A stretch of 64,000 bases of DNA from Cellulophaga omnivescoria (GTDB lineage Bacteria; Bacteroidota; Bacteroidia; Flavobacteriales; Flavobacteriaceae). The DNA is taken from positions 62,001-126,000 of the forward strand of contig NZ_MDDP01000050.1 in assembly GCF_001999725.1 (NCBI RefSeq), read 5' to 3'. Both the position numbers and the translations under genes were made by a program. The notes beneath the pieces were generated by a model that worked only from the letters and a program-made list of their open reading frames with translations, was not told the DNA's origin and made no database searches. This document shows positions 1 to 64,000 of this stretch, piece after piece (the stretch's first letter is position 1; the number at the start of each line of letters is the position of its first letter).

Positions 1-1706
1 AAAGGACCATTTTTCATTGCAATTTCAAATCCTTTCTGAACAGCAGGTATAAATTCTTTTGGAATACGACCACCTTTAATTTCATCAACAAACTGAAGAC
101 CCTCTCCTTCAAAATCAGAATCCACAGGACCCATTTCAAAGACAATATCTCCAAATTTACCACGTCCACCAGATTGCTTCTTGTAAGTTTCTCTATGGTT
201 AGCAGTTCTTGTTAATGCTTCTTTATACTCAACTTGAGGCTCACCTTGATTCACCTCTACTTTAAATTCACGTTTTAAACGATCAACAATAATATCTAAG
301 TGAAGCTCACCCATACCTGATATAATTGTCTGACCTGAAGCCTCATCAGTTCTAACTGTAAACGTAGGATCTTCTTCAGCTAACTTACCTAAAGCCATAC
401 CCAATTTATCAACATCAGCCTTAGTTTTAGGCTCAACTGCAATACCAATTACAGGGTCTGGAAAATCCATACTTTCTAAAACGATAGGATTCTTTTCATC
501 AGACATAGTATCACCTGTCTTAATATCTTTAAAACCTACAGCTGCACCAATATCTCCCGCCTCGATATAATCAATAGCATTTTGCTTATTAGAATGCATT
601 TGGTAAATACGAGAAATACGTTCTTTTTTACCAGATCTATTATTTAATATATAAGAACCAGCATCTAAACGGCCAGAATAAGCTCTAAAGAATGCTAAAC
701 GACCAACAAAAGGATCCGTAGCAATTTTAAATGCCAATGCCGCAAAAGGCTCTTTAGCATCTGGCTTACGAGTAACAGCCTCACCAGTATCTGGATCAGT
801 ACCTACAATATCATCCTTATCTACAGGAGAAGGTAAATATCTACATACAGCATCTAATAAAAACTGCACCCCTTTATTTTTAAATGAAGAACCACAAACC
901 ATAGGAATAATTGCCCTATCCATAACAGCAGCTCTTAAAGCAGCATGAACTTCCTCCTCTGAGATTGAATCCTCATCCTCAAAAAATTTCTCCATTAACT
1001 CCTCATCATACTCAGCTACAGCCTCTATTAAAGCAGCTCTATACTGCTTCACTTCAGCTTTCATCTCTTCAGGAATATCAACAACATCAAAAGTTGCCCC
1101 AAAGTTCTCATCATGCCAAACAATAGCTCTATTCTTTGCCAAATCAACAATACCCCTAAAATCAGCTTCATCACCAATTGGCAAAACAATAGGAACAGCA
1201 TTAGAACCTAGCATTGTTTTTACCTGACCACAAACCTTTAAGAAGTTAGAACCTTGACGATCCATTTTATTAACAAAACCAATACGCGGAACCTTATAAT
1301 TATCAGCTAATCTCCAGTTAGTTTCTGACTGAGGCTCAACACCATCAACAGCACTAAACAAGAAAACTAAACCATCTAAAACACGTAAAGACCTATTTAC
1401 CTCAACAGTAAAATCTACGTGGCCCGGAGTATCAATTATATTAAAGTGATAATCTTTAGTTTCTGGCAATGGCTTTGCATTCTCCATTGGAAACTGCCAA
1501 GTACAAGTAGTTGCAGCAGAAGTAATTGTAATACCTCTTTCCTGCTCCTGCTCCATCCAGTCCATAGTAGCCGCACCATCATGCACTTCTCCTATTTTAT
1601 GACTAACACCCGTATAAAATAAAATACGTTCAGTTGTTGTTGTTTTACCAGCATCAATATGAGCTGCAATCCCTATATTCCTTGTATATCTTAAATCTCT
1701 TCCCAT
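1..1706 (-). CDS. fusA: Elongation factor G (3' end beyond the window)
   Basis: Ribosomal translocase EF-G, a cytosolic GTPase that moves tRNAs and mRNA after peptide bond formation and helps recycle ribosomes. The start ATG is at 1704-1706 on the minus strand and about 568 of roughly 700 residues are inside the window; the C-terminal domains lie beyond base 1. Visible GTPase motifs are the P-loop [13 protein letters not shown] near residue 17, switch [10 protein letters not shown], and NKMD. Domain II and the start of domain III (GMGELHLD) are also readable. It lies 5 bases downstream of rpsG as last visible gene of the str operon. Nothing is damaged; truncation is only the window edge. Confidence 0.98.
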
Positions 1707-1711
1707 TACTA

Positions 1712-2188
1712 TTAGAATCTAAAATGTGAGAATGCCTTGTTTGCTTCAGCCATCTTATGAGTATCAACTCTCTTTTTAACAGCAGCACCTTCCTCCTTAG
1801 CAGCAGCTAAGATTTCAGCAGCTAATTTCTGAGCCATTGATTTCTCATTTCTCTTACGAGAATAACTAATCAACCACTTCATAGCTGTAGATATTTTACG
1901 ATCTGGCCTAATCTGCATAGGTATCTGAAAAGTAGCACCACCAACCCTACGACTACGCACTTCTACGTGAGGCATAACATTAGATAACGCTTCCTTCCAC
2001 AATTCCAAAGCCGACTTTTCCTCGTCAGTATTTTTCTCATCTACAATTGCAATTGCATCATAGAACACCTTAAAGGCAACAGATTTTTTACCATCCCACA
2101 TCATCATATTAACGAAACGTGTCACTAATTGATCATTAAATTTTGGATCCGGTAAAAGAGGCCTTTTTTTCGCCTGTTTTTTTCTCAT
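1712..2188 (-). CDS. rpsG: 30S ribosomal protein S7
   Basis: Primary 16S rRNA binding protein that nucleates assembly of the 30S head and contacts the E-site tRNA. The 158-residue length matches the family, and the family signatures are clear: [17 protein letters not shown] at the N-terminus, [11 protein letters not shown], and the [14 protein letters not shown] block. The ATG at 2186-2188 follows a purine-rich stretch. It is the middle gene of rpsL-rpsG-fusA, 26 bases after rpsL. Confidence 0.98.
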
Positions 2189-2214
2189 TTCTTCTCTTTA
2201 AAAGTGTTAGTTAA

Positions 2215-2589
2215 TTACTTCTTAGGGCGTTTAGCTCCATACTTTGATCTACGTTGAGTTCTTCCAGCAACACCTGCTGTATCCAAAGCACCTCTAACGA
2301 TGTGATATCTAACACCTGGTAAATCTTTTACTCTTCCGCCTCTTACTAATACTATCGAGTGCTCTTGCAAATTGTGACCCTCACCTGGGATGTAAGCATT
2401 TACTTCTTTTCCATTTGTCAACCTAACCCTGGCAACTTTACGCATTGCAGAGTTTGGTTTCTTTGGAGTAGTAGTGTAAACACGTGTACAAACCCCTCTT
2501 CTTTGAGGACACGAATCCAAAGCAGCCGATTTACTCTTCTTAGTAATTGAGACCCTTCCTTTTCGTACTAATTGTGAAATTGTTGGCAT
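2215..2589 (-). CDS. rpsL: 30S ribosomal protein S12
   Basis: Decoding-centre protein of the small subunit. It has 124 residues, starting [12 protein letters not shown], with the conserved [18 protein letters not shown] loop that contains the lysine of classical streptomycin-resistance mutations, and the [11 protein letters not shown] loop. The residues at both loops look wild-type (PKKPNS and [10 protein letters not shown]). First gene of the str operon; its promoter is at 2636-2666. Confidence 0.98.
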
Positions 2590-2635
2590 ACTATATTTAT
2601 ATGTATATAAATTTTTTCCCTTCTTTTAAGGGCGG

Positions 2636-2666
2636 CAAATGTAGTAATTATTTATTAAAATTCAAA
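2636..2666 (-). promoter_or_regulatory. str operon promoter
   Basis: On the minus strand a TTTG (2666-2663), a 19-base spacer, and TACATTTG (2643-2636) match the Bacteroidota consensus TTTG-N19-TAnnTTTG exactly. Transcription would start about 40 bases upstream of the rpsL ATG. A strong promoter is expected for rpsL-rpsG-fusA. Confidence 0.85.
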
Positions 2667-2699
2667 CAGTTAGATATTAATTTTATTTTTTTTCGAAAA

Positions 2700-2966
2700 T
2701 TGAGGTATCCAAAGTCAAAAAATAAAAACAAAAAATCAATTACAAAATCTAATATAATTATCACTATTAATTATCCCGAAAATGGTTTACATAAAATAGT
2801 TGACAGCAACTGGATTTATATTGATGAAATTAAAGTAATACATAAGAGTAATATAAAAGATTCAAATCATTTATCTATTCCTACATATAAATTTACAAGT
2901 CTTAAAGTTGAAGATAAATTATTAAATGAGAATGCAAATACTATTGATATGGGAATGCTTGTATAA
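2700..2966 (+). other. Open stretch, possible gene remnant
   Basis: An uninterrupted plus-strand reading frame ends at a TAA at 2964-2966. The second half (about 65 residues, from ITINYPENGLHK onward) has a residue mix like a real protein and codon use like the neighbours. The only upstream ATG lies inside rpsL on the opposite strand, and the frame crosses the str promoter, so no convincing start exists; a TTG at 2700 lacks a ribosome binding site. It may be the 3' end of a lost gene or chance. No family recognised. Confidence 0.2.
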
Positions 2967-3250
2967 AGTACTTCAAAATTCTAGTAATTACATTTTTTAC
3001 AACAAGACACAAACTTTAATAAATGGCAAGGTCTTATTTAGCAGAAAAGAAAATATATACAATTAGTGATTACAAAAAAAAGATCAACAGTAAATATAAG
3101 TTTTTAATAATTTTTATTTTTTAATAACAAATCATACTTAATAATACATCAACAATATACATATAGAAAACTTATGTAAAGTATAAAAAAACAGTTGTTA
3201 TCTTAATAATTCATATTATTTGTTAAAATAAAGTGAATTTAATTTTTTTA
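2967..3250. other. Intergenic region before the first susC
   Basis: Very AT-rich, with no plausible reading frame. An imperfect -7-like box (TATTATTTG) near 3211-3219 lies about 85 bases before the susC ATG and is followed by GTTAAAATAAA, which is also found ahead of the second susC near 8338. That suggests the susC promoter is here, but the -7 match is off by one base. Confidence 0.4.
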
Positions 3251-3486
3251 ATTAACAATATTTTTTGATTTTTGGTACCGACTAATTCAAATTTCAAAAA
3301 AATGAAAACAAAACAAAGAGGAATCTTGACGCTACTCTTAGCGTTTATTGTGCACTTAACTTTTGCACAACAAAAAACGATTTCTGGTACAGTTACCGAC
3401 CAAGACGGTATACCATTGCCAGGCGTAAACATCCTTGTAAAAGGAACAACTACAGGTACTCAAACAGATTTTGATGGGAAATACAC
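3251..3486 (+). repeat. Direct repeat copy 1: susC leader plus N-terminal coding region
   Basis: The 236 bases here and at 8368-8603 are nearly identical with scattered substitutions and no length change. The copy includes 51 bases of untranslated leader (with TACCGACTAATTCAAAT) and 185 coding bases for the SusC signal peptide and start of the carboxypeptidase-like domain. After this point the protein stays similar for about 20 residues but codons diverge. Confidence 0.85.
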
Positions 3487-6400
3487 TATTTCCGCATCTA
3501 ACGGACAGGTACTTTTATTTACCTATTTAGGTCAAACACCTACTTCGCGTACCGTTAGTAGCTCTAGCGTAATTAATGTACAGATGCAAGAGGACGCCGA
3601 AACTCTTCAAGAAGTTGTTGTAACTGGACTTGGTATCAGCAAAAAAGAAAAAGCAATTGGTTATGCTGTTCAAAAAGTTACTGGTGAAAGTATAGACAAT
3701 GCAAAAGAAGTTAACATTGTAAACTCTTTACAAGGTAAGGTTGCCGGTGTGCAAATCCAAGGTAGTTCTTCAACTTTAGGTGGATCATCTAGAATAACTA
3801 TTAGAGGTTCAAACTCATTCTTAGGAAATAACCAACCATTGTTTGTGATTGATGGGGTACCAGTAAGTAACCAAAGTTTTTCTGACTCTAGCCAAGAAAG
3901 AGGTTTTGGTGGAGGTAACTATGATTACGGAAACTCTGCCTCAGATATAGATCCTTCTAGTATTAAAACTATGTCTGTATTAAAAGGTGCAGCCGCAACT
4001 GCTATATATGGTTCTAGAGGTGCAAATGGTGTTATATTGATTACGACCAAAAATGGATCTGACAAAAAAGGTCTTGGTGTAACTTTTGACAGTAGTATTA
4101 CTATTGACGAAGTTAGAAACTTAATACCTCATCAAAGAGTTTACGGTGGGGGTTCATCATATAATACAGCTAGTGGATTTAATGAATTTACACAAGACGG
4201 TGTGGCTTATTTAGCTCCAAATTACGGTAAAGATGGTTCTTGGGGACCAAAGTTTGATCCAAGTGTAAACGTAAGACATTGGGATTCTTGGGATCCAGGA
4301 GCAAGTAACTACAAAGAAACTAGACCTTGGGTTGCTCCTGAAAACACATATGATTCATTCTTCAATACTGGTGTAACTCTTATGAATAGTGTTGCTTTAA
4401 GTGGCGCAAATGAAAAAGGCTCTTTTAGATTAGGTTATTCTAATGTAGACCAAACAGGTACAACGCCAAATGGTGCTTTACAAAGAAACACAGTAAACCT
4501 TAACACAACTTATAATTTAACAGATAAATTAAAGGCTGGTGTAACAATGAGCTATATAAAAACAGAAGCTCAAAACAGAAACATTACTGGTTACAGTAAC
4601 GGAAACCCATTACAAGGATTTAACCAATGGTGGCAAACACAATTAGATGTTGAGAGAATTAAAAATCAACAAAACACAACAGAAGGTAACCAATACACTT
4701 GGAACCCAAAAGGAATTGTAACAGATGCTTCTGGTAACTTAACTTCTTTTGATCCTACTCCTAATTATTTTGATAATCCATCATGGGTAAGAAATAACTT
4801 CATGCAAGAAGATACAAGAAATAGAGTTTTTGGTAACGCTAACTTTAGCTATGCTATAACTGATAACTTAAGTTTATCTTCTCAATTTGGAACAGATATA
4901 TCTCAATTTAGTTTAATGGAAGGGATTCCTTTTAGATCAGTAGATCCTTCTAAATATGTTGAAACTGAAAGAAAGTTCCAAGAAAACAACTTTGAGGTTA
5001 GATTAAACTACCAAAAAGATTTTTCTGAAGACTTTACGTTTAGTGGTATTTTAGGTGCTAACAGAATGAGACAGTTTACAAAAAGAATAACTGCTGCAAC
5101 TTCTGGTGGTTTAGTAGTAGATCGTTTTTACAATATTAGTAATTCTAGTGCTGCTGCTAACACAGACACTTACGAGGCTAACAAAGGAATTAATAGTATA
5201 TTTGGATCTACTTCTTTTGGATTTAAAGATATGTTATTCTTAGATTTATCTGCTAGAAATGACTGGTCTTCTACACTTCCAAAAAAGAATAACAGTTATT
5301 TTTACCCTGCAGCTTCTATAAGTTTTGCACTATCTGAATTAGATTTTATAAAAGGGAGTAACGTTGTAAACTTTGTTAAACTTAGAGCTAGTATTGCTCA
5401 AGCAGGTAATGATGCAGATCCGTATAGACTATCTGATGTATATTCTCCACTAACTCCTAATTTTGGAAGTTTCCCGATGTACACAGTTCCTAACTCACAG
5501 CAAAACCCTGACTTAGTTAATGAGTTAACTACAGAAACAGAATTTGGTATTTTAGTTAAATTATTTAATAGTAGATTAAGTATTGATGCTTCTTACTATG
5601 ACAGACTTACGGAAGACCAAATATTTAACGTGCCAACTTCTTCATCTACCGGCTATTCTTCTAAACTTTTAAATGCAGGTAGTATGAAAAACTCTGGTTT
5701 TGAATTCCAGATTAATGGTACTCCAATTCAAACTGAAAACTTTAGATGGGATATAGGCTTAAACCTTACTCAACAGAAAAATGAAGTGGTTGAATTGTTA
5801 AAAGATGAAAATGGGGAAACTTTAGTTGAAAGTATTAATATGGGTGGAACATGGGCTGCCGATTTAAGAATTCAAGAAGGTAAACCATATATGGCTATGT
5901 ACGGTCAAGACTATATTTATGATGACAACGGAAACAAAGTTGTTGGTGATGATGGTGCTTACTTATTTACTGACGAAAGAGTTTACCTAGGATCTGCAAT
6001 TGCCGACTGGGTTGGTGGTGTAAGCACATCTTTTACATATAAAAACTTTACATTATCTGGTTTAATAGATTTTCAAGAAGGTGGTATAATACACTCTACT
6101 TCTTTACAATGGGCTAAGTACTCAGGTATGCACCCAGAAACTGTAGCCTTTAATGGTGAAAGTGACACTAGAGCTAACGGAATGGTATTACCTGGTGTAA
6201 CATCTACTGGAGCTGTAAATACTACAAGAATAGATCCACAAACTTATTACCAAACATATTGGAATAGAGCTGCTCCTAACGTTTATGATGCTAGCTTTAT
6301 TAAATTTAGAGATATAAGATTAAGTTACTCTTTACCTGCTAAAGTATTAAAAGACCTCCCTTTTACTAGTGTAAATCTTAGCGTATTTGGTAGAAACTTA

Positions 6401-6532
6401 GCAATAATCTCTGCAGATGTACCATATATTGACCCTCAAGTTATAACTGGCTCTGGTAATGTACAAGGTTTGGAGAACGCACAGGTTCCACCAACAAGAT
6501 CATTTGGTGTTAATTTATCTGCTAAATTTTAA
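3302..6532 (+). CDS. SusC/RagA-type TonB-dependent outer-membrane transporter (first copy)
   Basis: A 1,076-residue outer-membrane beta-barrel importer, expected to take up oligosaccharides or peptides with its SusD partner. The ATG at 3302 gives a clean signal peptide (MKTKQRGILTLLLAFIVHLTFA, cleaved before QQ); a frame extension to a TTG at 3272 would spoil it. Then follow a carboxypeptidase-D regulatory-like domain (residues 23-100; ISGTVTDQDGIPLPGVNI), a TonB box region (LQEVVVTGLG), the plug (SSRITIRGSNSFLGNNQPLFVIDGVP) and a barrel ending SFGVNLSAKF. susD follows after 11 bases. No degrading enzyme, sigma factor or hybrid sensor is next to it, so the substrate cannot be told. Confidence 0.95.
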   Translation: MKTKQRGILTLLLAFIVHLTFAQQKTISGTVTDQDGIPLPGVNILVKGTTTGTQTDFDGKYTISASNGQVLLFTYLGQTPTSRTVSSSSVINVQMQEDAETLQEVVVTGLGISKKEKAIGYAVQKVTGESIDNAKEVNIVNSLQGKVAGVQIQGSSSTLGGSSRITIRGSNSFLGNNQPLFVIDGVPVSNQSFSDSSQERGFGGGNYDYGNSASDIDPSSIKTMSVLKGAAATAIYGSRGANGVILITTKNGSDKKGLGVTFDSSITIDEVRNLIPHQRVYGGGSSYNTASGFNEFTQDGVAYLAPNYGKDGSWGPKFDPSVNVRHWDSWDPGASNYKETRPWVAPENTYDSFFNTGVTLMNSVALSGANEKGSFRLGYSNVDQTGTTPNGALQRNTVNLNTTYNLTDKLKAGVTMSYIKTEAQNRNITGYSNGNPLQGFNQWWQTQLDVERIKNQQNTTEGNQYTWNPKGIVTDASGNLTSFDPTPNYFDNPSWVRNNFMQEDTRNRVFGNANFSYAITDNLSLSSQFGTDISQFSLMEGIPFRSVDPSKYVETERKFQENNFEVRLNYQKDFSEDFTFSGILGANRMRQFTKRITAATSGGLVVDRFYNISNSSAAANTDTYEANKGINSIFGSTSFGFKDMLFLDLSARNDWSSTLPKKNNSYFYPAASISFALSELDFIKGSNVVNFVKLRASIAQAGNDADPYRLSDVYSPLTPNFGSFPMYTVPNSQQNPDLVNELTTETEFGILVKLFNSRLSIDASYYDRLTEDQIFNVPTSSSTGYSSKLLNAGSMKNSGFEFQINGTPIQTENFRWDIGLNLTQQKNEVVELLKDENGETLVESINMGGTWAADLRIQEGKPYMAMYGQDYIYDDNGNKVVGDDGAYLFTDERVYLGSAIADWVGGVSTSFTYKNFTLSGLIDFQEGGIIHSTSLQWAKYSGMHPETVAFNGESDTRANGMVLPGVTSTGAVNTTRIDPQTYYQTYWNRAAPNVYDASFIKFRDIRLSYSLPAKVLKDLPFTSVNLSVFGRNLAIISADVPYIDPQVITGSGNVQGLENAQVPPTRSFGVNLSAKF

Positions 6533-6543
6533 ATTATTAAAAC

Positions 6544-7968
6544 ATGAAAAAAAATAAAATATTTACCTTATTACTTTCTGCAACTATGTTCTGCGCTTGT
6601 GATAATGGACTTGAAGAACTAAATGTTGACCCAAACAATGCGGTTATAGTTAGCCCTTCTACCCTACTAACTACAGCAGAATATACTTTCTACAACAGTA
6701 TGGCCGGAACAGGAGTTAATGCTGGATGGGGTATGTTAATGACACAACAGTGGGCAGAAAATGAATATACTGAAGACAGTAGATACACACAAACAATTAC
6801 TGCTTTTGATGGCACGTGGTCTACTATGTATGTATCTATACTTAAAGAACTAAATTCTGCTAAAGAATTAGTAGAATTGCAGGATGTATCTGACAACATC
6901 AAAACTAATAGAAAAAATATATTGGATGTGATGTCAGCTCAAGTTTTTACTTTCTTGTCGGATGGATTTGGTTCTATTCCTTATACTGAAGCAATTAGCA
7001 GCGAGTTTAACTTACCAAGTTATGACTCTCAGGAAAATGTTTATTTAGGGATTTTAGAAACTCTAGAACAAGCAAGTAATAGTTTTGATACTAGCTCTCC
7101 TTCTTTTACAAGTGGAGATGTAGTATATGGCGGAAATGTTGATAGCTGGATTAAGTTAACAAATTCACTTATGTTAAAATATGCCATACGTCTATCTGAT
7201 GTTGATTTAGCAACAGCTACACAATATGCGACAGCTGCAGCTTCTAATTTAATCTCAAGCAATGCAGAAAATGCTTTATTTACTTTTGATGCCGCACCAG
7301 ATAGGTCTAACCCATTATGGAGAAATGTAAACATAAATAATAGAGATGATTATGCGGTTTCTGAATATTTAGTTACTACACTAACAGACCTAGGTGACCC
7401 AAGGTTAGAGGTATATGCTAAACCAGCTTCTAGTGGTTCAATTGTTGGTATGCCTTACGGTTTAAGTGATAATGATGCTACAGTATTAAAACCTACAACT
7501 TCTAGACCAAGTGATTTAGTTAGAGCTGCAACAGCACCTCACGTAATTATGTCTTATGCAGAAGTACAGTTTTTATTAGCTGAAGCTTACCAAAGAGGTA
7601 TATTAACTGGTGATGCAGAGACAGCATACAACAATGCTGTTACAGCTTCTATGAACTATTGGGGTATTGATGATGCTGCGGCTATAAGTGACTACCTAAC
7701 TAATAATCCTTATGATGCTGCTAACTGGAAAGAATCTATTGGGGTTCAAAAATGGGTGGCTTTATACGCTAAAGGTTTTGAGGCTTGGAATGAGTGGAGA
7801 AGATTAGATTACCCACAATTAACAGCTCCAGAGGCAGCATTCATTAGTACAATTCCTGTACGTATGCCTTATCCTTTATCTGAGACAACTTCAAACGCTG
7901 CTTCATTAGAAGCGGTAACTTCTACTCCAGGAGATATGACAACAAAAGTTTGGTGGGATGTTAACTAA
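6544..7968 (+). CDS. SusD/RagB-family surface lipoprotein (first copy)
   Basis: Nutrient-binding lipoprotein of 474 residues that caps the SusC barrel on the cell surface. The signal peptide runs to a lipobox around C17 or C19 (TMFCACDNG). Typical SusD features are the TPR-like helical segments, the IPYTEA motif (FGSIPYTEAI), and the ending KVWWDVN. The C-terminal block WVALYAKGFEAWNEWRRLDYP is nearly shared with the second SusD, which supports a common subfamily (SusD/RagB, imelysin-like repeat arrangement). Cotranscribed with the SusC gene and followed by a strong terminator. Confidence 0.93.
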   Translation: MKKNKIFTLLLSATMFCACDNGLEELNVDPNNAVIVSPSTLLTTAEYTFYNSMAGTGVNAGWGMLMTQQWAENEYTEDSRYTQTITAFDGTWSTMYVSILKELNSAKELVELQDVSDNIKTNRKNILDVMSAQVFTFLSDGFGSIPYTEAISSEFNLPSYDSQENVYLGILETLEQASNSFDTSSPSFTSGDVVYGGNVDSWIKLTNSLMLKYAIRLSDVDLATATQYATAAASNLISSNAENALFTFDAAPDRSNPLWRNVNINNRDDYAVSEYLVTTLTDLGDPRLEVYAKPASSGSIVGMPYGLSDNDATVLKPTTSRPSDLVRAATAPHVIMSYAEVQFLLAEAYQRGILTGDAETAYNNAVTASMNYWGIDDAAAISDYLTNNPYDAANWKESIGVQKWVALYAKGFEAWNEWRRLDYPQLTAPEAAFISTIPVRMPYPLSETTSNAASLEAVTSTPGDMTTKVWWDVN

Positions 7969-8003
7969 TAATTAGTTATTTAAATTACTTCTAATTTAAA
8001 ATT

Positions 8004-8035
8004 TAAACCTGCGGAAAATTCCGCAGGTTTTTTTA
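8004..8035 (+). terminator. Rho-independent terminator after first susCD
   Basis: An inverted repeat AACCTGCGGAA / TTCCGCAGGTT separated by two bases is followed by a run of seven T. The stem is the same as that of the terminator after the second susCD pair. Confidence 0.93.
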
Positions 8036-8040
8036 TTAAT

Positions 8041-8367
8041 AGAACTATTAGAAATAAAAAAAGTAAACTAAACTCCTTGTGAATACAATACCTACAAAAC
8101 ACAAAACATACTGTTAAAATAACAAATAAATTTATTTTTAACATTTTAAAATAATATAATTCAGTCATTGTTAATTTACACCAAATTAAATAGTGGTGGA
8201 TATTTTTTTTGCATTAACAAATGTATACTACTAACAAACAAATCAAAACCTAATAGTTAACAAAATTAAATTATTAATAACCGAATGAGGTTCTTATTAT
8301 GAATATATCAATGTTTTTAGCTTTTTTATGAGATTATTGTTAAAATAAATAGAAAATTAGTTTGCTT
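8041..8367. other. Intergenic region before the second susC
   Basis: No coding sequence is convincing here. The stretch is AT-rich; ATTATT-GTTAAAATAAA at about 8333-8349 matches the segment ahead of the first susC and probably holds the promoter. No perfect TTTG-N19-TAnnTTTG is visible. Confidence 0.4.
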
Positions 8368-8603
8368 ATTAACAATAATTTTTGATTTTTGATACCGACT
8401 AATTCAAATATTTCAAAAATGAAAACAAAACAAAGAGGAATCTTAACGCTACTCTTAGCGTTTATTGTGCACTTAACTTTTGCACAACAAAAAACGATTT
8501 CTGGTACAGTTACCGACCAAGACGGTATACCATTACCAGGCGTAAACATCCTAGTAAAAGGAACAACTACGGGTACTCAAACAGATTTTGATGGGAAATA
8601 CAC
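8368..8603 (+). repeat. Direct repeat copy 2: susC leader plus N-terminal coding region
   Basis: Second copy of the 236-base block at 3251-3486, with the same 51-base leader length and the same end point. Confidence 0.85.
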
Positions 8604-11600
8604 AATTTCTGCCTCAAACGGGCAAGTACTATTGTTTACTTACCTAGGACAAACTCCAACATCTAAAACTGTTAGTAACCAAAGTGTTATTAATGTACAA
8701 ATGAAAGAAGATGCTGAAGCGCTACAAGAAGTTGTGGTAACAGCTTTGGGTATTAAGAGAGAAGAAAGGACTCTTACATATGCTGCCCAAGAGGTAAAAG
8801 GAGAAAACCTTAATATTACTGAAGACGTAAACATTAAATCTGCAATTGCAGGTAAAGTTGCTGGTGTACAAATTCAAGGTCAATCAGGATCAAAATTGGG
8901 CCAATCAGGTAAAATTAGAATTAGAGGAGGAATATCTTTAACATCAGATTCTGATCCATTATATGTAATAGACGGAACACCAACTACAGACCCAAACAGT
9001 GTGGATATGAGCAACGTTGAGTCCCTAAACGTATTAAAGGGACCAAATGCAACCGCATTATACGGACAAAGAGCTGCATCAGGTGTTGTTGTAATTACAA
9101 CAAAAAGAGGAAAAAAAGGACAAGGATTAGGGGTAGAAATATCTAGTGCAATAACATTTGATAAAGTAGCATATTTACCAAATTATCAAAATATGTACGG
9201 ACAAGGATATTCTGGAGAAGCAGAATTCGCGATATTTGATTACTCTGCTGGAAATCGCCTTAACGGTGCTCCTTATCCAACATGGATGCAAGCATTTGAC
9301 GGAAAAAGATACTTTGCGGGAGATGCATATGCAGATGAAAGTTGGGGACCTAAATTTGATGGTCAAGGGCACGTTCCATGGTACAACTACTACCCAGACA
9401 GTCCAACATTTGGAGAGGAAGTACCATATGTAGGGCAACCAAACAATATCAAAGACTTTTTTGATACCGGAGTTAGCCAAAAGAACTCTATTGCGCTATC
9501 AGGTAGCGGAGATAATTATAGAGCTAGATTATCTTATACTAACATCAAACAAAATGGTATCATACCAAATTCAGACTTTACAAAGAACTTTATTAGTACT
9601 AGTTTAGATTTTGATTTATCCGATAAATTAACCGCAGGAGTTAACATAAACTATACTGTAGATAATATCTCAGGTGATTTTAATGATGGATATTCTAATC
9701 AAACCTCTGGTTCTTTAAATAGCTGGTTTAACAGAAACCTAAATATGAACAAGGTACAAGAGTATAAAAATTTAACCACACCAAGAGGATACGCTACTTC
9801 ATGGAATAACTGGGGATTAGATTATTATGCATATGCTGAAGAGGCATACCAAAGAACTGGTAACGAAACTCTTTTGGAGTATCAAAAACCTGCCTTTTGG
9901 TTCAATCCATATACGTATTTAGATGAATATGAAACAACTAATAGTACTAACAGATTGTTAGGTGACATTCATTTTAGTTACCAACTTACCGATAATATAG
10001 ATATTAGTGCTAAAGCTTCTAGAAATGAAACAAAGTACAAGAGAGATTACTTTGTACCTTATTCAATAGAGTTTGCTGCTGCGCCAAACCTTTATAATAA
10101 ATGGGTAAATTCATTTGGAAAGTATTATAGCTCTTCAAGTGAAGACAACTACAATGTGTTGTTAAAATACACGAAAGATTTTGGAAAACTAGATATGACT
10201 GCTTTTGTTGGTGGTAATATTCTAACTTCCAACTACTATCGTTTTCAAAATGATATGAGTATTGACAATAGTGAAAACGGAGGATTAATTTTACCAGACG
10301 TTTATACCTACAGTAACTCAAGAGAAGTTTTAACTGCTCAAACATATGAATATGAAAAGCAAGTTAATAGTGTATATGGAAATATGTCTCTTGGTTATGA
10401 TAATATGGCTTATCTAGATTTTTCTGTAAGAAGAGATTGGAGTTCATCTTTACCATCTGACAATAATGGTTATACATATCCTTCAATCGGTGGTTCTTTT
10501 ATATTATCAGAATTATGGGATAATAAAGGAGCTGTTACATTCGCAAAATTAAGAGGTAGTTGGGCTCAAGTAGGAGATGATGTTAGTGCATTAGCACTTA
10601 ATCCTACATACCCTTTGGGATCAAACCTATATAATGACCAAATTTTGATGTACACACCTACTCAGCTCGTATCTAGCGGTATAGAACCAGCTATAAATAC
10701 ATCTCAAGAAATTGGTGTTGATTTAAAATTCTTAGAAAGTAGAATTGGATTAAGTGCCACATATTATACTGAAAATCGTAAGAACGAAATTATTCCTGTA
10801 TCGTTATCAACAGGAACAGGATACTCTACATTATTAACAAACGCAGGAGAATCAGAAAGAAAGGGTATTGAAATTACTCTTAACGCAGATATTATTAAAA
10901 CAGAAGATTTTAATTGGAGCATAACAGCTAACTATGCAAAAAATAAATCAGAAATAATTAGCTTACCAGGAGATTTAAAAGCGATTAATGGTGCTGGTGG
11001 TACGGATGCTTGGGGATTTGTACAGGTTGTTCATGAACTTGGTGGTGAATGGGGACAACTTAGAGGTACTGGTTATAAATTAGATGATAACGGTAACAAA
11101 GTAATTGGTGCAGATGGGCTATATGCTGTAGAAACAGATCAATATTTTGGCTCAATTCTACCTGATTTCACTGGTGGCTTACTAACAAATTTCTCATATA
11201 AAAATCTTAGTTTGGCAGCTTCTTTTGATTTTCAAAAGGGAGGTAAATTCTTCTCTTTATCAGAAATGTGGGGTACATATTCTGGCCTACTAGACGATAC
11301 AGTAGAACTTAATGATAATGGTGTAAATCAAAGAGATGCAATTGCAGATGGTGGTGGTGTTCACGTAACCGGAGTTGATGTAAATGGTAATCCAGTTGAC
11401 ACATATGTAGAAGCTCAAACATATTGGAATCAATTTCAACCTAATAGACTGGCGAGTCCATTCATACACGATGCGGATTACATTAAACTTAGAGATATTA
11501 GTTTAACTTATAATTTACCTTCAAAATTATTAGAAAAAACAGCTTTACAGAGTGTAAGTATTAGTGCTGTAGGACGTAATTTATGGTTAATTTCTGTAGC

Positions 11601-11712
11601 TGATGACAACAAACACGGATGGGATCCTTCAGAATTATCTCAGTCTTATGGAGAAAACGCTCAATTACCAGGAACTAGAAGTTATGGTTTAAACCTAAAA
11701 TTAACATTCTAA
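8419..11712 (+). CDS. SusC/RagA-type TonB-dependent outer-membrane transporter (second copy)
   Basis: A 1,097-residue outer-membrane importer. The ATG at 8419 gives the same signal peptide as the first SusC; the frame opens at a TTG at 8389 that is inside the leader repeat. The first roughly 100 residues are almost identical to the first SusC, but the plug (SGKIRIRGGISLTSDSDPLYVIDGTP) and barrel are clearly different, so the substrate is probably different. The barrel ends GTRSYGLNLKLTF. SusD follows after 13 bases. No associated hydrolase. Confidence 0.95.
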   Translation: MKTKQRGILTLLLAFIVHLTFAQQKTISGTVTDQDGIPLPGVNILVKGTTTGTQTDFDGKYTISASNGQVLLFTYLGQTPTSKTVSNQSVINVQMKEDAEALQEVVVTALGIKREERTLTYAAQEVKGENLNITEDVNIKSAIAGKVAGVQIQGQSGSKLGQSGKIRIRGGISLTSDSDPLYVIDGTPTTDPNSVDMSNVESLNVLKGPNATALYGQRAASGVVVITTKRGKKGQGLGVEISSAITFDKVAYLPNYQNMYGQGYSGEAEFAIFDYSAGNRLNGAPYPTWMQAFDGKRYFAGDAYADESWGPKFDGQGHVPWYNYYPDSPTFGEEVPYVGQPNNIKDFFDTGVSQKNSIALSGSGDNYRARLSYTNIKQNGIIPNSDFTKNFISTSLDFDLSDKLTAGVNINYTVDNISGDFNDGYSNQTSGSLNSWFNRNLNMNKVQEYKNLTTPRGYATSWNNWGLDYYAYAEEAYQRTGNETLLEYQKPAFWFNPYTYLDEYETTNSTNRLLGDIHFSYQLTDNIDISAKASRNETKYKRDYFVPYSIEFAAAPNLYNKWVNSFGKYYSSSSEDNYNVLLKYTKDFGKLDMTAFVGGNILTSNYYRFQNDMSIDNSENGGLILPDVYTYSNSREVLTAQTYEYEKQVNSVYGNMSLGYDNMAYLDFSVRRDWSSSLPSDNNGYTYPSIGGSFILSELWDNKGAVTFAKLRGSWAQVGDDVSALALNPTYPLGSNLYNDQILMYTPTQLVSSGIEPAINTSQEIGVDLKFLESRIGLSATYYTENRKNEIIPVSLSTGTGYSTLLTNAGESERKGIEITLNADIIKTEDFNWSITANYAKNKSEIISLPGDLKAINGAGGTDAWGFVQVVHELGGEWGQLRGTGYKLDDNGNKVIGADGLYAVETDQYFGSILPDFTGGLLTNFSYKNLSLAASFDFQKGGKFFSLSEMWGTYSGLLDDTVELNDNGVNQRDAIADGGGVHVTGVDVNGNPVDTYVEAQTYWNQFQPNRLASPFIHDADYIKLRDISLTYNLPSKLLEKTALQSVSISAVGRNLWLISVADDNKHGWDPSELSQSYGENAQLPGTRSYGLNLKLTF

Positions 11713-11725
11713 TTTAAAGAATATT

Positions 11726-13198
11726 ATGAAAAAAATTAAAATTATACTATCAGCCCTACTAATATTTGGCGCGTATAGTTGTGACACCGTAGATTTTGGT
11801 GATACAGATGAAAACGTTAATGGTCCAAGTGAATATAACTCTGGCGCATTATTAGCCGCTGCACAAAGGAGACTTGCAACCACAGGAGGTAGACAATACA
11901 AATCTGTGCCTACACTATATGTGCAGTACCAATCACAACCAGCATATCAAGATGAATCACGATATGGAGAAACACCATATACTTGGACTAGCTTTTATGT
12001 TCAAACACTTTCTAATTTAGAAGAAATAGTAAATCAAGCTAATGACCCAGAAGTTAATACTTCTGTATCATTCTTATCTAATGGATCTGTGAATAATCAA
12101 ATTGGTATTGCTAAAATAATGAAAGCTATCATTTTTAGAAGAATAACAGATTCTTATGGAGACATACCTTACTCTGAAGCTTTAAATCCAGAGATTCAAT
12201 CTCCAAAATATGATACACAAGAATTCATATATAAAGATTTGATAAATGAATTAAAAGAAGCTAGAGACTTGCTTGATGCTACTGAAGCAGCTCCAACAGG
12301 AGATTTGATATATGATGGAGATGTAAGTAAATGGAAGAAATTTGCAAACTCAAGTATTTTATCTTTATCTATTCAACTGTCAAATAAATATCCTGGAGTT
12401 TCAGAGTTTGCTGCTACCGAATTTAATAGCGCTCTAACAAATACTGCTGGAGTAATTGAATCAATAGAAGATGAAGCTTGGTTTACACACCTTAATACCG
12501 CTACATTTGAAAATCCATATTCTGGATTTAGAGCGGCAGATTATGCACTATCTGAATATTTTGTAAATGCTCTACAAGGAGATGGTGATGATTTCTCTTC
12601 TACTACATCTGACAGCAGATTACAAATTTTTGCTGATGATGCTAGTTTAGAAGGTTATCCTTATGGATTAGAAAGTAACCCATCTGGTTTAATTACTGCT
12701 AAAATGTCTTCGAACATTGCTAGTCCTGATGCACCTGCAGCTTGGCTAACAGCAGCTTACACTTATTTGAACAGAGCTGATGCTGCAAATTTAGGCTGGA
12801 CTTCTGAAGATCCTGCAAGTATGTTAGAAATGGGAATTCAAAAATCGTATGAAACTTTATCTGCTCATTACGGTGTTGACATTACCGCTGATGCTGCTAC
12901 ATTTGCTGCAGCAAGAGTTAGTGATGCCTCAAGTACATCAATGGCACAGGTAATTGGTGAAGAAAAATGGGTGGCTTTATATCCTGAAGGTTTTGAAGCT
13001 TGGTCTGAATGGAGAAGAACAGATTATCCAATTTTAACACCTTCACCAGATCCATTAAACTCTAGTGGAGAAATTGCTACAAGATATATGTATCCAACAT
13101 CTGAAATTAGCTTAAATGGTGCTAATTATAGCTCTGGAGTAAGCAACTTAAGCCCTGCAACAGACAATAACGATAGTAAAGTTTGGTGGGATCAATAA
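11726..13198 (+). CDS. SusD/RagB-family surface lipoprotein (second copy)
   Basis: A 490-residue SusD-like lipoprotein, partner of the preceding SusC. Signal peptide MKKIKIILSALLIFGAYSC with lipid-bearing C19. The YGDIPYSEAL motif, EEKWVALYPEGFEAWSEWRRTDYP and final SKVWWDQ match the family and parallel the first SusD. Ends 28 bases before a terminator. Confidence 0.93.
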   Translation: MKKIKIILSALLIFGAYSCDTVDFGDTDENVNGPSEYNSGALLAAAQRRLATTGGRQYKSVPTLYVQYQSQPAYQDESRYGETPYTWTSFYVQTLSNLEEIVNQANDPEVNTSVSFLSNGSVNNQIGIAKIMKAIIFRRITDSYGDIPYSEALNPEIQSPKYDTQEFIYKDLINELKEARDLLDATEAAPTGDLIYDGDVSKWKKFANSSILSLSIQLSNKYPGVSEFAATEFNSALTNTAGVIESIEDEAWFTHLNTATFENPYSGFRAADYALSEYFVNALQGDGDDFSSTTSDSRLQIFADDASLEGYPYGLESNPSGLITAKMSSNIASPDAPAAWLTAAYTYLNRADAANLGWTSEDPASMLEMGIQKSYETLSAHYGVDITADAATFAAARVSDASSTSMAQVIGEEKWVALYPEGFEAWSEWRRTDYPILTPSPDPLNSSGEIATRYMYPTSEISLNGANYSSGVSNLSPATDNNDSKVWWDQ

Positions 13199-13225
13199 AA
13201 ATTGATTAAACAATATTTAATATTT

Positions 13226-13257
13226 AAACCTGCGGAGATTTCCGCAGGTTTTTTTTA
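13226..13257 (+). terminator. Rho-independent terminator after second susCD
   Basis: AAACCTGCGGA, a 4-base loop GATT, TCCGCAGGTTT and a T run. Same stem as at 8004-8035. The rlmB -7 box begins directly at the end of the T run. Confidence 0.93.
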
Positions 13258-13265
13258 TACCTTTG
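13258..13265 (+). promoter_or_regulatory. -7 box of rlmB
   Basis: TACCTTTG matches TAnnTTTG and ends 4 bases before the rlmB ATG, so the transcript would be leaderless or nearly so. The -33 region overlaps the upstream terminator and shows no good TTTG. Confidence 0.55.
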
Positions 13266-13269
13266 CCAA

Positions 13270-14007
13270 ATGGAAAAAACTACCCAAATTTATGGTATTA
13301 GAGCTATTATAGAAGCAATAAATGCTAACGAAGCTCTAGATAAAATTTTTGTTCAAAAAGGATTAAAAGGAGATCTTTTTAGAGAGCTAGAAAATTTAGC
13401 CAGAAAAAAAGGAATAACAATTTCTTATGTACCTGTTGAAAAACTTAATAGGTTAACAAAAAATAACCACCAAGGTGTAGTTGCAAACATATCTCCTATT
13501 ACGTTTCATAATTTTGAAGAATTGGTAGAAGCGGTAATTGAAAGAAAAGAAACTCCTCTTTTTTTACTTTTAGACCAATTGTCTGATGTACGTAACTTTG
13601 GTGCCATTATTAGAACAGCAGAATGTACTGGTGTAGATGGCATTATTATACAGAAAAAAGGTGCTGCTCCGGTAACAGCAGATACCATAAAAACTTCTGC
13701 TGGCGCTGCTTTTAAAGTACCAATAGCTAAAGTTAACCATATAAAAGATGCTGTACATTATCTGCAAGCATCTGGCGTTAAAATTATTGCTGCATCAGAA
13801 AAAACTGAGAACACAATTTACGATGTTTCTTTTAAAGAAGCTTCTGCAATTATTATGGGTTCTGAAGATGTAGGTATATCTCCATCAATATTAAAAGCTG
13901 CAGACCATACCGCTAAATTGCCATTATTGGGAGAAATAGAATCGTTAAATGTATCTGTTGCTTGTGGTGTATTTTTATATGAAGCTGTAAGGCAACGTTT
14001 AGGTTAA
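13270..14007 (+). CDS. rlmB: 23S rRNA (guanosine-2'-O)-methyltransferase, RlmB type
   Basis: SpoU/TrmH-family knotted methyltransferase of 245 residues that modifies G2251 of 23S rRNA in the family prototype. The N-terminal substrate-binding domain begins TTQIYGIRAIIEAI. The catalytic domain has the three SpoU motifs: NFGAIIRTAECTGVDGIII, IMGSEDVGIS and PLLGEIESLNVSVACGVFLYE. It ends 10 bases from the convergent rhomboid gene with no terminator between. Confidence 0.93.
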   Translation: MEKTTQIYGIRAIIEAINANEALDKIFVQKGLKGDLFRELENLARKKGITISYVPVEKLNRLTKNNHQGVVANISPITFHNFEELVEAVIERKETPLFLLLDQLSDVRNFGAIIRTAECTGVDGIIIQKKGAAPVTADTIKTSAGAAFKVPIAKVNHIKDAVHYLQASGVKIIAASEKTENTIYDVSFKEASAIIMGSEDVGISPSILKAADHTAKLPLLGEIESLNVSVACGVFLYEAVRQRLG

Positions 14008-14017
14008 AATACTCCTA

Positions 14018-14758
14018 CTACTCTTCTGTTTTCTTTTTAAAGTGATACGTTATATTAATTGGACTTGTAGTATCTAACTCAGGCTCATCTTCTGGTTTAG
14101 ATTCTATAAAATTACCATTCTCATCAAAATGACGTAAAAATTCGTCTGCGTCCTCATTATAGTTGTCCTCTTCCCAAGCATACTTTTTGGGTTTAGGAAT
14201 ATCTGCTTTTAAAAAATATGCAAAAACCAAACCTGTAACAAATCCTCCTAAATGGCCTTCCCAAGAGATACCTTCTTTTATTGGTAAAATATACCAGAGC
14301 ATACTACCGTAAACAAATACAACAAATAAAGAAAGTGCAATTAACCTAAAGTGTTTAGCAAAAACACCTTTAAAAAATATAAAACTAGCTAGTAAATATA
14401 TAACTCCACTTGCTCCAATGTGGTAAGATGGTCTACCAATTAACCACGTAATTAAGCCAGATAATAGTGTACCGTAAAACAAAACTTTAAAAGCAACGGG
14501 CTTGTAAAAATAAACTAGAGCCGCACTAAGCACTACCAATGGTAAAGTATTACTATAAAGGTGCTTTAAAGATCCGTGTATAAACGGACTAAAAAGTATA
14601 CCTTTAAGTCCGCTTAAGGTTCTTGGATACACTCCAAAATTATTAAAATTTATTTTAAATTGTAGCTCTACCCAATAAACTGTCCAAATACTTAGCACAG
14701 CTATTATAGGCACTAATAGCACCGAATTAGAAAATTTAAAGTAATTATTGTCTGTCAT
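14018..14758 (-). CDS. Rhomboid family intramembrane serine protease
   Basis: Integral membrane protease of 246 residues with about six transmembrane helices and a charged cytoplasmic tail (from residue 195). Catalytic dyad Ser117 in GASG and His169 in WEGHLGG; Asn70 in HLYSN is the usual oxyanion residue. The start is the ATG at 14756-14758; an upstream TTG extension of 9 codons is unlikely. Substrate unknown. Convergent with rlmB. Confidence 0.9.
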   Translation of the reverse strand: MTDNNYFKFSNSVLLVPIIAVLSIWTVYWVELQFKINFNNFGVYPRTLSGLKGILFSPFIHGSLKHLYSNTLPLVVLSAALVYFYKPVAFKVLFYGTLLSGLITWLIGRPSYHIGASGVIYLLASFIFFKGVFAKHFRLIALSLFVVFVYGSMLWYILPIKEGISWEGHLGGFVTGLVFAYFLKADIPKPKKYAWEEDNYNEDADEFLRHFDENGNFIESKPEDEPELDTTSPINITYHFKKKTEE

Positions 14759-14835
14759 TAACACTAATTTACTACAATAACGCAATCATTTAGCCAAAAA
14801 ATATAAATCTGCTAAATTGTCATTTAGATTCTTTT

Positions 14836-14843
14836 TATTTTTG
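14836..14843 (+). promoter_or_regulatory. -7 box of rarA
   Basis: TATTTTTG matches TAnnTTTG, 4 bases before the rarA ATG, the same very short leader geometry as for rlmB. An ATTG at 14816-14819 could serve as -33, spaced 16 bases. Confidence 0.55.
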
Positions 14844-14847
14844 TGGT

Positions 14848-16125
14848 ATGAACGAGCCCTTAGCAGAACGAGTAAGACCAAAAACGTTATCAGAATATGT
14901 GAGTCAGACTCACTTGGTTGGAGATAATGGTACCTTAACACACCAAATTAAAAGGGGTATTTTGCCCTCGTTAATACTTTGGGGGCCTCCTGGTACCGGA
15001 AAAACTACTTTAGCAAACATAATTGCTAATGAAATAGACAGACCTTTTTACACTTTAAGTGCTATTAGCAGTGGTGTAAAAGATGTTAGAGAGGTTATTG
15101 AAAAGGCTAAAAAAAGTGGCGGATTATTTACTACAAAAAATCCTATATTATTTATTGATGAGATTCATAGATTTAGTAAATCTCAACAAGATTCTTTATT
15201 AGCTGCTGTAGAAAAAGGTTGGGTAACACTAATTGGAGCCACAACAGAAAATCCTAGTTTTGAGGTGATACCAGCACTTTTAAGTAGATGCCAAGTATAT
15301 ATATTAAAACCTTTTGATAAGCACGATTTAGTAGCTTTACTTGAACGTGCAATACGACAAGACACACAACTACAAAAGAAAACAATTCAGCTAAAAGAAA
15401 CTGAAGCCTTATTAAGACTCTCTGGTGGTGATGGTAGAAAATTGTTAAATATGTTTGAACTAGTTATTAATTCTGAAAACACAGAAGATGTGGTTATTAC
15501 AGATGAATTGGTACTTAGCAAGGTTCAAAAAAATACTGTTTTATATGACAAAACAGGTGAACAACATTATGATATTGTTTCTGCCTTTATAAAATCTATT
15601 CGTGGTAGCGACCCTAACGGTGCTGTATATTGGTTGGCTCGTATGATTGAAGGTGGTGAGGATGTAAAATTTATTGCACGCAGAATGCTTATTGCTGCAT
15701 CAGAAGATATTGGCAATGCCAACCCTACTGCTTTAGTAATGGCAAATACTACTTTCCAAGCTGTTAGTACAATTGGTTACCCAGAAGCCAGAATTATACT
15801 TAGCCAATGTGCTATATATTTAGCTACATCTGCTAAAAGTAATGCTAGTTATGCCGCTATAGGTAAGGCTCAACAGGTAGTTAAACAAACCGGAGATTTA
15901 TCTGTACCACTTGCATTGCGCAACGCACCAACAAAATTAATGAAAGATATTGGTTATGGTAAAGACTACCAATATGCCCACAATTATGAAAATAACTTTG
16001 TTGCAGCAGAATTTTTACCTGATGAGTTATCAGGTAGCTCTTTTTACATTCCTGGTAATAATAACCGAGAACGAACTATTAAAGAATTTTTAAAAAATAG
16101 ATGGAAAGATAAATATGAGCTTTAG
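14848..16125 (+). CDS. rarA: Replication-associated recombination protein A (AAA+ ATPase)
   Basis: RarA/MgsA/WRNIP1 family ATPase acting at stalled replication forks. It has 425 residues; Walker A GPPGTGKT at 46-53, Walker B LFIDEIHRF at 101-109, the sensor region GATTENPSFEVIPALLSRC, and the C-terminal MgsA oligomerisation part containing RGSDPNGAVYWLARMIEGGED and SEDIGNANP. Complete and typical. Two bases separate it from the convergent downstream gene. Confidence 0.95.
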   Translation: MNEPLAERVRPKTLSEYVSQTHLVGDNGTLTHQIKRGILPSLILWGPPGTGKTTLANIIANEIDRPFYTLSAISSGVKDVREVIEKAKKSGGLFTTKNPILFIDEIHRFSKSQQDSLLAAVEKGWVTLIGATTENPSFEVIPALLSRCQVYILKPFDKHDLVALLERAIRQDTQLQKKTIQLKETEALLRLSGGDGRKLLNMFELVINSENTEDVVITDELVLSKVQKNTVLYDKTGEQHYDIVSAFIKSIRGSDPNGAVYWLARMIEGGEDVKFIARRMLIAASEDIGNANPTALVMANTTFQAVSTIGYPEARIILSQCAIYLATSAKSNASYAAIGKAQQVVKQTGDLSVPLALRNAPTKLMKDIGYGKDYQYAHNYENNFVAAEFLPDELSGSSFYIPGNNNRERTIKEFLKNRWKDKYEL

Positions 16126-16127
16126 AA

Positions 16128-16910
16128 TTAAAACTTTATGTTTAATTCTTTAGATTGTAATTTATCCCCTTGGTAATACTCAAAAAACCACTTACCGTTT
16201 TTAGACACCACCATTCCGTTAATATCATTATTAGTGGCCAAAAATACATTTTGTACTGTAGTTTTATACATTTTGTATTCAATTTTTGGAGTACTATCTA
16301 CCAATTGGTAACCATTGGTAATCTGTTGCGCATATAAAACACCTTCTAGAACAGACTCTTCTGCTTTGGCAGCTGCAACAACTTGTTTTTTAACTGGAGT
16401 TACTACTGTTTCTTTTTCTTCAACCTTTTTAACATCATCTTTATAACTTACAACCAAAGTTTGATTGTTTTGTTTTTCTGGCTGCTTAGGAGTGTAATTA
16501 TAACTTATAGTATTAAAAGATTTAAAAGCGTTTCTAATAGCCTCACTATATGCTTTTTGGTATTCTTTTTGTTTACTTTTAGCTACTGTAGTTTTAAAAA
16601 CTTGATCTGCGTTACAATCTTTTAAAAGTAAACCAGCTTTGGTAGTAAACATATTAGACTCATCTTTTAAATCTACAGTTAAACCTAAGCATCTGTTAGA
16701 TTTTAAATCTTGAGGCATGGCATCATCATACACAACATCATAGCCCTTTTTATCAAACAAAAATTTAACCAATGCACTAGTTCTATATTGGTCTTCTTCT
16801 TTAAAAGCATTAAATTTTTTAGGTACAATTATATATTTATACTCGTCAAAATTTTGAGCTGATAAAAAAAATGAACACATAAAAATTGTGCTAAAAAGTA
16901 ACTGTTTCAT
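16128..16910 (-). CDS. Secreted protein of unknown function
   Basis: A 260-residue protein with signal peptide MKQLLFSTIFMCSFFLSAQ. No family recognised. The mature part starts FDEYKYIIVPKKFNAF and includes a lysine- and valine-rich linker around residues 145-185 before a short C-terminal beta-rich segment (KWFFEYYQGDKLQSKEL). It resembles the conserved hypothetical secreted proteins common in Flavobacteriaceae. Lies 15 bases after the DUF5723 gene, so likely cotranscribed with it. Confidence 0.75.
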   Translation of the reverse strand: MKQLLFSTIFMCSFFLSAQNFDEYKYIIVPKKFNAFKEEDQYRTSALVKFLFDKKGYDVVYDDAMPQDLKSNRCLGLTVDLKDESNMFTTKAGLLLKDCNADQVFKTTVAKSKQKEYQKAYSEAIRNAFKSFNTISYNYTPKQPEKQNNQTLVVSYKDDVKKVEEKETVVTPVKKQVVAAAKAEESVLEGVLYAQQITNGYQLVDSTPKIEYKMYKTTVQNVFLATNNDINGMVVSKNGKWFFEYYQGDKLQSKELNIKF

Positions 16911-16925
16911 AAGGCTAAAATAAAT

Positions 16926-18347
16926 TTAACGCCAAGATATAACATTAATTCCTAATTGAAAAGATGCGTATTGCGAAGCTGCCAAATTTTTGTAACCAAT
17001 TAAATTATCTGCCATTGCATATAGGTTTACTGGGCCTAAGTTTAAATTTGCACCAAAACCAATATTTGTAGCAGAGTATTTATCTACCGTATAAGTTGTT
17101 TTTAAGCTAACAGTTTTGCCAAAATTTCTTTGGTAAAAACCTGTTAAAGCAACCTGTGGCCCTCGTGGTCTGTTAATTACATATAACTGTCCGCCAACCG
17201 CATTAGGAAAACCTAAACTACCTTTACTTCCTCCTGCTTTACAGTCACAGTCCCTCATACTTCTATTTTGTTCTCCAAAATTATAACGTATAGAGCCATA
17301 AAGTTTAGTTGGTCTAAAGCTTATATAGGAATCCTGATTTTCTTCATAAGGAATTAAACCATCTACTTCATCTACTAGTTCTTGCCAAAAATCTCTTGAC
17401 GGATCTGCCAAAGCATCTGGTAAAATTACCTCTACTCCTTCTACAGTTGCTTGTCCTTTTAAAGTATAGTTTCTAACATCTGTAGAATTCATTATAAATC
17501 CAAGGTCTAAAATACTTGCAGTAACTGTTGTATTTCTGTTTAATTGGTATGTAAAACCTACATCTACACCCACACCTAAATCACCTCCAAGCAAGCCTCT
17601 TTTTGTTAAAACACCACCAACACCTGTACCATCATCATTAGCATCTTTTATACTATTTAAACCAGATGTTTGTAATTTCATATCTGCAACTAAAGTAGAA
17701 GCCAACAAATTATTTTCTCCTGGAGTAGTAACAAAATACCCTTTGTTTCTGGTAGATTTAAATGAAAAAATACTTGAGTATAGTTTAGCTCTTGCACCAA
17801 CTATTAACTTATTATTTACACGCTTATTTATTCCAAAATGAAAAACATTTACCATTTCTCCTCTTGTTTTTAGGTGAGACAAATCAAACCTCTGATTTAG
17901 TCTGTCCGCATTTCCTTCAAAACCTAATATAGCATAATCTTTAAACCAATAACCAATGGCATCACCTTCATTATAAATACCAAAGGAGTAAAAATTATCT
18001 GGATTTTTTTTACTTCTAAATCCAACATTTAAAATTTCTAAATGGTAGGTTCCACTTAAATCATCAGATGGTTTCATACCGTATAAGGCACGCTCTCTAA
18101 TTTTATCATTAATATCTAAACCATCGTTAGCAAAAAAATCGTTTACAGATGCTCCACTAGAGCCCGCCTGAAATGATATACCCGATAATAAAGGTATACC
18201 CACATACATATTTAAACCTGTTTCTATACCAGGGTTTAAAAGCATGGATTGTGGCACCTCTTTAAAATCGTACATTATTTGTTTATTCTGCGCAAAACCA
18301 AAAAAAGTGTACGCAAAAAATAGTAACATTACATACCTGTATATCAT
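16926..18347 (-). CDS. DUF5723-family outer-membrane protein
   Basis: A 473-residue protein with signal peptide ending FGFAQ and a body of alternating beta-strands like a porin, ending NLGPVNLYAMADNLIGY and ASFQLGINVISWR. The DUF5723 features include SMLLNPG near residue 35 and repeated GARAKLYSS-type strands. Its ATG overlaps the stop of the upstream lipoprotein gene (ATGA), so the two are translationally coupled. Function unknown; presumably an outer-membrane barrel. Confidence 0.8.
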   Translation of the reverse strand: MIYRYVMLLFFAYTFFGFAQNKQIMYDFKEVPQSMLLNPGIETGLNMYVGIPLLSGISFQAGSSGASVNDFFANDGLDINDKIRERALYGMKPSDDLSGTYHLEILNVGFRSKKNPDNFYSFGIYNEGDAIGYWFKDYAILGFEGNADRLNQRFDLSHLKTRGEMVNVFHFGINKRVNNKLIVGARAKLYSSIFSFKSTRNKGYFVTTPGENNLLASTLVADMKLQTSGLNSIKDANDDGTGVGGVLTKRGLLGGDLGVGVDVGFTYQLNRNTTVTASILDLGFIMNSTDVRNYTLKGQATVEGVEVILPDALADPSRDFWQELVDEVDGLIPYEENQDSYISFRPTKLYGSIRYNFGEQNRSMRDCDCKAGGSKGSLGFPNAVGGQLYVINRPRGPQVALTGFYQRNFGKTVSLKTTYTVDKYSATNIGFGANLNLGPVNLYAMADNLIGYKNLAASQYASFQLGINVISWR

Positions 18348-18892
18348 CTTACACCTATTTTTAATTTAGCACTAGATCTAAAAATTAACTTAGGATCTGC
18401 ATTACTAGACACACTTGAGTTATCCCCTAAATTTTGAGCAGACAAACGTAAGGCAGATGTATTTCTTATAATATCTAATGGTTTACCTGTACCACCATAC
18501 AAAACATCTAGATCTGTAGTGGTGGCAGATTCTGCTGCAATATTTAAAACCGTTGTATCTAAAACATTACCGCCATCATCTATTAATTCTATAATAACGC
18601 TAACAGGCTTACTAGTTGTATTTTCTAGTTGATAGGTAATTGTACACTCCAGTACATTATCGGAGATATAATCTTCACTAAATGCATCAAAATTAAAATC
18701 GTTTGTATAAAAACCAGCTGGATCTGGATTGGTATTTATTAAATCTTCCGTAGTTTCAAAATAAAATATACTAGCTTCTACTGTTGGTTCTATTATTATA
18801 TCATCGGTCTGGTTAAAGTCTTGTTCATCTATACAAGATACAAATGAGAAGCACAAAAATAGAACACCAAATAAATAGTGGGGAATTTTCAT
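18344..18892 (-). CDS. Putative lipoprotein
   Basis: A 182-residue protein with lipoprotein signal MKIPHYLFGVLFLCFSFVSC (lipid cysteine at 20), an acidic N-terminus after the cysteine, and a beta-rich body. No family recognised. Overlaps the DUF5723 gene by 4 bases, so the pair probably acts together at the outer membrane. Confidence 0.8.
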   Translation of the reverse strand: MKIPHYLFGVLFLCFSFVSCIDEQDFNQTDDIIIEPTVEASIFYFETTEDLINTNPDPAGFYTNDFNFDAFSEDYISDNVLECTITYQLENTTSKPVSVIIELIDDGGNVLDTTVLNIAAESATTTDLDVLYGGTGKPLDIIRNTSALRLSAQNLGDNSSVSSNADPKLIFRSSAKLKIGVR

Positions 18893-18929
18893 TATAGAAT
18901 GGTTCTTTAATATTTGTAATTTAATAACT

Positions 18930-19619
18930 CTATAAATAGTTTTTTATTTCATCTAAAGAGTTAATTATACTACAATGATTATGAATTGGTTCTTGATGAG
19001 TATTAAAATGGAGTGCATGGAAACCAACAGATTGGGCTCCTAATATATCTGCTTCTAAGCTATCTCCAATCATTAAAGATTGTTCTGCTGATACATTCGC
19101 TTTTTGCAGTGCCAGTTTAAAAATATAAGGATCTGGTTTTTTTACACCTGCCATTTCTGAGTCTATTATAACATCAAAAAAGGTATGTAACTTAGCGTTT
19201 CTAATTTTTTTATTTTGAACTTCCTGAAAACCATTTGTAATAATGTGTAGTTTATAATTTGGTTTTAGATGCTGTAAAATTTCAACAGCATAAGGAAATA
19301 AGTGGTTGTACAAAGACAAATGATTAATATACTCTGCTGCAAGTAAATTAATTTCTGCATCTGTTGCTTTATAATTTATTGTATTAAAAGTGGTTTGTAA
19401 ACGCTGAAAACGCAAATCTTCCTTGGATATTTTTTCTTCTCTAAATAACTTCCAATATTGATGATTAATTGGCACGTATGCAGCTAAAAAATCTTTAACT
19501 TTTACACCAATTTTATTATCTTCTAATATTTTGGTAAACGTTAGAGCAGAGTTTTTTTCAAAATCCCATAAGGTATGGTCTAAGTCAAAAAAAACATCTG
19601 TAACTATTTCTTTATACAT
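18930..19619 (-). CDS. yjjG: YjjG-family noncanonical pyrimidine nucleotidase (HAD hydrolase)
   Basis: HAD-superfamily 5'-nucleotidase of 229 residues; YjjG relatives dephosphorylate non-standard pyrimidine nucleotides. The nucleophile motif FFDLDHTLWDFE has D12 and D14; motif II is HIITNG, motif III AGVKKPDP, and motif IV MIGDSLEADILGA. The start overlaps the end of the upstream gene by 8 bases. Confidence 0.87.
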   Translation of the reverse strand: MYKEIVTDVFFDLDHTLWDFEKNSALTFTKILEDNKIGVKVKDFLAAYVPINHQYWKLFREEKISKEDLRFQRLQTTFNTINYKATDAEINLLAAEYINHLSLYNHLFPYAVEILQHLKPNYKLHIITNGFQEVQNKKIRNAKLHTFFDVIIDSEMAGVKKPDPYIFKLALQKANVSAEQSLMIGDSLEADILGAQSVGFHALHFNTHQEPIHNHCSIINSLDEIKNYL

Positions 19620-20907
19620 TGTATTTTTTTAGTATTGTTTCGTAAATATTCATCCAATTAAAGCGCTGTGTACCTCCTAATAACTCATTAGAAAATATGG
19701 TAACTAATTTACCATTAACTTTATGCAATTGAAGATATAAGGCATCTAATTTTTCAAATATTGCTTTTTCGTTCTTTAAAGTTATTAGTGAGTAATTGTG
19801 TACTGCAAACGGATGAATTTTTATAGGTTGTTGGGACTCCAAATGTATATCATAAAATGAAAACGGAGAACAAGTACCAGCTCTAAAACCAATACAATGT
19901 GTATAACCCATTGTAAAATCTTCTCTAAAATCTGCTTCAACCAAAGCTTTGTAAGTTGCAGGCACTTCTACCCTATTGTACCTAAAACGCACATACTTAA
20001 TTGGTCTGTTAATTACCGCTGCTAATTTGCGTTTTTCTTCTTTTAAAATTTCTAGGTTAGAAAAAGAATTATATGATGCTGCTAGGGACACAACACTATA
20101 ATCTGCTACAGATTTAATTAGATATTTAAACTTATTGTTTGTTGTAGACACGTTTTTATCGAAAGTAGAATAATCTGCAAACTGAAAAAAGAACATACTT
20201 TTTACTTTGTTTGCTTTGTGCAAATTTATAAGGTAATCAAAATTATTGTAGGGATCTTTTTTAGGATTAAACCATACAGATACTCTCTGAAAAACACGTT
20301 TAATTTTTAAGGTAAAAACATCTAACAACAAACCACCCAAGCTACGCATAACACCTCTATGAGCAAAACAATGAGACGTGGTTACATCTATTATAGATGT
20401 GTATTGGTAAGTTCGTTTTTTATGTTCTAAATCTGGAAATTGCTTAAGCAAAGCATCTAATACCTTGTACATCCAAATATCTACCACAGGCTTGTCTAAA
20501 AAACTATGTTTATACGCCATGCTATCTTTTACAGGATACCTACCGTGCTCGTCTTTTACGTGTGGCAAATACTCCTCGTACCTAGTAATTAAATAAAAAC
20601 TTGCGGCAAAAACATCAAACGGAATATTACTACGCTCTCCTGTTGCAAAAAAACAAGGTGTACCATCCCAATCTCCAATATTAATTTCTAAATCTGTTAT
20701 ACCCTGTTGGTAAAGTAAATCATTACTACGTATAAAAAACTCATTTTGTAATGGTTGTTTACTATAGGTTATTTTTGCTCCAGAATGCTTTATAAAATCT
20801 TCTACCTTTGTAGTTAGTGTAACCTCTATACCCAGAATTTTACCAAATAGATGTTTCATTATATATGTGAAACGTGGCGTTATTTTATGTGTGTAGATTA
20901 GTAACAT
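19612..20907 (-). CDS. Polysaccharide-deacetylase-like protein
   Basis: A 431-residue protein matching the Bacteroidota family annotated as polysaccharide deacetylase family with a DUF7033-type N-terminal region. Visible features are IPFDVFAASFYLITRYEEYL around residue 107, ending region GFRAGTCSPFSFYD, and a short IHPFAVHN. A strict NodB His/Asp triad is not obvious: IIDVTTSHCFAHRG stands where TxDVD is usual, so activity is uncertain. No signal peptide. Overlaps yjjG by 8 bases. Confidence 0.65.
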   Translation of the reverse strand: MLLIYTHKITPRFTYIMKHLFGKILGIEVTLTTKVEDFIKHSGAKITYSKQPLQNEFFIRSNDLLYQQGITDLEINIGDWDGTPCFFATGERSNIPFDVFAASFYLITRYEEYLPHVKDEHGRYPVKDSMAYKHSFLDKPVVDIWMYKVLDALLKQFPDLEHKKRTYQYTSIIDVTTSHCFAHRGVMRSLGGLLLDVFTLKIKRVFQRVSVWFNPKKDPYNNFDYLINLHKANKVKSMFFFQFADYSTFDKNVSTTNNKFKYLIKSVADYSVVSLAASYNSFSNLEILKEEKRKLAAVINRPIKYVRFRYNRVEVPATYKALVEADFREDFTMGYTHCIGFRAGTCSPFSFYDIHLESQQPIKIHPFAVHNYSLITLKNEKAIFEKLDALYLQLHKVNGKLVTIFSNELLGGTQRFNWMNIYETILKKYNV

Positions 20908-20944
20908 TATGGATTTTAGCGATTTATATTTTTTAGATTATTTT

Positions 20945-21643
20945 TTACAATAAATTATCATCTGCAAAGCTAAAGTATTCTCTTTGAGTAATTATAATAT
21001 GGTCTAAAACTTTCATATCTAAAGCAGCTGCTGCATTTTTTAATTTTTCTGTTATTTGCTTATCTGCGGTACTTGGCTTTAACCCACCAGACGGATGATT
21101 ATGCGCTAAAATTAAGCCAATTGCACCAATTTCTAAAGCTTGCTTAAGCACCAACCTAACGTCTACCAAAGTACCAGTAATACCTCCTTTACTTAGTTGC
21201 GCTTGGTGTATTACCTTATTGGAGTTGTTAAGGTAAATAATCCAAAATTCTTCATGGGGCAACTCCCCTAAAATAGGTTGCAGTAAATTAAAAACATCTT
21301 TACTACTGCCTATTTTTTCTATCTTTTTAGCTTCTTCTCCTCTTCTGCGTCTTCCTATTTCTAGAGCAGCGGTTATGGTAATTGCTTTAGCTTCTCCTAT
21401 ACCTTTAAACTGCATAAGCTGGTTTATTGATAGTTTACCAAGGTCGTTTAAATTATTATTTACAGAGCCAAGTATTCTTTTAGATAATTCTACAGCGCTT
21501 TCATCTCTACTTCCAGATCCTATTAGTATGGCAATAAGTTCTGCATCAGACAAAACAGATTTTCCTTTTTGCGCTAATTTTTCTCTGGGTTTATCATCGT
21601 TAGACCAATTCTTAATAGAAAAGGATTGTGGTTGGTTTTGCAT
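20945..21643 (-). CDS. radC: RadC-family JAB domain protein
   Basis: A 232-residue protein with N-terminal helix-hairpin-helix (LSINQLMQFKGIGEAKAITITAALE) and C-terminal JAMM-fold domain with EEFWIIYLNN and the metal-binding HNHPSGGLKPSTAD. Historically called DNA repair protein RadC; the true biochemical role is unsettled. Complete and typical. Divergent from the GrpE-like/Hsp70 operon, 75 bases between start codons. Confidence 0.9.
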   Translation of the reverse strand: MQNQPQSFSIKNWSNDDKPREKLAQKGKSVLSDAELIAILIGSGSRDESAVELSKRILGSVNNNLNDLGKLSINQLMQFKGIGEAKAITITAALEIGRRRRGEEAKKIEKIGSSKDVFNLLQPILGELPHEEFWIIYLNNSNKVIHQAQLSKGGITGTLVDVRLVLKQALEIGAIGLILAHNHPSGGLKPSTADKQITEKLKNAAAALDMKVLDHIIITQREYFSFADDNLL

Positions 21644-21718
21644 TTGTTAAAGATAATAATCTTTAGTAACATACGTATTTGTGTATTAAAACGTTACTTT
21701 TATAAATAAGACATTACA

Positions 21719-22012
21719 ATGAAAGAAATTCTGAATCAGCTTTATGAAATTGAACAAAAGAGTATAAAAAATAACATTACGTTATTTGACAGAAACCTAA
21801 AACGTTTATTTCATGATATTGAAGAGCAAGGTTTTTTTATAAAAAATCCGTTAGGAGAAAAATTTTCAGAATCCAGAACAGATATTGATGCTACCTTAAT
21901 GAATAATATAGGTCCTGAATCTAAAATTACGAAGGTGTTAAAACCTATTATTTACAAAAAAGAGAATGACCAACTAATAATAATACAAAAAGGGGTAGCA
22001 ATAGTAGAATAA
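21719..22012 (+). CDS. Small GrpE-like protein next to a non-canonical Hsp70
   Basis: A 97-residue cytosolic protein. Residues 1-35 are predicted helical; from residue 38 the pattern (GFFIKNPLGEKF, then VLKPIIYKKENDQLIIIQKGVAIV) resembles the short beta-wing of GrpE, the Hsp70 nucleotide exchange factor, but lacks the long GrpE helix. Its position six bases before an Hsp70 gene supports that role. The similarity is weak and judged by eye; it could also be an unrelated cofactor. Confidence 0.6.
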   Translation: MKEILNQLYEIEQKSIKNNITLFDRNLKRLFHDIEEQGFFIKNPLGEKFSESRTDIDATLMNNIGPESKITKVLKPIIYKKENDQLIIIQKGVAIVE

Positions 22013-22018
22013 ACAAGT

Positions 22019-24514
22019 ATGAAGACAATAAACTTTGGAATAGACTTAGGCACAACAAATAGTTTAATTGCTAAATATGAAAATGGAGTATTAGAGGTTT
22101 TTAAAAACCCTATTGGTCAAAAACAAACCCTTGCATCTGCTGTTGCCTTTAGGGGTAGTAGAATTTTAGTTGGAGATAAAGCTAGAGATTTATTAGAAAA
22201 AGACCCTTTAAATGTTTTTACTTGTTTTAAAAGAAAAATGGGTACTACAGACCGTTATTTTGCAAAAAGTATAAACAAAGATGTTTCTCCTATAGAGCTT
22301 AGTGCTTATGTATTAAAAGAACTCAAAAATTTTATACACACTGGGGAGGAGTTGCATGAGGCAGTTATTACAATACCTTCTTCTTTTGACACTATACAAT
22401 CTAACGCAACAAAAACTGCTGGCCAAGAGGCTGGTTTTAAAAATGTATATTTACTGCAAGAACCTATTGCTGCTAGTTTAGCATTTGCCAATAAAAATAA
22501 TTTAGAGCTAAACGAAACAAAAAAATGGCTTATTTACGATTTTGGCGGTGGTACTTTTGATGTTGCCTTGTTAGAGATTAACGAGAGAGAAATGAACGTT
22601 TTGGATAATGAAGGAGATAATTTTTTAGGAGGTATGGATATAGACAACCTAATTATTGAAAAACTTCTTGTTCCAAAATTAGAGCCCATTTTAAATGAAA
22701 CTAAACTTTGGGATAAATTTAAAGAACCTAATAACCCTTTACAAAAACTATATTTTGAACTTTTATTTAGAGCAGAAGAAGCAAAAAAAGAACTCTCTAG
22801 GTTTGAAACCACAGAAATAGATATAGATTACCCAGAAAAAGACATTTATACCAGCATAGAGGTTACCAGAGATAGTTTTAACAACTTACTTACCCCATTA
22901 GTAGAACACACTATTAATTTTTGCAAAAAAATACTGAATAATAATAACCTTATAAGTACAGATATAGAAAAAATTATTATGGTAGGTGGCAGCACACTTA
23001 TACCCTATGTTAGAGAACAAGTAGAAAAAAACTTAAATATTACAATAGATACCAGCGTAGATCCTACTGCTGCCGTAGGTATTGGCGCTGCATATTATGC
23101 AGGCTCTAAAATTTCGGCATTAAAACCAGAGGATATAAAACCACCTACTACCAACCAAACGGAAGTTAGTACTAGTACACAACCTTTGGTAAATTTAATT
23201 TTTGAAAAAAACACAAAAGATACAGAAGAGCTTTTAGCTTTTAAATTAAATTCCTCTTTACAAGGATTTTACAGAGTTATAAGAAAAGATGGTGGATTTG
23301 ATACTGGACTTGTTACCTTACAAAATAATGTTAATGTATTTGTAGATTTATTAGAAGGACAAGTAAATAGCTTTAGTCTTAAAATTTACAACAGTAACCA
23401 AGATGTTGTTTACACCAATAATGACATCCACATAAACCAGGGTAAATACAATATACAGGGCCAATTATTACCTAACGACATTTGTTTAGAAATAGATGAC
23501 ATACAATATAATGTGACTAGACTAGAAGCTATTTTTAACAAAAATAGTGTTCTTCCTCTAAAAAAAACGATATACAAATCGGCTTCTAAAACTATTTTAA
23601 AAGATAGTGATGACAAACTACAAATAAATATTGTAGAAGGAGATGGCAATGGACTACCTAGTTCTGGACTATCTATAGGTTATATAGAAATTACAGGAAA
23701 AGAACTAGAACAAGATTTAATTAAGGGTACAGATATAGAATTAAACATTTCTGTATCTGAATCTAGAGATATTGATGTAGATATATTTTTAACAAGTTGT
23801 GACCAAGAATTTAGCAATTCTTTTAAGCCCACAGAAAGGTACATCAGCAATTCTAAAATGGAAAATGAAATTAGAGTTGTTATCCAAAAAATTGAAAGAG
23901 AAATTGCAAAACCTGAAAATGCAGAAAACTATGAGCTTTTGCAAAAATTTAAAAACATAGAACATGCATTAATTGAGCTACAAATAGAATTAAGTTTATT
24001 GGTAGATAATGATGTTACAGATGCTAAATTTAAAATAGACAACCAAAAAAGAAGCTTAATACAAAAATATGATTTGCTTACTAGGCATAAAGAATTAGAT
24101 AATGACATAGAAGAATACAAAAACAATGTTTTAGCTGTTAAACAAGTGTTGACAGAATCTGGCAGTGAATATTATATGGCAGAATTAAACAAAGTTATAG
24201 CTAATGAAAAAACATTTATAAACTCTGGAAATAAGTACCTAATACGTTCTAAAATTGAAGAGCTAAGAGTTATTAGAAATGCAATTTTTACAGCAGATGA
24301 TTCTAATTTTATTGGTCCATTTTTTCATTATAAAACATTAGATAATTATCCAGACCAGCAAAAAGCGAATATACTAATTGCAGAAGGTGATAAAGCTTTA
24401 GAAAACAAACAATATAAAGTTGTTAAACAAGTAGTGTACCAACTTGCTAGTATGTTACCAGATGACAAACCAAAAACATCATTTAACAACCAAGACAAAA
24501 CAGGATTAAGCTAA
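22019..24514 (+). CDS. Non-canonical Hsp70-family ATPase with inserted domain
   Basis: An 831-residue Hsp70, well above DnaK (about 640). The nucleotide-binding domain is intact: phosphate-1 GIDLGTTNS (7-15), the KRKMG lysine near 71, phosphate-2 YDFGGGTFD (173-181), and adenosine motif IIMVGGSTLIPY near 322-333. A beta-rich insert (about 385-520) precedes a substrate-binding-like beta region (LQINIVEGDGN... to about 610), then a long charged helical C-terminus (about 620-815). No EEVD tail. The second gene of a two-gene operon with a GrpE-like protein; ends at a bidirectional terminator. Not the housekeeping dnaK. Confidence 0.88.
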   Translation: MKTINFGIDLGTTNSLIAKYENGVLEVFKNPIGQKQTLASAVAFRGSRILVGDKARDLLEKDPLNVFTCFKRKMGTTDRYFAKSINKDVSPIELSAYVLKELKNFIHTGEELHEAVITIPSSFDTIQSNATKTAGQEAGFKNVYLLQEPIAASLAFANKNNLELNETKKWLIYDFGGGTFDVALLEINEREMNVLDNEGDNFLGGMDIDNLIIEKLLVPKLEPILNETKLWDKFKEPNNPLQKLYFELLFRAEEAKKELSRFETTEIDIDYPEKDIYTSIEVTRDSFNNLLTPLVEHTINFCKKILNNNNLISTDIEKIIMVGGSTLIPYVREQVEKNLNITIDTSVDPTAAVGIGAAYYAGSKISALKPEDIKPPTTNQTEVSTSTQPLVNLIFEKNTKDTEELLAFKLNSSLQGFYRVIRKDGGFDTGLVTLQNNVNVFVDLLEGQVNSFSLKIYNSNQDVVYTNNDIHINQGKYNIQGQLLPNDICLEIDDIQYNVTRLEAIFNKNSVLPLKKTIYKSASKTILKDSDDKLQINIVEGDGNGLPSSGLSIGYIEITGKELEQDLIKGTDIELNISVSESRDIDVDIFLTSCDQEFSNSFKPTERYISNSKMENEIRVVIQKIEREIAKPENAENYELLQKFKNIEHALIELQIELSLLVDNDVTDAKFKIDNQKRSLIQKYDLLTRHKELDNDIEEYKNNVLAVKQVLTESGSEYYMAELNKVIANEKTFINSGNKYLIRSKIEELRVIRNAIFTADDSNFIGPFFHYKTLDNYPDQQKANILIAEGDKALENKQYKVVKQVVYQLASMLPDDKPKTSFNNQDKTGLS

Positions 24515-24523
24515 TACATAAAT

Positions 24524-24562
24524 AAAAAAGCGGTTAAGTAAAACTCTTAACCGCTTTTTTTA
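24524..24562. terminator. Bidirectional terminator between Hsp70 and membrane-protein genes
   Basis: AAAAAAGCGGTTAAG, seven-base loop, CTTAACCGC and a T run. A run of A on the left and T on the right lets it work for both convergent genes. Confidence 0.93.
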
Positions 24563-24581
24563 TTCCTGTATTAGTAAAGGC

Positions 24582-26678
24582 TTATTTAATACTACCTTCT
24601 TTATACTTTATATCTACAAAATCTACACCAAATATACTAATGTTAATTTGTGGTTTTAAGCCCAATTCTTCAATTAAAAAATTCTTATTAAAATATTTTT
24701 TAGCTGTTTTAGATGAAGTTTTAAAATACCCTCTTGGCTCTTGTAAATCTTCTGTATTATAACTTCCGCTTACTTTATAAAAGTCTTGGCCCATATAAAA
24801 ATAAAGTGTATCACCCTCATCATGTAGGTTTATAACAACAGAATCATCACTTTTTATAAATGTAGCCTGATCCCTTTGTAAACCAAAATTTGATGTAAAC
24901 AAAAACATATCTTCATCGCTCTTATTATTTACTGTTACCTCATAACCATTTAAAGTACTATTATATATACCCTTAAATAAATCTGGATAAGGATTATCTC
25001 CTGTATCAAAATTTAACAAACGTACATTACGGTTGCCTTCAGCATTTTTAAACATATTTTTAAAAAATATAGATTTATCTTTTTCCCAAACACTAGTACT
25101 TGGGTTAGTATATCTATTTCTTGGTCCACCTATAACAGTTTCCTCAACTACTTCTAACTCTTCAACCTCAGGAGGCAAAATTTTATGTGGCACTGTGTGG
25201 TAGTATATATCTGTAAAAACAATATTATCATCATAAACAACAATATTTGGGTCTGCGCCTAAGCTATCTATCACGTATTTATTTTTTAAAAAGCTTAGTT
25301 CTTTTTCATTTACACTTTTAAAGTACTTTTTACTAGCACTTAATTTTGTAGATGATCCATAGGTTTCTCGATTTAAACTTTCGTTACCCACAAAATCATC
25401 ACCCATATAAAAAACCAATTCTTCTAAGTAATTTTTATTCATTATTTTAAAAGAGTCATTAGGTCTTGTATAAGCCGCATAATCCGGTTTTATAACTTTA
25501 AAATGCTCAAAAAGAATAAAAGGTCTAGTCCTTTTATTTAGTACTTTAATAAAATCGCCAGACCTTAGACCTTCATTACTCTTAAAAGAAGCTGAGTACG
25601 GTGTAGTTCCAGATTTTATAATTATTTTGTTATTTATATCTAAACTATCATTTTCTGCTTTATGTATTAAATCTGAGTAAAATGCTGTTTTATCATCCTC
25701 ATAAGAAAACTCTAACGTAGGAATTTTATAATTAGGAGAACTGTATGTAGAGTAATTTGATGATGATGATGATGATGAGGATGTAAAAATGCGTCCCACT
25801 CTAACCAAAAAAATAACAATTCCTATAACTATTGCAATAGTTTTTACACCCGAAGATGATGATCCTTTGCTTTTTTGAGCTTCTTTACTAGTAGAATATT
25901 TTGTTTGTGATACCCAATGTTGGCTTCCTACGTGGTTAGCTATTTTTACATAATAATCTTTGGTTTCTTGGCTAGCTACCTCTATTAATTTAAAATTCCG
26001 AAATGCCCGCTGTACACTTGGGAACTCTCCATAAATATTTTTTGTAATGTTATAATAATCTATCATGGCATTTACATAGTCTGTTTTAGACTTTGTAATT
26101 ACACCTAAAGAAACTGTATTTAATAGGTAAATATATGTTTTATAAGCTATCTCTGGACACCTACTTATTAAATCTCCATTAGCAGATATTTTTACCTTTT
26201 CTGTAATAATATCCGCCTGTGCTTTAATATATCTATAGTAAATGCTTAATAAATTATCTGTAAAAAGTTCTTTGTGCTGCATTGCCTTAATAATGGTATC
26301 GTATTTTTTTGCAGCAAAATCCTTTTTTACCATCTTCATAAAATAAGCTTCAAAATAAGGTTCTAAAAACTCTTTTATGTTTGGGGTATTAGCTAATAAA
26401 ACAGCATCTACAATAAATGTTTTTTCTCCATTATCTTTTCCTGTGGTAATAAACTCTTTTAAGTATCTGTGCTTTTCTATAAAATAAACAGATTTTTTTT
26501 GCTCATCGTTAGATAACTGTTTTACAATACTACTAACTTGCTCTGGATTGTAGGCATTTGCACCAGTTTGTAGTCTTTGTACTTTAAGTGTTTTTTCTAG
26601 TCTAATAATTCCTCGGTTATCCAAGTTCATAAGTTCGTCTAGAGATAATCCTAAAAGGTCTACAGGTGAAATATACAT
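24582..26678 (-). CDS. Single-pass membrane protein with duplicated C-terminal domain
   Basis: A 698-residue protein using the ATG at 26676-26678 (two codons into the frame, which opens at a TTG). Helical cytosolic N-terminal half (to about 265), one transmembrane helix (VKTIAIVIGIVIFLVRVG near 275-292), an eight-serine linker, then two related domains of about 165 residues (about 310-480 and 515-695). Each carries FYMGxDF and ends K-KYF-x-FL/IDSLG-x-x-P-x-I-x-V-x-D-x-V-DIxY. No signal peptide; family not recognised. Convergent with the Hsp70 operon. The opening ISPVDLLGLSLDEL faintly recalls degenerate J-like domains but has no HPD. Confidence 0.78.
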   Translation of the reverse strand: MYISPVDLLGLSLDELMNLDNRGIIRLEKTLKVQRLQTGANAYNPEQVSSIVKQLSNDEQKKSVYFIEKHRYLKEFITTGKDNGEKTFIVDAVLLANTPNIKEFLEPYFEAYFMKMVKKDFAAKKYDTIIKAMQHKELFTDNLLSIYYRYIKAQADIITEKVKISANGDLISRCPEIAYKTYIYLLNTVSLGVITKSKTDYVNAMIDYYNITKNIYGEFPSVQRAFRNFKLIEVASQETKDYYVKIANHVGSQHWVSQTKYSTSKEAQKSKGSSSSGVKTIAIVIGIVIFLVRVGRIFTSSSSSSSSNYSTYSSPNYKIPTLEFSYEDDKTAFYSDLIHKAENDSLDINNKIIIKSGTTPYSASFKSNEGLRSGDFIKVLNKRTRPFILFEHFKVIKPDYAAYTRPNDSFKIMNKNYLEELVFYMGDDFVGNESLNRETYGSSTKLSASKKYFKSVNEKELSFLKNKYVIDSLGADPNIVVYDDNIVFTDIYYHTVPHKILPPEVEELEVVEETVIGGPRNRYTNPSTSVWEKDKSIFFKNMFKNAEGNRNVRLLNFDTGDNPYPDLFKGIYNSTLNGYEVTVNNKSDEDMFLFTSNFGLQRDQATFIKSDDSVVINLHDEGDTLYFYMGQDFYKVSGSYNTEDLQEPRGYFKTSSKTAKKYFNKNFLIEELGLKPQINISIFGVDFVDIKYKEGSIK
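25757..25784 (-). repeat. Trinucleotide repeat coding poly-serine
   Basis: A run of GAT/TGA triplets on the plus strand encodes eight consecutive serines just outside the transmembrane helix. It may vary in length between strains without frameshift. Confidence 0.85.
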
Positions 26679-26751
26679 AAGCAAGTTTAGATATTATTTT
26701 AACGAAAAAATCTAAACTTTATGATGTATTTACCTAAAAAAGAAAAAAATA

Positions 26752-28107
26752 CTACTTTATAAGTGTCTTAAAATCATTTAAATCTAAACCACCATAGTTA
26801 CCAGAGCTCATAAACAAAACAACAGAATTGCTATAATCTTGGGCATAAACAAGATCTTTAAAAGCAGCTGCATTTGTTAAAATTTGTAGATCATCTCTTT
26901 TAAAAGCATCTTTTATTTGTTGTGGACTAACCGGATCTAATTTTTTAATGGCTACAGATTCTGGAATATAAAATACAACTGCTACATCTGCTGCATTTAA
27001 TGCTCCTTTATATTCTTTTAAAAACTCTGGGTTAAAACTACTATAGGTATGTAACTCTAAAAAGGCAATTAATTTTCTGTTTGCATATTGCTCTTTTACA
27101 GCTTTTGTAGTGGCAGCCACTTTACTTGGCGAGTGCGCAAAATCTTTATAAGCAACACAACTTTTACTTTCTGCAATTTTCTCTAGCCTTTTAGAAGCTC
27201 CTTTAAACGTTGCTATTGCCTCGTAAAAATCGTCCTCATCTATTCCTATATTTTGGCAAATCCATTTTGCCCCAGCTAAATTACTTAGGTTGTGTTTCCC
27301 AAAAACTTCTATTGGCATTGGACCTTCTGGGGTTTCTAATAAGGTTACACCATCTTCAATAGTATAATCTGGGGTAGAATAGCCTAACTTGCGTATTGGA
27401 TTTTCAGATGCTTCTACAACATCTACAACAGTAGCATCTTCTTCATTAAAAGTGATGCTTCCACCTTTAACAATGCTATCTACAAAAATTTTAAACTGCT
27501 CTACATAATTTTCTAACGTAGGAAAAACGTTAATATGGTCCCACGCAATTCCGCTTAACAAAGCAATATTGGGCTTGTATAAATGAAACTTTGGTCGCCT
27601 ATCTATAGGAGAAGACAAGTACTCATCTCCCTCTAAAATTATAAAGTCGTTTTCTTCTGTTAAATGCACCATTCTATCAAAACCATCTAATTGTGCACCA
27701 ACCATATAATCTACTTCTCTGCCGTGGTAATTAAGCACGTGCAAAATCATAGATGTAATTGTTGTTTTACCGTGACTACCACCAATAACAACTCTTGTTT
27801 TATTTTTACTTTGCTCGTATAAAAACTCGGGATAAGAATAAATGGTTAGTCCAAGTTCCTTAGCTTTTAAAAGCTCCGGGTTGTCTGCCTTTGCGTGCAT
27901 ACCTAAAATAACTGCGTCTAAGTCTGCAGTAATTTTATCTGCAAACCAACCAAAAGAATTGGGTAGTAAACCTTTAGCTTCTAACCTACTTTTAGAAGGT
28001 TCAAAAATAACATCGTCACTACCTGTAATTGTGTATCCTTTATGTTCTAAGGCTAATGCCAAATTGTGCATTGCACTTCCACCAATGGCTATAAAATGAA
28101 TTTTCAT
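26752..28107 (-). CDS. mpl: UDP-N-acetylmuramate:L-alanyl-gamma-D-glutamyl-meso-diaminopimelate ligase (Mpl-type Mur ligase)
   Basis: Peptidoglycan-recycling ligase that attaches recovered tripeptide to UDP-MurNAc. It has 451 residues from the ATG at 28105-28107; the frame begins earlier at a GTG but that adds a non-homologous hydrophobic run. Mur motifs: Rossmann IHFIAIGGSAMHNLA at 3-17, ATP loop GGSHGKTT at 109-116, EGDEYLSSPIDRRPKF, and GxHNLSNLAGA. Mpl differs from MurC by the LEGDEYDTA-like block, which here reads LEGDEYLSS. Confidence 0.85.
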   Translation of the reverse strand: MKIHFIAIGGSAMHNLALALEHKGYTITGSDDVIFEPSKSRLEAKGLLPNSFGWFADKITADLDAVILGMHAKADNPELLKAKELGLTIYSYPEFLYEQSKNKTRVVIGGSHGKTTITSMILHVLNYHGREVDYMVGAQLDGFDRMVHLTEENDFIILEGDEYLSSPIDRRPKFHLYKPNIALLSGIAWDHINVFPTLENYVEQFKIFVDSIVKGGSITFNEEDATVVDVVEASENPIRKLGYSTPDYTIEDGVTLLETPEGPMPIEVFGKHNLSNLAGAKWICQNIGIDEDDFYEAIATFKGASKRLEKIAESKSCVAYKDFAHSPSKVAATTKAVKEQYANRKLIAFLELHTYSSFNPEFLKEYKGALNAADVAVVFYIPESVAIKKLDPVSPQQIKDAFKRDDLQILTNAAAFKDLVYAQDYSNSVVLFMSSGNYGGLDLNDFKTLIK

Positions 28108-28213
28108 ACGTAAAATTATTGCCGTAAAGATAACAATACAAATAGGTTTAAAAAAAATAAACACTACTCACTATTACACGGAAAATTGGGATGTAAAAAA
28201 ATTTTTATGGCAT

Positions 28214-28221
28214 TACTTTTG
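28214..28221 (+). promoter_or_regulatory. -7 box upstream of alpha-2-macroglobulin gene
   Basis: TACTTTTG matches TAnnTTTG. It implies a leader of about 130 bases that includes the palindromic element at 28335-28349. No clear -33 TTTG at 19 bases. Confidence 0.45.
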
Positions 28222-28334
28222 CCTTACATAGAGGAGTTTACTCACTAAAAAGGTAAGTTAACGCATTCTTAATTGCACAAGTGTGCTATAAAGCTCAATT
28301 TTGTTAGTACATTTAATGGTAATTTAGATTTAAA

Positions 28335-28349
28335 ATCTTAACAAGATAA
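28335..28349 (+). promoter_or_regulatory. Shared leader palindrome, copy 1
   Basis: ATCTTAACAAGATAA, ten bases before the ATG of the alpha-2-macroglobulin gene. The same 15 bases stand at 34427-34441, also ten bases before the next ATG. Confidence 0.6.
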
Positions 28350-28359
28350 CATACAAGTA

Positions 28360-31300
28360 ATGAAAAACTTAACTTCTATTATAGTTCTAATTTTATTTGC
28401 AAACATAGCAATGGCACAAGAAAACAACAGTTTTAACGCACTTTGGAAAACCGTAGAAAAGCACGAGAGCTCCTCTATGACCAAATCTGCCCTAGAAACA
28501 GTGCAGGCAATTGCTGCTAAGGCAGAAAAAGAAGGCAACTCGCCACAAAAAGTAAAGGCCCTGTTGTACATTTCTAAATATGCAATGGTATTAGAAGAAG
28601 ATGCTGTGTTGTCTATTATAAATAATTTTAAATCTGAAATTGCTAAAAGTGATTCTCCAACAAAAAACGTTTTACACAGTTATTTAGCTAATTTATATTT
28701 ACAATATTTTAAACAAAATAGATATAGATTTTACAATAGAACTACAACTGAAGCTAAAGTAGATAGTGTAGATTTTAGAACTTGGGACTTAACTACTTTA
28801 TTTTATGAAATTGACACACATTTTAAGGCATCATTAGAAAATAGTAGCACAATACAAAACATAAAAGTAACTGAATTTGACTTGTTATTAAACAACAGAA
28901 AAGATTCTGAAATATACAGGCCTACCTTGTTTGACCTTTTATCTCATACTGCATTAGAGTTTTATAAAACAGATGAAAGTAGCATTACAAGACCTGCTGA
29001 TAAGTTTGAGATTGATGACCAAAATATGCTTTGTAGTGGTACAGATTTTATTAGCTTACCTATTAACCAAGACGATAAAACATCATTAAAAGCTAGAGCC
29101 TTAAAAGTATATCAAAATTTATTAGATTTTCATAAAAACGATGCTTCACCAGAGGCTTTTGCTGAAGTAGATTTAGAACGTTTAAATTTTGTATTCGCAA
29201 ATGCTGTTTTTTTAGAGAAAGATAAATACTACTTATCTACCTTAAAAAAAATGGTTAACGTATTTAAAAGCAATGCCGTTTCTGGTTTATACAATTACTA
29301 TATTGCTACTTACTACAACAACCTAGGAGATGCATACCAACCAAATAGCGTAGAGCAAGAAAACAAATGGAAAAAAAATGATGCTATTAAAGTTTGTGAA
29401 ACTGTAATAGCAAAATTTCCTAAAAGTAGGGCTGCAAAAATGTGTGCCGACCTAATTACATCAATAAAAAGGAGCCAGTTAAGCATAACTACAGAAAGCT
29501 ACTTACCAACCAACAAACCATCTAAAGTACTGGTTAATTATAAGAATGTAGACGATTTAAATTTTACAGCATATACCGTTTCTAACAAGCAATTACGTAC
29601 CATAGATACCATTTATGAAAATGATAAAAAGCTACAGTATATAAAAAAACTTAAAAGCGTAAAAACTTGGAAATCTAAATTAAAAAACGAAAAAGATTAC
29701 CAAAATCATTCTACTGAAGTTATTATACCAAACCTAAATGTAGGTCAACTACTTATACTTGCACAGCCTTCTAAATTAACAAAAACATACGGATATAGCA
29801 CCATACAAGTTACAGACTTGGCTGTTGTAAACAGCACTACAGATACAGCAGATTATTTTCAGGTAGTAAACAGAGCAAATGGTAAGCCTATTGCTAATGC
29901 AAGTGTTAAGTTTGAGTACCACAAAACATATGATGATCCTGTGCAACACGCTAAATTTAAAACCAATAGTTTAGGCATAGTTACCATTAATAAAACTAAA
30001 GAAAGATGGCGTAATATAAAACTAAAGGTTAGTAGTAATGATGATTACGCTACATTTGGTACGTATAATGTATACACTAAATCTAACAGAAATAGCACTG
30101 CAGACTATAATAATGCCTTTTTATTTACAGACCGTAGTATTTATAGACCAGGACAACCTGTTTATTTTAAAGGGATAGCAGTACAGCAGAAAAACAATAA
30201 ATCTGATGTATTAGAAAACATTACGTTTAAAGTAACCTTAAAAGATGTAAACTACCAAGCTGTAAAATCTTTAGAATTAACTACAAATAAATACGGCTCT
30301 TTTAGCGGTGAATTTATATTACCAAGCAATGGCTTAACAGGTAATTTTACTATAGAAGCAATTTCTACTAGTAACAAAATAAATAACACCAGTTATTTTT
30401 CTGTAGAAGAATACAAACGACCTAAATTCACAACAACATTTAAACCTGTTACAGAGATCTACAAGGTTAATGATATGGTAACGGTAAACGGTACAGCCAA
30501 TGCTTTTGCTGGTAGCACAATTACTGATGCTAAAGTTGTTTACACCGTAAAAAGGTTGGTTAGATATCCTAACTGGTATTATTGGAGAGTGCCCTACTAT
30601 AATAGCACACCACAAGAAATTAAACACGGGGAAACTAAAACAGATGCTAATGGAAACTACCAAATAACATTTAAGGCTATACCAGAAAAAAGTGTAAATA
30701 AAGATAACTCTCCTATTTTTAATTATGAAATTACTGCAGATGTTACAGATATTAATGGCGAAACAAAAAGTACAACAACTGTAGTTAATGTTGGTTACCA
30801 TAGTTTAAATGCCACTATAAATGTAAGCTCGCAAATAGATAAAACTAAAAAAGACAGCGTATTATATGTTAATACTGCTAACTTAAACGGACAGTTTACT
30901 GCCGCAAAAGGGTCATTAAAAATATACAAATTACAAGCACCTAAAAATGTAAAACGCAGTAGACCTTGGTCTGCTCCAGATTACAAAATAGATGAAACTA
31001 CGTTTAGCACAAACTTCCCTAACGAAATATACAAAAAGCAGCAACCAAGAGATTGGGACAAGGGGCCACTATTATGGAGCACTACTTTTGATACTGAAAA
31101 ATCTTCTGTAATTAATTTGCCTACTATTAAAAAATGGGAATCTGGTAAGTATATTATTGAGCTAGAAGCTAAAGATAAATTTGGACAAACTGTTACAGAC
31201 AAGGCAATAACAAGTTTATTTAGCAATACAGATAAAACTACAGCAGACAACGAACTTTTTGATATAAAAATCGACAAAAATAGTTACAGCGTTGGAGATA

Positions 31301-34300
31301 ATGTAGAAGTTAAACTGTTATCTGCAGCAACACCTTTAAATGTTACTTTGTATATAGATAGAAATAACAAACCTATTGAAACAAAAATAATAACACTTAG
31401 TAACAGTTCTAAAACAATAAAAATACCAATTACTAAAGAAGATATAGGTGGCTTGTCTATTAACTACACTTTTACGGCTTACAATTCTTTTAAAAATGAT
31501 AAAGTATATATTAATGTTCCACACCCAAGTACATCATTAGAAATAGAAACAGTAACTTTTAGAGATAAAATACAACCTGGTACAGATGAAACTTGGAAAT
31601 TTAAAATTAAAGGCTCTAAAGGAGATAAAGTTGCTGCAGAAATATTAGCAAGTATGTATGATGCTTCCTTGGATGAATTTAGAAGCCACAGTTGGTATTT
31701 TTACCCAATACACCATAAAAACCACTCTAATAACATAAGAAGTAGTGCTTACAAAAGTTTTTCTGAAGATTCGTTTACAGTCTATAATAATGAATTCTAT
31801 GAGTATATATACCAAGGTCAAAATTATGACGCTTTTAATTGGTATGGGTTGTATATAGGTAACTCTTATTACAATCGTAGGTCTTTATCTGTAATGAGAA
31901 AATCTGCCTCACCTGTTGCTATGGAAATGGTTGCAGATGATAATGAAGAAATAGTTGTTGTAGAGGAAAGTGATTCTGGTGCTTTAGATGATGCTATGAG
32001 TAGTCCTGCAGAATCTAAAAAAGATAGTACTGCTCCTGCATCTGTTCCTTCTAAAAAAGAAGAAGTTAAGATTAGAAAAAACTTACAAGAAACAGCATTC
32101 TTTTTTCCTCATTTACAAACAGATAAAGAGGGTAATGTTTCATTTAATTTCACAACACCAGAAGCATTAACAAAATGGAAATTACAGTTATTAGCACATA
32201 CCAAAAGTTTAGAAAGTGCTGTAACAACATTGCAAACAGTAACACAAAAAGAGCTAATGGTTATGCCAAATGCCCCACGTTTTTTACGTGAAGGAGACAA
32301 GCTTATTTTTAGTGCTAAAATTGCCAATATAACAGACAAAAATTTATCTGGCGCAGCCACTTTAGAGCTTAAAGATGCTGTTACAGGTAAAGATATTACA
32401 GCTACATTAATTACATCTACTACAAAAAATAATTTCTCTGTAGATGCAAAAGGCAACACTCAGGTTTCATGGACTATAGAAATTCCTAAAAATCTTCAGG
32501 CTGTACAATATACGGTTGTGGCCAAAGCAGGTAATTTTAGTGATGGTGAGCAAAACTTACTTCCGGTACTTACCGATAGAATGTTGGTAACAGAAACTTT
32601 ACCAATGTGGGTAAAAAGTAATCAAACTAAAAAATTCAGCTTAGATAAATTAAAAAACAACACGTCTACTACTTTAACAAACCATAAATTAAGTTTAGAA
32701 ATAACATCTAATCCTGCTTGGTATGCTGTACAAGCTTTACCGTATTTAATGGAGTATCCGCACGAGTGTAATGAGCAGCTATTCTCTAGATATTATGCAA
32801 ATACATTAGCTAGCCATATTGCAAATAGCACCCCAAGAATACAAGAGGTTATTAAACAATGGGCAAATTCTGATGCTTTGTTAAGTAATTTAGAAAAGAA
32901 CCAGGAATTAAAATCGCTTTTAATACAAGAAACACCTTGGCTAAGAGACGCACAGTCTGAGACGGAACAGAAAAAACGTATTGCATTACTTTTTAATTTA
33001 AATAAAATGAAAAGTGAGCAAGCTGCAGTTGTGCGTAAATTAGCAAATAACCAAACCAATAATGGTGGTTGGGCTTGGTTTAATGGAGGTAAAGAAAGTA
33101 GATATATCACACAGCATATTATTACTGGTTTTGGACATTTAAACACCCTAAAAGCATTAAATAATACTGATAAAGATGTAGATAAAATGATTAAAAAAGC
33201 GATTGCTTACTTAGATCAAGAATTTGTAAGTGAGTATGAGTATATGAAAAAGCATAGCTCTAACTTAAAAAGTGATCATTTAAGTAATATGCAGCTTCAT
33301 TACTTGTATATGCGTAGTTTTTATCCGGATGTTAAAGCATCTAAAAAAACAAAAGAGGTTACTGAATATTACAGAGGACAAGCTAAAAAATATTGGAACA
33401 AACGTAGTTTATACAACAAAGGTTTACTTGCTTTAAGTTTATATAGAATGGATGAAGATGTTACTGCTAAAAAGATTTTAAAGTCTCTAAAGCAAAACAG
33501 CATAACTTCTGATGAATTAGGAATGTATTGGAAAGAAAATACCAACTCTTGGTATTGGTACCAAGCACCAATTGAAACTCAGTCGTTGTTAATTGAAGCT
33601 TTTGCTGAAGTAGAAAACGATACAGAAACAATAGATAATCTAAAAATTTGGTTGCTAAAAAATAAGCAAACCAACCAATGGAAAACCACAAAAGCTACCA
33701 CAGAAGCTGTTTACGCATTGCTTTTACAAGGCAGCGATTGGCTTTCTGTTACAGATGCTGTAGATGTTTTGGTGGGAAATAAAAAAATAGATGCTAGTAA
33801 ATTAGAAGATGTTAAAGTAGAGGCTGGTACTGGTTATTATAAAACAGCTTGGAGCGCTAAAGAAATAGAACCTAAAATGGCAGACGTACAAATTACCAAA
33901 AAAGGCAATGGTATTGCTTGGGGTGCTATGTACTGGCAGTATTTTGAAGATTTAGACAAAATTACATCTGCAGAAACGCCACTTAAATTATCTAAAAAAT
34001 TATTCTTAAAAAAGAACACAAATACTGGTGAGCAACTATCAGAAATTACTAAAAACACAAAATTAGTAGTAGGTGATTTGGTTAAAGTACGCATAGAACT
34101 TAGAGCAGATAGACCAATGGAATTTGTACATATGAAAGATATGAGAGCCTCTGGACTAGAGCCTTTAAATGTAATATCTAGATACAAATGGCAAGACGGT
34201 TTAGGATATTATGAAAGTACAAAGGATGCAAGTACAAATTTCTTTTTTGATTATTTACCAAAAGGGGTTTATGTATTTGAGTATAATTTACGTGTAAATA

Positions 34301-34401
34301 ATGCTGGTGATTTTAGCAATGGTATTACAACAATACAAAGTATGTATGCACCAGAATTTAGTAGCCATAGTGAGGGTGTGCGAGTTTCTGTTAACAAATA
34401 G
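28360..34401 (+). CDS. Bacterial alpha-2-macroglobulin family protein
   Basis: A 2,013-residue secreted protease-trap homologue. Signal peptide MKNLTSIIVLILFANIAMAQ; no lipobox. Helical N-terminal part to about 370, MG-type beta domains including the FTDRSIYRPGQPVYFKG hallmark (near 590), a charged low-complexity stretch at about 1190-1240, then the A2M domain. The thioester motif Cys-Asn-Glu-Gln (CNEQ) is intact at 1470-1473, followed by alpha-toroid helices (NNGGWAWFNGG). Contrary to the Proteobacterial pattern no penicillin-binding protein 1C is adjacent; cardiolipin synthase follows. Confidence 0.92.
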   Translation: MKNLTSIIVLILFANIAMAQENNSFNALWKTVEKHESSSMTKSALETVQAIAAKAEKEGNSPQKVKALLYISKYAMVLEEDAVLSIINNFKSEIAKSDSPTKNVLHSYLANLYLQYFKQNRYRFYNRTTTEAKVDSVDFRTWDLTTLFYEIDTHFKASLENSSTIQNIKVTEFDLLLNNRKDSEIYRPTLFDLLSHTALEFYKTDESSITRPADKFEIDDQNMLCSGTDFISLPINQDDKTSLKARALKVYQNLLDFHKNDASPEAFAEVDLERLNFVFANAVFLEKDKYYLSTLKKMVNVFKSNAVSGLYNYYIATYYNNLGDAYQPNSVEQENKWKKNDAIKVCETVIAKFPKSRAAKMCADLITSIKRSQLSITTESYLPTNKPSKVLVNYKNVDDLNFTAYTVSNKQLRTIDTIYENDKKLQYIKKLKSVKTWKSKLKNEKDYQNHSTEVIIPNLNVGQLLILAQPSKLTKTYGYSTIQVTDLAVVNSTTDTADYFQVVNRANGKPIANASVKFEYHKTYDDPVQHAKFKTNSLGIVTINKTKERWRNIKLKVSSNDDYATFGTYNVYTKSNRNSTADYNNAFLFTDRSIYRPGQPVYFKGIAVQQKNNKSDVLENITFKVTLKDVNYQAVKSLELTTNKYGSFSGEFILPSNGLTGNFTIEAISTSNKINNTSYFSVEEYKRPKFTTTFKPVTEIYKVNDMVTVNGTANAFAGSTITDAKVVYTVKRLVRYPNWYYWRVPYYNSTPQEIKHGETKTDANGNYQITFKAIPEKSVNKDNSPIFNYEITADVTDINGETKSTTTVVNVGYHSLNATINVSSQIDKTKKDSVLYVNTANLNGQFTAAKGSLKIYKLQAPKNVKRSRPWSAPDYKIDETTFSTNFPNEIYKKQQPRDWDKGPLLWSTTFDTEKSSVINLPTIKKWESGKYIIELEAKDKFGQTVTDKAITSLFSNTDKTTADNELFDIKIDKNSYSVGDNVEVKLLSAATPLNVTLYIDRNNKPIETKIITLSNSSKTIKIPITKEDIGGLSINYTFTAYNSFKNDKVYINVPHPSTSLEIETVTFRDKIQPGTDETWKFKIKGSKGDKVAAEILASMYDASLDEFRSHSWYFYPIHHKNHSNNIRSSAYKSFSEDSFTVYNNEFYEYIYQGQNYDAFNWYGLYIGNSYYNRRSLSVMRKSASPVAMEMVADDNEEIVVVEESDSGALDDAMSSPAESKKDSTAPASVPSKKEEVKIRKNLQETAFFFPHLQTDKEGNVSFNFTTPEALTKWKLQLLAHTKSLESAVTTLQTVTQKELMVMPNAPRFLREGDKLIFSAKIANITDKNLSGAATLELKDAVTGKDITATLITSTTKNNFSVDAKGNTQVSWTIEIPKNLQAVQYTVVAKAGNFSDGEQNLLPVLTDRMLVTETLPMWVKSNQTKKFSLDKLKNNTSTTLTNHKLSLEITSNPAWYAVQALPYLMEYPHECNEQLFSRYYANTLASHIANSTPRIQEVIKQWANSDALLSNLEKNQELKSLLIQETPWLRDAQSETEQKKRIALLFNLNKMKSEQAAVVRKLANNQTNNGGWAWFNGGKESRYITQHIITGFGHLNTLKALNNTDKDVDKMIKKAIAYLDQEFVSEYEYMKKHSSNLKSDHLSNMQLHYLYMRSFYPDVKASKKTKEVTEYYRGQAKKYWNKRSLYNKGLLALSLYRMDEDVTAKKILKSLKQNSITSDELGMYWKENTNSWYWYQAPIETQSLLIEAFAEVENDTETIDNLKIWLLKNKQTNQWKTTKATTEAVYALLLQGSDWLSVTDAVDVLVGNKKIDASKLEDVKVEAGTGYYKTAWSAKEIEPKMADVQITKKGNGIAWGAMYWQYFEDLDKITSAETPLKLSKKLFLKKNTNTGEQLSEITKNTKLVVGDLVKVRIELRADRPMEFVHMKDMRASGLEPLNVISRYKWQDGLGYYESTKDASTNFFFDYLPKGVYVFEYNLRVNNAGDFSNGITTIQSMYAPEFSSHSEGVRVSVNK

Positions 34402-34426
34402 TAGCCGTTAAACAAATGTATTGCTT

Positions 34427-34441
34427 ATCTTAACAAGATAA
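34427..34441 (+). promoter_or_regulatory. Shared leader palindrome, copy 2
   Basis: ATCTTAACAAGATAA, ten bases before the cls ATG. Here the flanks extend the inverted repeat to TTATCTT-AAC-AAGATAA. Identical to 28335-28349 in sequence and spacing. Confidence 0.6.
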
Positions 34442-34451
34442 ACTGTTTTTT

Positions 34452-35909
34452 ATGAACTGGATACTGCTGTTAGAAATACTATACGTGCCCTTATTACTAT
34501 TTACTTGTCTGCGTATCATTTACGATACTAGAGGCACAACAAAAACACTTGCTTATTTATTAAGCGCAGTGTTTTTGCCTTTTTTGGGTATTATAATTTA
34601 TTTTTCATTTGGCATAAACTATAGAAAACATAAAATGTATGCTAATAAATTTTTGTTAGATACAAAACAAAAAAAAGTTTTAGAAAAAGAAATAATAGCT
34701 CATTCCAAAGAAGTATTAGAAAATGGCAATGAACCCGCTAAAAGTAGAGCGGAGTTGGTTAATTTATTACTTAAAGACACCGCCAGTCCACTTACTAATA
34801 ACAATACAGTAAAGCTTTTAATAAATGGTGAAAATAAATTTCCAGAGGTTATAAAAGCCATTGAAAAAGCGAAACATCATATCCATATTGAGTATTATAT
34901 TTTTAGAGATGATAAAATTGGAAATACGTTAGAAAAGTTACTTATTAAAAAAGCTAATGAAGGTGTAAAAATTAGATTTATTTATGATGATTATGGTAGC
35001 TCTGAAATTAGAAAAACATTAAGTAACAGATTAAGAGAAGCTGGCATAGAAGCCGTACCTTTTTACAAAATAAAATTAATTGCATTTGCCAATAGTCTAA
35101 ATTACCGTAACCACAGAAAAATTATTGTTATAGATGGTAAGGTTGGTTTTGTAGGGGGCATAAATGTTAGTGATAATTATGTTAATAAAAACAATACCAC
35201 AGACGCCGTTTTTTGGAGAGATACACATTTAAAATTAGAAGGTCCGGCAGTAACTTATTTACAATACATATTTTTGTCTGATTGGAACTCTTGCTCTAAC
35301 CAAAACCACATCTTAAAAAAAGAAATGTATGTACCATTTAATTCATTTACATACACAGACACAAAACTGGTACAAATTGCTGCTAGCGGTCCAGATTCTA
35401 ACTCTCCCACAATACTGTACTCTATTTTACAAGCTATATATTTAGCCGAAGAAGAAATTTTAATTACAACACCTTACTTTATTCCTGGAGAAAGTTTATT
35501 AGATGCATTAAACATTGCCGCTATGAGTGGCTTAACAGTAAAACTCCTTGTACCCTTTGAGTCAGACACCCTTTTAGTTAACGCCGCATCTAGAGCATAC
35601 TACAGAGAAATATTAAATGCTGGTGTAGAAGTGTATCGTTATAAAAAAGGATTTGTACACGCAAAAACCATAGTAACAGATAAAAAAATAGCCATAATTG
35701 GTACAGCAAATATGGATACTAGAAGCTTTGAACTTAATTTTGAAGTTAATGCTATTGTTTATGATAAAGAAATAGCTACTGAGTTAACCCAAATTTTTTA
35801 TCACGATCTTTTAGATGCAGAACAAATAGACAAAGAAAAATGGATAAATAGACCTTGGTATATTAAATTAGGAGACAAAATTGCAAAACTACTATCTCCA
35901 ATGCTGTAA
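34452..35909 (+). CDS. cls: Cardiolipin synthase (phospholipase D family)
   Basis: Membrane enzyme of 485 residues joining two phosphatidylglycerols into cardiolipin. Two N-terminal transmembrane helices (residues 2-20 and 32-53), then two PLD catalytic motifs: NHRKIIVIDGKVGFVGGIN near 220 and HAKTIVTDKKIAIIGTANMD near 400, each with the H-x-K-x4-D pattern. Fifty bases after the alpha-2-macroglobulin gene, same strand. ClsA-like length. Confidence 0.93.
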   Translation: MNWILLLEILYVPLLLFTCLRIIYDTRGTTKTLAYLLSAVFLPFLGIIIYFSFGINYRKHKMYANKFLLDTKQKKVLEKEIIAHSKEVLENGNEPAKSRAELVNLLLKDTASPLTNNNTVKLLINGENKFPEVIKAIEKAKHHIHIEYYIFRDDKIGNTLEKLLIKKANEGVKIRFIYDDYGSSEIRKTLSNRLREAGIEAVPFYKIKLIAFANSLNYRNHRKIIVIDGKVGFVGGINVSDNYVNKNNTTDAVFWRDTHLKLEGPAVTYLQYIFLSDWNSCSNQNHILKKEMYVPFNSFTYTDTKLVQIAASGPDSNSPTILYSILQAIYLAEEEILITTPYFIPGESLLDALNIAAMSGLTVKLLVPFESDTLLVNAASRAYYREILNAGVEVYRYKKGFVHAKTIVTDKKIAIIGTANMDTRSFELNFEVNAIVYDKEIATELTQIFYHDLLDAEQIDKEKWINRPWYIKLGDKIAKLLSPML

Positions 35910-36096
35910 ACTACTGTTTTTTAGATTTTTATAACATAAAAAATCAAAAATATTGTTTACCTTTATTCTTCAATTTTTTTACAATTTTAATTTATTAAAT
36001 ATGAGAGCCTACTTTATGGTAAGTTTTAAAAAAGATGTATAAAAAGTAGTGGCTTTTTTCCCCACAATTTAGTTATTACTTTTTAGCATCTTTTAT

Positions 36097-36846
36097 TTAA
36101 ATACTCATTTTATCTTTAAAAATATAAGATTGTCTTCTAGACACCTCAACTTCTTCACCTGTGTTCATAGTTAGTTTAAGCTTACCATTAAACCAAGGAA
36201 CAACATTAGCTATATAATTTACATTTATAATTTGCTGTCTGTTTACTCTAAAAAAGTTGTGATCTGGTAATTTCTCTTCTATTTGGTTTAAGGACTTGTA
36301 AAGCATTGGTTTTTCACCTTTAAAATATACACGAGTATAATTGCCTACAATTTCAAATAAAGAAATATCTCCTATTTTTACCAACCAACATTTGTCGCCA
36401 TCTTTTATAAAAATCTGACTACTTTCTGTTAGCTTCTCTTTAGCCTCAGTAGAAACGTTTTCCTCCTTACTCTCTGCTGTAGCGCCTTCTAACTGTACTT
36501 TAACTTTTTCTATAGCCTTTGCAAAACGTTTTGCATTAATAGGTTTTAAAATATAATCTAAAGCATTATACTCAAAAGACTTTATGGCGTATTCATCAAA
36601 AGCGGTAGTAAATACTGTTATAGGCACATTGTCCAACATTTCTAAAAGCTCAAACCCATCTTTTTCTGGCATATTTATATCCAAAAATAGCAAGTCTGGT
36701 TGTGCTTCATTAATTAGTTGGTATCCTGCATCTACATTCTCTGCTTCACCAACAATTTCAATATCGCCGTGGTTTTTTATCAATTCTTTTAGCTCATTTC
36801 TGGCTAACCTAGAGTCTTCTACAATAACTGCTTTAATCATACTCAT
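36097..36846 (-). CDS. LytTR-type response regulator
   Basis: A 249-residue transcription factor. Receiver domain residues 3-120 with acidic pocket E10/D11, phospho-acceptor D56 (LLFLDINMPEKDG), and DYILKPI with the conserved lysine. A charged linker (about 125-145) leads to a LytTR DNA-binding domain (about 146-247: FIKDGDKCWLVKIGDISLFE, NYTRVYFKG, FFRVNRQQIINVNYI, VSRRQSYIFKDKM). Start overlaps the stop of the sensor kinase gene by ATGA. Likely targets: the operators at 38357-38386 and 38630-38659. Confidence 0.93.
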   Translation of the reverse strand: MSMIKAVIVEDSRLARNELKELIKNHGDIEIVGEAENVDAGYQLINEAQPDLLFLDINMPEKDGFELLEMLDNVPITVFTTAFDEYAIKSFEYNALDYILKPINAKRFAKAIEKVKVQLEGATAESKEENVSTEAKEKLTESSQIFIKDGDKCWLVKIGDISLFEIVGNYTRVYFKGEKPMLYKSLNQIEEKLPDHNFFRVNRQQIINVNYIANVVPWFNGKLKLTMNTGEEVEVSRRQSYIFKDKMSI

Positions 36847-37931
36847 ACCATTGGTATTTTTATATTTGCTACTACCTCATCATTTACTTCTTCTAAAGAA
36901 AACTCTGCCAAGTTTCCGTATAACAACCGTAGACGTTGTTTTATATTTTTAAGTCCTAACTGTGTAGAGCCTTTTGCTATTTTTAATTTACCTGTATTAC
37001 GCACTATTATATGTAAATAATCTGGAGTTCTGTTTGTTATTAGTGTAATTGTACCACCTTTAATTAAGTTTGCAATACCGTGTTTTGCTGCATTTTCTAC
37101 CAACAATTGTATAATCATTGGTGGTATAGATACCGAAAGTGAGTTAGGGTCTACTTCTTTAACAAATTCTAATCTATCTTCAAACTGAATTTTAGATAAG
37201 GCAATATAGTTTTCTACCATATCCACTTCTTCTTCCAAAGCTATAGAATTAACATCATTTTTAATTAAAGAATACCTAAGCATTTCAGACAATTTAGTTA
37301 GCATTTCTCTAGACTTACTAACATCTTCTAACATTAAACCTCTAATATTGTTTAAGCTATTAAACATAAAGTGAGGATTAATTTGTCCTTTTAAGGAGTT
37401 TAATTGAGACTCCTTTAAACTTCCTTCTAACTTAAATTGCTTTAACGTAATATTTTTATTGTAATCGTAGGCTTTTATGACCAATACAATAAAAATCCAT
37501 ATCACAAACATAGCCGAGAAAAATGGTATGTTTGTTAAACGCATAAACCAGTTTATAGTATCTGTTAAGTTTTTATCTGTTTGGAAATTAGAAATATCCT
37601 GAACCACATCTAGCATTGGCCATAAAATTAAAGAGTAAACTATTTGTACTCCAATAAAAAGCAATACCAAACTAACAACATTTCTCTTTTTAAGATTACC
37701 AAATGTTATGTGTTTTTCTATATAATACAGCAATATAAAAGACATTGCATACGCTAGTAAGCCACAAGCAATACCCTCTGCTATTAAGTAACCTATATAA
37801 CCGTAGTATCCGTTTTGGTCTGCATATTCTAATCCGTAAGACACTTTGTCAAAAGTAAGTGTAGATAATATTAAAATTAACCACCCTATTAGGGCAAAAA
37901 CCCAGTATTTCCAGTTATTTATAAGTTTCAT
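36843..37931 (-). CDS. LytS/YpdA-type sensor histidine kinase
   Basis: A 362-residue membrane sensor. Four predicted transmembrane helices (about 10-26, 47-71, 85-107, 137-153), then a short helical linker and a His_kinase (PF06580-type) domain with QINPHFMFNSLNN, phospho-acceptor H187. The ATPase part has QLLVENAAKHGI and a glycine-poor G box (GLKNIKQRLRLLYG). No extracellular sensory domain is seen, so the signal is probably sensed in the membrane. Translationally coupled to the LytTR regulator. Confidence 0.92.
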   Translation of the reverse strand: MKLINNWKYWVFALIGWLILILSTLTFDKVSYGLEYADQNGYYGYIGYLIAEGIACGLLAYAMSFILLYYIEKHITFGNLKKRNVVSLVLLFIGVQIVYSLILWPMLDVVQDISNFQTDKNLTDTINWFMRLTNIPFFSAMFVIWIFIVLVIKAYDYNKNITLKQFKLEGSLKESQLNSLKGQINPHFMFNSLNNIRGLMLEDVSKSREMLTKLSEMLRYSLIKNDVNSIALEEEVDMVENYIALSKIQFEDRLEFVKEVDPNSLSVSIPPMIIQLLVENAAKHGIANLIKGGTITLITNRTPDYLHIIVRNTGKLKIAKGSTQLGLKNIKQRLRLLYGNLAEFSLEEVNDEVVANIKIPMV

Positions 37932-38084
37932 TAAATTTTATTCTAATACATTAATACGCTAATAAAAGCTATTTATTTTTTGGCTTAAGCGATAATGTTT
38001 AAAATTACGACAATCAATAATTCTGCTAGTAGTATCATAATGTTTTTTTTTAGATTGATGGTTAATAGTTGATTAGTTGTTTTT

Positions 38085-38219
38085 TTAAAATCCTAAATGG
38101 TACAGAAGTTTACCAAAGTTGTAACCTAATCCAAAAAGTAATACAAGAGCAAAAGTGCTGATTAAAATACCGTAAGCAATTGCATTTACTTTTTGGGTTT
38201 GGGTTGTTGGTTTCTGCAT
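38085..38219 (-). CDS. 44-residue membrane protein (A), predicted LytTR target
   Basis: A short gene starting at ATG 38217-38219 and ending TAA 38085-38087. The protein starts MQKPTTQTQKVNAIAYG, has one transmembrane helix (about residues 12-32), and ends GYNFGKLLYHLGF. Same length and layout as the second small gene at 38411-38545, with a similar GYxxG motif near residue 32. Preceded by its own LytTR operator and -7 box. Function unknown; a sensor partner, pore or stress peptide are all possible. Confidence 0.78.
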   Translation of the reverse strand: MQKPTTQTQKVNAIAYGILISTFALVLLFGLGYNFGKLLYHLGF

Positions 38220-38261
38220 AACTGTTAGTTTTTAAAAATGATGATTTTGATTGATGAACTA

Positions 38262-38316
38262 TTTATTAATGAACTGTTGTTGATTGATTGATGATTTGTT
38301 TTTTGATTGATGATTC
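38262..38316 (-). repeat. Short direct repeats in the leader of small gene A
   Basis: The minus strand carries at least four imperfect copies of TCATCAATCAA within 55 bases, between the -7 box and the start of the 44-residue gene. Could influence mRNA stability or translation; it may also be simple sequence drift. Confidence 0.5.
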
Positions 38317-38323
38317 AAAAATA
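38316..38323 (-). promoter_or_regulatory. -7 box of small gene A
   Basis: Minus strand TATTTTTG matches TAnnTTTG. No TTTG/TTG appears at the -33 position, which fits an activator-dependent promoter. The LytTR operator ends 33 bases upstream. Confidence 0.7.
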
Positions 38324-38356
38324 AAATAGTTTAAAGGTCTTTTTAGGTAATTTATG

Positions 38357-38386
38357 ATGAGCGGTAGTATTTAAAACCTAAACGGT
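38357..38386 (-). promoter_or_regulatory. LytTR operator A (direct repeat)
   Basis: Minus strand ACCGTTTAG (38386-38378) and ACCGCTCAT (38365-38357), start-to-start distance 21 bases (two helical turns). The first matches the LytTR consensus [TA][AC][CA]GTTN[AG][TG] fully, the second has one mismatch. Confidence 0.78.
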
Positions 38387-38410
38387 AATACACGCTAACA
38401 CCTTGGTTTA

Positions 38411-38545
38411 TTATACAAATAACTGTACAATAGCACCGCCTAATTTGTAGCCTACGTGGTATACTGGCACTATTGCTATAATGCTACATATTAATAAGGC
38501 TTTAATTTGTTCTGCTTTTTTGATGATTGCTATTCTATTTTTCAT
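38411..38545 (-). CDS. 44-residue membrane protein (B), predicted LytTR target
   Basis: Starts at ATG 38543-38545 (MKNRIAIIKKAEQIKALL) and ends TAA 38411-38413. One transmembrane helix (about residues 16-30), then YHVGYKLGGAIVQLFV. Identical length to small protein A and a comparable GYxxG motif, so the two are probably distant paralogues. It has its own LytTR operator and -7 box in the same geometry. Confidence 0.78.
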   Translation of the reverse strand: MKNRIAIIKKAEQIKALLICSIIAIVPVYHVGYKLGGAIVQLFV

Positions 38546-38588
38546 AATACAAAAATTTAAGGTTATTATTAGTTGTTTAATTATGATG

Positions 38589-38596
38589 TAAAGGTA
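38589..38596 (-). promoter_or_regulatory. -7 box of small gene B
   Basis: Minus strand TACCTTTA matches seven of eight positions of TAnnTTTG. The leader is about 40 bases. Its distance to the LytTR operator (33 bases) is exactly that of small gene A. Confidence 0.65.
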
Positions 38597-38629
38597 TAGC
38601 AGCTTATCCCTAAAAAAATCCGTTTTATG

Positions 38630-38659
38630 ACAAACGGTAATTTAAGATTAGCGAACGGT
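38630..38659 (-). promoter_or_regulatory. LytTR operator B (direct repeat)
   Basis: Minus strand ACCGTTCGC (38659-38651) and ACCGTTTGT (38638-38630), start-to-start 21 bases. The second matches the LytTR consensus fully and the first at eight of nine positions. Confidence 0.8.
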
Positions 38660-38734
38660 AATTTTGAATAATTGAATTGAAATTGCTGTATTTACAGCAC
38701 ATAACTACCTAGTTTGCAACAAACAAACTAATAG

Positions 38735-39259
38735 TTATTTTACCTTAGGAGGGTATTTACTTAGCGCTTTTTCTACTATTTTTAATAGTTTTAGCTCTTT
38801 AGCATCGGGAGTTTGGTTTTCTTTATAACCACTTGTACTTACAGCTTGCCATACAAGCGCATCTCTTTGTACATCTATAAAATCAAAAGTAATTTGACGT
38901 TCTAATTGTGCACCTCCAATAGGTAAACCTACAGATAAGCCACCGCCAATATTGTTGCCACCACCACCTAAACCAACACCAACAGAGTTGTTTGGTGCTC
39001 CTTTATATATTTGTGCCGTAATATTAATATAAAGTTCTGGCTCTTCTGCCAACTTAAAACCTTTGGTGCGCATTACATCTTCTACTGCATTTAATAAACG
39101 TTTGGTGTCTAAATCATTTAAACCCGTGTTCATATCCATATAAAAACCATAAGTGGTGTATGCTGTAAAATCTAAATCCTTATCATAATCATAATTTACA
39201 CGTACAGCATTACAAGAAACTAGCAGTATAATTAACAGTAGAGATATATAATTTTTCAT
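38735..39259 (-). CDS. DUF4136 lipoprotein
   Basis: A 174-residue lipoprotein using the ATG at 39257-39259, which gives MKNYISLLLIILLVSC with lipid cysteine 16; the frame opens 23 codons earlier without a plausible signal. The DUF4136 pattern is clear: VNYDYDKDLDFTAYTTYGF, then LLNAVEDVMRTKGF, a glycine-rich segment GVGLGGGGNNIGGG, and DALVWQAVSTSGY. Outer-membrane or periplasmic; function unknown. Confidence 0.88.
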   Translation of the reverse strand: MKNYISLLLIILLVSCNAVRVNYDYDKDLDFTAYTTYGFYMDMNTGLNDLDTKRLLNAVEDVMRTKGFKLAEEPELYINITAQIYKGAPNNSVGVGLGGGGNNIGGGLSVGLPIGGAQLERQITFDFIDVQRDALVWQAVSTSGYKENQTPDAKELKLLKIVEKALSKYPPKVK

Positions 39260-39360
39260 TGGTATATTATTAATAGTCTTATTAATTATACGGTACAAAT
39301 AAGACGTATGGCCTTTTAAAGTTATCAAAAAGATTTAATAACACCCTAAAATATAACTTA

Positions 39361-40362
39361 TTAATTGTTTAGCTGTTGCCACAATTTATCTTTTAACTCT
39401 TGTAATCCTTGCTGTGCAACAGAAGAAATAAACATATAAGTAGCACCGTCTAAATCTTTGTCTAATTCTGCACTCATTTCAGCAATAAGCTCATCATCTA
39501 ACATATCACTTTTAGAAATTACAACAAAGCGCTCTTTATCTATTAGCTCTGGGTTGTACCTCTTAAGTTCATCTAACAGTATTCTATATTCCTTTCCAAT
39601 ATCTTTACTATCTGCCGGAATTAAAAATAACAATGTAGCATTACGTTCTATATGTCTTAAAAAATAATGACCAAGACCTTTACCTTCTGCGGCACCTTCA
39701 ATAATACCAGGAATATCTGCCATTACAAAACTCTGAAAGTCTCTGTATTTTACAATTCCTAAGTTAGGTTTTAGCGTGGTAAATTCATAATCTGCAATTT
39801 TTGGTTTTGCAGAGGTTAGCACAGATAGCAATGTAGACTTACCTGCATTAGGAAAACCAACTAAACCTACATCTGCCAAAACTTTTAGCTCTAAGGTAAT
39901 TTGCATTTCTTCGCCAGGTAAACCAGGTTGTGCGTACCTTGGTGTTTGGTTGGTACTGCTTTTAAAGTGCCAGTTACCACGGCCTCCTAAACCACCTTTT
40001 AGTAGTATAACCTCTTCTCCGTGTTCTGTAACCTCTAGTACAATTTCGTTAGTTTCTGTATCTCTAACAACTGTACCTAGTGGCACATCCATAAACACAT
40101 CTTCACCATCTGCACCAGTACTACGGCCTTTACTACCGTGTTCCCCGTGCCCAGCTTTAAAATGCCTTTGTACCTTATAATTTAATAAGGTCCATAAGTT
40201 TTTATTGCCACGTAAAATAATATGACCGCCACGGCCACCATCACCACCATCTGGACCTCCTTTGGTAATATACTTTTCTCTATGCAAATGCACAGAGCCT
40301 TTACCTCCGTTACCAGAAGAAACCGTCATCTTTACATAGTCTACAAAATTACCTTCGGTCAT
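39361..40362 (-). CDS. obg: Obg-family GTPase
   Basis: Essential GTPase in late 50S ribosome assembly and stress signalling, 333 residues. Glycine-rich OBG fold (residues 1-160: [27 protein letters not shown]), then G1 [10 protein letters not shown]3 [17 protein letters not shown]4 ISKSD. The C-terminal extension of some Obg proteins is absent, as is normal in Bacteroidota. Forty-one bases after the hpt-adk fusion, same strand. Confidence 0.95.
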
Positions 40363-40403
40363 TGTTTTAGGTTATGGAATTAATATTATCTGTGTTTTTA
40401 GGT

Positions 40404-41510
40404 TTATAAAGTATCTATTACTTTACTTAACCTAGCTGTAATTTCTTTTATTTCTCCTATACCATTTACGGTATGAAACTTACCTTGCTTATCATAATAA
40501 GCCTGTAATGGGGCTGTTTTTTGGTTGTATTCTTCAAACCTGTTACGAATTTTGCTTTCGTCTTGGTCATCCGTTCTTCCACTTACTTTACCACGTTCTA
40601 ATAAACGCTGTATTAAAACTTCATCATTAGCATCTAAAGCAATTGTAGCATCTATCTTCATATCTTTAGTAGATAAAAAGTTGTCTAATGCTTCAGCCTG
40701 TGCAGTTGTTCTAGGAAAACCATCAAAAATAAATCCGTTTGCTTCAGGATTTTTTTCTACTTCTTCCTTTAACATATTAATAGTTACCTCATCTGGTACC
40801 AACTCACCCTTATCTATAAAAGACTTAGCTAACGTACCCAATTCTGTACCATTTTTTATATTGTAACGAAAAACATCTCCGGTAGATATATGTTTTAAAT
40901 TGTACTGTTCTTTTAAAAAATTTGCCTGTGTGCCCTTGCCAGCTCCCGGTTTCCCGAATAGTACAAGATTTATCATATTATTTTGATTTAGTTGATACAC
41001 TTCTCTTAGGTTTCTACCAAGCTCATTATAATCTAGCCCGTAACCTACAATAAATTTATTTGGTATTTCTATACCTACATAGTCTATGTTATACTCTCCA
41101 GAATATACAGATGGTTTATAAAATAATGTTGCAATTTTAAACTCCTTAACATTACTATTGCTAAACATATGTACTAGCTGTTTTACAGTACGTCCTGTAT
41201 CTATAACATCTTCTAGTATTATTACGCTTCTGCCTTCTATAGTGTCAGACACGTCTATAAGTGTTTCTACAATACCAGTAGAAGATAAGCCACTGTAAGA
41301 ACTTAATCTAACAAAAGAAACTTCACAATTGTGTTGGTACTCTTTTAATAAATCTGCTACAAACATAAAAGAACCATTAAGTACACCAATAAATACTGGA
41401 GTCTCGTTTTTATAATCATTGGCAATCTGACCTGCAATTTTTTTTACTGCAGCTAATATTTCTTGCTCTGTTAAATAAGGTCTAAAATATTTGTCGTGTA
41501 GCTTAATCAA
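40404..41510 (-). CDS. Fused hypoxanthine phosphoribosyltransferase-adenylate kinase
   Basis: A 368-residue two-enzyme fusion for purine salvage. Residues 1-175: phosphoribosyltransferase with the PRPP loop VIILEDVIDTGRT (96-108) and GYGLDYNELGRNL. Residues 179-368: adenylate kinase with P-loop GKPGAGKGT (186-194), HISTGDVFR, FDGFPRTTAQ, and short LID GRTDDQDESKIRNRF without zinc cysteines. The only start in frame at the N-terminus is TTG (41508-41510). An in-frame ATG at residue 179 (40974-40976) is exactly where a free-standing adk would start, so a second shorter product is possible. Confidence 0.93.
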   Translation of the reverse strand: MIKLHDKYFRPYLTEQEILAAVKKIAGQIANDYKNETPVFIGVLNGSFMFVADLLKEYQHNCEVSFVRLSSYSGLSSTGIVETLIDVSDTIEGRSVIILEDVIDTGRTVKQLVHMFSNSNVKEFKIATLFYKPSVYSGEYNIDYVGIEIPNKFIVGYGLDYNELGRNLREVYQLNQNNMINLVLFGKPGAGKGTQANFLKEQYNLKHISTGDVFRYNIKNGTELGTLAKSFIDKGELVPDEVTINMLKEEVEKNPEANGFIFDGFPRTTAQAEALDNFLSTKDMKIDATIALDANDEVLIQRLLERGKVSGRTDDQDESKIRNRFEEYNQKTAPLQAYYDKQGKFHTVNGIGEIKEITARLSKVIDTL

Positions 41511-41534
41511 TTGAATGTTCTTTTAGTAAAAGCG

Positions 41535-41542
41535 CAAATATA
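41535..41542 (-). promoter_or_regulatory. -7 box of hpt-adk
   Basis: Minus strand TATATTTG matches TAnnTTTG, 24 bases before the TTG start. Confidence 0.5.
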
Positions 41543-41595
41543 CCATTTTGATTTCTCTTTTTAGGATATACAAGAGCAGTTTTAAGATTTAAGTG

Positions 41596-41603
41596 TATTT
41601 TTG
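41596..41603 (+). promoter_or_regulatory. -7 box of purK-purE
   Basis: TATTTTTG matches TAnnTTTG, 34 bases before the purK ATG. The hpt-adk promoter is 54 bases away on the other strand, so the two purine units share a control region. Confidence 0.5.
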
Positions 41604-41637
41604 TTACCAAGTTAACAATACTGCTAAAATTACAAAA

Positions 41638-42792
41638 ATGAACTTTTTTTCTTCAGATTTTAAACTTGGCATCTTAGGTGGTGGCCAATTAGGAAAAATG
41701 ATGCTTTATGAAACCCGTAAACTAGACATATTTACTAAGGTTTTAGAGGCCTCAGAAGATGCACCGACTAGCATTGCCTGCAACCAATTTGTGAAAGGTG
41801 ATATTTTAGATTTTGATACTGTTTACAATTTTGGAAAAACTGTAGATGTACTTACCATTGAAATAGAAAATGTAAATTTATCTGCGCTTGAAAAATTAGA
41901 AGACGAAGGCAAAAAAGTTTACCCACCGACTAGTGCTCTGCGCGTTATACACAACAAGGCTACCCAAAAGTTGTTTTATGTAGACAATGCAATACCTACT
42001 GCAGATTTTACCAGGTTTGCTTATACAAGTGAAATTAAGGATAGTGTAGAAAATGGAGGTTTAGCTTTTCCGTTTGTTTGGAAATGTGCACAATTTGGGT
42101 ACGATGGTCAAGGTGTAAAAGTTGTTCGTAATTTTTCTGATTTAGAAGGGTTGCCAAATGTAGAGTGTATTGCTGAAGAAATGGTACCGTTTAAAAATGA
42201 ACTTGCGGTAATTGTTGCACGTAGTAGTAACGGTGAAGTTAAAACATACCCTGTGGTAGAAATGGAATTTCATCCAGAAGCTAACCAAGTAGAGTATGTT
42301 ATTTGTCCTGCTAGGATACCAGATGACGTTTCAGAAAAAGCACAAAAAGTGGCTTTACAAGTAGCAGATAAAATAAAACACGTTGGTTTATTAGCTGTAG
42401 AAATGTTTCAGACTAATGAAGATGAAATATTAGTAAACGAGGTTGCACCTAGGCCACACAATAGCGGACATTATAGTATTGAAGCAAGCTACACCAACCA
42501 GTTTGAGCAACACATACGTGCTATTCTTGGTTTGCCTTTAGGTAACACAAAAAGTAAAGTTGCTGGTATTATGGTAAACCTAGTTGGTGCAGAAGGGTAC
42601 ACTGGCAATGTTGTGTACCAAAATATGGAAGACATTTTAAAATTAGAAGGTGTTACACCACATATTTACGGTAAAAAACAAACAAGACCTTTTCGTAAAA
42701 TGGGACACGTAACTATTGTAAATAAAGATATAGATAAGGCTCGGGAAATAGCAGAGCAAGTAAAAAATACAATTAAAGTAATAAGCGAATAA
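41638..42792 (+). CDS. purK: N5-carboxyaminoimidazole ribonucleotide synthase
   Basis: ATP-grasp enzyme of de novo purine synthesis that carboxylates AIR. It has 384 residues from the ATG at 41638; the frame reaches back to a TTG but the homologous start is MNFFSSDFKLGILGGGQLGKMM. Signatures: FKLGILGGGQLG, FPFVWKCAQFGYDGQGV, EVAPRPHNSGHYSIEA. Followed after 3 bases by purE. Confidence 0.95.
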   Translation: MNFFSSDFKLGILGGGQLGKMMLYETRKLDIFTKVLEASEDAPTSIACNQFVKGDILDFDTVYNFGKTVDVLTIEIENVNLSALEKLEDEGKKVYPPTSALRVIHNKATQKLFYVDNAIPTADFTRFAYTSEIKDSVENGGLAFPFVWKCAQFGYDGQGVKVVRNFSDLEGLPNVECIAEEMVPFKNELAVIVARSSNGEVKTYPVVEMEFHPEANQVEYVICPARIPDDVSEKAQKVALQVADKIKHVGLLAVEMFQTNEDEILVNEVAPRPHNSGHYSIEASYTNQFEQHIRAILGLPLGNTKSKVAGIMVNLVGAEGYTGNVVYQNMEDILKLEGVTPHIYGKKQTRPFRKMGHVTIVNKDIDKAREIAEQVKNTIKVISE

Positions 42793-42795
42793 ATT

Positions 42796-43287
42796 ATGAG
42801 CAAAGTAGCCGTAGTAATGGGAAGCACAAGTGACCTTCCTGTAATGCAAGACGCAATAGATATTTTAAAAGGATTTGATATTGAGGTGGATGTAGATATT
42901 GTTTCTGCACACCGTACACCAGAAAAATTATTCGACTTTAGTAAAAATGCACACACAAACGGTTATGCAGTAATTATTGCAGGTGCAGGTGGTGCAGCTC
43001 ACCTACCTGGTATGGTTGCATCTATGTCTCCTTTACCTGTAATTGGTGTTCCTGTAAAAAGCAGTAACTCTATAGATGGTTGGGATTCTGTTTTATCTAT
43101 ATTACAAATGCCTGGTGGTGTACCTGTTGCAACAGTAGCTTTAAATGGCGCAAAAAACGCTGGTATATTGGCTGCACAAATTATTGGTGCATCTGACAAA
43201 TGTGTATTGGATAAAATAATTTTTTACAAAGAAGGATTAAAACAAAAAGTTATTGAAGGAGCTGAAAAAGTTAAAAGTATAAAGTAA
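42796..43287 (+). CDS. purE: N5-carboxyaminoimidazole ribonucleotide mutase
   Basis: Class I PurE, 163 residues, converting N5-CAIR to CAIR. Motifs: VVMGSTSDLPVM, VSAHRTPEKL, IIAGAGGAAHLPGM and PVKSSNSIDGWDSVLSI. Cotranscribed with purK. Complete. Confidence 0.95.
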   Translation: MSKVAVVMGSTSDLPVMQDAIDILKGFDIEVDVDIVSAHRTPEKLFDFSKNAHTNGYAVIIAGAGGAAHLPGMVASMSPLPVIGVPVKSSNSIDGWDSVLSILQMPGGVPVATVALNGAKNAGILAAQIIGASDKCVLDKIIFYKEGLKQKVIEGAEKVKSIK

Positions 43288-43345
43288 CAATTACAGTATA
43301 CCTTTTTAAAACTTCTCATTATTCTAATAAGTAAAATATTAATAA

Positions 43346-45361
43346 ATGAATCCATTATTATCCACTTTTGATACTGCACCGTTTTCCAAAATTAAAAATG
43401 AGCATTTTATGCCTGCTTTTACAAAAGCTATGGCAGATGCAAGAGCAGAAATAGATGCTATAACAAATAACACCAACACTCCTACATTTAAAAATACTAT
43501 TGAAGCTCTAGATTTTGCTGGTGAGCAATTAGACCGTATCTCAAGCGTATTTTTTAATTTAAATTCAGCAGAAACTAATGAAGAAATTCAGAAAATAGCA
43601 CAAGAAGTTTCTCCTTTATTGTCTGAGTTTGGTAACGATATTACTTTAAACGAGGCTTTATTTAAAAGAGTGAAAACCGTTTATAAGCAAAAAAATAGTT
43701 TAGACCTAACTGTAGAACAACAAACGTTGTTAGATAAAAGATACAAAGGCTTTAGCAGAAACGGTGCAAACTTGGCTGATGATAAAAAAACAAGACTTAG
43801 AGAAATAGATGCAGAATTGTCTAAACTTAAACTAAAGTTTGGAGAAAATGTATTGGCAGAAACCAATAAATTTAAAATGCATTTAACTAATGAAGAAGAT
43901 TTAGATGGTTTGCCAGAAGGTGAAAAAGAAGCTGCTGCGCAACTAGCCAAATCTAAAGACTTAGATGGTTGGTTAATAACATTAGATTATCCTAGCTATA
44001 TACCTTTTATGAAGTATGCCAAAAACAGAGAACTTCGTAAAAAATTATCATTAGCCTTTGGCAGTAAAGCGTTTAAAGGTGATGAGTTAGACAACCAAGA
44101 AAATGTACTAAAAATAGCAAAATTACGCCACGAACGTGCCAATTTACTTGGGTATGCAACACACGCAAATTTTGTATTAGAAGAACGTATGGCAGAAACG
44201 CCAGAAAAAGTACATTCTTTTTTAAATGAATTATTAGTAAAAGCAAAGCCAGCTGCTGAACGCGAGTTTAAACAACTAGAAGATTTTGCCAAAGAGTTAG
44301 ATGGCATAGACCAATTGCAAAAATGGGATGGCGCCTATTACTCAGAAAAACTAAAACAAAAGTTGTTTAGTTTAGATGATGAGATACTAAAACCATACTT
44401 TAAACTAGAAAATGTAATTGCTGGAGTATTTAAAATAGCCGAAAAGTTATTTGGCTTACAATTTAAAGAAGTTACCAATGTAGATAAGTACCATAAAGAT
44501 GTAAAAATATATGAGGTGTATGACGCAGATAATACTTTTGTGTCTTTATTTTACGCAGATTTTCACCCAAGAGCAGGCAAACGTGGTGGTGCTTGGATGA
44601 CATCGTACAAACCACAATATATAAAAGACGGTGTAAATGTACGCCCGCATATATCTAACGTATGTAATTTTACAAAACCTACAGACACTAAACCATCGTT
44701 ATTAACTTTTAACGAGGTTACTACATTGTTTCATGAATTTGGTCACGGTTTACACGGTATGCTTGCAAATACTACTTACCCAAGTTTATCTGGTACATCT
44801 GTGTATTGGGATTTTGTAGAGTTACCAAGTCAGGTTTTAGAAAACTGGTGTTATGAAAAAGAAGCTCTAGAACTTTTTGCTACTCATTACCAAACAGGAG
44901 AAGTAATACCAATGGAATTGGTACAAAAGATAAAAGAATCTGCTACTTTTCAAGAAGGTATGCAAACATTACGCCAATTAAGTTTTGGCTTGTTAGATAT
45001 GTCTTGGCACGGTGTAGATCCAACAAACTTTACAAATGTAAAAGCACAAGAAGAGAAAGCTTTTACAGGTACAGATTTATACCCTAGCACAGCAGAAACG
45101 TGTATGAGCACTGCTTTTTCTCATATTTTCCAAGGAGGATATTCTTCTGGATACTACAGTTATAAATGGGCAGAAGTTTTAGATGCAGATGCATTTGCTT
45201 ACTTTAAAGAAGAAGGAATTTTTAATAAAGATGTTGCTACTAAATTTAAAGACAATGTACTGTCTAAAGGTGGTACAGAAAACCCTATGGTATTATACAA
45301 ACGCTTTAGAGGTGCAGAACCAAAGGTTGAAGCTTTATTAGAAAGAGCAGGACTGTTATAG
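43346..45361 (+). CDS. M3-family zinc metallopeptidase (oligopeptidase A/Dcp type)
   Basis: A 671-residue cytosolic peptidase, thimet-oligopeptidase fold. The zinc motif HEFGHGLHGM begins at H463 and the second ligand region is WDFVELPSQVLENW. No signal peptide, so it probably degrades intracellular peptides. Fifty-eight bases after purE on the same strand, ending at a terminator, so it may be read from the purKE promoter. Confidence 0.92.
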   Translation: MNPLLSTFDTAPFSKIKNEHFMPAFTKAMADARAEIDAITNNTNTPTFKNTIEALDFAGEQLDRISSVFFNLNSAETNEEIQKIAQEVSPLLSEFGNDITLNEALFKRVKTVYKQKNSLDLTVEQQTLLDKRYKGFSRNGANLADDKKTRLREIDAELSKLKLKFGENVLAETNKFKMHLTNEEDLDGLPEGEKEAAAQLAKSKDLDGWLITLDYPSYIPFMKYAKNRELRKKLSLAFGSKAFKGDELDNQENVLKIAKLRHERANLLGYATHANFVLEERMAETPEKVHSFLNELLVKAKPAAEREFKQLEDFAKELDGIDQLQKWDGAYYSEKLKQKLFSLDDEILKPYFKLENVIAGVFKIAEKLFGLQFKEVTNVDKYHKDVKIYEVYDADNTFVSLFYADFHPRAGKRGGAWMTSYKPQYIKDGVNVRPHISNVCNFTKPTDTKPSLLTFNEVTTLFHEFGHGLHGMLANTTYPSLSGTSVYWDFVELPSQVLENWCYEKEALELFATHYQTGEVIPMELVQKIKESATFQEGMQTLRQLSFGLLDMSWHGVDPTNFTNVKAQEEKAFTGTDLYPSTAETCMSTAFSHIFQGGYSSGYYSYKWAEVLDADAFAYFKEEGIFNKDVATKFKDNVLSKGGTENPMVLYKRFRGAEPKVEALLERAGLL

Positions 45362-45382
45362 TCCTAATTATTTATAAAGCAC

Positions 45383-45420
45383 AAAGCAGGATAATAGTTA
45401 TTAATTATCCTGCTTTTTTA
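45383..45420 (+). terminator. Rho-independent terminator after the M3 peptidase
   Basis: AAAGCAGGATAAT and ATTATCCTGCTTT flank an eight-base loop and end in a T run; the left A run is weak, so it works mainly for the plus strand. Confidence 0.9.
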
Positions 45421-45442
45421 TTTTTGCAATAGTAATAACTGC

Positions 45443-46024
45443 TTATTCTTCTTCATCTAAATCTACGTCTGCACTAACAAGTGCTAACGCTTCATCTTCT
45501 AAAATTTCTTTAGCCTCTTCTGTTTCTTCTACTTCAGGAACAGAATCTTTTATTTCGTTAAATTTATGAATACGATCTAGTTCTCCTTCTTCACCAGAAA
45601 AATAAGGAAAAACATCCATTATTGGAGACTCTGTAATAGATGGTATAGTATATTCTCCCATAGTATCTTTCATTACAGCAACCGTATTATCATAGGCTTC
45701 TTTTACATCATTAGCTTGCACTAATAAATACATATTGGTTTTACGCTCTTTACCACTTTCTTCATCAAAAGCAATTAAAGAAACTTTACTTTTAAACCAA
45801 CGATCTGTATTTTCAAAAGGATGAATTTCTGCAAAATTAGCAACCTTAATGTTTGTAATTTTAAACTCGTCACTAATGTAAGCTTTCATTTCCTCATTAA
45901 TTCTAGTTTCTGCCTCTGTATAAGAAATTGCATCTACCAAATAAGGTTCTGTTGTTACTTTTTGAGCTCCTGTGTCGCTCATTTTTCTATATTTTACTTT
46001 GCATTCGTACCAAGTTGCGCTCAT
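45443..46024 (-). CDS. DUF4494 domain protein
   Basis: A 193-residue cytosolic protein from the ATG at 46022-46024 (MSATWYECKVKYRKM); the longer frame adds 26 non-homologous residues. DUF4494 signature regions: WYECKVKYRK, VDAISYTEAETRI, HPFENTDRWFKSKVSLIAFDE and TNMYLLVQANDVKEA. The C-terminal 50 residues are very acidic. Function unknown. Confidence 0.88.
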   Translation of the reverse strand: MSATWYECKVKYRKMSDTGAQKVTTEPYLVDAISYTEAETRINEEMKAYISDEFKITNIKVANFAEIHPFENTDRWFKSKVSLIAFDEESGKERKTNMYLLVQANDVKEAYDNTVAVMKDTMGEYTIPSITESPIMDVFPYFSGEEGELDRIHKFNEIKDSVPEVEETEEAKEILEDEALALVSADVDLDEEE

Positions 46025-46047
46025 AATTTTTCTGTTTTTTGGGAAGC

Positions 46048-46055
46048 CAAATATA
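46048..46055 (-). promoter_or_regulatory. -7 box of DUF4494 gene
   Basis: Minus strand TATATTTG matches TAnnTTTG, about 24 bases before the ATG. Confidence 0.5.
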
Positions 46056-46188
46056 ACCGTTACAAAAAAAAATAGATTGTAAATGCGCAAATAGATATTC
46101 ACAATTTAAATATAAAAAACGTAGTGTTCTTATAACAAGACAGTTGAACACTAAACTTTTAAAATAGTTTTTGTGTTATTGCTAAACT

Positions 46189-46204
46189 TGACTTAAATAA
46201 GTCA
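46189..46204. promoter_or_regulatory. Palindrome upstream of the flavin monooxygenase
   Basis: TGACTTA-AA-TAAGTCA, a perfect 7-bp inverted repeat 42 bases before the -7 box at 46246. It is nested in a wider GTGTTAT ... ATAACAC pair, and a third GTGTTAT lies at 46224-46230. Looks like an operator; the regulator is not identified. Confidence 0.45.
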
Positions 46205-46245
46205 TAACACATCTTAAAATAGCCGTGTTATTTATTGCTTAATTG

Positions 46246-46253
46246 TACTTTTG
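46246..46253 (+). promoter_or_regulatory. -7 box of flavin monooxygenase gene
   Basis: TACTTTTG matches TAnnTTTG. The leader to the ATG at 46367 is over 100 bases and contains a CTGTTA/TAACAG inverted repeat. Confidence 0.5.
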
Positions 46254-46366
46254 TAGTTCATAATTTACACTCAACTATATACGTGTAATTAATAGGTCTT
46301 TAGTACGACAAAATAAAGTCCAAAAAACTGTTACTTTCTTAAAATAACAGCAACAAAAAGAAAAAA

Positions 46367-47383
46367 ATGTCATCAAAAAAAATAGCATATTCGGTTTTAG
46401 AACTCGCCATTGTATCTAAAGGCAGTTCTTTACAAACCACGTTTAAAAATAGTGTAGATCTTGCGCAAAAAGCCGAAGCCTTTGGCTACAAGCGTTTTTG
46501 GCTTGCAGAGCATCATAACTCTATAACTATTGGTAGTTCTGCTACTGCAGTTTTAATTGGTAATGTTGCAGAAAACACAAAAACAATACGTGTAGGCTCT
46601 GGTGGTATTATGTTACCAAACCACTCACCTTTAATTGTTGCAGAACAGTTTGGTACACTTGGCACACTGTACCAAAACCGTATAGATTTAGGTTTGGGGA
46701 GAGCTCCTGGAACAGACCCAGAAACGGCACACGCCATAAGAGCAAACCATACACAAGCAGCACACTCTTTCCCTGAAGAAGTAGCACAAATACAACAATA
46801 TTTTTCTGCAGATAACAAAAAATCTAAAGTTAGAGCTACTGTTGCCGAAGGTGTTCATGTACCTTTATATATTTTAGGCTCTAGTACAGATAGCGCACAT
46901 TTGTCATCTAGAAAAGGATTGCCTTATGCTTTTGCCAGCCATTTTGCTACTGCTAAGTTGCACGATGCTTTAAAAATTTATAATGAAGAATTTGTACCAT
47001 CTAGTTCTTTAGATAAACCATACACTATGGCTGGTGTAAATGTTATTGTTGCAGATACCGATGAAGAAGCAGAAAATATATCTACATCTTTGCTTAAAAT
47101 TATTGTTGGTTTACTTACCAACCAAAGAGATTTTATGCTACCTCCTGTAAAAATGACTGATGATTTACGACAAATGTTTAAACACCCTGCTGTAGACCAA
47201 ATGTTAAAGTATTCTTTTATAGGAAGCAAAGCAACTGTAAAAAAACAGATTAAAGAATTTTTAGAACAAACACAGGTTAATGAGCTTATTGCTGTAACAA
47301 ACATTTATGACCATACAGATCGTGTAAAATCATACAAATTATTTGCAGAAATAATGAATGAAATAAATTTAGAGAAAGAATAA
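46367..47383 (+). CDS. LLM-class flavin-dependent oxidoreductase
   Basis: Luciferase-like monooxygenase of 338 residues (bacterial luciferase fold, FMN or F420 type). Features: YSVLELAIVSKGSS, FWLAEHHNSITIGSSATAV, RVGSGGIMLPNHSPLIVAEQFGTL, and LGLGRAPGTDPET. Closest by eye to the YhbW/MsnO8 group. Transcribed alone between two terminators or gaps; substrate unknown. Confidence 0.9.
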   Translation: MSSKKIAYSVLELAIVSKGSSLQTTFKNSVDLAQKAEAFGYKRFWLAEHHNSITIGSSATAVLIGNVAENTKTIRVGSGGIMLPNHSPLIVAEQFGTLGTLYQNRIDLGLGRAPGTDPETAHAIRANHTQAAHSFPEEVAQIQQYFSADNKKSKVRATVAEGVHVPLYILGSSTDSAHLSSRKGLPYAFASHFATAKLHDALKIYNEEFVPSSSLDKPYTMAGVNVIVADTDEEAENISTSLLKIIVGLLTNQRDFMLPPVKMTDDLRQMFKHPAVDQMLKYSFIGSKATVKKQIKEFLEQTQVNELIAVTNIYDHTDRVKSYKLFAEIMNEINLEKE

Positions 47384-47469
47384 AAGTAAGTTTTTTTTGT
47401 TTTGATAAAGCAATTTTTTGAATTTGTATTTTCACTGTAATCCGTGTATATAAATTTGGGAAGTTGCTT

Positions 47470-47477
47470 TATTTTTG
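47470..47477 (+). promoter_or_regulatory. -7 box of small secreted gene pair
   Basis: TATTTTTG matches TAnnTTTG, 16 bases before the ATG at 47494. A second match TAAATTTG stands at 47451-47458. Confidence 0.45.
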
Positions 47478-47493
47478 TTTTAAACTTAACAGA

Positions 47494-48078
47494 ATGAAGT
47501 CTAAACTCCTATTGTTATTACTATTCTTATTAGTACACTTGCAAAATAGTGCCCAAAATAAAAAAGTTTTATTAGAAGAAACCATTACAAATGTTATTAT
47601 AGCTTTTAGAGAGAAAAACACAAAAGCCATAAACAACTACGTCTCTAAAGAAAATGGTATTACTATACTTGTTAAATATGGTGTTTTAAACAATTACAAG
47701 ATTATAGACTCTCTGAATTTTAAAAATCCTACACCTAATTACTTACCCTATGCAGAACCTGTGTCTAACGCTAAAATAACTTATAATACATCACCTACTT
47801 TTGATTGTAACACTTACACTTGGTCTACAAAAGGATTATTTTGTGATACATTAAAAACAAATGCTCTTTTATCTAATACCATAAAAAATTTAAAGTATGA
47901 ACTAAGTTCTACAACTTACAGTAATGAATTAAAACGAGCTTTAGATTTAGAAAAAATTAGCTACAGAATTATTTTGGTTGATAAGAATGACGAAGACTTA
48001 ATTTTTTACTTAAGCTATATAAATAAAAAATGGATGTTAACATTAATAGACCGTGTAACTACAGATTGTAGCGCATAA
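47494..48078 (+). CDS. Secreted protein of unknown function
   Basis: A 194-residue protein. The ATG at 47494 gives the signal peptide MKSKLLLLLLFLLVHLQNSAQ; the frame opens 10 codons earlier at a TTG in the promoter. The mature part contains IIAFREKNTKAINNYVSKENGI and a beta-rich end (LIFYLSYINKKWMLTLIDRVTTDCSA), a pattern like small exported nuclear-transport-factor-like folds, but no family is recognised. Cotranscribed with the next gene. Confidence 0.78.
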   Translation: MKSKLLLLLLFLLVHLQNSAQNKKVLLEETITNVIIAFREKNTKAINNYVSKENGITILVKYGVLNNYKIIDSLNFKNPTPNYLPYAEPVSNAKITYNTSPTFDCNTYTWSTKGLFCDTLKTNALLSNTIKNLKYELSSTTYSNELKRALDLEKISYRIILVDKNDEDLIFYLSYINKKWMLTLIDRVTTDCSA

Positions 48079-48091
48079 AAAAACTAAGGAA

Positions 48092-48469
48092 ATGAAACAT
48101 TTACAACTTGTCTTTATACTTATCTCATTTTTGTTTTATAATTCTTCTATTGCTCAGCACAATGATAGCATAAACTGCTACAAGAAAGTGAATAAAAAAA
48201 CAAAAATGCTACAAAAAAGCACCTACACAAAAGCAGTAAAAAAAATTGGAAATACTTTTGAACAATATAACTACACTTTGCAGTTTAAAGAACTATCATC
48301 TATTTTAAACAACAAAACAATAACTAAACATTTTAAGCATACTAACAGTAATGCAAACATTAAAATACGTGAAGCCAGCTTTAAAGCATGTAATGGTAGT
48401 TTTATAACAGTTTATTACAAACAAAAGAATAATAAATGGTATCCGCTAGAGTGTTTAATTTCGCTTTAG
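48092..48469 (+). CDS. Small secreted protein of unknown function
   Basis: A 125-residue protein with signal peptide MKHLQLVFILISFLFYNSSIAQ. Basic mature part ending GSFITVYYKQKNNKWYPLECLISL. A good AAGGAA ribosome binding site precedes the ATG. Thirteen bases after the preceding secreted protein; ends six bases before the convergent LRR gene. Confidence 0.78.
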   Translation: MKHLQLVFILISFLFYNSSIAQHNDSINCYKKVNKKTKMLQKSTYTKAVKKIGNTFEQYNYTLQFKELSSILNNKTITKHFKHTNSNANIKIREASFKACNGSFITVYYKQKNNKWYPLECLISL

Positions 48470-48475
48470 ATAAAA

Positions 48476-50218
48476 TTAATATGGTATAACATTTATATTC
48501 TTTGCCTCTAACTGTGCTACCAACTCTTCTGAAAAATGTAAAGAATTAGTAGTTTCTAAACTAGGCAAAAACTTAATGTCTTCAATAGATTTTACATCAA
48601 AACTATCATCCTCTCCGCTCCAAAACGGAATTAATTGGGCGTAAATTTCATCTCCTCCATCGGGCAACAACTCTACAATATCTAATAATAGTGTGGCCGG
48701 AATTGGTAATTTTTTAAAATAAGCAGCAACTTCAGGAATAATAGCATACCCTTCTTCCTCTATATCAATTTTACGGTCTTTGTAATTTTTTGCAAAAAAG
48801 TGCACATTAAACTTTGGATATAAAACCTCATCTACATACATCAATTTATTTATAACCATTAATTTAAAGTTAAAGTCAGACTCAAAATAACAGTCCCCAC
48901 TTGGCAATTGTTCTAATTTATTTTTAACCTCATTATTGTACAATGCCTGATTTTGTAACTCTAATTTTATAATCTTTGTTGGTATTTTCAATAATGAAGC
49001 CGGAAGCTCTACAAAAGAGTTTTTCTTTAAATTAAGCTCTTTTAAATTTGTAAGATTGCAAATACTATCTGGTAACGAGGTAAGCTGTGTTTGCTGCAGA
49101 TCTAAAACCTCTAATTGTTTAAGTTTCCCAATCCAATTTGGTAAGGTTAAAAGAGGATTATTATTTAGCCTTAACACTTTTAAACGTTTTAATGTGACTA
49201 AACTCTCTGGTAATTCTGTTATTTTATTGTTAGACAAGTCTAACTCTTCTAACTGGTTTAAATATTTTATTCTTGATGTTATTCTGTTTAATGATGTATT
49301 AGATAAATTAAGGGTTTTTAAACCTGTAATTTTTACAACTGATGACCATAATGGACTTTTATTACCCGAAAAATCTAAATATTTTAAACTTTTTATTTTC
49401 TCTAAGTTAGGAGGCAACCCATTTAATGGCACACTGTAGTAATCTCCATCTCTAGAAATAGTTAAAGACACCAAATAGTTAAACTTGTAAATTTTATTAA
49501 TTAAGTCAGGGGCTATTAAACTCACATTGCGCAATGTGAGTTCGTTAAGTGATTTTAATTTTAAAATTCCTGGATATAAATGTTGTACTGTTTGATTAGC
49601 TACTGATAAACACTTTAAATTAGTACAGGAAAAAATACCTTGAGGAAGCTCAAAACCATAACCGTAGTATAATTTTTGAGTAGCTAAGCCAAAATCGTTT
49701 TCGCTATTTAACTCCCAAATATCTGAATAAAATTGCCTTGGTTTTTTTTCTATATATTTTAAAACTTCTTTATGGTATGCAGATAAATCTACTTTTTCTG
49801 CATTAGGATTTGTACTATTGTACGGGTCTGATGAACAATAACCGTAAACCTGATCTTTAGTAGTTTTTCCTAATCTTTTTTTTAGCTCTAAACGCAAACC
49901 AAACCTAGTAATTAAAGCATCGTACAAATTTTGCATTTCTTCTGGCGCACTACGCTTAAAAAACGATTTTCTTTTAACTTTTAAAAACTGTTGAAAAGTA
50001 GCCGCATCAAAAGCTATTACCTGACACAAAAACATAAATTCTCCTTTTTTTGCTGGATTATGTGCAGGTCTGGTTGGTGGTAAAATTTGACAAACGGAAT
50101 ACACTTCTCCACCTTTTAAATCATCTTCTTTAAAAAAAATATCGCCAAAAGGTGAAACTTTCAGAACCTCCCTTTCTTTAAAGTCCTGAAATAATGCATC
50201 TAAAATTAATTCTTCCAA
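48476..50218 (-). CDS. Leucine-rich-repeat protein with C-terminal DUF6892-like domain
   Basis: A 580-residue cytosolic protein (no signal). Residues 1-170 form an unrecognised N-terminal domain (SVCQILPPTRPAHNPAKKGEFMFLCQ); about 190-430 are LRRs of the LxxLxLxxNxLxxLPxxL kind; about 450-560 (FNFKLMVINKLMYVDEVLYPKFNVHFFAKNY, DGGDEIYAQLIPFWSG) resembles DUF6892. The only available start is TTG at 50216-50218, because a stop lies two codons upstream. Last gene of a five-gene minus-strand run. Confidence 0.82.
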   Translation of the reverse strand: MEELILDALFQDFKEREVLKVSPFGDIFFKEDDLKGGEVYSVCQILPPTRPAHNPAKKGEFMFLCQVIAFDAATFQQFLKVKRKSFFKRSAPEEMQNLYDALITRFGLRLELKKRLGKTTKDQVYGYCSSDPYNSTNPNAEKVDLSAYHKEVLKYIEKKPRQFYSDIWELNSENDFGLATQKLYYGYGFELPQGIFSCTNLKCLSVANQTVQHLYPGILKLKSLNELTLRNVSLIAPDLINKIYKFNYLVSLTISRDGDYYSVPLNGLPPNLEKIKSLKYLDFSGNKSPLWSSVVKITGLKTLNLSNTSLNRITSRIKYLNQLEELDLSNNKITELPESLVTLKRLKVLRLNNNPLLTLPNWIGKLKQLEVLDLQQTQLTSLPDSICNLTNLKELNLKKNSFVELPASLLKIPTKIIKLELQNQALYNNEVKNKLEQLPSGDCYFESDFNFKLMVINKLMYVDEVLYPKFNVHFFAKNYKDRKIDIEEEGYAIIPEVAAYFKKLPIPATLLLDIVELLPDGGDEIYAQLIPFWSGEDDSFDVKSIEDIKFLPSLETTNSLHFSEELVAQLEAKNINVIPY

Positions 50219-50258
50219 TGGTTAGTTGTGTTTAATTTATTTTTGCTTGATACAAAAA

Positions 50259-51143
50259 CTACTCTACCTCTAACAAGGTTTTAGCAGTAATTTTTGCATT
50301 GCTATTTTTATCCCAAATTTTTATTTGCCATTTTACCGGATTGCTAATAGCTCCTTCTGTTATAATTAAAGAAGCCTGTATAGATTGTTGTACTAATGCG
50401 GGGTTTATTTTTTGATTTAAAAACATATCTGGTTGGTCTAGTACAACACGGCCGTTATCATCTTTAACAAGCATTGTCATTCCTATTTCTACAGTACCAT
50501 CTTTTTTAGTAAATCCTTCTAGGCCTTCAAATATAAACAACATTTTATCATTAAACCCAACTTTTCTATTGGTAATCACAGACTTACGGTCTGGAGAAAA
50601 CAAATAAGCCTCCCCATACCCTAATTTTTCTGTATTAATCGTAATATTTGGATCTTTTATTAAATCTATTTCTAAACTAGAGGTAAGTATGCCATCTCCT
50701 TTTAAGTCTGTTAAAGTATAAAGCATAGTATAGGTTTCTTCAGAAAAAATAGGGGCAGCAAAACTTACTTGTCCTATTAAATCTTTCATACTTAAATCTA
50801 AACCACTTGCTGAGTTTTGTATTAAACTTGAGTGTTTTAAAACCGTATCTCCTTTTTTAGATATTACAGCAACGGCTAAGTTTGGATAATATTTACCGTT
50901 TTCTTCTGTAAAACCGTCTACAGAACTAAAAGTAGTAACTAAAGTTTTACCATAAATTAATGTATTATCGTCTAAGATCTGGTCATCTAAAGTAACTTCT
51001 ACCTCATCTACATTTATACCGTCTCCTTTAGTAATTAAACCTATACTAAAGTTTTTTTTTACAGATTTGTTAAAACTACATGATGCAGATAACGTTAATA
51101 ATATAGTTGTAATAGCTAAGCATATTATTGTATTTTTTTTCAT
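50259..51143 (-). CDS. Putative lipoprotein
   Basis: A 294-residue protein with lipoprotein signal MKKNTIICLAITTILLTLSASC (cysteine 22). Two repeats of a beta-sandwich-like unit are suggested by GKTLVTTFSSVDGFTEENGKYYPNLAVAVISKKGDTVL and GFNDKMLFIFEGLEGFTKKDGTVEIGMTMLVKDDNGRVVL; both share F-x-GL/V-DGFTxxxG. Otherwise unknown. Within the minus-strand operon 52640 to 48476. Confidence 0.78.
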   Translation of the reverse strand: MKKNTIICLAITTILLTLSASCSFNKSVKKNFSIGLITKGDGINVDEVEVTLDDQILDDNTLIYGKTLVTTFSSVDGFTEENGKYYPNLAVAVISKKGDTVLKHSSLIQNSASGLDLSMKDLIGQVSFAAPIFSEETYTMLYTLTDLKGDGILTSSLEIDLIKDPNITINTEKLGYGEAYLFSPDRKSVITNRKVGFNDKMLFIFEGLEGFTKKDGTVEIGMTMLVKDDNGRVVLDQPDMFLNQKINPALVQQSIQASLIITEGAISNPVKWQIKIWDKNSNAKITAKTLLEVE

Positions 51144-51178
51144 AAGGTGAGTGTTTTCTGGTTATTTTTTATTTTTAA

Positions 51179-51574
51179 CTAAATTGGATATCCTCCTAAG
51201 GCCTCTTTTACATATATATTAAACTCTTTACGAACCTTTTTAAAGTCTAGATTATGATACTCTGCTACTTCTTTTAACTTCCCTTTTACTTTTAATTGCT
51301 TAGTAAAATAAACACCTGCAAAAACCAATAATACTGTTATAAATATGCAGCATATTAGAATTACGGATGTTTTTATAGTGTTATAATCTGAGTAAGAATA
51401 AGATTTACCTGCTATAAATACATTGTATAACAACACTAATGCTCCAAAAAGCAGCAGAACATAGCGAATGTACTTTGTACTAGACATAAATTTTAGGTAT
51501 TCCTCTAATACCTCTTTAAGCTTTGTTTCTGGTATTCTCTGTAATACTGATAGTTTATTTTCTTCTGATTTCAT
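51179..51574 (-). CDS. Membrane protein with two transmembrane helices
   Basis: A 131-residue protein with transmembrane helices about residues 38-56 and 67-90 and cytoplasmic charged ends (LKEVLEEYLKFM; VAEYHNLDFKKVRKEFNIYVKEALGG). No family recognised. Third gene of the five-gene run. Confidence 0.72.
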   Translation of the reverse strand: MKSEENKLSVLQRIPETKLKEVLEEYLKFMSSTKYIRYVLLLFGALVLLYNVFIAGKSYSYSDYNTIKTSVILICCIFITVLLVFAGVYFTKQLKVKGKLKEVAEYHNLDFKKVRKEFNIYVKEALGGYPI

Positions 51575-51584
51575 TACTATGATA

Positions 51585-52103
51585 TTAATATTGTTTTTTA
51601 TTCCAAGCTGGCGCTAAAGAAATTAGCTTAACGTCTTTGTGTAAAATTGGCATTACTTTAAACTTTATATTTTGATCTGCTTTAAAATTAAATTGATGCT
51701 CCTCTTCTACTCCATTATCAGTTAACAACTCTATTGTATTATTTTTATAATAAGCATACGTACCATCTGCGTTTAAATTAAAACCCAAATAGGTAATGTC
51801 TTTAATTGTATTGTAACTTAATTTTATGGTGGCGTTAAGCGTATTATCTTTTTCATAAACCTTTTTAGATATTAAAGTTAAACCTTGTAAAGAGTCGTCT
51901 AAAGATGTTTGTTCCATAGCTAATTTTAAACCAGCAGTAGCAGCTTCTTCTTGCCCTTTAATTGTAGATAAATTATGTTGCTCTATCGTTATTGCTTTAG
52001 ACTCTACATCTACAAAAAACACTGTATCTGTGCTTACCAAAGGAACTTCTCCTTGTAAAAAAAAGCTAATTATAGCCATCACTAAAGATTTTACTTCTAC
52101 CAT
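51585..52103 (-). CDS. Hypothetical protein
   Basis: A 172-residue protein with a short hydrophobic N-terminus (SLVMAIISFFLQGEVPLV), possibly a signal or anchor. The rest is beta-rich. No family recognised. Ten bases from the following gene and 15 bases after the previous, so cotranscribed. Confidence 0.7.
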   Translation of the reverse strand: MVEVKSLVMAIISFFLQGEVPLVSTDTVFFVDVESKAITIEQHNLSTIKGQEEAATAGLKLAMEQTSLDDSLQGLTLISKKVYEKDNTLNATIKLSYNTIKDITYLGFNLNADGTYAYYKNNTIELLTDNGVEEEHQFNFKADQNIKFKVMPILHKDVKLISLAPAWNKKQY

Positions 52104-52118
52104 ATTTTATTTCTATTT

Positions 52119-52640
52119 TTAAGGAATTGTACTTAGTTCATCTAAAACCCAAATTTTATTTTGTTTTACAAATCTAAATGTATGTTGGCCACCTTCATGA
52201 AACTTAGTTGGTTTTGTGGTAGTTACTAAAACCTCTATATAATTAACGCCATCTATTGCGTGGTTTACATATATAGTTTCGCTTTCTACTAAAAGTCCAA
52301 TAAAGTTATGTGTAAAAATTAGGTTGTAATCTTCTGCTATAAAAGTATCTACAGGGATGTAAATTTTAGTAGTGTAAAGTGCACTGTACCAATCCTCCTC
52401 TGTATCTCTAAAAGTAGTTAGTTCTTTTTCTTCTTCTGGAGTATTCTCTAAACAGGCATAACATCTAATTTTTAAAGCAGACAACCGTTTAAATTTTACA
52501 GTGTCTTTTGTTTTTAAGGTTGATAAAAAAGTAGCCCACACTTGTTTCATTTCTTTTAAAGAAACGTCTTCTGTTTTTTGCTGTGCACAAACTATGCTAA
52601 CAACAAACAAAAACATTAAAACAACTATATTTTTTACCAT
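52119..52640 (-). CDS. Secreted protein of unknown function
   Basis: A 173-residue protein with signal peptide MVKNIVVLMFLFVVSIVCAQ. Mature part resembles a small NTF2-like fold: FLSTLKTKDTVKFKRLSA, IEVLVTTTKPTKFHEGGQHTFRFVKQNKIWVLDEL. First gene of the run 52640 to 48476. Confidence 0.75.
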   Translation of the reverse strand: MVKNIVVLMFLFVVSIVCAQQKTEDVSLKEMKQVWATFLSTLKTKDTVKFKRLSALKIRCYACLENTPEEEKELTTFRDTEEDWYSALYTTKIYIPVDTFIAEDYNLIFTHNFIGLLVESETIYVNHAIDGVNYIEVLVTTTKPTKFHEGGQHTFRFVKQNKIWVLDELSTIP

Positions 52641-52772
52641 AACAATTGTACACCAATTAATTTACCGCAATTTACAGCAATACATTGTTAAATACCTCCC
52701 TTTTTATAGGGATATTTGTAATACATTAGTTTATATAACTACTTAATTATAAGCATACAAAATTCTTCTATT

Positions 52773-52986
52773 TTAAAAAGAACAATCATTATCCTTCATT
52801 TGTAAATACGATGCTACTTTGTTAGCGCAATTTGTATTATTAGGACTTATTTTTTCATCTAAAACCCTATATTTTACTGTAATTCTAGCAGATTTAGGTA
52901 CCCTAGCTATGTTTTTAGCACACCCAAAGTTTAATATAAGAAGAAAAAGAAGAGTTTTTTATTCTACTTTTTATAATTAAATACAT
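52773..52986 (-). pseudogene. Frameshifted small lipoprotein gene
   Basis: ATG at 52984-52986 opens a frame that stops early, but removing one base from the T6 run at 52955-52960 gives a 70-residue product with a typical lipoprotein signal (IKTLLFLLILNFGC) and a coherent body NIARVPKSARITVKYRVLDEKISP ending at the TAA 52773-52775. The second frame has no start codon of its own. So the gene is broken by a one-base insertion in a homopolymer, is phase-variable, or reflects a sequencing error. Confidence 0.6.
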
Positions 52987-53002
52987 TAACTTTTATGGTA
53001 AA

Positions 53003-53419
53003 CTACCAGTAAGTGCCTACTAAAAACGTCATACGTATAAAGGCTACAACACTGTCTTTAGTTAATTGTAAAGGAGTTTCTAAACTGGTAACCTCATCAC
53101 CATCTACAAAAACTACAAATAAACCATCTTTAAAAGCTAGTAATACATTATCTATAGCTTCTTGTTCTACAGCTAAATCTTTATTTGCTAAATCTCCAAA
53201 ATCTACTTTACCCCTTTGGGCTTGGTCTTGTATTTCTGCTGGACTTAAAAAGCCAACCACATTAACCTCTACCCTTTTTTTATTAAAAGCTTCTACTTGG
53301 TTTTTAACACAACCTACCAGTAACTGTTGCAAGTTATTAGGAGTTGCATCTAAGGTTAATGGTATTTGTTTTACCTTTTTTTTACCTAGTCTTTTAAGTT
53401 GTAGTGTTAGTTGTGGCAT
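53003..53419 (-). CDS. Hypothetical protein next to DUF4132
   Basis: A 138-residue cytosolic protein. No family recognised. It starts MPQLTLQLKRLGKKKVKQIPLTLD and ends VAFIRMTFLVGTYW. It is downstream of the DUF4132 gene on the same strand, separated by the GC-rich repeat at 53439-53527, so a functional link is possible but not shown. Confidence 0.72.
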   Translation of the reverse strand: MPQLTLQLKRLGKKKVKQIPLTLDATPNNLQQLLVGCVKNQVEAFNKKRVEVNVVGFLSPAEIQDQAQRGKVDFGDLANKDLAVEQEAIDNVLLAFKDGLFVVFVDGDEVTSLETPLQLTKDSVVAFIRMTFLVGTYW

Positions 53420-53438
53420 ATGTGTATTTTGTTTTTTG

Positions 53439-53527
53439 GCGCGTTAGGGATTGGCGTGTAAAGCCCACAGTGCGTTAGCACGAGGACTTGCAACAAAAGC
53501 CCGCCCCACCTTAAGTGGGGAACGCCC
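53439..53527. repeat. GC-rich intergenic repeat-like element
   Basis: About 90 bases far richer in G+C than the surroundings, containing GCGCGTTAGGGATTGG, GTGCGTTAGCAC, AGGACTTG and the perfect hairpin CCCCAC-CTTAA-GTGGGG at 53504-53520. The GCGTTAGGGATTG core is one I recognise from dispersed intergenic repeats in flavobacterial genomes. Only one copy is present here. Confidence 0.65.
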
Positions 53528-53541
53528 TTATTATTTAAAAA

Positions 53542-56500
53542 TTAGCTATTTATTTGAGCTAAAATGGTTGGATCTTGTATTTTGTTGTCTTCGGACAAAA
53601 GTTTCATTTTAGAGATAATTTCTGCCGATTTAGGATCATCATCTACAAAGGGTAAAAACATACGTCCTCTGTGCTGACTATGTACAGGAATTATAGATAA
53701 TTGTATGCCATTTTTACTTACTTGTCCGCTTCCTAAATGTATGCTATATTCACCCAAAGTACCTGCAACCAGAATGTGGCGCTCTTTAACTGTAATGTTT
53801 TTAAGTTTAAACAGCTGTGCAGACTCTGTTGCTAATGCAGCACGCATTTGCATAGTGCTATGGCTAGCTTCTGGGTCTACACCACCAACGTGGGCAACAC
53901 TTACCACAAGGTCTATGTCTCTCATAATTTCGCTAAAAACTACTGCCGGCACATCTTTTAAAGGAATTGGCTTGTAATTTTCTAAGGAATAAAATACAAT
54001 GTGCTCTAAAGTTGGCGCCTCTATATCTGCTGGCGAAAACCAGTCTGCCATGGCATACATTGTTGCCATAAATCCTTTTTTATGATATACTTTTTGTAAC
54101 CCGTCTTCATGACTAACCGTCCAACCACGACCACGTAATAATGCCACGGTTTTTTGTGGTTGAATTTGGTGCCCTTGGTAACGTTCTGATTTTGACCCTA
54201 GCTCCAGCTCGTCTTTAGTAACCAAATATAGCTCTCTAAATACTTGCTTAAACGGCTGCACCAAACGCTCTGCAAAAAGGTGTTTTTGGTACAAATCCCA
54301 CTGTACGGCTTTGTATAGGTGAGATGGATGTGCAATTACCAAGACATCATCTTCATTTAAAATATGCCTTTTACCTTCTGTATCTGTTAGCACTCCGTCT
54401 GCATAAAAACCAGAGATTTGCTTATCTGGAGCAAACAATACCAATTTGCTAAGCATAACTTTAACTATTGGGTGTTGCATTATTTTGTGTATCTCTGCTG
54501 CGGTAAACTTGTCTTCATTTACCATTGCATTTTCTAGAGACAAACGAGTTCTACTATATTGTTTAGACAAGTAAGACTTGCCTTCTTTTAAGGCCAATAC
54601 TTGCTTGTCTTTTTTATACTTAGCTGGTATAGACTTTTGTTTTTTATTGCCTTTAGTAACTATAATGTCTGTTTTACCATTGTCTGTAATTACTAGTTCT
54701 ATAACGGCATCATCAAACTTTAAAACAGCATTTTCCATTATTGCTAAAGTTGCTTTACTCTCCATAGCCCAACTGAAACGTACACGATCTTGAAAACCTG
54801 CGTTTCTAGACAGGTTGTCTAATGCAATTTCTACAGCATTTTTCTCGCTCTCTTGACGCTGAGCACCAAATTGCTTACTTTCTTTTAAAAACTCTTGCAA
54901 TAGGTTGTATCGTTTTAATAAATCTTTTTCTGGAATGGTTTTACTAAGCGGAATTAAACCTAATGCACGCACATAGTCCTTATCTCTTTTTTCTTTAATT
55001 TTCTTTAGTGTTTCAGTAATTTTAACCTCACCAAGCATTACACTAGAGTATAGTTTTACTTGTCTGTGCCCATTACCATCTGTAATATACTTGGCAGCAT
55101 CATGCAGAATTTTCCAATTGGCTTTTCCTATACTTTTGTATACTTTATTAAACCAGTCTATATCTATGGCACCAATTGCAAAGTCGGACTTTGGAATGTT
55201 AGAATACCTAGAAATAATGGTTTCTTTTTCGCTACTCATATAATCTGATGCATGTGCTTGAAACCACCAGACAGCATCTTCTAGTTTTTCTAGTCCAAGA
55301 TACTCACCAACAAAACCTGCCCATTGCGTTGCATAGCAAGCAAGCTCTACTAATCTTTTCTTAGGAATTTTAGCTTCATCTGCAAGTGCTACAAAGTCTG
55401 CATAACTTTCTGTTTCTTTTAAGGCACTCTTTTTTAATATAGAACTAAAAGTAGATTTTTTGGTGTCTCCATAATAGCTATAACCACGCTCAAAAGTATC
55501 TTTACCCATACGCTGTAGCACCTTAAAAACATAGTCTACACCTTCTATTTTTGAAAAACTAGAAATATAAGCTGTAGCATCTGTTGCTAAATCTCCACGC
55601 TCTAACTCTGTAGAAAGTATGTTTGTTTTTAAAGCATTTAAAACTCCGTACGGAACCAAGTCTACATCTAAATTACCATTACGTATTCTGTAGTTTTGTA
55701 CGCCATCTAAAATAGACATTAACTCATTTGAGTTTAAAGCCTGAAAAAGTAAATCGTCTTTAGTAATTAGGCCTTTTTGATACAAAACCAATGAAACATC
55801 TAAAAGCGGTAACTGTAAACCTCTATCGGTTTTTCTTTTTTCTGTAATTGCAGCAATATTTGCAACTGAATTTGGATAACCAATATACTGAGCCATAATG
55901 TACATTTTTATATCCCAGTATTTTTTTAGTTGCTTTAAATCTCCAAATTTTATAAGTTCTTCTTCATTTATAACAACCACTAAACCATTTATAACATCTA
56001 CCCAATTATAATTGTTATACCTATAACCTTCACCATAAGTGAATTTTTCTTTTTTTAGCCTCTCTGGAAAGTTTGCAATGGCGTCTTCCCACATACTTAA
56101 TTTAAAGCTCAATACGGCAGGCCTATCTGCAAAAGCCCTAAACAAGCGTCTTAAAATTTTAGTATACCTAGCGTTTGTACTGTAATAACTACGGTCTGCA
56201 GGGTCTAATTTTATACCCTCTAAGTTAGGAGTGTATTGTTTTACATAGTCTTGAAGCTTTTTGTAATTGCTATAGGGAGCAGTAAATGTATTTATGTACT
56301 TAATAGCTGCATACATTTCAAAATCGTTTAACTTACTATCATTATACCATTTTATCCAAACATCTGCTAAGGGTATATTATGTAGATGTTCCTCTGCAGA
56401 CATCTCTGCTCTAAACTTTTTAATTTCATGAATTGTGTTGGCTATTAAAGTTGTTGTTATACTACCATCATAAGCCTCTAATTTGTATTCGTAATTTCTA

Positions 56501-58533
56501 TGTTCATAAACCAATGCTATTAAATTATTTATAGCACTTATTATTTTACGCTCATTTATAAAATTACTAAACTTAAATTTTGCTGTAGAAATACCAAGTT
56601 TACCAAGAAAACCTTTACTGTTATTAAACTGAGCTTGTGGTGTATATAATGGTGTTAGGTTATTATAATCTACAACACCAAACCCATTACTATAGGTGTA
56701 TCCTATTTTAGTTTTAGAAAACTTATCTAAAAATACACTTTCGTTTTTAGTAAATTTAGGTCGCTCTTTATACAAGCTAATTTGTTCTTCTACAAATTCT
56801 GGATATTGCTCTTCTTCCTCTATTAAGGTTAGTATTTCTAAAGCAGCCAAACGTTTATCTACTGCTTTAGCTGTAATTAAATTTTGTGTGCTATTTTTAA
56901 AAACACCCTCTGGTTGTTTAATTAAAAGTTTTATTAAGCCAGAACGTAACGTTTTGTTTTTACGACCAAATAAATCTTCCACTACATCTAAATCTTTTTG
57001 GTATAAAGGCATATGATGAAAAACGGTTAAACCGGTAGACATTACAGACTCGTTTCTATCCTTAATTGCTTGGTGTGCCAATTGTCTACGCCACGCATCT
57101 TTAGATAAAATAAGTGTACCTGGCTTTTTACTTCCGTAATTATAACCAAAAGAATATGTATAGTGATTTGGAAATACTTTTCTAATGTAACTTTCTCTAA
57201 TTTCTGATGGTAGCTTATCTAAATCATTAGATAATAATTGTAATTGCTCCTCTGATGCATTATTTACTATAAGCGTGTAAAAATAATTTGGTGTTACAGT
57301 AAAATTGTTCCAAGAGAATACCATACCTTGGTAACTTTTGCCATCTTTAGGTAAAGACTGCGCCACAGTTTGTATTCTTGCAAAAAGTTCGTTGTTTATT
57401 TCTATTGCTGGTAAATTTAAGCTTAACCAGTAATCTAAAGCTGGGTTATTACCCAACTCTTTTTTGTAATATTCTACTATAGATTTATTTGTACGTTCTG
57501 TTTGTTTTACAAAATATAGGGCTAGTAATTTTTTATCTAGTTTGTCTGAGGTATATACAATATCTAAAGCCTTTTTATTAGCAACATCTACATCTACTAA
57601 ACCAATTACCCAAAGACCAACGTATACCTCTAAATTATCATTGCTTTTTAATAAGTTTTCTACATTTTTAAGATTTAAAATATGAGCCTCACTTAGTTCT
57701 AAAATTCTTTTTATAGTAGATTTTTTAGGTGCTTCCCAACCAAAACCAAACCAAGTATCTACTGCTCTTACTACACTACTAAAGCGCATTAAATCGTTAT
57801 CTAAAATTACTTTAATCATATATTTTAGAGCCCCAACACTGGTTTCATCTAGAGATTCTAAAATAGTTTGTCTTAAACCTTCTTGGCGTTGTGCTGCCAA
57901 TAGCAACTTAGAAACTAGCTCCCAATTTTCTTCCTTCTGGGTTAATAATAATCCCTTTATTATATCTCTACTAACTCCACCTATTTCATCTTCTGCCTGA
58001 AAAACATCTTTAACAACATTAATAACCAGCTCTGGCTTGTGCTGTAAAACTGTTGCAAAAAAGTAACTGTTCTTATAATCAAAATAAGTACTGTACTGGA
58101 ACTGTTCTACCAAGGATAAATTACCAAAACCACGGCGACTTAATTTTAAAAAATTTCTAAAAAAATTAAGTTTATTGTACAAATGTTCTGTATTAGGCTT
58201 AACTCTAAAAGCCCTTCTATTATAACCCGTTTGGTACGGTAAATAATCAAATAAGCTCCACATAGCTGCTAAATATGGTGCTTGTACTTCTCCGTAAAGC
58301 AAAATACCCAAGCGCAAACCTTCTTTTGTTGTCCATGGATTTACAGTTGTAGGATCATCAAAAACATTAGAAAATATGGTTAATGTCTCATGTCTTTGTT
58401 TAGGGTTAAGCAAATCTGCAAGTAACAATCCTAATACCTCATACTTGTAACTAAATTGTTGAAAATCGTTCTCTGTTAAAGCCTCTTTTTTATGCTTTTT
58501 TACGTATTCTTCTGCTTTTTCAAATGGAATCAT
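53542..58533 (-). CDS. DUF4132-domain giant protein
   Basis: A 1,663-residue cytosolic protein, mostly alpha-helical HEAT-like repeats in the first two thirds. The DUF4132 domain is in the last third (RVRFSWAMESKATLAIMENAVLKFDD, KLVLFAPDKQISGFYADG, LVQPFKQVFRELYLVTKDE, RYQGHQIQPQKTVALLRGRGW). DUF4132 is the domain of Escherichia coli YehI, next to MoxR/vWA-type genes there; none are here. Its function is unknown. Transcribed away from the large LRR gene with 225 bases between starts. Confidence 0.88.
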   Translation of the reverse strand: MIPFEKAEEYVKKHKKEALTENDFQQFSYKYEVLGLLLADLLNPKQRHETLTIFSNVFDDPTTVNPWTTKEGLRLGILLYGEVQAPYLAAMWSLFDYLPYQTGYNRRAFRVKPNTEHLYNKLNFFRNFLKLSRRGFGNLSLVEQFQYSTYFDYKNSYFFATVLQHKPELVINVVKDVFQAEDEIGGVSRDIIKGLLLTQKEENWELVSKLLLAAQRQEGLRQTILESLDETSVGALKYMIKVILDNDLMRFSSVVRAVDTWFGFGWEAPKKSTIKRILELSEAHILNLKNVENLLKSNDNLEVYVGLWVIGLVDVDVANKKALDIVYTSDKLDKKLLALYFVKQTERTNKSIVEYYKKELGNNPALDYWLSLNLPAIEINNELFARIQTVAQSLPKDGKSYQGMVFSWNNFTVTPNYFYTLIVNNASEEQLQLLSNDLDKLPSEIRESYIRKVFPNHYTYSFGYNYGSKKPGTLILSKDAWRRQLAHQAIKDRNESVMSTGLTVFHHMPLYQKDLDVVEDLFGRKNKTLRSGLIKLLIKQPEGVFKNSTQNLITAKAVDKRLAALEILTLIEEEEQYPEFVEEQISLYKERPKFTKNESVFLDKFSKTKIGYTYSNGFGVVDYNNLTPLYTPQAQFNNSKGFLGKLGISTAKFKFSNFINERKIISAINNLIALVYEHRNYEYKLEAYDGSITTTLIANTIHEIKKFRAEMSAEEHLHNIPLADVWIKWYNDSKLNDFEMYAAIKYINTFTAPYSNYKKLQDYVKQYTPNLEGIKLDPADRSYYSTNARYTKILRRLFRAFADRPAVLSFKLSMWEDAIANFPERLKKEKFTYGEGYRYNNYNWVDVINGLVVVINEEELIKFGDLKQLKKYWDIKMYIMAQYIGYPNSVANIAAITEKRKTDRGLQLPLLDVSLVLYQKGLITKDDLLFQALNSNELMSILDGVQNYRIRNGNLDVDLVPYGVLNALKTNILSTELERGDLATDATAYISSFSKIEGVDYVFKVLQRMGKDTFERGYSYYGDTKKSTFSSILKKSALKETESYADFVALADEAKIPKKRLVELACYATQWAGFVGEYLGLEKLEDAVWWFQAHASDYMSSEKETIISRYSNIPKSDFAIGAIDIDWFNKVYKSIGKANWKILHDAAKYITDGNGHRQVKLYSSVMLGEVKITETLKKIKEKRDKDYVRALGLIPLSKTIPEKDLLKRYNLLQEFLKESKQFGAQRQESEKNAVEIALDNLSRNAGFQDRVRFSWAMESKATLAIMENAVLKFDDAVIELVITDNGKTDIIVTKGNKKQKSIPAKYKKDKQVLALKEGKSYLSKQYSRTRLSLENAMVNEDKFTAAEIHKIMQHPIVKVMLSKLVLFAPDKQISGFYADGVLTDTEGKRHILNEDDVLVIAHPSHLYKAVQWDLYQKHLFAERLVQPFKQVFRELYLVTKDELELGSKSERYQGHQIQPQKTVALLRGRGWTVSHEDGLQKVYHKKGFMATMYAMADWFSPADIEAPTLEHIVFYSLENYKPIPLKDVPAVVFSEIMRDIDLVVSVAHVGGVDPEASHSTMQMRAALATESAQLFKLKNITVKERHILVAGTLGEYSIHLGSGQVSKNGIQLSIIPVHSQHRGRMFLPFVDDDPKSAEIISKMKLLSEDNKIQDPTILAQINS

Positions 58534-58725
58534 AATAGGTTTTATTCTTTTCTAAATTTAGGCTTTGTTTACAATGGTTTAAATATAAACTAAGTCTTTA
58601 AGTTCTTATTTTGTTTCATCTTAAAACTTTTGCAAATTATTAAGACTAAAAACATTTTTTATCCCTGAATTATGGGATATTTTAGCTCCACTGAATACCG
58701 TTAGAAAACCTATTTACTTATATTC

Positions 58726-58733
58726 TAAGTTTG
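58726..58733 (+). promoter_or_regulatory. -7 box of the 838-residue LRR gene
   Basis: TAAGTTTG matches TAnnTTTG, 25 bases before the ATG. Confidence 0.5.
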
Positions 58734-58758
58734 TAAGTCTAAAAATTTAATTATTGCA

Positions 58759-61275
58759 ATGCCAAAAACAACAAATACCCCTGTTTTTAATTTTTTTGAA
58801 ATTGAAAAGTCTTATAAAACTATTAAAACCCACAACAACTATCCTGAGGATTTTTATTATGAAATTTTTGTAATTGCAAAGACTACAGCAGACAAGCAAA
58901 TTAGAACCGAATGTGCCAATATCATAAAAAAACAGGCACCAGAAGCTTTACAACTCGCTTTTAAGAGTCGAAAAAAACTCACCCAAAAAGGAGGGATAAA
59001 ATCTGTAAACGCAAGACTAATTAGCATTTTAGAATATGGATTGCTTTCAGAAGACTTAGACCTGTTTAAACTCTATAGCCTTATTAGTAGAGCGCCAGAA
59101 TTGGGATTATACAGTTTCTCGAAAGAGTTTTTGGTTCAGTTGTTAGAACATCCTGAAATTTTAGGACGCTTTAATGGGATTGAAAGTCTAGAGATTCATT
59201 TAAAAGGCGAAGGCAATACCTATGATAATATCCTTAATGAAATACCAAAACTAACAGCTTTAAAAACATTGGATTTAGAAGGTGAGTTTGAACAATTACC
59301 TGAGGCTATTGGTAATTTACCCAATTTAAAAAAATTAAAGCTTGTAGTGCCTTGTTTAAAAAGGTTCCCCAGTACAATGTCGCAATTAACTTCTTTGAAA
59401 AAATTAGGTATTGAAGGGGCTTACTGGTCTAGAAACTCTACTGACAACCTGAATTTAAATGACTTTAATTGGCTTACAGCGCTAACTAAATTAAAAGCGT
59501 TGAAACTACAATATGTTGGTGTTCAAGATTTGTCTAAAGTCGTGTTTCCAGAATCCTTAAAACGTATGGATTTATTTAGCCTGGATGAATTAACAGCATT
59601 ACCTAAAGATGTTAGTCATTTAAAGCAACTAGAATGGTTTATGTTGCTGTCCAAAAGCATAACAAGCCTACCAAATGGTTTTGAAGATTTACCCAAATTA
59701 GAACATTTTGAGCTGATAGCACCGAAGATAGATACCATATCAGCGGCCTTGTTTTTTGGAGATGCGTCCAAACCTAAATTGGTCACTAAAATAGGTAATA
59801 GCAATATTAACATTGCACCTATGACTAGGGAAACCCAACAAAAAACAATAGAATTAAACACGCCTAAATTGTTGAATTACGTTTTAGATAATGCCTCGTT
59901 TTTTACTAATTTAGAAACTATAATTGTAAACTGTGAAGCTCCTAAAATAGAAAACACAACAACATTAGCTGCATTTAAAAACCTAAAACACCTTACTTAC
60001 AGGCTAGAGCATAAATTAGATTGGTTATTTAAAGGCATAGAGCAATGTTTAAAATTAGAATCTTTAGAAGTGTATCGTTCTAAAGAATGGCACCATAAAG
60101 ATGAGGAAGCACCAGTAACAATCTTCCCCAAAGTATTTTTAACAATAAAACAGCTAGAGAAACTTGTTGTAAAAAATGCAAGTGCACTGGTTTTAAATAC
60201 TGATTGCTTACCTAAGCATATTACCAATTTAACTATTTCTGAAATTAAAGGTATAGAAGCGGGATCACAACCGTTTAATGTGTTTAGTATGGAAGTTAAA
60301 GCAACTCAAATACTCAATTTACAGCAATTTCACACTATAATTAGTGCTGCTAAATTTAATCTTGGACATAGAAATAATGATGTAGAAAATGTTTTAAATT
60401 TTGAAACTTTTAGGCATCCAGAAAAAATTGAATCTTATGAATTTACAAGTGATGCAAGTAAGCTTGACAGCTTACTTAAAACTTTAGTAAATTTAAAAAG
60501 TCTTAGCATCACATTTAATAAAGATAACCCTGAACAAAACAATGCTTTAACTGCCTTTAAACACCCAAATCTAAAAGTATTAAGAATAGATGATTATAAC
60601 GGAACTACCCATGCCTTAGAGCGTTTATTAATACACACACCAAACCTTGAGTTTTTAGGGATATTTGAAGCCAAAGGTTTTGATACTTTTCCTGCTGTAA
60701 ATTTGCCTCAGCTTAAAAAGTTAAGAATGCAGAGTGTAGCTCTTAAAACCATAGACAACCTAAACGTTGATACTATAGAAGCTGTAAAACTGATACATTG
60801 TGATCATATTAACGATGAAAGTATTGAAGTGATATCGTGTTGGAATACTTTAAAACACCTTTGGTTAGAAGGTTTAGATGAAAATGGAGGTATATATCCT
60901 GAATCAATTTCTGAATTAAATTTAGAAACACTTTTTATTAGAGCACACAATAGAGAAGAAAAAATTCCAACCTGGATTTCGAATCTAAAAAATCTACGTG
61001 TTTTAGGAATAAATAACTTTAAACAAGTTGTTTTACCGGTAGAATTAGCCACATTAACACAGCTTGAAGTATTAAGTATTAGTGGTTGTGAATTTTCAGA
61101 AAAAGTATCTGACGATTTTAAAAATCTTAACCTACTAAAATTAGTGTATTGGACCTCTAAATTTAATGGAAGTAATATGAAATCTGAACTTTACGAGCCA
61201 TTAGAACATAAATTAGTGTCTCAACGTAATTTTGATGAGGAAGATAGTGAAGTGCCTTTTAAAATAGAACTATAA
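58759..61275 (+). CDS. Leucine-rich-repeat protein
   Basis: An 838-residue cytosolic protein. Residues 1-120 form a helical N-terminal domain (IEKSYKTIKTHNNYPEDFYYEIF, QLAFKSRKKLTQKGGIKSV); from about 145 to the end run LRRs, the best at 155-300 (LTALKTLDLEGEFEQLPEAIGNLPNLKKLKL) and 700-800 (LETLFIRAHNREEKIPTWISNLKNLRVLGI). No signal peptide. Divergent from the DUF4132 gene; the LRR units resemble those of the 580-residue protein in the same block. Partner unknown. Confidence 0.85.
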   Translation: MPKTTNTPVFNFFEIEKSYKTIKTHNNYPEDFYYEIFVIAKTTADKQIRTECANIIKKQAPEALQLAFKSRKKLTQKGGIKSVNARLISILEYGLLSEDLDLFKLYSLISRAPELGLYSFSKEFLVQLLEHPEILGRFNGIESLEIHLKGEGNTYDNILNEIPKLTALKTLDLEGEFEQLPEAIGNLPNLKKLKLVVPCLKRFPSTMSQLTSLKKLGIEGAYWSRNSTDNLNLNDFNWLTALTKLKALKLQYVGVQDLSKVVFPESLKRMDLFSLDELTALPKDVSHLKQLEWFMLLSKSITSLPNGFEDLPKLEHFELIAPKIDTISAALFFGDASKPKLVTKIGNSNINIAPMTRETQQKTIELNTPKLLNYVLDNASFFTNLETIIVNCEAPKIENTTTLAAFKNLKHLTYRLEHKLDWLFKGIEQCLKLESLEVYRSKEWHHKDEEAPVTIFPKVFLTIKQLEKLVVKNASALVLNTDCLPKHITNLTISEIKGIEAGSQPFNVFSMEVKATQILNLQQFHTIISAAKFNLGHRNNDVENVLNFETFRHPEKIESYEFTSDASKLDSLLKTLVNLKSLSITFNKDNPEQNNALTAFKHPNLKVLRIDDYNGTTHALERLLIHTPNLEFLGIFEAKGFDTFPAVNLPQLKKLRMQSVALKTIDNLNVDTIEAVKLIHCDHINDESIEVISCWNTLKHLWLEGLDENGGIYPESISELNLETLFIRAHNREEKIPTWISNLKNLRVLGINNFKQVVLPVELATLTQLEVLSISGCEFSEKVSDDFKNLNLLKLVYWTSKFNGSNMKSELYEPLEHKLVSQRNFDEEDSEVPFKIEL

Positions 61276-61313
61276 TCATATTGTTAATATTTTTAATCTT
61301 ATTTAAAAGCACA

Positions 61314-61362
61314 TAATAACCTAGTATTGTACCAAAAATAACAGTACTAGGTTAGTTATTTT
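61314..61362 (+). terminator. Probable terminator after the LRR gene
   Basis: TAACCTAGTA (61317-61326) pairs with TACTAGGTTA (61345-61354), followed by GTTATTTT. The T run is short. Confidence 0.5.
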
Positions 61363-61376
61363 ACATTGTAAGATAA

Positions 61377-61406
61377 TTAAAGTTTCAATAATTACTGAAA
61401 CTTTAA
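61377..61406. promoter_or_regulatory. 11-bp inverted repeat, probable operator of the GbsR-type regulator
   Basis: TTAAAGTTTCA, eight-base spacer, TGAAACTTTAA. It covers the -33 region of the promoter whose -7 box is at 61418, a position suited to repression. The adjacent winged-helix regulator is the obvious candidate binder. Confidence 0.65.
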
Positions 61407-61417
61407 AATATTTAATA

Positions 61418-61425
61418 TATATTTG
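61418..61425 (+). promoter_or_regulatory. -7 box of the GbsR operon
   Basis: TATATTTG matches TAnnTTTG, 25 bases before the regulator ATG. Confidence 0.6.
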
Positions 61426-61450
61426 TGATGAATTTAAGTTTTTTTAAAAG

Positions 61451-61954
61451 ATGAACTACACAGAAGCTAAATCTAAATTTATAAACACTTGGGGTAGTTT
61501 AGGTACGCTTTGGGGTATAAACAAAGCAATGGCACAAATACAGTCGCTCTTATTTATTTCTGCAGAACCACTTTCTATGGAAGAAATAATGGAGGAATTA
61601 AAAATCTCTAGAGGTAACACAAGTATGAACTTAAGACAACTTATAGACTGGGGAATTGTAAGTAAGGAGTTTAAAGCTGGCGAACGTAAAGAATATTTTA
61701 CAACTGAAAAAGATGTGCAAGAATTAGCACGCATTATTGCTAAAGAACGTAGCCGAAGGGAGCTACAACCAACCATAAAAGTATTAAAAGAAGTTAGCAA
61801 CATAACTCCTGATGGCACAAATGAAACAGATGAGTTTATTAAACAAACTAAAGCTATGTGCGAGTTAACAGAGACTGCAGATAGTCTTTTAAATAAAATG
61901 GCTAATCAACAGCAAAACTGGATTACAAAATCCATTTTAAAAATATTTAGCTAA
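61451..61954 (+). CDS. GbsR/MarR-family transcriptional regulator
   Basis: A 167-residue winged-helix DNA-binding protein. N-terminal GSLGTLWGINKAMAQIQSLLFIS and the helix-turn-helix SMEEIMEELKISRGNTSMNLRQLIDWGIV with wing FKAGERKEYFTTEKDV are the GbsR pattern, followed by a C-terminal dimerisation helix. First gene of the operon to 64000; likely autoregulated through the inverted repeat at 61377-61406. Confidence 0.88.
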   Translation: MNYTEAKSKFINTWGSLGTLWGINKAMAQIQSLLFISAEPLSMEEIMEELKISRGNTSMNLRQLIDWGIVSKEFKAGERKEYFTTEKDVQELARIIAKERSRRELQPTIKVLKEVSNITPDGTNETDEFIKQTKAMCELTETADSLLNKMANQQQNWITKSILKIFS

Positions 61955-61961
61955 TCCAACA

Positions 61962-62339
61962 ATGCAAAAAAACATCTTAAATAAAATAGTAACTATTGAT
62001 ATTGGGCTTATTTGGCTTGCTAATGGTTTGTTTTGTAAAGTATTAAACCTAGTACCTAGACACAAGGAAATTGTGGGTAGTATTTTAGGAAATACTTACG
62101 CTAGTGAACTTACAATTAGCATTGGAATTGCAGAAATAATTATGGCAGTTTGGATTTTTAGCGGATATAAATCTAGAATAAACGCAATGCTACAAATGCT
62201 AATAATAGTAGTAATGAATATTTTAGAATTTGCTCTAGTGCCAGAGTTATTGCTTTGGGGTAAAAACAATATAGTCTTTGCTTTACTTTTAATTTGTGTG
62301 ATATTTTACAATGAATTTCATTTAAAAAAAACAAACTAG
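61962..62339 (+). CDS. DoxX-like membrane protein
   Basis: A 125-residue protein with four transmembrane helices (IDIGLIWLANGLFCKVL, LTISIGIAEIIMAVWIF, MLQMLIIVVMNILEFAL, IVFALLLICVIFYNEF) resembling the DoxX-like (DoxX_3) family. Starts eight bases after the regulator and ends one base before the DUF2071 ATG. Confidence 0.78.
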   Translation: MQKNILNKIVTIDIGLIWLANGLFCKVLNLVPRHKEIVGSILGNTYASELTISIGIAEIIMAVWIFSGYKSRINAMLQMLIIVVMNILEFALVPELLLWGKNNIVFALLLICVIFYNEFHLKKTN

Positions 62340-62340
62340 T

Positions 62341-63075
62341 ATGGTAGCATCATTAAAAAATCATCCGTTTGCGGTTGAAGCGTTTTTTACAAACTCTACT
62401 GTACTTACTTTTGCATTACCTAAAGAAGAATTACAAGGCAAAATACCCAAACACTTACAGCTAGACACCTTTAAAGACAAATGGGCTTTTGTAGCTGTTG
62501 CAATGGTACAAACAAAAGATTTACGACCTAAAGGGTTGCCTAAATTTATGGGTAATAACTTTTTTTTAATAGGCTATAGAGTTTTTGTTACCTACACTAA
62601 TAAAGCAGGCAAACGCTTAAGAGGATTGTACATTTTAAAGTCTGAAACCAATAAAAAGAAAATGGAGTTTATGGGTAACATTTTTACACATTACAACTAC
62701 ACCACAACAGACATTGCAATTAAAAAAGGAGATAAAAAAACAGAAATAACCTCTTTAAAATCTAACTTTAAAATTGATTATAATAATAATTTAACCAATG
62801 TTAATCTGCCTAAAAACTCACCTTTTAACACCTACAAAGAAGCACGTAGGTTTGCAGGTCCATTACCATTTACTTTTACATACAGTAAAGAAAAAAATAG
62901 CATTTTAATTATTGAAGGTGTACGACAAAATTGGAAACCCATTCCTATACACATAAATAAATATCACTTTAATTTTTTAAAAGAAGCCGGATTTAAAAAT
63001 CCAGTTTTAGCCAATGCATTTAGTATAAAAAATATTCCGTATTACTGGAAAAAAGGAAAACTAGAATTATGGTAG
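62341..63075 (+). CDS. DUF2071 (YqjF-like) protein
   Basis: A 244-residue protein related to the acetoacetate-decarboxylase-like DUF2071 fold: NHPFAVEAFFTNSTVLTFALPKEELQ at the start, FVAVAMVQTKDLRPKGLPKFMG and YRVFVTYTNKAGKRLRGLYIL. No signal peptide or membrane helix. Its end overlaps the start of the methyltransferase gene by seven bases. Confidence 0.85.
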   Translation: MVASLKNHPFAVEAFFTNSTVLTFALPKEELQGKIPKHLQLDTFKDKWAFVAVAMVQTKDLRPKGLPKFMGNNFFLIGYRVFVTYTNKAGKRLRGLYILKSETNKKKMEFMGNIFTHYNYTTTDIAIKKGDKKTEITSLKSNFKIDYNNNLTNVNLPKNSPFNTYKEARRFAGPLPFTFTYSKEKNSILIIEGVRQNWKPIPIHINKYHFNFLKEAGFKNPVLANAFSIKNIPYYWKKGKLELW

Positions 63076-63821
63076 CAAACAGAAAAAAGTTTCAAGGAGT
63101 TCTAAACATTTTAAGCTTTAACAGGCATTTTTATGTAATTGGGTTTTTAATATTAGTAACCTTAATTACTATTATTACTAATTTAAAACTACCAAACTTG
63201 TTTTTATGGTTTGTAATAGGGGTATTTGCGTATGGCTTAGTAACTCCTCTCCTAGTTTCTGCATATGTTTACGATTTTTCCGGCTACTACAGTTTTAAAT
63301 GGTTGCAACCACATATAAATAACAATGCTAGCGTAAAAAAAATTGTAAATATTAATGCTGGTTTTGATGAGACAAGTTTTATTATAAAAAACAAATTTCC
63401 AACATCTGAAATAAAAGTATTCGATTTTTACGATAAAAAACAGCATACAGAACCTGCCATAGTACGCGCACGGAAGGTTACCACAACATACCCAAATACA
63501 CAGCAAATTACAACAAATAAAATTCCGCTTAAAGACAAAAGCACAGACCTTGTATTTTTATTATCTGCCGCGCATGAAATAAGATGTAATAAAGAAAAAC
63601 AAGTATTTTTAACAGAATGCAAAAGAATTTGTAAAGAAGATGGAAAAATAATAATGGTAGAGCATTTAAGAGATATACCCAACTTTTTAGCATTCTCCGT
63701 AGGATTTACCCATTTTTTTAGTAAAAAAACGTGGAAGAATACATTACTAAAATCTGGGTTTACTAAAATTGAAGAAGTAAAATTTACACCATTTATGTCG
63801 GTTTTTACCTGTAATAATTAA
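63069..63821 (+). CDS. Membrane-anchored SAM-dependent methyltransferase
   Basis: A 250-residue protein. Two N-terminal transmembrane helices (about 18-38 and 44-65) precede a class I methyltransferase-like domain: KIVNINAGFDETSF takes the place of the GxGxG loop and is degenerate, DLVFLLSAAHEIRC matches the post-motif II region, and GKIIMVEHLRDIPNFLAFSVG is typical of UbiE/COQ5-like domains. Substrate unknown. Confidence 0.72.
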   Translation: MVANRKKFQGVLNILSFNRHFYVIGFLILVTLITIITNLKLPNLFLWFVIGVFAYGLVTPLLVSAYVYDFSGYYSFKWLQPHINNNASVKKIVNINAGFDETSFIIKNKFPTSEIKVFDFYDKKQHTEPAIVRARKVTTTYPNTQQITTNKIPLKDKSTDLVFLLSAAHEIRCNKEKQVFLTECKRICKEDGKIIMVEHLRDIPNFLAFSVGFTHFFSKKTWKNTLLKSGFTKIEEVKFTPFMSVFTCNN

Positions 63822-63832
63822 ACACACAAGCT

Positions 63833-64000
63833 ATGCAAACACATTTACATATTATTGGCTCATTATTAATGTTATTAGCTTTTATTCATATAATTTTTCC
63901 AAAATACTTTAACTGGAAAATAGAACTGCAACCCCTTAGCTTAATTAATCGCCAAATGATGTCTACCCATACCTTTTTTATAGCGTTAACCGTTTTTTTA
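63833..64000 (+). CDS. Membrane protein, truncated by window end
   Basis: The first 56 residues of an open frame starting ATG at 63833, MQTHLHIIGSLLMLLAFIHIIFPKYFNW. One and probably a second transmembrane helix are visible. Eleven bases after the methyltransferase gene, so part of the same operon. Family not recognised. Confidence 0.7.
   Translation, partial: MQTHLHIIGSLLMLLAFIHIIFPKYFNWKIELQPLSLINRQMMSTHTFFIALTVFL

Follow-up and report, generated by a model that had tools for sequence, protein, structure and literature searches.

Candidate LytTR operators, small membrane-protein genes and a kinase-linked micropeptide at a LytS/LytTR-type locus of Cellulophaga omnivescoria

In a 64,000-nucleotide stretch of the Cellulophaga omnivescoria genome (hereafter the window) we examined a locus that is very probably a LytS/LytTR two-component operon under its own control, with a very small regulon whose membrane peptides would tune the kinase. 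Reading along the minus strand, obg (39361-40362) and a DUF4136 gene come first, followed by operator A with small gene A and operator B with small gene B; a 17-codon open reading frame, a sensor kinase and a LytTR regulator complete the series. The kinase (36843..37931, minus strand; 362 residues) is of the LytS type, with a His_kinase domain (PF06580, E 1.6e-25), four transmembrane helices predicted by hydropathy and, by the same measure, no large external domain. The response regulator (36097..36846, minus strand), which is the likely operator binder, carries a LytTR domain (PF04397, E 1.8e-24; 86.2 bits against a cut-off of 22.6) and a Response_reg domain (PF00072, E 7.3e-21; 74.9 bits against a cut-off of 30.2), and was 75-81% identical to eight aligned relatives. 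Rfam gave no match in the region 36000-39400.

The operator type, the logic of autoregulation and the geometry are known from other phyla. Judging by titles or the beginnings of abstracts, we found nothing in the openly licensed literature on what a LytTR regulator binds in flavobacteria, and that literature yielded no description of this regulon or of its small proteins. The operator, the promoter geometry and the small regulon can all be read from the sequence, and are testable at once.

Operators and promoter geometry

Operator A (38630..38659, minus strand) reads ACCGTTCGC-N12-ACCGTTTGT and operator B (38357..38386, minus strand) reads ACCGTTTAG-N12-ACCGCTCAT, each followed by CATAA. Re-reading the sequence bore out the original prediction that both are 30-base direct repeats with a 21-base period, and that the same 33-base gap separates each from a -7-type box. 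This box lies at +63 from the operator start in both cases, as TACCTTTA for operator A (38589..38596, minus strand; the last base is A, not G) and as TATTTTTG for operator B (38316..38323, minus strand). The claimed fit to the LytTR consensus held without mismatch for ACCGTTTAG and ACCGTTTGT and fell short by one position in each of the other two half-sites. Weak TT at +40/+41, in the region of the -33 element, was kept in the conserved set of sites and is absent from the promoter of operator B.

A further claim was that such agreement at two promoters is unlikely to arise by chance. For the bare repeat pair this failed: ACCGTT-N15-ACCGTT with up to one mismatch had 28 matches in the window genome against 43 for a reversed control, and without mismatches it had 31 matches in 18 genomes of the genus against 23 for the control. 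As a pattern with little or no enrichment was unconvincing, we rejected it as evidence and rebuilt the case on an extended motif. Orthologous loci supplied this longer motif, in which the left half-site reads HCCGTTYR and the right one TACCGYTNRYCATAW, and with it the claim stood, since a 35-base operator pattern allowing up to one mismatch matched 67 times in the 18 Cellulophaga genomes and not once in the reversed control. Operator A matches this 35-base genus pattern with no mismatches and has syntenic copies in genomes G002, G003, G006 and G015. By their coordinates, 59 of the 67 sites lie at the kinase-LytTR locus, and the other 8 lie behind nqrF and before ankyrin-repeat genes (nqrF was assigned by TIGR01941 in the window genome and by reading-frame likeness at the other nqrF loci). 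Within the window genome, a 33-base motif allowing up to three mismatches gave 4 matches against 6 in the reversed control. The two window sites and one on another contig (G000:C10:37699) had 0 or 1 mismatch; the fourth had three and was taken for chance, so that the motif points to three credible operator sites. The third site (L110 1999-3083), which the original prediction had missed, lies between nqrF and two ankyrin-repeat genes whose N-termini are signal-like.

We also collected loci by the regulator protein alone, using the best 80 of 495 relatives (which are thus near relatives and not a census) and dropping L169, with only 135 bases upstream. An operator with up to two mismatches lay upstream in 73 of these 79 loci. 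Five of the remaining six had a site with three mismatches plus the box, which brings the total to 78 of 79, and this relaxed rule had no control matches in 1184 kb; L165 had no recognisable site even at three mismatches. Across the 79 loci there were 115 sites on the coding strand in 602 kb of upstream sequence, one on the opposite strand, and none on either strand in 1164 kb downstream. Among the best 80 of 495, the locus titles include Cellulophaga, Maribacter, Zobellia, Flagellimonas, Allomuricauda/Muricauda, Croceitalea, Croceivirga, Poritiphilus and Lentiprolixibacter; the operators are conserved at kinase-LytTR loci across genera. Searching with the operator alone and no mismatches found it in 14 of 397 genomes of the family, against 2 for the control. 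All 14 have an orthologous kinase, and 13 have the regulator, whole or cut by the end of the stretch; for the other one, G196, the regulator was seen in L155, a record whose contig has the same length.

The distance between operator and box proved to be just as regular. TAnnTTT occurred exactly at +63 from the operator start in 47 of the 49 sites of a first set, defined by up to two mismatches in the two ACCGTT and by AT at +31/+32 (23 of the sites are non-redundant, and site L107:5515 was left out of the count). For the other genera we excluded the eight Cellulophaga-titled loci, and in the 93 sites of the 71 loci not so titled TAnnTT was at +63 in 88 and TAnnTTT in 59, the second most frequent box offset among these 93 sites scoring 10. 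By the rule used, a box at +63 was absent from 2 of the 49 and 5 of the 93 sites, and an exact operator site in G470 (L139) had no -7 box. The Flavobacterium -7 box is placed at -12 to -5 in sections of two publications (PMC9723704, PMC6847099), and on this numbering the half-sites begin at about -75 and -54. Rows in Table 3 of a paper on LytTR Regulatory Systems give 9-12-9, 10, -35, 17 and -10, or 9+12+9+10+6+17 = 63, and for one member, HdrR, sections of the same paper describe binding and activation as demonstrated (PMC6193735). The distance to the Bacteroidota -7 box is thus the distance to the -10 element in distant LytTR promoters, which suggests a shared activation geometry, and one that would extend across different sigma factors.

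When we asked which recognised gene comes next within 900 bases of the 115 sites, this was a kinase at 52, an S9 peptidase at 26, a short open reading frame with a GxxxG-like motif at 16, an ankyrin gene at 7 and a 117-residue membrane protein at 7, while at 7 sites the next recognised gene lay beyond 900 bases. This count ignored micropeptides as genes and tested families on representatives, and a few of the 16 GxxxG-like frames look like chance frames. In many loci the S9 peptidase gene sits behind the same operator between the DUF4136 and kinase genes (e.g., L133 1320-3836). A protein of about 119 residues with a C-terminal hydrophobic stretch also recurs at the locus (L133 912-1272; L095 1093-1456, oriented), and its L133 copy had no Pfam match. 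The ankyrin genes occur as near-identical tandem copies, each with its own operator, and their copy number varies among Cellulophaga genomes (L146, L147, L149, L100).

Small genes and a micropeptide ahead of the kinase

The two small open reading frames, which the original prediction had called hidden genes, are conserved coding genes, as synonymous change far exceeds nonsynonymous change across five genomes. Small gene A (38411..38545, minus strand) encodes 44 residues with one transmembrane helix predicted by hydropathy at about residues 11-29, and has a synonymous rate of 0.264 against a nonsynonymous rate of 0.048 (10 pairs, 5 genomes). Small gene B (38085..38219, minus strand) likewise encodes 44 residues, with one helix predicted in the same way at about residues 13-31 and a GYNFGK motif, and its rates are 0.349 and 0.074. 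A relative of gene A stands behind an operator in another genus (L132). Neither gene had a Pfam or NCBIfam match at E up to 0.05, and gene B had no match among plasmid records. In one of the paired kinases a stretch looks like the GYxxGK motif of the small proteins; mimicry of the kinase transmembrane part was considered and rejected, a profile of 16 small proteins reaching a best E of only 0.21 against kinases. The same profile reached proteins of about 93-100 residues between operator and kinase.

Between gene B and the kinase lies a micropeptide gene (37985..38038, minus strand) that the original prediction had overlooked. Its product is a hydrophobic peptide of 17 residues, MILLAELLIVVILNIIA, normally too short for gene finders to pick up and below the length accepted by the Pfam and NCBIfam tools. 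We first spotted this gene in a genome without A and B. Each of the 79 testable loci (from the best 80 of 495, less L169) has a hydrophobic peptide of 17-20 residues ahead of the kinase, and the locus titles carry at least 9 genus names; the peptide starts with ATG in 78 of the loci and with GTG in L220. The micropeptide rule, which was formulated after examples had been seen, was satisfied in 78 of 79 loci against 4 of 79 on the reverse strand and none in shuffled sequence (one shuffle per locus). A more general test for small membrane open reading frames upstream of the kinase was discarded as too loose because it found 35 of 79 on the reverse strand, against 66 of 79 loci. In loci selected by the operator the micropeptide was present in 10 of 10 (the genomes are partly the same as those of the 79), and 17 kinase loci from the window, the genus and G035 had one micropeptide each. 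The gene is directly behind the operator in 68 of the 79 loci, starting 88-117 bases after an operator with its box; in nine of the other 11 another small open reading frame comes ahead of it, and for L154 and L165 none was listed.

The consensus of the micropeptide is approximately MIALAKLIISLLVSIIL. At position 6, 73 of 78 sequences have K, 3 (including that of the window) have E and 2 have R, and positions 10 and 14 are often polar, which would give the helix a polar stripe. The peptide is otherwise almost wholly hydrophobic, with 65 distinct sequences among 78 and conservative changes between them. From 75 distinct sequences we selected 123 pairs by identity, and their differences at the first, second and third codon positions numbered 305, 51 and 679, which indicates that the micropeptide is coding, and the ratio of nonsynonymous to synonymous change was 0.18. 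Upstream of its start, A is nearly fixed at -12 (97%) and -11 (95%), positions that fall inside the A-rich zone from -14 to -11 described, in part of a published account, for flavobacterial starts.

We also looked at whether the micropeptide covaries specifically with the membrane part of the kinase, and saw no specific signal: over 78 loci the partial correlation with the membrane part was 0.35 when the catalytic part was controlled for (a value that none of 500 permutations attained), and that with the catalytic part, controlled the other way round, was 0.36.

Proposed mechanism and competing readings

The families of the two proteins suggest that the membrane-embedded LytS-type kinase phosphorylates the adjacent LytTR regulator, which would then bind the 30-base direct repeat. 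With the second half-site at 21 bases and the -7 box at 63, both multiples of two helical turns, all of these elements would lie on one face of the DNA, and the bound regulator would bring in RNA polymerase at a promoter whose -33 element is poor. Operator A would turn on small gene A, and operator B would turn on gene B, the micropeptide and, by read-through, the kinase and regulator. No terminator was visible by eye in the sequence of the read-through region, and read-through into the kinase and regulator would amount to positive autoregulation. The third site, elsewhere in the genome, precedes an ankyrin-repeat gene behind nqrF. Within the membrane, the short transmembrane products would most likely provide feedback by acting on the kinase or on what surrounds it; this is the weakest step, and neither the profile comparison nor the covariation gave a specific signal for action on the kinase.

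A narrower proposal, which we put forward tentatively and at rather less than an even chance, is that the peptide of 17-20 residues serves the LytS-type kinase as a dedicated partner or ligand, forming an intramembrane signal element that its own system switches on and that is possibly a Bacteroidota counterpart of the intercellular comCDE signal. Were the micropeptide to act on the kinase, it would rank with the smallest signalling proteins known, and as a dedicated partner it would fall far below the length of known kinase regulators.

Alternatively, the small genes may be effectors of a response to membrane stress or ion-motive force that make no contact with the kinase. This is rather unlikely in our estimation, and yet it agrees with several features of the regulon: one target lies behind nqrF, the S9 peptidase and ankyrin proteins among the other targets look exported from their N-termini, and hydropathy gives the kinase no large external domain. 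Against it, the micropeptide accompanies the kinase in every testable locus and did not turn up in a scan of six nqrF-linked stretches (L108-L111, L142, L151), a distribution that suggests a signalling job.

A quite improbable reading is autoinduction, with the micropeptide (or A or B) leaving the cell and signalling to the kinase in a density-dependent loop. In the comC-comD-comE order an operator is followed by a small peptide gene, a kinase and a LytTR regulator, and the same succession appears here, with the micropeptide directly behind the operator in most loci and varying between species (the 65 distinct forms among 78). However, 17-20 residues leave no room for a double-glycine leader, and we noticed no exporter in the loci that we read. 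The peptide itself consists almost entirely of hydrophobic residues, with the conservative pattern of change given above, and the kinase is of the PF06580 type, which we take to be a different family from the comCDE or quorum-sensing class.

The preferred reading assigns the operators to the adjacent regulator, and this part of the original prediction is supported by the domains, by the synteny in 73 of 79 loci and by co-presence in the genus. Sixteen of 18 Cellulophaga genomes have the regulator, each with 2-9 sites, and the two without it have 0 (G007) and 1 (G009). G007 keeps obg and the DUF4136 gene, with another gene between them, and lacks the kinase-LytTR operon; the operator is absent genome-wide, and its 11 regulator matches at E up to 1e-10 include no ortholog. 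We consider it very unlikely that a different LytTR protein binds the operators, with the adjacent regulator a chance neighbour. The window genome does encode 18 LytTR proteins, and G009 keeps one site, behind nqrF, with no regulator ortholog (best match E 6e-35, 32% identity). That assembly is fragmented, its obg contig stopping about 340 bases past the DUF4136 gene, and the site may reflect either an assembly gap or an orphan site. On the other side are the position of the sites upstream of the adjacent regulator at 73 of the 79 loci, or 78 once weaker sites are counted, the lack of both site and ortholog in G007 despite its 11 matches, and the sites of the window genome itself, which are two beside the operon and one on contig C10, where no LytTR gene is listed.

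That the repeats are chance or the debris of duplicated promoters we give practically no credence, for the poor enrichment of the bare pattern and the near-identical tandem duplication of some copies (23 non-redundant of 49 sites) are outweighed decisively by the 67 against 0 of the extended pattern and by a motif kept across genera with its box at a fixed distance.

Comparison with known systems

The comCDE system shares with this locus a peptide gene, a kinase and a LytTR regulator behind an operator, a likeness of gene order and operator, and differs from it in that no leader fits the 17-20 residues here and that we noticed no exporter in the loci read. A different kind of precedent is MgrB, a membrane protein of 47 residues that belongs to the PhoQ/PhoP regulon and acts as an inhibitor of the kinase PhoQ, according to part of one account (PMC8404706). 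It is, as the micropeptide, A and B would be from the operators ahead of them, a short transmembrane protein from the kinase's own regulon; the micropeptide is shorter, at only 17-20 residues, and the likeness to MgrB is one of gene context and, for A and B, of hydropathy.

HdrRM and BrsRM, the LytTR Regulatory Systems, have autoregulatory direct repeats of the same geometry and membrane proteins in the operon, in the portion of the source consulted, where LRS-like operons are noted for Bacteroides thetaiotaomicron and B. ovatus as well (PMC6193735). The HdrRM type is defined by a LytTR regulator with a transmembrane inhibitor and is distinct from two-component systems; the present locus falls outside it, having a histidine kinase and a regulator with a receiver domain, and its small proteins precede the kinase.

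The closest counterparts of the operators are those of the AgrA, ComE and SilA kind, in which, as here, a pair of 9-10-base direct repeats separated by 11-12 bases precedes a promoter; in sil, as stated in part of one report, inserting or deleting a single base between the repeats eliminated activity (PMC2766830). The present operators differ in facing a Bacteroidota -7 box, TAnnTTT(A/G), instead of a -10 element, and in a right half-site extended to TACCGTTNRYCATAW. With a response regulator bearing a LytTR domain and repeats about 21 bases apart at a fixed distance from the promoter, the locus has the features of a LytTR two-component regulon.
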